From a virus, in IMG/VR virus record IMGVR_UViG_3300025137_000256, positions 1 to 25,814 of that record: 25,814 nucleotides of DNA. One strand, written 5' to 3'. Below the pieces are notes generated by a model. It was not told where the DNA came from and searched no databases. It worked only from the letters and a program-made list of their open reading frames with translations. Made by a program: the position numbers and the translations under genes. The first letter of the stretch is position 1, and each line of letters opens with the position of its first letter. Shown in pieces: positions 1 through 25,814 of this stretch.

Positions 1-1
1 C

Positions 2-46
2 TGGCCTAATTTAAAAGACACTGATTGGCCTACTATTCCTAGTTAA
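2..46 (+). CDS. Possible C-terminal end of an upstream gene (partial)
   Basis: The frame starting at base 2 is open from the window edge and ends with TAA at 44-46, giving a 14-residue tail with two Trp-Pro pairs. The other two forward frames stop at bases 7-9 and 12-14. A gene must lie upstream if the tight packing continues, and this frame gives the most protein-like end. Nothing can be said about function. The call rests only on open frame and context, so it is weak. Confidence 0.35.
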   Translation, partial: WPNLKDTDWPTIPS

Positions 47-50
47 ACAC

Positions 51-79
51 TTGTAATTAATACAACAAAGTGCTATTAA
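51..79 (+). promoter_or_regulatory. Possible weak sigma70-like promoter for the virion genes
   Basis: TTGTAA (51-56) and TATTAA (74-79) each match four of six consensus bases and are separated by exactly 17 bases. The predicted start would be near 86, about 20 bases before the preferred start of the first full gene. The -10 lies in the loop of an inverted repeat (68-85). AT-rich DNA gives such matches by chance, so this is tentative. Confidence 0.25.
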
Positions 80-85
80 GCACTT
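68..85. repeat. Perfect 6-bp inverted repeat (hairpin)
   Basis: AAGTGC (68-73) and GCACTT (80-85) are perfect inverted copies around a 6-base AT-only loop, followed by AAAAA rather than T. It could be an operator or a processing hairpin before the first complete gene. It lacks the T-tract of a plus-strand terminator. Confidence 0.4.
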
Positions 86-107
86 AAAAATGAACTCAGG
101 AATTTTT

Positions 108-539
108 ATGTCACTGCACCTGTTAAGTGCAGAGGAAATCCTAACTTACTGGCCTCAAATCTCACCTCATATAGATGTCGCACTTGAGCACTCTGTTGGC
201 GAGATAACCACATTCCAGACCTTCAAACATGCTATGAACGGACAGATGCATGTTTGGATATATGTGGATCAGAATAAGATAACCTCTGCATTTGCTACCC
301 GCTTTTTAATCTTCGACAACTGCAAAGCACTGCAAATAATGACTTTCGGTGGGTCTGTCTCAGATTGGGAACTAACACAATCTGTGCATTCAATCTTTGA
401 GCAATTTGCCAAGGAAAACAAATGCCAAAATATCCAAATCTGGGGCCGAAAAGGATGGGTCAAGCGTTTGGAAAACGTAACCAGCAAGAGCGGCACGAAG
501 TACAAGTCCCTCTACACAGTAATTTCGATGGAGATTTAA
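108..539 (+). CDS. GNAT-like small phage protein
   Basis: The 143-residue product resembles a family of small podovirus proteins with an acetyltransferase-like fold. Visible hallmarks are a central strand pair, a 'MTFGG' turn about two thirds in, and a C-terminal 'WGRKGW' followed by a short helix and strand. Such proteins often sit next to tail genes; their function is not established. ATG at 108 is chosen over ATG at 90 because AGGA (98-101) lies six bases before it and the earlier ATG has no ribosome binding site. It ends one base before the next start, so the two are probably co-translated. The fold assignment is from pattern memory, not a search. Confidence 0.6.
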   Translation: MSLHLLSAEEILTYWPQISPHIDVALEHSVGEITTFQTFKHAMNGQMHVWIYVDQNKITSAFATRFLIFDNCKALQIMTFGGSVSDWELTQSVHSIFEQFAKENKCQNIQIWGRKGWVKRLENVTSKSGTKYKSLYTVISMEI

Positions 540-540
540 A

Positions 541-2742
541 ATGACTTTGATTAACCCGTTTGGGATGAGCCGATATCTGCACCCTCGCCATGCGGGATTG
601 ATCGTGTACAAAGGTGGTGGATCATCCATAACCAATACCGGGTTGGGCGATGATCAATTTAGTACCCTTCAGACGGGGCAAACTGATATTCGCTCTGACA
701 TAACAGAACAAGGCGAAGAGGCTAAAACATACGCAGATACGTTCACCGCCAACCAAGAAAATATAACAAATTTAATTGGTACAGGTTCTACGGGGGAAGG
801 CATCCCTGCGACGGGGTTGTACGGGCAATTTTCAAATCAAACTGACCTGCTATCAGGCTTGGGTGAGAGAATTAACACAGGATTTACCGACCTCACTGGC
901 ACGATTAATACGGAGACAGCGAATCTCGCAGAGGGGCAATCCGGGCTTATGACCGGGCAAAGTGGGTTAGTAACAGGTTTAGAAGGACTCCAGGCAGGGC
1001 AAGATACCGGTTTTACAGATATAGGAACTCGCTTCGATACCGTAGACCAAGCTAATGTAAATATGCAGACTGCCGTGGACGAAGGTTTTCAAGATCAAGC
1101 GCAAGGTTTTACGGACGCTAACGCCAATATGTCTGCAGGTTTTGCGGATAGTGCTACTGCCCTAAACGAAGGTTTTAGTGATGCAGGTGCAGCTCTAGAC
1201 ACTGGATTTTCAGATACTGCATCGCAACTTACCGATACCCAAGCAAATGTTTTAGCAGGACAGCAAGGTCTTGATTCCTCTTTAACTACACTGAGCGATG
1301 CTGCCGATATGTATGCAGCACAATCTTTGGAAAATCAGGAGGGTCTTCAGTCGGGGCAAGACGCATTCGTAAGTAATTTTGACACATATGTAGACCGTTA
1401 TTCTGACGATGTAAGTCTTGCAAACCAGTTTAGGACTGATCTTGAAGAAGCGCAGACCAACGCATTTTCTGCGCTGCGAGAAGATCAACTCAACCAGTTT
1501 AATTCCCTCGGTCAGAACATAAGTGATTTTAGTAACACCAACCAGAGCAATGTTGACCAGCTTAATCAAGCGGTATCCAGCGGTTTCAGCGGCACCTCTA
1601 TGGAACAGCAAATTTCTAATCAAAACCAGACTAATGATCTTAATAGCATCCGTGGTCTTTTACAGACTACTGGTCAATCTTTGGATGCTACCACCCGTGA
1701 TCAGTACCAAAAACTTACTAACGCATTTGACCAACAAGGTAACCTCATTACCCAAGGAATCGATGATCAAGGCAATACTGTAAGAAGACAACTAGATGCC
1801 CAAGGTGCGGTCATTGAAACTCGCTTTAATCAATCTGGTAATCAAATTGGGCAATTCCGCATGGATGTTGGTCAGATGATTGCCACAGCTAATAACTTTG
1901 TATCAGGTCAAATTTCTAACGTTGGCGCTGATACACAAGCTAGATTTGATGTGCAAACTGGCACACTAAATGCCCAAGGTAAGTCCCTTCTAACTTTGGC
2001 TAGTCAGAATACTTCTTTGGATCAAACAGTCCGTAATGGATTTATGAACGTTGCATCTGCGTTTGATAATAGCGGCACTCTTATTGGGCAATCTGCTAAC
2101 GATCTTGGAACAATACAACGTCAAATTGATCAAAACGGAAACCTAATAACAACTCGGTTTGACCCGACAGGCGGTCTAATAGATCAATCATCCTCAAATA
2201 TTGCTAAATCTATTGCTGATGCAAGCAATGCAATGCAGTCAGGGCAGACGGGGTTGTCCACAAACATTAATGCGCTGGGAACAACTTTAGATCAAACAAG
2301 TTCAAGTTTAACGGCAGAAAGTGGCGATCTTCGCAGTCAAATTAGGGCAGGATTTAACGCTAATAATCAAACAATGAATGCTCAAGTCAGAGACATGGCT
2401 AGAGTAGCTTCTAGCATCCAAGACTTGGACATTAGTAGACGGCAAGACCTTTCGGAATTATCGGAAGCATTTGATGATCAGGGCCAATTAATACGGTCAA
2501 CGGTTGCAGAGAATGGTGTGACAACTGCCCGTGCCATTGATCAAAATGGTAATCTTATGCTCAGAGCCTTTGATGCCACTGGCAATGAACTCGGCAACAA
2601 AGTTGTAGATATTAATCAACAGTTAAACTTCCTCGGAGAATACGGATATTTGCCGGGGGCTAATACCAGCATGGGCAATCTAAGCCCTGCTGTGCAAACA
2701 AATAATAGTGGCTTCATGTCACCCTTTACTCAAACAAGGTAA
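541..2742 (+). CDS. Repeat-rich fibre-like virion protein
   Basis: This 733-residue protein is rich in Gln, Asn, Ser, Thr, Gly and Asp and nearly lacks Cys and Trp, typical of elongated phage fibres or rods. After a short N-terminal stretch with a Lys-Gly-Gly-Gly turn (24-27), residues 110-232 carry Gly-Phe-x-Asp motifs, four of them exactly 11 residues apart (189, 200, 211, 222). Three copies of a 41-42 residue unit of the form FD-x-x-G-x-LI ... D-x-x-G-x-x-I ... RF-x-x-x-G start at 396, 508 and 644. GGAG six bases before ATG supports the start at 541 over the in-frame ATG at 565. It lies next to the lysis cassette. A tail fibre or tail-associated rod is likely by composition and context; no adhesin or depolymerase domain is recognised. 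Confidence 0.6.
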   Translation: MTLINPFGMSRYLHPRHAGLIVYKGGGSSITNTGLGDDQFSTLQTGQTDIRSDITEQGEEAKTYADTFTANQENITNLIGTGSTGEGIPATGLYGQFSNQTDLLSGLGERINTGFTDLTGTINTETANLAEGQSGLMTGQSGLVTGLEGLQAGQDTGFTDIGTRFDTVDQANVNMQTAVDEGFQDQAQGFTDANANMSAGFADSATALNEGFSDAGAALDTGFSDTASQLTDTQANVLAGQQGLDSSLTTLSDAADMYAAQSLENQEGLQSGQDAFVSNFDTYVDRYSDDVSLANQFRTDLEEAQTNAFSALREDQLNQFNSLGQNISDFSNTNQSNVDQLNQAVSSGFSGTSMEQQISNQNQTNDLNSIRGLLQTTGQSLDATTRDQYQKLTNAFDQQGNLITQGIDDQGNTVRRQLDAQGAVIETRFNQSGNQIGQFRMDVGQMIATANNFVSGQISNVGADTQARFDVQTGTLNAQGKSLLTLASQNTSLDQTVRNGFMNVASAFDNSGTLIGQSANDLGTIQRQIDQNGNLITTRFDPTGGLIDQSSSNIAKSIADASNAMQSGQTGLSTNINALGTTLDQTSSSLTAESGDLRSQIRAGFNANNQTMNAQVRDMARVASSIQDLDISRRQDLSELSEAFDDQGQLIRSTVAENGVTTARAIDQNGNLMLRAFDATGNELGNKVVDINQQLNFLGEYGYLPGANTSMGNLSPAVQTNNSGFMSPFTQTR

Positions 2743-2745
2743 AAT

Positions 2746-3480
2746 ATGCACCCTCAGAAAATATCTCCACAGGGACTAAACTTAATCAAGAAGTTTGAAG
2801 GTCTGCATCGTGTTCAAGACGATGGAATGATCAGCAGCTATCGTTGTCCAGCAGGAAAGTGGACGATTGGATGGGGGAGTTGCAAAGGCGTCCGTTCTGG
2901 TATGAAGATCACAGTTGAAGAGGCTGAACAACGGCTTTTAGAAGACATTGCAGAACATGGAAAAGCAGTAAAACGGCATGTAAATGTTCCTCTTACACAG
3001 TTTCAATATGACGCTCTCACTAGCTGGGTATTCAATATTGGTGCGGGGGCAAACTTCCAAAGTTCAACGCTGTTAAAAAAGCTGAATAAAGGACTGTATG
3101 ATGAAGTCCCTGAACAATTAAATCGATGGAATAAAGCCCGTGTAGACGGCAAACTTGTACCGTTGAATGGCCTCACTCGCAGACGGGCTGCAGAAGGTGC
3201 TTTGTTTAGTTCTGATGCTGGACTGCCTAGTGATGAGGGCGGCTCAGAGATGCCACAGAGGGTATCTGCAGCGGCAACTAAATCATTAGCTAAAAGTAAA
3301 ACAATGGCTGGTGCCGGGATAGCCGGTGCTGCCACAGCTATGAATGAAATATCCGGGCAACTGCAGGGATTACTCCCCTATGCCGATAGCTTAAAAGTCT
3401 TGTTCCTAGTCTGCGCTATAGGCGGCATTGCTCTAGCAGCATACGCAAGATTTAAAGACCATAAAGACGGGATTCACTAA
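2746..3480 (+). CDS. GH24 lysozyme (endolysin) with C-terminal membrane segment
   Basis: Residues 5-155 match the T4-type/lambdoid muramidase family, which cuts the MurNAc-GlcNAc bond of peptidoglycan. The catalytic Glu is E18 in 'KKFEG'; 'YRCPAGKWTIGWG' (32-44) supplies the active-site turn, with Cys34 where many relatives have Asp and Thr40 as the third residue. 'FQYDALTSWVFNIG' and 'GLTRRRAAE' are further family signatures. No N-terminal signal or SAR segment is present. Residues 175-212 form a small Ala/Gly-rich linker, and about 216-234 are a hydrophobic helix followed by a charged tail, so the protein may be tethered to a membrane. AAGG six bases upstream supports the start. The stop shares a base with the Rz start. 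Confidence 0.9.
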   Translation: MHPQKISPQGLNLIKKFEGLHRVQDDGMISSYRCPAGKWTIGWGSCKGVRSGMKITVEEAEQRLLEDIAEHGKAVKRHVNVPLTQFQYDALTSWVFNIGAGANFQSSTLLKKLNKGLYDEVPEQLNRWNKARVDGKLVPLNGLTRRRAAEGALFSSDAGLPSDEGGSEMPQRVSAAATKSLAKSKTMAGAGIAGAATAMNEISGQLQGLLPYADSLKVLFLVCAIGGIALAAYARFKDHKDGIH

Positions 3481-3719
3481 TGTTCGTATTTGGTAAAATC
3501 AAAACCTACATTATCGCCACTTTAGCCCTCGCCCTGCCTATTATTTACGTCATGGGAAGGATCAAAGGACGGGCTGCAGAAAAGACCATAGTCCTGAAGG
3601 ATGATCTTCAGGCACAGAAGAAATCAACAAACTTTTACAAGAAAATGTCTGAACATGAAGACGATGCTCTTACTGATCGTAAGTCTGTCACTGACCGGTT
3701 GCGCTCAAACGGTTTATAG
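3480..3719 (+). CDS. Rz: Rz-like inner-membrane spanin (i-spanin)
   Basis: The 79-residue product has one N-terminal membrane helix (about 8-25) followed by a charged, probably coiled-coil segment, the layout of an i-spanin. The i-spanin pairs with an outer-membrane lipoprotein to fuse the two membranes at the last step of lysis of Gram-negative hosts. Evidence is positional and structural, not sequence similarity. It follows the lysozyme directly (TAATG junction), and a lipoprotein gene begins inside it in another frame, exactly as in lambda Rz/Rz1. The periplasmic part is short compared with lambda Rz (153 residues). Confidence 0.75.
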   Translation: MFVFGKIKTYIIATLALALPIIYVMGRIKGRAAEKTIVLKDDLQAQKKSTNFYKKMSEHEDDALTDRKSVTDRLRSNGL

Positions 3720-3900
3720 GACTCAGCTTGAAATATACTGCCCACAATTGAAGCAGTATTCTGAGGCATTCAACAACAATCTAGCTGATGAAATCGAAAG
3801 TCTACCGCCTAACAATCGGGCGATTGAAGAGGCAATCGGAAACTATGTTTATTTGCGTGACCGTATTCGGCGCTGCCATGAAGAGAGGGATGAAATCTAA
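3655..3900 (+). CDS. Rz1: Rz1-like outer-membrane lipoprotein spanin (o-spanin)
   Basis: Starting at ATG 3655, the 81-residue product has a short signal peptide with a hydrophobic core and a lipobox ending Leu-Thr-Gly-Cys at residues 13-16, so the mature lipoprotein would begin at Cys16. It overlaps the end of the Rz-like gene by 65 bases in a different frame, the classic embedded or overlapping spanin arrangement. An earlier in-frame ATG (3601) would put 18 polar residues before the signal and is rejected. The mature part has two further Cys and is rich in charged residues, unlike the Pro-rich lambda Rz1. Gene ends on the base where the next gene starts. Confidence 0.8.
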   Translation: MKTMLLLIVSLSLTGCAQTVYRTQLEIYCPQLKQYSEAFNNNLADEIESLPPNNRAIEEAIGNYVYLRDRIRRCHEERDEI

Positions 3901-5708
3901 TGGGATTATGGAGTCAGACAGTCGGTCAAGGGAATAGTTTTGGGCAGTCGGTTAACAATCAGTTTGGTGGAAATAATGGTGGAGAGTATGTAGGTGGTAA
4001 CTGGGTGGCCGATGATAGTGTACCGGGCCATATAGACAACGATCCCGGTGCATCTGGCACCTTTAATTTTGGTTATGATGCGACTTCAGGGGGTACAGCC
4101 AATGCCGCCGATTTTAATTCTAGCAACAATGGTGACGGAGATGACAGCAGTGGCGGTAGCGGGTCTACAGCCCAGGAAACTGAAGAAGAATTGCTACCTA
4201 CAAGCACTCCATTCGATCCTGACGCTGTATTAGAATACGCCAAGACCGCCGGGATGGTCGAGAGTGACGCACAGATTGCGGAACTACTAGCTGATCCCAC
4301 TAAATGGCTGAATGACCGTAACATTAACCTCAGTGATGTTGTTCCCAATATTGATCCTGATGAAGAAGGAACAAATCTTGATCCATACGACACACGATAT
4401 GGTCTAGGTGAGGATGTAGCAATTGATACTGCTACTGCTGCTATTAGCACCTCTGAAGATGTGACGCAGGGACAGATAACAGACTTCACTGCTGATACCA
4501 TTACAGATCGAATGGGAACTGATGTTACAACCGTTGATCCAGCTAAAGGCACAATCAGAGATGAAAATCTCGTAGATGCCGCCCAGATCGACATGCAGGG
4601 TGTTGGCACTGGAGTAAACGCTGACGGTACTATATCGGTCACCGGTGAGGCTTTAAACAACTTTGCCACACAAGACATTTCAATGATGATTGATACCTCA
4701 ACAATCAGCGGAAAGCTTTTGGCTCAAAAGCTGGGGGAAGGTAACTACACAGATGCCAAGGCTACTGTTCTTGGTCAGATGAAGATTATTAGTGATGAAT
4801 TTAAAGACAGTAATGGTCAACCTAAAATACCTCCATGGGCGCAATCAATAGCCCGTGAAACATCTAAAGCAATAGCTTTTACCGGCATTACAGGCACTGC
4901 AGAAACCGCTGCTATGGCTACCGCACTTATGGAAGCTACATTAGGCATAGCTGAAAAAGACGCCGCATTCTTTCAAACCCTGACAGTTAAAAATTTAGAT
5001 AATCGGCAACAGTCTATTATCAATAAAGCAAATGTTATGGCTCAATTTGAAATAGCTAATTTAGACAATAGACAGGCTGCATTAGTTCAAAACGCCAAGT
5101 CTTTTCTGGAAATGGATTTGGCTAATTTAACAAATGAACAGCAAGCTGAAGTGATAAACACACAAGCTATGGTAGAGGCATTACTTACGGATCAAGCGGC
5201 TATAAACGCCCAGCGCCTGTTTTCAGCAGAAACCGCTAATGATTTTCAAAAATACTATGATAATATGAATGCCACAATTTCCATGCATAGGTCTGAACAA
5301 CTTAATGCAATGAACCGTTTCAATGCCGGTGAGATTAATGATGCATCTGAGTTTAATGCAACAATGGAAGATGCCCGACAGCGGTTCTATGCATCCATGC
5401 AATACAACATTGATCTTGCTAATGCGAAGTGGCGTCAGACCGTATCGACAACAAACAGTGAAATGCAATTTGAAGCTTACTCTACCGATGTAAAAAACAC
5501 TTTGGATATCAGCACAGAGGCCATGAACCGGATGTGGGATCGTGTCGATAATATGTTGGATTATATTTTTACCGGTGTTGAAAATGAAGCTACACGGGAT
5601 GCTAATATTCTTGCAGCACAACTATCCGCACAAGCCCGTAGCGGAAGTTCTAGCAGCGGAAAGTATCAGGCAATAGGGACTATTTTTAGTGGAATTATGG
5701 CATTTTGA
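3900..5708 (+). CDS. Virion structural protein with 22-residue repeats
   Basis: The 602-residue product has a Gly/Asn/Ser-rich N-terminus (1-95), an acidic middle, and a long mostly helical C-terminal half (315-580). Three 22-residue units beginning Asn-Leu-(Asp/Thr)-Asn run in tandem at 365-430, followed by more degenerate repeats with Phe-Asn-Ala motifs. Proteins with this kind of 'NLDNRQ' helical repeat are known among virion proteins of marine T4-like and podophages (recalled, not searched). GAGGGA eight bases before ATG supports the start. It overlaps the next gene by four bases. Likely a tail or baseplate-like component; the exact role is unknown. Confidence 0.6.
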   Translation: MGLWSQTVGQGNSFGQSVNNQFGGNNGGEYVGGNWVADDSVPGHIDNDPGASGTFNFGYDATSGGTANAADFNSSNNGDGDDSSGGSGSTAQETEEELLPTSTPFDPDAVLEYAKTAGMVESDAQIAELLADPTKWLNDRNINLSDVVPNIDPDEEGTNLDPYDTRYGLGEDVAIDTATAAISTSEDVTQGQITDFTADTITDRMGTDVTTVDPAKGTIRDENLVDAAQIDMQGVGTGVNADGTISVTGEALNNFATQDISMMIDTSTISGKLLAQKLGEGNYTDAKATVLGQMKIISDEFKDSNGQPKIPPWAQSIARETSKAIAFTGITGTAETAAMATALMEATLGIAEKDAAFFQTLTVKNLDNRQQSIINKANVMAQFEIANLDNRQAALVQNAKSFLEMDLANLTNEQQAEVINTQAMVEALLTDQAAINAQRLFSAETANDFQKYYDNMNATISMHRSEQLNAMNRFNAGEINDASEFNATMEDARQRFYASMQYNIDLANAKWRQTVSTTNSEMQFEAYSTDVKNTLDISTEAMNRMWDRVDNMLDYIFTGVENEATRDANILAAQLSAQARSGSSSSGKYQAIGTIFSGIMAF

Positions 5709-6709
5709 TAAAAACCATATTAGAAAAACATGAGAACGTAATATTCTTTTGTTCTGGTGGTAGAGACAGCATGGCTGTCTGGCATTTATTAAAGCGTTAT
5801 TTAGATAAAATCTACGTTGGCTGGGTGGATACCAATAACAACTTACCTGAAGTTAAAGCTTATATGACTGAAGTATCAAAGCAGTCTCCTAAATTTATTA
5901 GATATAAATCAGATCAGCCCAAATGGGTACAAGAAAACGGAATGCCGTCTGAAGTTGTCCCTATCGATAACACACCGTTAGGCCAACGCTATGCAGGACA
6001 AAAACAGGTTACCATCGTAGATTACCTTCAGTGCTGCTCAGAAAACATCCATCAACCGCTCTACGCACTAGCAAAGCATGTGAATGCAACCGCTGTGATC
6101 ACAGGGCAGAGAAGTTCTGATGAACATAAGGATAATAAGTCCAGTGGAGATTATGAGAATGGTTTTCAATATTTCTTCCCGATTGAAGATTGGTCTGATG
6201 ATGATGTTAAATCGTATCTAAAATCCAAAGGTGAGACAGACCCAAGATTTGATATTCACCATAGTTCCATTGATTGTCTAACCTGCACAGCGTTCTGCAA
6301 ATCAAGCCCCCAACGCATGGAGTACCTACAGAAAAACCACCCTTCTCATTTTGATGAGTTGGTTCGGAGATTAAAGATAATTCGTAAAGAGATAACTGAT
6401 TACACAGATGGGATTGATGCAGTTATAAACGGAAACTTTAAAGAAACTGTGGGTAACTCTATGAAAACAAAGAGTAGAGAAAGTCTCCCTTCAGACATTC
6501 GATTAAAAGAAAATATTGAACATTTAGAAACTGTGGAGGGCATCCGCTATTATACGTGGGATTGGAATCAGGAAGCGAAGCGAGTTGGTCTAAACCATGG
6601 CCCAACGTGGGGTGTGATGGCGCAGGAAATTCAGAAAACTCATCCACAAGCTATTGTTGAAGGTCCACATGGGTATTTACTCGTTAATTATGGGGCGCTT
6701 CCCAAATGA
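5705..6709 (+). CDS. APS/PAPS-reductase-like PP-loop domain fused to peptidase S74 chaperone domain
   Basis: Residues 1-240 match the PAPS-reductase/ATP-pyrophosphatase fold: the PP-loop 'SGGRDS' at 17-22, 'ITGQRSSDE' at 132-140, and cysteines C110-C111 plus C191/C194, the spacing of the [4Fe-4S] ligands of APS reductases. The C-terminal catalytic ECGLH motif of true reductases is absent, so sulfate reduction is doubtful; activation or thiolation chemistry is possible. Residues 263-334 are a peptidase S74 intramolecular chaperone: 'SDIRLKENI' (263-271), 'GVMAQEI' (303-309), 'LLVNYGAL' (325-332). S74 domains normally trimerise at the end of tail fibres and cut themselves off before the Ser of the SD motif; Ser263 and Lys268 are present. 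The start is TTG at 5705, overlapping the previous stop; no ATG or GTG lies between it and the PP-loop. Confidence 0.85.
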   Translation: MIKTILEKHENVIFFCSGGRDSMAVWHLLKRYLDKIYVGWVDTNNNLPEVKAYMTEVSKQSPKFIRYKSDQPKWVQENGMPSEVVPIDNTPLGQRYAGQKQVTIVDYLQCCSENIHQPLYALAKHVNATAVITGQRSSDEHKDNKSSGDYENGFQYFFPIEDWSDDDVKSYLKSKGETDPRFDIHHSSIDCLTCTAFCKSSPQRMEYLQKNHPSHFDELVRRLKIIRKEITDYTDGIDAVINGNFKETVGNSMKTKSRESLPSDIRLKENIEHLETVEGIRYYTWDWNQEAKRVGLNHGPTWGVMAQEIQKTHPQAIVEGPHGYLLVNYGALPK

Positions 6710-6834
6710 GTGATAAAGTAGTTCCCCTGCCCGGCACAAGTGAAGTTGATCGTCAGTTTATTGAACTGGAACGGCAACGAGAAGAAATTAGACAGCAAGC
6801 CCAGAAGATATCGGAGCGGCAAAATGAAGTTTGA
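6706..6834 (+). CDS. Small hypothetical protein (42 residues)
   Basis: ATG at 6706 overlaps the previous stop as ATGA, and the frame ends with TGA at 6832-6834. The product is 42 residues: a short Pro-containing start, then a strongly charged Glu/Arg/Gln helix (about 16-42), probably a coiled coil. It fills the otherwise unexplained 115 bases before the next gene, which begins inside its last codons. Small helical proteins in this position of podovirus genomes are often unassigned. The function is unknown; the evidence is packing, junction type and helix-like composition. Confidence 0.55.
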   Translation: MSDKVVPLPGTSEVDRQFIELERQREEIRQQAQKISERQNEV

Positions 6835-7021
6835 GGATGCGGTTAAAAAATCGGTAAAAGCTTTCATGGAAGGTAAAATGCCCGAAGCAACAGGGGCATT
6901 GGTTAGTGATGGTATAATTCATACCCCTGAATATTTTGATGATTTGGAAGCAGAATTGATGGGCGAAGAGCCAAATAAGAAAGAAGATAAAAAGGAGATG
7001 GCTGATGGCATCGATGTTTGA
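6824..7021 (+). CDS. Small acidic hypothetical protein (65 residues)
   Basis: The start at ATG 6824 has GGAG about nine bases upstream and overlaps the end of the 42-residue gene. An upstream in-frame ATG (6740) would read through that whole gene in another frame and is not preferred. The product begins with a basic helix and ends in an acidic, Lys/Glu-rich tail. Its end overlaps the next gene and supplies that gene's ribosome binding site (AAGGAG). No family recognised. Confidence 0.6.
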   Translation: MKFEDAVKKSVKAFMEGKMPEATGALVSDGIIHTPEYFDDLEAELMGEEPNKKEDKKEMADGIDV

Positions 7022-7586
7022 GGCACCAATTCCCGGCTCTAATTACGCTTCCGATACAAAAAATTACCCATGGCATCGTCCACCGGACATTACAGAATAT
7101 GACGAAGCTGTCGATTACATGATACGCAAGTTGGATGATCCAGATGAACACGAACTTGTATTCAGCTTATTAGAAATAGATACCCAACTGACCACGGTAG
7201 TTAGCACATTACTAATGCAAGGCATAAGTAAAGGAAAATTCCCCATTGATTTGGCAATTCTTATGGCAGGGCCATTAGCCCGTTATATTAGTATCTTGGC
7301 TGATAGTCAGGACATTAAATACGATGTGGGTATCGAAGATACAGACCGAATTGCTATTACCCCAACCTCTTTAAAAATAGCACTAGGTATTATTGATACT
7401 GATGACGATGAACTTTCAGAACAGCCGGGTGAAGAGGCCGAAAGTGGCCTCGCTGACGGCGGCGGGTTGATGAGCGTAGGCAGCGAAGAAGAAATAGACC
7501 CGGCATCAGAGGATGAGCAAGCTACAATGCTTGGTATAATAGAAGAAGAAGTTATGGAAGAGGAGCCTGTTGATGGGTTGGCGTGA
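7005..7586 (+). CDS. Conserved hypothetical virion-region protein with acidic tail
   Basis: The 193-residue protein begins with a Pro-rich element ('APIPGSNYAS' at 7-16, then 'YPWHRPP' at 21-27) seen, from memory, in small proteins encoded near tail genes of marine T4-like and podophages. Residues 30-125 look like a globular helical domain. From about 130 to the end the chain is very acidic, with runs of Asp and Glu. AAGGAG seven bases before ATG supports the start at 7005. It overlaps the start of the following giant gene. A structural or assembly role is inferred from context only. Confidence 0.55.
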   Translation: MASMFEAPIPGSNYASDTKNYPWHRPPDITEYDEAVDYMIRKLDDPDEHELVFSLLEIDTQLTTVVSTLLMQGISKGKFPIDLAILMAGPLARYISILADSQDIKYDVGIEDTDRIAITPTSLKIALGIIDTDDDELSEQPGEEAESGLADGGGLMSVGSEEEIDPASEDEQATMLGIIEEEVMEEEPVDGLA

Positions 7587-10500
7587 TGTTCAGGCGGGTG
7601 TAGCTTCTGGTGCAATAAATTATGCGAAAAAACCAGATAAATTCGGTAGCTTCCTAGAAGGCTTCGCTACAACCTATGCGGCGGGGGCGCAGAAGAAAGC
7701 AGATCGTGATTACGCTGAGAAACTGGCGGCTGACAGACTTAAAGCTGCAGAATTAAAAGAAGAAAAAACATTACGTCAAGAACGTGAAAGAAAAGCGCAA
7801 GAACATAAAGATATTGCAACCGCTGCCTTAGATATGCAGAATATACCTTATAGCAAGGAGGCGTATCAAAAAGCATTTTCACTTGCGTCTGGGGGCGCAT
7901 CAGTGATCCAGGTAGCAGATTATTTTAAACAAGGAATTGAAGATAGGACTATAGTCCAGACCCCGGCATATGAAACTTATGGTCCTATGCCACGAGCGGC
8001 TACCACCGATATGAGTGTATTTAGCCCATTAACAGGCAGAGAATCTGGTATCGGGGGATATGACGCCTTACTAAATCAATCTCAAAACGACCAGTTTGCA
8101 AACATAAAAGTGTCTCAGATGAGTCTGGGTGATGTGTTGAATTTTCAAACTGAGAGAAAAGGAAACAGTTATCACGCATGGTCTAAAGCCAATATGCCAG
8201 AAGGCACCGAAGCTAAACTTAAAGGTTTAGGTTCTACTCCAGCCGGTAAGTATCAGTTTATTGGTGATACGATGAAATACATGAAGGACAAGGCTTGGAC
8301 AGAACTTGGTTTTGATAACAACACGCCATTTAACCAAGATACGCAAGATGCTTTGTTTTTATGGTTAGCGCAAGACAAAATGAGAGGGGCGTCTACACAG
8401 GAACAAAAACGTGCAGCACTACGGGGTACATGGGAAGGCATTAAAGACCCTGCGAAAGTATCTAATGAACAAGTAGATAAAATTATAACTGCAGTTGAAA
8501 CCGGGGTGTTTAATTCTGCTGACGTTGTTGAAGACGGTGACGTTGGGCCTGACTATTCCGCTAAATTAAAACCGGGACAAATTTTAACTTTCGTACTGAA
8601 CCAAGGATATGACATCCAAGAGGGCGGGACAGGTGGGCCTAATGACCTACGAAAACAACCTTACGCTGCAAAATCCCGTCAGCTTCAAAAAGTAACTGCC
8701 ACGGTACAAGCTGATGGAACATTGCAGTTTCCAGGGGGTTGGCAAAAAGTAGATGTATCTAACATGACGGCGGCACAGTTGCAGAAATATTATGCTACTG
8801 AAAAGCTTGAATTTTATAAAGGCTCTAAGTTTAGAAAAGCAGATGATTTCAATCAACCCTTCATGACAGGACAAATATATCTTTCAGATCCTGCAGGAGA
8901 ATTATTAAAATCCAGCAGTGGCACAGAGCAAGACCGCAACATACCCGCCGGTATGCAGTTCAATGTTAAACAACCTTCCTTTGATGATATTGATATTTCA
9001 GACATCAATACGCTTCGGGAGTACACTGCTATGGATAGAAATATCCGGGCAGGTAATAAGCGGATATCACCAGAGTTTGAGACTGTTTGGAACAACTTAA
9101 AGGAAACACTGACCGCTGCAGATACAGCAACTAGCATCGAAGAAATACTTCCATTAAAGAAACTGCTAGAACCTGAAATGACTGCAAGTGATTTAGATAA
9201 TCGCATCAGAATAGCACAAGCTAAATTCGGTTCTACAGTAGAGTTACCTTCATATGTCCAAACCGCTAAAGACATTTTAGCAGACAGACCTGCATACACT
9301 GAAGATGAACTTCGTGAATTGGATTACAATCAACGTCTGTTGATAGAAAAAACTCATCCAAACGGGAATATTAAAGCACTGGCAGCTACTATTAATAGGG
9401 CTGATCCCCAACGGTTCCCTTCAGGCATTGAGTTAGGACAGATGTCTAACGCAGATTTAGAAGGCGTTATTGCCGGTGTAGAGGCTACTATACTCCCACT
9501 AGAAGAAGATGGGAGAGAACTTGATCCTGTTTCAAGGGACTTTGTAAAAACAGCTAGATTTATAATAGCTTCTAGACAGTCTGGTAGCATAGCTAATCTC
9601 GTTAAGCCTGAAAACTTAATGAAACTGAGTTCTGGTGATGCGATTGAAAAACTTATTGCGGCTGCAACAGGCGCAGGAATGGATGAAACAAGTTTAACCC
9701 AAGCTAATGCTATTTTAGAGTCAGTACGTGCGGCTGAAGATGGGCAGGTTGATTACAGCACAATGACTGATGATGAACTTCTGGGCAAAATAGCTATAGA
9801 AAATGCGTCAGAAAACCCAGATCAAGCTAAGCTCACTGCGATGAATGTAATCTTTAATTCCAGAGAAGGTAAATTCGATATCAAAGATTATGACGATATC
9901 GAAACCCCCACAATTCAAGTGGAGATTAATGAACTCAGTAAAAAGATACTTCAGCAACAAGAAGCGGTTTCAAGAGGCACAGAAGGTGCTGCAATGTCGG
10001 CACAAGATTCTGCAAGGCTTCTGGCACTCCAATCTCTTGTGTCTAAAAGACAGGCTGAAAAAGATCAACAAGTAGTCTTTGCCAAAGACAGCCCCACTTA
10101 TATTATATCGTATAAAGACCCCGCCACTAATGAACTGGTGGTAAGCACCGCCCAAGTTCTGGCTAATGGTAATCTTTATGATACCGGGAGCCGTAAAGTA
10201 GTCCCTGAAGGTGTGGAGATTACAACTTCAGATTTGGAATTAAACAGTGCTAAAGGGCAGCTTCTTGCTCAGATGCAAACCCGTGATTTGCAGCCGGTTA
10301 AAGAATCACGTCAATCCTCCGCATCTATGCTGAGATCAGCGTTTATTCTTAATAGCTACGTTGATCCAGCGCAGAACGGTAATCCCGATATTCTTACTAC
10401 CGTAGGAAATATGGGTTCTAGAATAATCAAGAGACTTGATAACGAAATTGCAGCATTTAATAGTATGTTGCAGGGCGGGGCCAGCGATGCTGAAATTTTA

Positions 10501-11130
10501 GCATCTATCGATCAAATGTACCAAGAACGAGCCTCTAGTTTAAAGGGACAAGCTAGAAATGCTGTTTTATTTGAAGCAGAACTCTACAAATTTGCATACA
10601 CTTTTGCTGCTTCTACGTTAGAGCAGCGTGGTGCAGGTTTGAGTAACAGAGATTTTGCCACTGCGCTTAATATCGTCAGGGGCGGTACAGACTTTGTAAC
10701 ATTCTCCAAAAACCTGAAGTCGCAGGTTTCACAAGGTCTTTCAGCTACGCAAGTTAAAATCAATGATCTGAAAAACAATAGCCCTCAGATTAAGCTGTTG
10801 AATGAATTAGACCCCACAAAAGATTTGACCTCTGGGTACACTATGAATTTATCAGATTGGTTCAAAACTCAAAATCTAAATACTGAATATAACTGGGTTA
10901 ATAGTGAGACTGCCGCACCGGCATCAACTGCAAAACCGGATGCTGTACAAAAAAAGTCAGTTAGTGAATTAGTTAATCCTTATCGGGATAGTGCTACATT
11001 TGCTGCTGATAGAAAAGCTTTTGAGGAATTAGCAGCCAGCCCTGAAAACCAAGCAGCATTTTTAAAGATTTTCTCTAAACAACTCGGCATCCCTGCTGAT
11101 GTTCTAAAGAAACTATACACCCCAAAATAA
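7573..11130 (+). CDS. Large internal virion (ejection) protein with lysozyme-like domain
   Basis: This protein of about 1185 residues has a basic, helical N-terminus (1-85), then at about 160-290 a peptidoglycan-hydrolase-like domain. That domain shows a 'GGYDALL' opening, 'STPAGKYQFIGDTMKYM' and a downstream 'FNQDTQDAL', the pattern of lysozyme-like/GH104-like domains in which 'S-x-A-G-x-YQF' marks the fold. The rest is long, mostly helical and hydrophilic. Podovirus ejection proteins of this size carry such domains to open the cell wall during DNA entry. GAGGAG eight bases before ATG 7573 makes this start better than the TTG at 7570. It is followed by a second giant gene, as in the T7 gp15/gp16 pair, although no sequence similarity to those is claimed. 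Confidence 0.75.
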   Translation: MGWRDVQAGVASGAINYAKKPDKFGSFLEGFATTYAAGAQKKADRDYAEKLAADRLKAAELKEEKTLRQERERKAQEHKDIATAALDMQNIPYSKEAYQKAFSLASGGASVIQVADYFKQGIEDRTIVQTPAYETYGPMPRAATTDMSVFSPLTGRESGIGGYDALLNQSQNDQFANIKVSQMSLGDVLNFQTERKGNSYHAWSKANMPEGTEAKLKGLGSTPAGKYQFIGDTMKYMKDKAWTELGFDNNTPFNQDTQDALFLWLAQDKMRGASTQEQKRAALRGTWEGIKDPAKVSNEQVDKIITAVETGVFNSADVVEDGDVGPDYSAKLKPGQILTFVLNQGYDIQEGGTGGPNDLRKQPYAAKSRQLQKVTATVQADGTLQFPGGWQKVDVSNMTAAQLQKYYATEKLEFYKGSKFRKADDFNQPFMTGQIYLSDPAGELLKSSSGTEQDRNIPAGMQFNVKQPSFDDIDISDINTLREYTAMDRNIRAGNKRISPEFETVWNNLKETLTAADTATSIEEILPLKKLLEPEMTASDLDNRIRIAQAKFGSTVELPSYVQTAKDILADRPAYTEDELRELDYNQRLLIEKTHPNGNIKALAATINRADPQRFPSGIELGQMSNADLEGVIAGVEATILPLEEDGRELDPVSRDFVKTARFIIASRQSGSIANLVKPENLMKLSSGDAIEKLIAAATGAGMDETSLTQANAILESVRAAEDGQVDYSTMTDDELLGKIAIENASENPDQAKLTAMNVIFNSREGKFDIKDYDDIETPTIQVEINELSKKILQQQEAVSRGTEGAAMSAQDSARLLALQSLVSKRQAEKDQQVVFAKDSPTYIISYKDPATNELVVSTAQVLANGNLYDTGSRKVVPEGVEITTSDLELNSAKGQLLAQMQTRDLQPVKESRQSSASMLRSAFILNSYVDPAQNGNPDILTTVGNMGSRIIKRLDNEIAAFNSMLQGGASDAEILASIDQMYQERASSLKGQARNAVLFEAELYKFAYTFAASTLEQRGAGLSNRDFATALNIVRGGTDFVTFSKNLKSQVSQGLSATQVKINDLKNNSPQIKLLNELDPTKDLTSGYTMNLSDWFKTQNLNTEYNWVNSETAAPASTAKPDAVQKKSVSELVNPYRDSATFAADRKAFEELAASPENQAAFLKIFSKQLGIPADVLKKLYTPK

Positions 11131-11145
11131 GTAAGGACATTTCCT

Positions 11146-14100
11146 GTGGCTGAAACTTTGACCCCAGAAGAACAGGCGTTCATAGACAAAAATAAAGACC
11201 TGTTATCAGGAACTTCTTTAGGTGTTTCTGAGGAACCTGAAACAGAACCCGAAACAGCGCCTGAAATCGACCCTGACTTAGAGGCTTTATTAAAACGCAA
11301 CCCTAACATAGACTTGACCAATACTTCTCTAGACCCCAATAACTCCCTAGACCCTGCAAGAACTACAGGCACGGGGTTTGCTACTGACTTTACCCCGCAA
11401 GCACAAGTTGCGAGTGATGCTACAGATAGACGGGATAGCATGACTTTCCCTTCCCTGTACGGAGAAAAGCCAGAAATCGGTACTTTTCAGCGAGTAAGGG
11501 CAGCATTAGGTGTAGGCAGTGATCTTGAAGGCGATCAAGCGGCTATGGAAGCTTATGAGGCAGACCTAGCTGAGTTTAAAACAAAGGCTGCAGAGACATA
11601 CGAAACAACCGGACATCAATCCGGGAATGATCGTATCTACACCAAGTATCTGCCGATTAAAGATGATGAAGGTAACGTCACAGACTATAAGCAAGTAGAT
11701 GTTATTATACCCAAACCAGACAGTACCAGTTTTGAGCGTGTTGTAGAGCAAGCCGGTAGAGATATTTATCAACAGTTAGGCGGGTTTGTTACAGAAGGCG
11801 CAATCTTAGAAGAATCTGACTTAGAACGGGCAGTACCTGACTATGAACTGACCGGCGGTGAACAGTTTTTCACCACTATGCTCAGTATAGTAGCCCCGGT
11901 AGTTCCCGCTATCAAAGGTCTAAACTACGCTGGTAAATTTGTAAGAGGTGCTAAATTCGGGACTAAAAGCGCCATAGGTGTGGATGCTGTTGGCACCGCT
12001 GCCATAGAAGCTATCATGTCACGGGAAGCTGACAAAGGTCTGTTGGTACGTCCAGATAGTATTGCTGCCCTCACCGGCAGTCGCTTCACTGATGAACAGA
12101 ACAAAGACATATCCATGTTTATGGATGGACTGCTCGTTAATGGAGCATTGGATGGCCTTATTTCTGTTGTGGGTAAAGCTGCAGGTTGGGGTAAGCAGAA
12201 AGTAAGTGCATCTGCATTACTTGCTAGTGAAGATGCTTTAAGGGCTGCTGTAACCGATGACATGGTTACTAACGTAATGAAGTTTTTAGACCCTGAATTA
12301 GCGGATTTAGGACCAACAGAGTTTAAATCTAGGATACTTAATTTATCTGAAAAGCTTAATGACAATGCCATTATTGAATTAACTTTAGGTAAAGCCACCA
12401 CAGAGATTGGTGTGGATACCACCAACGCTATCATGAGATCATCAGAGGCATACATTGCAGAAACTCGGCAGGGTTTGCGTGATACTATGTCTGACACAGA
12501 ATTTGATGAGTACGTCAAAACCAAAGCTGCTGAGATGTCACGGGCGATGATTGATCTGATGAGAAGTCAGTCTACAAACCCGGCTGTAGCAAACACTGCA
12601 GCGAGAGTTACGCAAGATGTCGGAGACTTTGTTGCCGATGCTGGACAGGCGCAATTGCGGGACGGCGTTGATGGCATTGACGCCGCCGCTGCACAAACAG
12701 CAGAAAGCCTAGTATTTCAATCTAACCGGGAAGTTGCGGATATTGAGAAGACGGCAGCACTACGGGCAAGTCAGACTGACGATTTACTCGCAACACAGAA
12801 AACCTTGATTGAAGACAACCCTATTCTCCAAACTCTCGTCGGGGATGAACTGGGGTTATTGGTTACCGGCAATCAGCCTGTATTCACTGCTAATGTCCAA
12901 CAATATCGGGATGCGGTCAACGAGTTAGTAACAGACAAAGTATATCCTCAGTTTGTAAAAGATATGGATGAAGTAGATGCAGCCTACTTGAATCTACCTG
13001 AAGCAGACATCGATGCTAAAGCACTGAAGAAAAAACTGTTTGAAGTAGTACAAGATGTCAATGACATTGATAGCGGTGGTGCCGATATAGCAGCTAATGT
13101 GTTGCGGGATATGTTTGATGGTTACAAGCCAAAAACAGTATCCACACGACCAGATCCTATCCCTATTGTGGGACAAGATGATCTTTTAAAGACTTCGGAA
13201 ACTTCTAGTGAAGTCATAGAACGCATCACTGAAAACATTAAATTCTCAGACTTATATAGAGTTAAAGCTGATTTACAGCGAGTAATAGAAAAGTATAGCA
13301 ACCAACCTGCTGTTCAACAAAGACTGATGGCATTCCGAAAGCATATTACTGATGCTGAAGAGGGCGGTCAAATGGCATATGTGATAGCAAATGCTGATCC
13401 TGAAGATGCGGCACAATTCGCTGCAGCCGATGACCTTTATAAGGCAGCTAGAGCAAAGTATACTAATTCTGAACCTCTTGAACGATTAAAGGAAGCGATG
13501 GCTGACAAAAGAAGGTTTAGCGAAACAGATATACCCGGACCAGCAGGTAGAAAAGACCCTGATTTCCAGCTTGCTGCAGGTCAATTTATTGATGAAACTA
13601 TGGCAGATTCCACAGGAACATTATACAAACAGCTTAATTACATGCTGGATGGCGTAGTTAATCCTAAACAGATATCAAATACATTTGCTGAGATGTTCAT
13701 GGCTAATGCTACTGATGCACTGAGAGTAGCAGTAGCACAGTCAGATAACGCTGCTGATCCAGAGAAGGCTTTGTTAGCTGCATTCCAGCCAATAAGAGAT
13801 CAAATGCAAGCAGTGGGTGCTGATGAACTGCTTAGATTATTAGAAACTGGTTATCGTCAGGTAAGAGATGGTTTCAGAGAGTCAGGCAACTTTGTAGCAA
13901 ATAATGACAAACTGATTAAAGCATTGGACGCACAAGCAAAGGCTGCACAAGAAGGCATTCTATCCACGCTTATTAGTTCAACACCGGGGAGGGCTGTTGG
14001 CCTCATGGGTAGAACTGAAGCAATGCCGACCTCATCTGCTAGAGAGGCTTTAGAGACAATAATCACAGGTAAAGATTCTGTTAATAAGCTGAAAGAACTC

Positions 14101-14832
14101 AAAACAAAAATAGATGGACTGCCCAGCGTATTAGAACGTGAAATGGCAATGGAAGCATTACAAGCTATTTCACTAGATACTATCGGCAGGAAAATATTTG
14201 GTGTTGGTGCTACAGGGCTGTCTGGCGGCACCACTGCAACTCGCAGCATCAGAAATAATAATGTTGTTAAACTAACCTCTGATGAAGCCAGCGATCTAAT
14301 GAAGTCGATAGACACTCTCTATCCAGCCAATTTAGAAATGTCTGAAGCTATATTCCAAACTATGGATAAGTTGTTTGAAGTCACGCTACCCGGCAGGGTT
14401 AAATCCTCTATGCCCGGATCAGACACAGCTTTCAATACTTCCAGAAATCAACAAATCCGGGATTCAGTATCAACAAGTATCTTGCTACTGGCGGGTTACA
14501 TGAACCCCACCGCTGCCATGCTACGGCGTATTGCAGAGGCTCCCATGAAAGAGGCTCAACAGCTTGAAAAGGACGTAGCAGCAAACGTACTGGCTGTCAT
14601 AGTAACAAGCCCAAAAGCATTTAGTGATTTACTTAAAGCTTCTGCTGAAGGTCAAAAGCAGTCAGTGATAAATGAACTAGCAAAACAAGCAATCCGAAAC
14701 ACTGCCAAAACCACTCGCTATGAAATCCGGGTGCAAGAAAGCGATGAGTATGGGCAAGAAGACCCTGCAGCTTTTGCTGATAGAGACATGACTGAAATCT
14801 TTGGCGCAGATGAAGTTTTGGGTATACAATAA
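11146..14832 (+). CDS. Giant internal virion protein (second ejection protein)
   Basis: The 1228-residue product starts at GTG with AAGGA eight bases upstream. The N-terminal 100 residues are acidic and Pro/Thr-rich with small repeats around Leu-Asp-Pro-Asn. A hydrophobic stretch at about 241-257 could contact a membrane. The remainder is long, helical and without Cys-rich or enzyme motifs that can be recognised. It is the last gene of the virion arm and ends just before the convergent terminator. Its size and place after the lysozyme-bearing protein suggest an ejection protein that forms part of the trans-envelope channel; this is inference. No paralogy with the preceding gene is obvious. 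Confidence 0.6.
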   Translation: MAETLTPEEQAFIDKNKDLLSGTSLGVSEEPETEPETAPEIDPDLEALLKRNPNIDLTNTSLDPNNSLDPARTTGTGFATDFTPQAQVASDATDRRDSMTFPSLYGEKPEIGTFQRVRAALGVGSDLEGDQAAMEAYEADLAEFKTKAAETYETTGHQSGNDRIYTKYLPIKDDEGNVTDYKQVDVIIPKPDSTSFERVVEQAGRDIYQQLGGFVTEGAILEESDLERAVPDYELTGGEQFFTTMLSIVAPVVPAIKGLNYAGKFVRGAKFGTKSAIGVDAVGTAAIEAIMSREADKGLLVRPDSIAALTGSRFTDEQNKDISMFMDGLLVNGALDGLISVVGKAAGWGKQKVSASALLASEDALRAAVTDDMVTNVMKFLDPELADLGPTEFKSRILNLSEKLNDNAIIELTLGKATTEIGVDTTNAIMRSSEAYIAETRQGLRDTMSDTEFDEYVKTKAAEMSRAMIDLMRSQSTNPAVANTAARVTQDVGDFVADAGQAQLRDGVDGIDAAAAQTAESLVFQSNREVADIEKTAALRASQTDDLLATQKTLIEDNPILQTLVGDELGLLVTGNQPVFTANVQQYRDAVNELVTDKVYPQFVKDMDEVDAAYLNLPEADIDAKALKKKLFEVVQDVNDIDSGGADIAANVLRDMFDGYKPKTVSTRPDPIPIVGQDDLLKTSETSSEVIERITENIKFSDLYRVKADLQRVIEKYSNQPAVQQRLMAFRKHITDAEEGGQMAYVIANADPEDAAQFAAADDLYKAARAKYTNSEPLERLKEAMADKRRFSETDIPGPAGRKDPDFQLAAGQFIDETMADSTGTLYKQLNYMLDGVVNPKQISNTFAEMFMANATDALRVAVAQSDNAADPEKALLAAFQPIRDQMQAVGADELLRLLETGYRQVRDGFRESGNFVANNDKLIKALDAQAKAAQEGILSTLISSTPGRAVGLMGRTEAMPTSSAREALETIITGKDSVNKLKELKTKIDGLPSVLEREMAMEALQAISLDTIGRKIFGVGATGLSGGTTATRSIRNNNVVKLTSDEASDLMKSIDTLYPANLEMSEAIFQTMDKLFEVTLPGRVKSSMPGSDTAFNTSRNQQIRDSVSTSILLLAGYMNPTAAMLRRIAEAPMKEAQQLEKDVAANVLAVIVTSPKAFSDLLKASAEGQKQSVINELAKQAIRNTAKTTRYEIRVQESDEYGQEDPAAFADRDMTEIFGADEVLGIQ

Positions 14833-14838
14833 AAGCAA

Positions 14839-14866
14839 AAACCCCCAGACCGAAATCTGAGGGTTT
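14839..14866 (-). terminator. Convergent hairpin terminator, strongest for the - strand
   Basis: Two 11-base arms (14839-14849 and 14856-14866) pair with a single C-A mismatch around a 6-base loop. On the - strand the hairpin is followed by GTTTTTGCTTTTATT-like sequence, a good U-tract. On the + strand it is followed by GGTTGC, a poor one. It lies seven bases after the + strand virion arm and about 70 bases after the last - strand gene, so it separates the two arms and may slow transcription from both. Confidence 0.8.
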
Positions 14867-14934
14867 GGTTGCTAAACCTGAAAAGAACGTAAACGCCCGT
14901 TTCAACTATATAATACCTTTTTACAGCCTGTGGG

Positions 14935-15378
14935 TCAAGAACTCATGGGCTGTTTTGATTCAAAAACCGGAACAATCTGTAACTCTGATTTAGGGATATC
15001 AAAGAACCTTTCCCCTCTTTTTATATAGATATTTGGGACATCTATAATAGGGGCGCTTACGACTGCGTCATACCCAGCTATTGCTGCATGAGTTAAACTG
15101 TTGTTGAACACCATGAATTTTATTGATCGTGTGAGGAACTTTGATTTTCTAACAGGTATGTGCAGGGTATCGAAATGAAATGAAGTTCCGTGCCAAACGG
15201 ATTTAACTTCCACCTCACAAGGGAACGTCTTACCTTTTCCGGTAACAAGCAAATCCGTACCAAATTCATTAGGGTTGTCACTAGCTTCATAGCCCATCCT
15301 TTTCCAAAACTGTTTTGCCACTTCTCTGGCGGGATTGTCATACTGATCGAAGATTTCTTGCTGGAATACTTTGTACAT
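14935..15378 (-). CDS. PD-(D/E)XK nuclease-like protein
   Basis: From ATG at 15378 the product is 147 residues. A nuclease core is visible: a helix with Arg-Glu near the N-terminus, 'FGTDLLV' with Asp42, and 'CEVEVKSVW' with Glu57 and Lys59, matching D...ExK. Such small phage enzymes cut or resolve DNA or degrade host DNA; the substrate cannot be told from sequence. A longer reading from TTG at 15501 would overlap most of the upstream small gene and adds a tail without motif character, so ATG is preferred. It is the last gene of the - strand arm, just before the terminator. Confidence 0.7.
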   Translation of the reverse strand: MYKVFQQEIFDQYDNPAREVAKQFWKRMGYEASDNPNEFGTDLLVTGKGKTFPCEVEVKSVWHGTSFHFDTLHIPVRKSKFLTRSIKFMVFNNSLTHAAIAGYDAVVSAPIIDVPNIYIKRGERFFDIPKSELQIVPVFESKQPMSS

Positions 15379-15535
15379 GCTCGTCTTTGTTCTTGAAGAA
15401 TGCGAAGTTATATCCACGACAAAATTCCCTGTAATAATGTGATGTCGGGCGATATTTGCAGTCTGGGTTATCTTGATAAAAAGCGTTAACTCCCTCTTCA
15501 AACGCTATGCAGTTACTCGCTGGAAGCTGCCTCAT
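15338..15535 (-). CDS. Small protein resembling the ribosome modulation factor pattern
   Basis: The 65-residue product has the order Phe-x-x-Gly-x-x-Ala-Phe, an Asn-Pro-x-Cys turn, then Tyr-Tyr-x-x-x-x-x-x-Gly-Tyr, which resembles small proteins of the Rmf type or short phage proteins with a similar 'F-x-x-G ... NP-x-C ... Y-x-x-x-F-x-x-G' layout. The similarity is weak and could be only a common small-protein pattern. AGGAGG is present but only three bases before ATG at 15535, which is close. It overlaps the upstream gene by 23 bases and the downstream nuclease by 41 bases. Confidence 0.55.
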   Translation of the reverse strand: MRQLPASNCIAFEEGVNAFYQDNPDCKYRPTSHYYREFCRGYNFAFFKNKDEHVQSIPARNLRSV

Positions 15536-15758
15536 GAACCTCCTGTTCTGTCATCTTCCACACAAACATTGGGGTGCCTTTCCCAACGTATGCTCCCAAT
15601 GTGTTAAAGCTGAAATATTCCTGTGCCTCATCGTAGGTCATCCCATCCCTAACTAAGATTTCAAGGCAGTGATCAGCGTCATATACAACAATGTTGTCAG
15701 AGCCACTTCTCTCACCAACACCAATGATTGCATCTCCAAATCCATCTGCCAGAAGCAT
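15513..15758 (-). CDS. Conserved small phage protein of unknown function
   Basis: The 81-residue product has features of a small protein found in many marine podoviruses and siphoviruses (recalled): 'LADGFGDAIIGVG' at the N-terminus, a central 'VVYDADHCLEIL', then 'GMTYDEAQEYFSFN' and 'GAYVGKGTPMFVW'. No function is assigned to the family that I know of. It starts directly at the stop codon of the ribonucleotide reductase gene and is probably translated by coupling, as no good ribosome binding site is seen. Confidence 0.7.
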   Translation of the reverse strand: MLLADGFGDAIIGVGERSGSDNIVVYDADHCLEILVRDGMTYDEAQEYFSFNTLGAYVGKGTPMFVWKMTEQEVHEAASSE

Positions 15759-17504
15759 TTATTCACACTTGCGAAGGCCGGTTGCTGGATCAAAATAGCA
15801 AGCCCCACCCTCTTCAACAAAATCATGATTTTCTTCCACAACGGGAACTTCTGCCACATCCTCAACAGCAGATGCGTTTAAAATTCCAAAGCGTTTTCCA
15901 CTAGCACGAAATGTCGTACAACCAGAACTACCGCCCTCATAGGCATCCATATATACCTTTTTGAAGTCTTCCCATCCAACATTGTCACCAACATTGCAGG
16001 TCTTACTGCAAGCTGAATCAACGTATTTACTGGCAACATTTAGAACCTTCACATGGTCAAACACGCTCAGTTCATCAGCAGTTTTGCCTTTTATTCCAAA
16101 CTCACGGTAGGCGTAGTCTTCGACTGTTTCGATTCGTGGCCCATCAAAGGTTTGGATCGTCCGGTCATATGTGTGGCTGAACACTGGTTCGATACCAGAG
16201 GAGACATTGTCTGCAGATAGACTAATGGTGCCTGTCGGGGCGATTGACAAAAGATGCGAGTTACGAATGCCGTGAGTTTGGATAAGTGACCTAATGCTTG
16301 CGGGTAGTGTTTGAGCAAATTCTGAATCTAGAAACCTTTCATCATATAAAGGGAACTTACCTTTCTCTACCGCAAGTGAGATTGATGTCATGTAGCAGCC
16401 ATCCCTGATCACAGTCATGATCTTTTCAAACCAATGAATGAAGTCAGATGATCCATAGTCATAGCCCATTGCTTCCAGAGCGTTAGCTAGACCGGTCACA
16501 CCCAATCCCATACGCCGGGTATCTTTTGCTTGCTTTTCCTGTTGAGGTAATGGGTATGTTGCACGATCCACCACATTATCCATTGCCCGGACAACATGAG
16601 GGATATCGTTCTTCAACATATTTATATTAAACGAATATACCCCTTCTGGGGTCATCTGGATGTATTTAGTTAGGTTGAATGATCCCAATAAACACGCACC
16701 ATAGGGCGGCAAAGGCTGTTCACCACACGGGTTTGTGGCAACGATCTTCTCACAGTAATGCAGATTGTTTTTGCGGTTAATCCTATCAATAAATAAGATA
16801 CCAGGCTCTGCCCAATCCCATGTTGATCTAAGGATATCATCCCATAATGCACGGGCATTTACTGTCTTGTAGACAGTGCCTTCAAACACCAGATCAAAGT
16901 CTATATCTGCTTTAACTGCAAACATAAAATTATCAGTCACGCCAACTGAAATATTAAACTGAGTTAACTCTGTGCTGTTGTTTTTAGCCCGGATGAACTT
17001 TTCGATATCGGGATGATCGACCCTCAAAACGCCCATCTGAGCGCCACGTCTGTGACCGGCAGAAGCAATGGTTTTGCAGGTAGCATCAAAGATGCCCATG
17101 AAGGACAGGGGGCCACTAGACTTACTATCTAGGCTCCTGATATGCGCTCCATGAGGTCTGAGTGTGCTGAAATCATACCCAATACCTCCCCCTAATTGCA
17201 TAGTCCGGGCAGCTTCACCCACAGCATCTGTAATCCCATTCATACTGTCGGGAATGGTGCCTGACACAAAACAATTATATGGAGTTACAGTCCTCGGAGC
17301 GCCCATAGCAGACTGAACACGGCCAGCAGGAAGAAACCGTTGGTTATATAAAATCGTTCTAAAGTTATTAAAATGCGCTTCATCGTCTTTTAACGCTCCC
17401 GCAACCCTTGTCATAGCTTCAGTGAAAGTCTCACCTTCGCTACGATACTTCATTGCATGAATTTCTTCAGATATTGGTAGAGTAGGCCCGTATTCGTTTT
17501 TCAT
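15759..17504 (-). CDS. nrdJ: Ribonucleotide reductase, adenosylcobalamin-dependent (class II) type
   Basis: The 581-residue enzyme would reduce ribonucleotides to deoxyribonucleotides for phage DNA synthesis. Visible active-site parts are Cys78 in 'YNCFVSG', the 'LGGGIGYDFS' loop (104-113), 'NPCGEQPLPPYGACLLGS' (258-275) with Cys260, Glu262 and Cys271, 'PTGTISLSADN' further on, and a C-terminal Cys pair at 569 and 580 that would pass electrons to the active site. The N-terminal 'MKYRSEGETFTEAMTRVA' and the absence of an ATP cone and of an nrdB gene nearby point to class II, which needs vitamin B12, rather than class I. It is short, as in other phage class II enzymes. GAGGGA five bases before ATG supports the start. 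Confidence 0.9.
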   Translation of the reverse strand: MKNEYGPTLPISEEIHAMKYRSEGETFTEAMTRVAGALKDDEAHFNNFRTILYNQRFLPAGRVQSAMGAPRTVTPYNCFVSGTIPDSMNGITDAVGEAARTMQLGGGIGYDFSTLRPHGAHIRSLDSKSSGPLSFMGIFDATCKTIASAGHRRGAQMGVLRVDHPDIEKFIRAKNNSTELTQFNISVGVTDNFMFAVKADIDFDLVFEGTVYKTVNARALWDDILRSTWDWAEPGILFIDRINRKNNLHYCEKIVATNPCGEQPLPPYGACLLGSFNLTKYIQMTPEGVYSFNINMLKNDIPHVVRAMDNVVDRATYPLPQQEKQAKDTRRMGLGVTGLANALEAMGYDYGSSDFIHWFEKIMTVIRDGCYMTSISLAVEKGKFPLYDERFLDSEFAQTLPASIRSLIQTHGIRNSHLLSIAPTGTISLSADNVSSGIEPVFSHTYDRTIQTFDGPRIETVEDYAYREFGIKGKTADELSVFDHVKVLNVASKYVDSACSKTCNVGDNVGWEDFKKVYMDAYEGGSSGCTTFRASGKRFGILNASAVEDVAEVPVVEENHDFVEEGGACYFDPATGLRKCE

Positions 17505-17513
17505 TTCTGTCCC

Positions 17514-17939
17514 TCAAACTAAATCAGACAAGTCTGCTTTTTTATAATTTGGTCCTTTCAAGACCTTTCCATCCGGGCGGTATAAAGGTTTCCCGTCCGG
17601 TCCTAATTTACTCATATTGGCTGCATGGATACGTCTGACGGCCTCATCTAAATTCCATCCAAATGAAGCTGCATAGCCGTAGATTACATATATTAGATCG
17701 GCTAATTCACTGAGCATTGCTGCAGGTCGATTACCGGCATCACTCTCATCCGAAAACTCACCAAATTCTTCAGCCACAAGCCGGTATCTAAGGTCTTCCA
17801 GATCACGGTTAAACTTCCAGTTTTCATCGAGTGGATGATCCATGATCATTGCAAACTGGCGAACCATTTCTAATGGGGTTTTTAATGGAAGTGGATCAGC
17901 CAATTCGGCTACATCATAGATGTCCTGTTGGGTGATCAT
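17514..17939 (-). CDS. mazG: MazG-like nucleotide pyrophosphohydrolase
   Basis: The 141-residue protein has the MazG/all-alpha NTP-pyrophosphatase signature: Glu58-x-x-Glu61 in 'EEFGEF' and Glu78-x-x-Asp81 in 'ELADLIYVIYG', which bind the metal ions, and a C-terminal 'GKVLKGPNYKKADL' tail shared by phage members. The family hydrolyses NTPs or dNTPs to monophosphates; phage forms have been linked to nucleotide supply and to host alarmone control, but no choice can be made here. It lies just upstream of the reductase in the same transcript and overlaps the preceding gene by ATGA. Confidence 0.88.
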   Translation of the reverse strand: MITQQDIYDVAELADPLPLKTPLEMVRQFAMIMDHPLDENWKFNRDLEDLRYRLVAEEFGEFSDESDAGNRPAAMLSELADLIYVIYGYAASFGWNLDEAVRRIHAANMSKLGPDGKPLYRPDGKVLKGPNYKKADLSDLV

Positions 17940-18274
17940 AGATGCTCACCCCGCTGATGCATTTGGATTAGATCATCAATAAAGAACTTCATCTTTTGAA
18001 GATCATAGCCCACATCCACACCGGCTTTTTCACCCAAACGATAGCAAGCTTTAAAAATATCCCCCCGGCTCTTACTCATGTTTTTGAATGAGATAAGATG
18101 ACGCAATTCATCTGCGTGTGAGGGGAGTTTATAATACGAAGTGGAAGCCCCATCAGATGCAACTTTCTTGCGGTCTGATGTTGGCATAATGTCCATTTGG
18201 GCGTTTGGATCAATATTGCTGGTATCGAAAGATACTGCGACTTCCTCGTAGTCATCATTAAAATATTTAACCAT
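17936..18274 (-). CDS. Small phage protein, possibly DUF3310-like
   Basis: The 112-residue product has a disordered first half, then 'SYYKLPSHADELRHLI' and 'DIFKACYRLGEKAGVDVGYDLQKMKFFIDDLI', whose order resembles the DUF3310 (SaV-like) domain: an aromatic start, a helix ending in Ile, a helix with Lys-x-x-x-Arg, and a Asp-Leu-x-Lys helix. The key His of that family is Tyr here, so the match is only suggestive. It starts by TGATG overlap with the previous gene and ends in ATGA overlap with the MazG gene, so the three are likely translated together. Confidence 0.55.
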   Translation of the reverse strand: MVKYFNDDYEEVAVSFDTSNIDPNAQMDIMPTSDRKKVASDGASTSYYKLPSHADELRHLISFKNMSKSRGDIFKACYRLGEKAGVDVGYDLQKMKFFIDDLIQMHQRGEHL

Positions 18275-18597
18275 CAGTGCAGTTTCTTTTTGAAGCTGAC
18301 TATCTTCTGGTTCTCAATTGCCTGAAGCAAGTCGGGGTCAGGCTCAAATGCAATGCCTTCCTCCTCATCATCTCCCATCAGTGCATCTATGATACGGGTT
18401 TTTGCCCCTACTTCAGCGAAGTGATCAGACATCAAAGGCAAGCATTCCTGCAATCCATGTATTAAGTTCACATAATAATGTGCATTATCCTCACCCATCA
18501 ATTCAGATATATTACAGGCAACAACTACTTGAACTGTGTCATCATCGTTAATATGCATAACCAGAGACATCGTATTTAATGGTAGATTATTTTCCAT
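18274..18597 (-). CDS. Hypothetical acidic protein (107 residues)
   Basis: No family is recognised. The N-terminal half has alternating hydrophobic residues suggesting beta strands ('MSLVMHIN', 'TVQVVVAC'), followed by a helical segment and an acidic stretch around residues 75-95 with a basic C-terminus. It overlaps the upstream nuclease gene by 11 bases and the downstream gene by one base pair of a TGATG junction, so it belongs to the same operon. Confidence 0.65.
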   Translation of the reverse strand: MENNLPLNTMSLVMHINDDDTVQVVVACNISELMGEDNAHYYVNLIHGLQECLPLMSDHFAEVGAKTRIIDALMGDDEEEGIAFEPDPDLLQAIENQKIVSFKKKLH

Positions 18598-18949
18598 TTT
18601 TATTCCTACTTTTTAAAAGATTGAAGAAATGATCTGCATCCATTACAGCCAGCGGTTTCTGTCGATCTGCTTTTATTATTGCGAGGGGTTGAGAGCCTTT
18701 AGGGCAATTTGTTTTGGCCTGATCCATGATCGTGTAGACTGCTATTTTCTTTAAAGATTTGCATTCCACAGAGTAGGGGAAGAGTTTTCTGGCTGCTGAT
18801 GCAAGCTGGATATCTTCCCCATTCTGCCCCATGGCGGTTGAACGAACATCGTCCGAACTCAAGCTAGGGAAGAGAGCCAAGATTTTATCTCGGACCCACT
18901 GTTGGTGCCGCCTACCTTTAGCCTTGGCAGAGGAGGTGCTTATAGCCAT
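18587..18949 (-). CDS. PD-(D/E)XK nuclease, putative resolvase/endonuclease
   Basis: The 120-residue protein starts with a basic 'AKAKGRRHQQWVRDKIL' helix and has 'NGEDIQLASAARKLFPYSVECKS' positions 43-65, giving Asp46 and Glu62-Cys-Lys64, a PD-(D/E)XK active site. Downstream 'YTIMDQA' and a 'PLAIIKADRQKPLAVMDADHF' block are shared by small phage endonucleases often annotated as Holliday-junction-type or VRR-like. A role in DNA branch removal or end processing fits the adjacent RecE-like exonuclease. It overlaps that gene by ten bases. Confidence 0.72.
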   Translation of the reverse strand: MAISTSSAKAKGRRHQQWVRDKILALFPSLSSDDVRSTAMGQNGEDIQLASAARKLFPYSVECKSLKKIAVYTIMDQAKTNCPKGSQPLAIIKADRQKPLAVMDADHFFNLLKSRNKNGK

Positions 18950-19737
18950 GCAGGTAGTTTAAGGGTGGTGCATTCACCCCATCCGGTGCCGTAATCTCCA
19001 TTCTTTTCTGCCGCTGCGATGATGTCCAAAGTCTGATGCATCTGCTGTGTGGCTTTTGCTAACAGTTCCGGTCCAACCTCAAATATATGACAGACAAACG
19101 GAGCGGTCTTTTCCACGCAAATGAACTTAAATCTAGATACTTCCCATCCAGCTAAATTACACACGTATAAGTAAAAAGCTGCCTGTAAATGGTAAGCATA
19201 TTTGAATGTCTCAGATGCGAAACCTTGTGGACTTGCGTCTTGGGTTGTCTTCACATCATAAATAATGCCCTCTGATGTTGCTGCCGGGGGAACCCCCTGT
19301 GAGAGAATTGCTAAATCAGGACGAGTTTTAAGAGCCAATCCTGTTCTAGGGCAGTCTGCGAAGATACTGACCTCATTCAGCCTATCTTTATGACGCAGCG
19401 CAGCTTTTGCATGAGGGTTTTTCAACGCCCCTCTAGCAATACAACGGGCTACATTGTACTCAACTTCAGTCAGTAAAATCTGTTCATCTTGCAGATCAGC
19501 TTCCATATTTTTAAAAGCTAACGAAGACCGGGTTTTTGGACCCTTGATCACTAGGTCACGATCTTCTTCTAGCAACAATGCATGAACAGATGTCCCAGTT
19601 CTAAATGCGGCTGTCTGGGACATTTTCTGCCCCTTCCAGTGCGCTACAGATTTCTTGGCAACTGTCTTAACAGCGGAGGAACTTACCCCCGCCGTAGCAT
19701 GATATTCCTCATTAGAGAGGTCATGGACAATTCCCAT
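18940..19737 (-). CDS. RecE-like / DUF3799 PD-(D/E)XK exonuclease
   Basis: The 265-residue protein matches the RecE/exonuclease VIII C-terminal (DUF3799) family, which degrades one strand of duplex DNA from ends to give 3' tails. Visible are 'NEEYHATAGVSSSAVK' near the N-terminus, 'RTGTSVHALLLEE' with His52, Glu122 in 'NEVSIF', Asp141 in 'RPDLAI', Asp161 and Lys163 in 'YDVKTT', and 'YHLQAAFYLY' with His183 and Gln185. All expected catalytic residues appear present. The stop and start with the ssDNA-binding gene share a junction (19737), pointing to a paired recombination module. Confidence 0.85.
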   Translation of the reverse strand: MGIVHDLSNEEYHATAGVSSSAVKTVAKKSVAHWKGQKMSQTAAFRTGTSVHALLLEEDRDLVIKGPKTRSSLAFKNMEADLQDEQILLTEVEYNVARCIARGALKNPHAKAALRHKDRLNEVSIFADCPRTGLALKTRPDLAILSQGVPPAATSEGIIYDVKTTQDASPQGFASETFKYAYHLQAAFYLYVCNLAGWEVSRFKFICVEKTAPFVCHIFEVGPELLAKATQQMHQTLDIIAAAEKNGDYGTGWGECTTLKLPAWL

Positions 19738-20573
19738 TACGCTGCATCCGTCAGATCATCGTCCAAACTGTTTTCAAGTGCAGCTATAGCCTGTGCATCG
19801 ATGCTACCGGACTTGATAGACTTGTAGTAAGCCTCATCCACATATTCATTTTCTTTGTCGATGAGTTCTTTTATCATCCTTAAAGTTTCAAATAGATCAG
19901 CGGTGCGTTCTAAGGTAGTGTCGAAATCAGGTTTGTACTTAAAAGTATACCACTTCACACTTCCGTTTACGTTTCGTTCACTGGACAATTCGATGTTAAA
20001 ATCGAATAGGTTTCTACCTCCCGGCAAAGCATCTAAAACAGCATTCTTAAACCCGGCATAGTTTGAGTTTCTGTGCTGCAACATGCATGGGGTATTCTCA
20101 TACACCACCTCTTCACCAGAGGCAGTTTTACCGGTCATGGTGACCAAACCCCGCACCTGTCGGAATTGCATATCACGCCACTTCTTGCGCTCTTCCCGCT
20201 CCATATCTTGCATAGCTTCCCACGCAGGATATCCGCACTTGATACCGCCCTTCATGTCACGGGCTTCTTCTCGAAATGATAGAATTGCACGGCTTTTATT
20301 TGCAAGCCCATCATCATCAAAGTGTATCCACTGATAGTGATGTGATAGTGGCCTGAACGTAGCAGTTTTAGCAAAAGCTACCTTGTCAGAGCCTTTTAAG
20401 TAGAACTTTCCCCTCGGATCAGGCTTGATTGCATTGCCCTGCATGTCATCCTCATTGCTCATGATTGAAAGCGTGGGAAACCTTGCTACAGTTGAAGTTG
20501 ATTTATTAGGTCCAGCCCCGATTGAAGCTGCTAATGCTGCGTATTCTGCCTCGACATTTGTCAGATCAGTCAT
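19737..20573 (-). CDS. Putative single-stranded DNA-binding protein
   Basis: The 278-residue protein has no motif I can assign with certainty. Its long middle part contains aromatic and basic residues in an order that fits a DNA-binding beta domain, and the C-terminus is short and acidic ('LDDDLTDAA'), typical of ssDNA-binding proteins that recruit partners. It sits directly before a RecE-like exonuclease and after the polymerase, where an SSB or annealing protein is expected. AAGGA six bases before ATG supports the start. It is the first gene after the promoter at 20611-20640. A RecT-like or Red-beta-like annealing protein is the main alternative. Confidence 0.5.
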   Translation of the reverse strand: MTDLTNVEAEYAALAASIGAGPNKSTSTVARFPTLSIMSNEDDMQGNAIKPDPRGKFYLKGSDKVAFAKTATFRPLSHHYQWIHFDDDGLANKSRAILSFREEARDMKGGIKCGYPAWEAMQDMEREERKKWRDMQFRQVRGLVTMTGKTASGEEVVYENTPCMLQHRNSNYAGFKNAVLDALPGGRNLFDFNIELSSERNVNGSVKWYTFKYKPDFDTTLERTADLFETLRMIKELIDKENEYVDEAYYKSIKSGSIDAQAIAALENSLDDDLTDAA

Positions 20574-20610
20574 TCTGAATCCTTATTATGATTCTAATTA
20601 GTGAGTTTAT

Positions 20611-20640
20611 AGTATGGCATAGTTAGTGGCGTAATGTCAA
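20611..20640 (-). promoter_or_regulatory. Sigma70-like promoter for the recombination/nucleotide operon
   Basis: On the - strand a perfect TTGACA (20635-20640) is followed after 18 bases by CATACT (20611-20616), and the TGC just before CATACT makes an extended -10. Transcription would start near 20604, about 30 bases before the ssDNA-binding protein gene. The -35 contains the TGA stop codon of the polymerase gene. An 8-base palindrome (CTAATTAG, 20594-20601) lies just after the predicted start and could be an operator. Confidence 0.65.
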
Positions 20641-22412
20641 TCTAACTCGACTTGATCCAACCAGTTTTTGCCCTCTGAAATCTCTATTTCTAGAGGCAGA
20701 GTGAAGGTGTAATTCCAACGCTCTTCTACCTCATCCACCACACCAACCATAGCCCAGCGCAGTGCTTCTAAAACTTGATCCCTTTCATCTGCACGGCAAT
20801 CCACTACAATTGAATCATGTACAGTTAGCACAATTTTAGATTGTAGGTTTAATTCTTTAAACCGGCGGTAAGCCCGTATGCAAGCCAACGGCACAACATC
20901 AGCCGTGGCAAATGATTGGACAGGATAATTAACAACATTAGTATAATTGGTTATTCTACCATTACCAAGGCGTTTGGCATCTTCCCAGTAGAACTGCCTA
21001 CCTGATGGAGTTTGCACTAAACCATCGACAAGAACACCGTCTGTTAGCTTTTTGTGATATCCATGTAAGCCTCTGTAAATATTAAAGAACTCTGTAAAAT
21101 AACGTCTGATATGATCCTTCTGCCCACCTCCAGTTCCCCCATAAATCGGGGCGAAAGAAAATGCCTTTCCCGCAGACCTCATTTCTTTAGTCACCTCTGA
21201 AACAGGACACTGATTAATGATACTGGCGGTTTGCTTATGCAAATCTTTACCGCTTTTAACATCTGCAATAATCTGCTGATCTTGGCTCAACTCCCCGCAT
21301 ACTACTAATTCAAGACTACTGTAATCAGCTTCAATGATTGTACCGTTTTGAAAGCGACTAATCATAGCCTTACGGATTGGAAAGCCTCGCTTTGGCATGT
21401 TCTGCAGGTTAATATTAGATGAACTCAAACGCCCGGTTGCAGTGATGCATTGATTGAAATTTGTGTGCAGTATACCATCAGGGCGGGTCCAGCTTTTTAT
21501 GCCATCAACAAAAGTATCTAGATATGTGGTGACTGCATTTAGCCGACTGATTTTAGTAAGGAACTCAACTGCTACAAGATTATTTTTATCTCTGGCTTGG
21601 GTGATCAGAGTTTGAATAGTGGTCTTGTCAGTTTTATAGCCGTTGATGCTGGCATACGAAGAGTTCTCTGGGTTCAGCTTTAGCCCTGCAATAACCCCGG
21701 TGCTTTGGTAAATAGCCCCGGCACCATCACATGTTTGGCATTTAGTTGGGTTTTTATAGGGATCACCCTGTATGCGGTATTTCTTGCCATTCCGTTGCCG
21801 GGTAATCTGTTTGTATTTTTGTATAGTGCCTCTGCCCCCACAATCCGGGCAGCAAATGGCTACCGTCTTTTTAATTGTTCTAGTGGTGGTTCTAACCGCA
21901 TTAATAAACTGAGATCGGTTCTGGCGAGGGGGCATCAAAGGCTTACCATTCGGCTGCATCCCAATGTTCCAAACCCGTTGATGCAGATGCCGGTCAATCA
22001 CTTCACGGCTATAGATTACCTTCGTTCTATCCGCTCCTGACGATAGATTTATCGGGGTATCACCCATAACATCTTCAACAATGGCACTGAGGTCTGCTTT
22101 AAGCTGCTTTTGTTCAGCCCGGAATAAGACTTCAACTTCTTGCAATGCTGAGTCATCTATTTGCACACCATTGGTTTCTAGTTCCACCAGTGTTGTTAGC
22201 ATTTCATTCATTAACTCAACGATATGCAATAAGCTGCTGTTGTTTGGCTGATCAAAATCTTTCATCTGATCGACAAATATACTGGCGCAGGATCGTACAT
22301 CAGCTTCAGCATACTCTATAACTGTAAGCAAAGGCATGGCCTCAAAGCCAACGCCGCTCTTAAACAGGTCATCAACTAAATCTGATTTCTTTTGTACAAT
22401 ATCTAAACTCAT
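20637..22412 (-). CDS. polA: Family A DNA polymerase with DnaJ-type zinc finger
   Basis: The 591-residue protein copies the phage genome. It opens with the end of a 3'-5' exonuclease domain: Tyr34-x-x-x-Asp38 is Exo III. Residues 188-195 and 225-232 are two CxxCxGxG units, a DnaJ-like zinc finger inserted before the polymerase domain, a trait reported for HMO-2011-type phages. Polymerase motif A is 'DYSSLELVV' with Asp363; motif B is Arg412-x-x-x-Lys416-x-x-x-Phe420-x-x-x-Tyr424-Gly, giving Phe at the '762' position; motif C is His532-Asp533-Ser534, with Ser where Glu is usual. AAGGAG six bases before ATG is an excellent ribosome binding site, and the start overlaps the exonuclease gene stop (ATGA). 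Exo I and II are in that upstream gene. Confidence 0.92.
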   Translation of the reverse strand: MSLDIVQKKSDLVDDLFKSGVGFEAMPLLTVIEYAEADVRSCASIFVDQMKDFDQPNNSSLLHIVELMNEMLTTLVELETNGVQIDDSALQEVEVLFRAEQKQLKADLSAIVEDVMGDTPINLSSGADRTKVIYSREVIDRHLHQRVWNIGMQPNGKPLMPPRQNRSQFINAVRTTTRTIKKTVAICCPDCGGRGTIQKYKQITRQRNGKKYRIQGDPYKNPTKCQTCDGAGAIYQSTGVIAGLKLNPENSSYASINGYKTDKTTIQTLITQARDKNNLVAVEFLTKISRLNAVTTYLDTFVDGIKSWTRPDGILHTNFNQCITATGRLSSSNINLQNMPKRGFPIRKAMISRFQNGTIIEADYSSLELVVCGELSQDQQIIADVKSGKDLHKQTASIINQCPVSEVTKEMRSAGKAFSFAPIYGGTGGGQKDHIRRYFTEFFNIYRGLHGYHKKLTDGVLVDGLVQTPSGRQFYWEDAKRLGNGRITNYTNVVNYPVQSFATADVVPLACIRAYRRFKELNLQSKIVLTVHDSIVVDCRADERDQVLEALRWAMVGVVDEVEERWNYTFTLPLEIEISEGKNWLDQVELD

Positions 22413-22792
22413 CCCGCTCTCCTTTCAGCAATAGCTTTCAAAGACAGTTGAGTGCGTTGGCCTTTTGCCAGTATGTATTCATTGATCATCGTGCATCTAA
22501 CAATCGGCGGGATAGGCATCCTCATCGATGTCAACCATAGAATATCAAACTTGGCATTGTGAGCCACAAGCATGTCAGCAGTTTCTAAGGCTTCAACTAA
22601 ATCATCTGGACTGTCAGGCACTGCTTTTTGGTTGTGGTGAAAAACCAAATGATAAACTTGATCTACTTTGCCATTTTCCAACCAACCGTAGTGGGCAGAA
22701 ACGCAGCGATTGTTTGGATTAAATGGTGAATTATCAGTCTTACCCCCAATCCGTTGGACTGTGGTTTCTAAGTCTACAACTAGAATTTTCAT
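22409..22792 (-). CDS. N-terminal part of 3'-5' exonuclease domain (split from the polymerase)
   Basis: The 127-residue protein carries Exo I (Asp6 and Glu8 in 'VVDLETT') and Exo II ('VAHNAKFDILW') of the DEDD proofreading domain, then ends within 'LSLKAIAERR', the helix that in complete polymerases leads on to Exo III. Exo III is found at the start of the next gene. The reading frame ends at TGA overlapping the polymerase ATG by four bases. The gene itself begins in a TAATG junction with the methylase gene, with GGGAG six bases before ATG. It may act with the polymerase in trans. A frameshift in the assembly is the main alternative; see the finding. Confidence 0.85.
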   Translation of the reverse strand: MKILVVDLETTVQRIGGKTDNSPFNPNNRCVSAHYGWLENGKVDQVYHLVFHHNQKAVPDSPDDLVEALETADMLVAHNAKFDILWLTSMRMPIPPIVRCTMINEYILAKGQRTQLSLKAIAERRAG

Positions 22793-23316
22793 TACATTCT
22801 CCCGTAAAAACGGGTGGCGTTTGGATCAGACTGCTTATCAAACAAATACCAACAAGAGTTGTCTTTCCCTGCAGTTTTATCAAACCACTTCACTCTGCCA
22901 ATACTGACGATCTTGCGTAGTCGTGGCAGGAATTGAGTTGATTGCTTGGTATGCATCCAATCAGCATCAAACAGCAGCCATGTAGGTCTGAGGTCAGATA
23001 ACTGCACGATGAGTGGGTGCAGTATAGAACGGTCCCATGGGGGATTTGTTATGATGGTATCAGCACCTTTTAAATGACGCTCTTCCAAAAGCAGGGCATC
23101 ATGCATGTCTATCCCAACACCATCGGGTTCGATGTCATATGCGCTGACACACTGCAGACCGATGGCCGAGACAGAGCGAATTAACGCCCCATCACCAGCA
23201 CATGGCTCACAGAAGGTTTGCACATCTGCAATGTATGGGATTAACGGGGCCACGGCCTCAACCGGTGTTCGATAGAAGTCCCGTGGCTTTCTTGCGAAAT
23301 CAGAACGCTTACCCAT
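22792..23316 (-). CDS. DNA adenine-methylase-like protein
   Basis: The 174-residue protein has an S-adenosylmethionine binding motif 'EPCAGDGAL' (37-45), an acidic loop after strand 2 ('AYDIEPDGVGID'), and a catalytic 'NPPW' at 91-94, typical of N6-adenine or N4-cytosine methyltransferases. There is no separate target recognition domain, so specificity is unknown. It is located between helicase and exonuclease genes, sharing TAATG-type and one-base junctions with both, as an orphan without a matching restriction gene. It may protect phage DNA or mark it for replication or packaging. Confidence 0.82.
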   Translation of the reverse strand: MGKRSDFARKPRDFYRTPVEAVAPLIPYIADVQTFCEPCAGDGALIRSVSAIGLQCVSAYDIEPDGVGIDMHDALLLEERHLKGADTIITNPPWDRSILHPLIVQLSDLRPTWLLFDADWMHTKQSTQFLPRLRKIVSIGRVKWFDKTAGKDNSCWYLFDKQSDPNATRFYGRM

Positions 23317-24530
23317 TATACATTATACCTGCTGATTAAAGGCTCAATCGTGCAGTTGATCATGCCATGAAAAGGACTGAGTTTGTTTTTGGATAGGTTC
23401 AGAAACCGTCTGGGATCAGGCCCATCATTGCTGGGTGCTGACATACCAATACCGATAATCAAATCGAGTTCAGCTTGCTTACTGGTCTTGCTGTCAGCCA
23501 TCATAGAGGCTTCAACTCTGGTTCGATTTTCAGCTTCAATACTGGCTTGTGTAACGCATAGAATGGCGCAGCGATGACGTTTGGCTAATTCACGAACAGA
23601 CTGATACAGCGCACCCAACTTCCGGTGTAGACCGTCATAGGTGCCAGATATTTCCAGCTTATCGATCTGGTCTAAGATTACGACATCAGCAGGGAACTTA
23701 GTTAAGAACGCATCTAGCTTATCTACATTCCATCCATTGATTTCCCTGAAGCGCATGTTGGAATCAATCTCTTTGAATTTACCCCGGACTTCAGCAGACC
23801 GGGTTATGCATTCCTTCGCACTTACCCCCGCCCAGGATTGCATTCCACGTAGCTTAGTAATCTGCACGTCTTCCTCATTACAGAGATAGAAGACCTTGGC
23901 ACCTTGCGATGCAAAGCCCCCCGGACCAGCACACAACGATATTGAAAAGCATGTCTTACCAGCCTCAGTTCTGGCAAATATTGCTCCGAAATTACCCGGT
24001 CCAACGCCATACAATTCTCTGCTCAGTGTCGGGATGTTGAACTGCCATTTGTTTTCATTGCTGGTAAACGCCATCAACTCATCGATGTCGGCATCACAGT
24101 CCTCACCGAAGTCATCAGGCATGTAGCTTTCGGCTACATTCTCAATCAGGCGCTTTAGTTTGGTCATAGCTGCGCTATCACCTTCAGCCATATTGATGCC
24201 CAGAGAGGCTACATCCCGGCCTATTTCTTGCCGCCACAAGGATTGAATGATGTCATCTGCCACAGCCTCTGTGATGGCAGGAGCGGTTTTTAGGTTATCA
24301 AGTATATCTCGGAAGTCATGTATTATAGCTGATGTAGCCATTGGGTTCTGTGACATCCACATAGCAAATAGATCGTCAGGTTGTAGGTCATTTTCATATT
24401 TACTATGACCTTCAACTATCAAATCTAAAATCTGTAGATGTTCGTCAGCAAAGATTGACCGTCTGATTCTCTGCTGATGATTTTCGTATACCTGTCTGCT
24501 TAATAGCGTTTTTAGTAGATTTATTTCCAC
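23316..24530 (-). CDS. DnaB-like replicative helicase (RecA-type ATPase)
   Basis: The 404-residue protein has a helical N-terminal part like the DnaB N-domain, then an ATPase core. Walker A is 'ARTEAGKT' (186-193), 'FYLCNEE' (214-220) follows as the H1a-like glutamate region, Walker B is 'VVILDQID' with Asp287, and 'CVTQAS' with Gln328 is motif H3. It would unwind the replication fork, with the separate TOPRIM primase encoded upstream. The start is GTG at 24530 with AAGGGG nine bases upstream; no better ATG is found. A terminator lies just upstream, so it must have its own promoter or depend on read-through; none is clear in the 60-base gap. Confidence 0.85.
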   Translation of the reverse strand: MEINLLKTLLSRQVYENHQQRIRRSIFADEHLQILDLIVEGHSKYENDLQPDDLFAMWMSQNPMATSAIIHDFRDILDNLKTAPAITEAVADDIIQSLWRQEIGRDVASLGINMAEGDSAAMTKLKRLIENVAESYMPDDFGEDCDADIDELMAFTSNENKWQFNIPTLSRELYGVGPGNFGAIFARTEAGKTCFSISLCAGPGGFASQGAKVFYLCNEEDVQITKLRGMQSWAGVSAKECITRSAEVRGKFKEIDSNMRFREINGWNVDKLDAFLTKFPADVVILDQIDKLEISGTYDGLHRKLGALYQSVRELAKRHRCAILCVTQASIEAENRTRVEASMMADSKTSKQAELDLIIGIGMSAPSNDGPDPRRFLNLSKNKLSPFHGMINCTIEPLISRYNV

Positions 24531-24588
24531 TTTTATCTGCCCCTTATTGTTGGTTTAGCAACGCTACTAATAACACGGCAGAGGACAT

Positions 24589-24615
24589 AAAAAAAGCCCC
24601 AGAAAAATCTGAGGC
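24589..24615 (-). terminator. Rho-independent terminator before the helicase gene
   Basis: Eight-base arms (24596-24603 and 24608-24615) pair with one G-U wobble around a four-base loop, followed on the - strand by seven T. The + strand side is also T-rich (17 bases, mostly T and A), so it could work both ways. It closes the early small-gene transcript about 25 bases after the 67-residue gene and about 60 bases before the helicase start. Confidence 0.8.
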
Positions 24616-24639
24616 CATTTTATTTTTTATTAGAGAGTA

Positions 24640-24843
24640 TTAGCTATTTCGGAACTTCATCTGTGTGATGTCCGGACTTTTATCTCCTCGTCTTTCCTTC
24701 ATATCCACCTGATGAAAAATAACATTTTTGTTATCTTTAACAATGGCAGCTATAGATTCTTCAATTCTAGTTTGTTCAGCGGCAGCTTCCTTGAAGCCAC
24801 CCTCAATATTGTAGTCAATAATGACTACGGCCCGTGCTTTCAT
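24640..24843 (-). CDS. Small hypothetical protein (67 residues)
   Basis: The product starts with a beta-strand-like 'ARAVVIIDYNIEG', followed by a charged helix (about 16-40), another strand and a charged tail. AAGGA seven bases before ATG supports the start. It is the last gene before the terminator. No family is recognised, although the layout suggests a small alpha/beta domain. Confidence 0.6.
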   Translation of the reverse strand: MKARAVVIIDYNIEGGFKEAAAEQTRIEESIAAIVKDNKNVIFHQVDMKERRGDKSPDITQMKFRNS

Positions 24844-24930
24844 AGCGTGATCCTTAGAGTTTAATAAGAAGTATAGCTGTCTACACTGCCTCTATAGAAT
24901 AATGAGGTGATAGCAACCGGCAAATTAACT
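24844..24930 (-). other. Short intergenic spacer
   Basis: These 87 bases are AT-rich and have several TATA-like stretches (for instance TATAGA and TATACT on the - strand) but none with a well-spaced -35 match. It may hold a weak or phage-specific promoter for the 67-residue gene downstream; none can be defended. Confidence 0.3.
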
Positions 24931-25134
24931 TTATGTAAAATTTGGTGGACCTGACGGGGGATTAACCCAATCGCTTGATGATATTCCTTCTACATCTAAA
25001 TAACCCTCACATAAAACTTTATGCGCTGGCATTATAATGTTGCAGCGGTCCCATGCCACAACAATGATGCTCCAGACCATTTTTCTGTGGTGCTTTTTGT
25101 AGATAAAATCTAAATATCTTTCGGACATACTCAT
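24931..25134 (-). CDS. Small hypothetical protein (67 residues)
   Basis: The product has a basic N-terminal helix, a hydrophobic middle ('MVWSIIVVAWDRCNIIM') and a Pro-rich end ('DWVNPPSGPPNF'). The middle is too short and polar-interrupted to be a sure membrane helix. GGAGG is 12 bases before ATG, a loose spacing. An alternative start GTG in another frame nearer to the GGAGG would give a shorter, less convincing protein. No family is recognised. Confidence 0.5.
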   Translation of the reverse strand: MSMSERYLDFIYKKHHRKMVWSIIVVAWDRCNIIMPAHKVLCEGYLDVEGISSSDWVNPPSGPPNFT

Positions 25135-25143
25135 CGTGTTTTT

Positions 25144-25221
25144 TCACCTCCATCCTCTAGTCTGTGTCGTTGCTAGAGCCGATTGAAAATTGCAGCAGGA
25201 ATAAAACGATTTGTTGTTCAT
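25144..25221 (-). CDS. Possible 25-residue ORF between primase and next gene
   Basis: ATG at 25221 overlaps the primase TGA stop (ATGA), and the frame runs 25 codons to TGA at 25144-25146, ending inside the GGAGGTGA that would serve the next gene. The coupling on both sides fits the style of the operon, but the product is tiny, has no recognisable features, and may be chance. Confidence 0.25.
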   Translation of the reverse strand: MNNKSFYSCCNFQSALATTQTRGWR

Positions 25222-25814
25222 TTAATTACCCCCATGATCTTATCAACAGTTAAGTTTTTCAAATCTAGTTTAGTAAACCGCAATTTGCAGCCAGCTAACC
25301 TAGACGCTTCAATTATTGCATTACCACTAGCATCATTGTCAAGTATTAATGTATAATTTTTATATGTAATTAATGTAGATTTTATCCCCTTTGTTATTTT
25401 TGTACCCAGCAGGGCCACTCCCACATAGCCATTGATACGAGATACAGCACACGCCGAGGGTACATCTTCAACCATTATTGCATGGTCACCATCACCTACA
25501 TGAATACCGCCATCTAGTTGACCGTATGACCACCACTTGTACTTACTGCCACATAGACTGCGTCCCACCGCCCCGGTGCTGTCCTGATTGTAGAATAGCA
25601 CACGCTTTTCAGCAGGGGCGTATCTGATTTTAATTAGACCCGCTTGATAGGCTTCTAGAGAGTTTACTTGCTTCAGGTATAACATGGCAGGGCCGTAGTT
25701 ATCTGGCTTAGTTACAATAGCTGGAACAGGAGACTTCTTTTTAGCCTCTCTGTTAGGCCTATTATTATTTAGATAAGCTTTGGATGCAGAGATTGATCTT
25801 CTACCCCGGTAGCT
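25218..25814 (-). CDS. TOPRIM primase, N-terminus cut off by the window edge
   Basis: The frame stays open from the stop at 25218 through the window edge (199 codons), so the ATG at 25685 is not the real start. A TOPRIM core is visible: 'AIMVEDVPSACAV' with the conserved Glu, a Gly-rich strand-turn ('VGVALLGTKI'), and 'LILDNDASGNA' with the Asp-x-Asp pair that binds metal. The part upstream of the core is basic and low in complexity, perhaps a linker to a zinc-binding domain lying outside the window. It would make primers for the polymerase. No helicase domain follows, so primase and helicase are separate proteins, unlike T7 gp4. Confidence 0.8.
   Translation of the reverse strand, partial: SYRGRRSISASKAYLNNNRPNREAKKKSPVPAIVTKPDNYGPAMLYLKQVNSLEAYQAGLIKIRYAPAEKRVLFYNQDSTGAVGRSLCGSKYKWWSYGQLDGGIHVGDGDHAIMVEDVPSACAVSRINGYVGVALLGTKITKGIKSTLITYKNYTLILDNDASGNAIIEASRLAGCKLRFTKLDLKNLTVDKIMGVIK

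Follow-up and report, generated by a model that had tools for sequence, protein, structure and literature searches.

A phage enzyme resembling PAPS reductase (PAPSR) is joined in one open frame to a peptidase S74 domain, and this PAPSR-S74 fusion is real and recurrent. It was found in the window, by which is meant the whole stretch of DNA analysed, an IMG/VR virus record of 25,814 bases. Judged from related loci, the fused S74 is a C-terminus that was displaced from the gene directly upstream, which encodes a virion-type protein (the 'body'). At the level of sequence, comparison of loci shows a recombination origin for the fusion ORF, and modular gene shuffling accounts for the fusion better than a new enzyme-delivery device. 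The best explanation overall, which is considered probable with moderate confidence, is that a cassette was inserted at the domain junction and that its products work as follows. The cassette would consist of an 'AF-stop' end and a PAPS-reductase-like gene that lacks a stop codon, and would have been inserted in a marine podovirus of the HMO-2011 type, precisely where the body meets its C-terminal S74. The body would now be terminated by a stop codon at the point where S74 would otherwise cut, and the orphaned S74 would have become the C-terminus of the enzyme. Body and fusion gene may be translated in a coupled way via a TTGA overlap. For the events after translation, we infer that the enzyme releases itself, S74 still cutting before Ser263 to leave a soluble enzyme active inside the infected cell, and that S74 itself is then either idle, as a passenger, or trans-acting, as a helper of the virion-type body.

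The fusion gene and the body/S74 junction

The fusion ORF (5705-6709, + strand) starts with TTG and encodes 334 aa. Its PAPS-reductase-like PP-loop domain, the putative inserted cassette, comprises residues 1-240 (5705..6424, +) and is followed by a linker of ~22 residues (residues 241-262; 6425..6490, +), near the start of which stand-alone reductases end. The remainder is the Peptidase_S74 domain (residues 263-334; 6491..6706, +), a short form without C-terminal helix, which contains Ser263 (codon 6491-6493, +) and Lys268 (codon 6506-6508, +). Both domains exceed their Pfam cut-offs: PAPS_reduct matches residues 12-196 (E 5.6e-14, 53 bits; cut-off 22.5) and Peptidase_S74 matches residues 263-316 (E 2e-10, 41.3 bits; cut-off 22). 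Searched against PHROGs, the ORF matches phrog_424 (2.5e-22, residues 6-230) and several S74-bearing families. The initial annotation had described two domains in one frame, the presence of Ser263 and Lys268, and no fibre repeats between the parts. All of this holds: only the linker lies between the domains, and an alignment of 30 S74 domains shows no variation at the positions of the two residues.

The suggestion that the same architecture be sought in other phage genomes has also proved fruitful. A two-domain ORF occupies the equivalent position in three IMG/VR contigs from other metagenomes, L001 (92% identity), L002 and L003 (both 88%). These contigs represent two further lineages, L002 and L003 being almost one phage. 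Since independent contigs share the fusion, a base error near the linker, which the initial annotation had named as a possible source of an artefact, is excluded. Within the literature library searched, no paper links peptidase S74 with PAPS reductase.

The start codon of the fusion gene overlaps the stop codon of the body gene in the sequence TTGA (5705..5708, +), which is also found in L001 and L002. Two other routes of expression were considered and rejected. A programmed -1 frameshift from the body into PAPSR-S74 lacks a slippery heptamer in the short overlap, as read by eye, and internal initiation at the linker Met, which is conserved in three lineages and would yield a free S74, lacks a conserved ribosome-binding site. 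Promoter and terminator scans around the fusion gene gave matches at chance level only.

The body gene (3900..5708, +) encodes 602 aa ending in ...GIMAF-stop, and the last 18 residues (5652..5705, +) form a hydrophobic tail that ends where the S74 of relatives begins. S74-bearing relatives match PHROGs families annotated as 'DNA ejection protein' or 'virion structural protein'. The bodies of L018 and L020 share 80-87% identity with that of the window, and in both ...GITKF runs straight into SDIRLKEN, the start of S74. The order in the window is ...GIMAF-stop, then the reductase, then SDIRLKEN, so that the cassette sits exactly in the body/S74 junction. The virion/ejection proteins CRP-235 gp25 and CRP-738 gp24 of HMO-2011-type phages (phrog_4287 and phrog_6121) match the window in both the body and the short S74 (65-70% identity in S74), but in these phages the two form one protein, whereas in the window the reductase splits them.

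A census of loci, from which most duplicates were omitted, found body and S74 as a single ORF in 128 loci. The body stops before a PAPSR-S74 gene in 4 loci and before a 78-aa S74 ORF in 2, while 11 loci have neither arrangement, a fragment (L085) among them. Bodies without S74 also occur in the isolates phiM6, RHph_N3_13, CRP-345, HMO-2011, HTVC103P, Slicky01, MQM1 and CHOED, and S74 on the body is therefore dispensable in the wider group. Whether they precede S74, PAPSR or nothing, bodies mostly have a similar hydrophobic end stretch at this point. This shared ending speaks in favour of the body ending at a cut site. These loci amount to a natural cut-and-paste experiment on the S74 domains of virion proteins, in which one protein clade has S74 in cis, as a separate small ORF, on an enzyme, or not at all. 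The four states make the role of S74, and its possible action in trans, testable.

The separate S74 ORFs (L014:5320-5556 and L015:954-1190) retain all catalytic residues, and each overlaps the body stop codon, by 4 nt. Other genes lie directly behind the body in HTVC103P (L135:4319-5569, 416 aa) and Slicky01 (L136:4275-5240, 321 aa), neither of which matches a Pfam family above cut-off. From these two genes, the slot behind the body may be an insertion hot spot.

Divergence and origin of the cassette

Between the window and L002, DNA identity is 0.58 in the body (synonymous change saturated), 0.88 in PAPSR (dS 0.54) and 0.74 in S74 (saturated), and it rises and falls at the two cassette junctions. 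Across lineages the cassette is 88-90% identical at the DNA level and its flanks as low as 58-74%. Being far more alike than its flanks, the cassette therefore moves horizontally, as a block. The S74 nearest to that of L001 is found in L018 and L020, and the one nearest to that of L002 in L014. Either the cassette would have joined resident S74s more than once, or a single fusion would have been followed by exchange of S74. The PAPSR part shows dN/dS of 0.08-0.17 between lineages.

Stand-alone reductases of ~240 aa are present on other viral contigs, in Burkholderia phages and on contigs of bacterial genomes, for the most part Burkholderiales. Nearly all of them immediately follow a gene whose product ends in hydrophobic residues, mostly AF; this is also the arrangement in freshwater and Burkholderia podoviruses. 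An AF-stop ending was counted in 24 of 29 bodies preceding a stand-alone PAPSR and in all 3 preceding PAPSR-S74, and in none of 49 S74-fused bodies. The AF-stop ending thus seems to have arrived with the cassette. The AF ending shared by marine and freshwater bodies is circumstantial, because homology of these bodies is not demonstrable; profile comparison was negative, and only position and ending count as common. No S74 was found in the post-body slot of the stand-alone reductase loci, and the single S74 match in these loci is a tail-fibre gene of BcepIL02. Fused and stand-alone reductases are 28-41% identical, with the fused copies on their own branch in the tree, and at this level of identity none of the reductases compared is a close donor of the cassette.

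In phages with a stand-alone reductase, an acetyltransferase gene directly precedes the body. The window has an acyltransferase-like gene at 90-539 (+), which does not adjoin the body; in CRP-235 the annotation of this gene is toxin-activating lysine acyltransferase.

Reductase chemistry and the role of S74

The reductase part contains a PP-loop motif, SGGRDS (residues 17-22; 5753..5770, +), and a CC...CxxC pattern made up of Cys110-Cys111 (6032..6037, +) and Cys191-x-x-Cys194 (6275..6286, +), both halves of which are invariant in 28 of 28 reductases. This pattern is the arrangement of iron-sulfur APS reductases. AlphaFold models the reductase part with confidence, and S74 poorly, both in the full-length model and alone. 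The top Foldseek matches of the reductase part are APS/PAPS reductases (4bwv, 8.6e-8; 6vpu, 8.9e-7; 2goy, 3.0e-6). The PP-loop fold and CC...CxxC are common to the CysH enzymes and that of the window. However, CysH has a catalytic C-terminal Cys (ECG[IL]H), which is absent here, all 28 reductases lacking any Cys beyond residue 200, and the CysH NCBIfam equivalog gives 39.9 bits, far under its 154-bit cut-off.

The members of phrog_424 (such as BcepIL02 gp67 and JC1 gp65) have the same domain, the invariant CC...CxxC and the same slot behind a hydrophobic-ended protein. They are stand-alone genes of ~240 aa, whereas the window reductase, with no stop codon at its end, continues through the linker into S74. 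The likeness to SspD of DNA phosphorothioation systems consists in a weak profile match (3.2e-5; 1.1e-12 for BcepIL02 gp67), which points, as a lead only, towards sulfur-transferring PP-loop enzymes. The enzyme probably ATP-activates its substrate at the PP-loop, with a putative iron-sulfur centre, and does not carry out APS/PAPS reduction of the CysH type. Phage 'PAPS reductases' are commonly catalogued as auxiliary metabolic genes of sulfur metabolism; the one described here lacks the catalytic cysteine of the reductase and, across distant podoviruses, keeps to one position, after a protein of the virion block.

In the S74/ICA domain of MyRF, the Ser-Lys dyad S587/K592 cuts only in trimers, and trimerisation is driven mainly by a C-terminal helix, N670-K705, which starts 83 residues after S587 (PMC8326128). 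The window S74 resembles the endosialidase and MyRF domains in its Ser-Lys pair, five residues apart, and in its core fold family, but lacks their C-terminal trimerising helix and preceding beta-helical stalk. The window protein ends 71 residues past Ser263, short of where the MyRF helix begins, and the helix is absent throughout the marine S74 clade, with at most 4 residues following. Trimer formation is therefore less certain than the initial annotation assumed. Given the conserved dyad, self-cleavage before Ser263 is plausible but not assured, and self-release may fail because a short S74 without a trimer-driving helix would have to cut, while cutting in MyRF needs a trimer.

A stricter branch of the cassette explanation, which is tentative and on balance doubtful, would have S74 serve the upstream virion protein, made alongside it, with the enzyme as a mere carrier. 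Such chaperoning in trans is consistent with L014 and L015, where the separate S74 behind the body has every invariant residue. It is also consistent with the fused S74s evolving no faster than native ones in amino acids, their dN to other clades being about that among native S74s. However, this constraint may partly predate the fusion, because between the window and L001 dS reaches 1.0 in S74, against 0.46 in PAPSR. The many related bodies without any S74 likewise argue against it, as does the fact that known S74 domains are intramolecular chaperones (PMC8326128). It is improbable that S74 has become a transferable, trans-acting part that still serves to mature or cap the virion protein next to it, with cutting coupling release of a host-acting enzyme to assembly (or with the enzyme carried into the particle).

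An inert leftover, with S74 neither cutting nor assisting and the enzyme active as an uncut two-domain protein, would agree with the short S74 without trimerising helix and with stand-alone reductases not needing S74. It is nonetheless unlikely, since every fused copy keeps the Ser-Lys dyad and all other residues invariant across the 30 S74s, and the domain has not been shed by a stop or frameshift in three lineages.

The initial annotation proposed that S74 trimerises the enzyme or takes it into the virion. Known S74 domains do trimerise (PMC8326128), and the gene lies within a block of virion genes, behind a protein of virion and ejection families. This reading fares poorly for two reasons: the 128 single-ORF loci indicate that S74 was displaced from the adjoining gene, and the trimer-driving helix is missing. 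As to the virion, mass spectrometry of purified virions of the podovirus JC1 listed the upstream protein gp64 and the neighbours gp67, gp68 and gp69, but neither the reductase gp65 nor the acetyltransferase gp63 (PMC9144972). The JC1 data speak against a virion-bound stand-alone enzyme, and by our analysis attachment of the fused enzyme is not supported; the reading as a whole seems very improbable. Fusion of two genes by a base error or misassembly, for which no support was found although the window is a metagenome contig, is refuted, since three further contigs that differ at synonymous sites have the fusion too.

Phage affiliation and other genes of the window

The best matches of the window DNA polymerase are those of the Roseobacter phages CRP-235, CRP-212, CRP-738 and CRP-3 (56-60%). 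The polymerase ORF at 20637-22412 contains two CXXCXGXG repeats (CPDCGGRG and CQTCDGAG), and two such repeats are the criterion for HMO-2011-type DNA polymerases (PMC8528129). In the window, the polymerase is encoded in two ORFs on the - strand, 20637-22412 (591 aa) and 22409-22792 (127 aa), which overlap by 4 nt. The 127-aa ORF contains the first exonuclease motifs, and the polymerase of CRP-235 is a single ORF of ~701 aa. The split is either real or a base error.

The product of the ORF at 541-2742 (+) has 733 aa and weak internal repeats. At 447-487 aa its counterparts in relatives are shorter, so it has grown by ~250 residues in this phage. An 81-aa ORF (15513-15758, -) abuts the ribonucleotide reductase ORF (15759-17504, -; 581 aa), and CRP-738 has a ribonucleotide reductase gene of equal length at that place.
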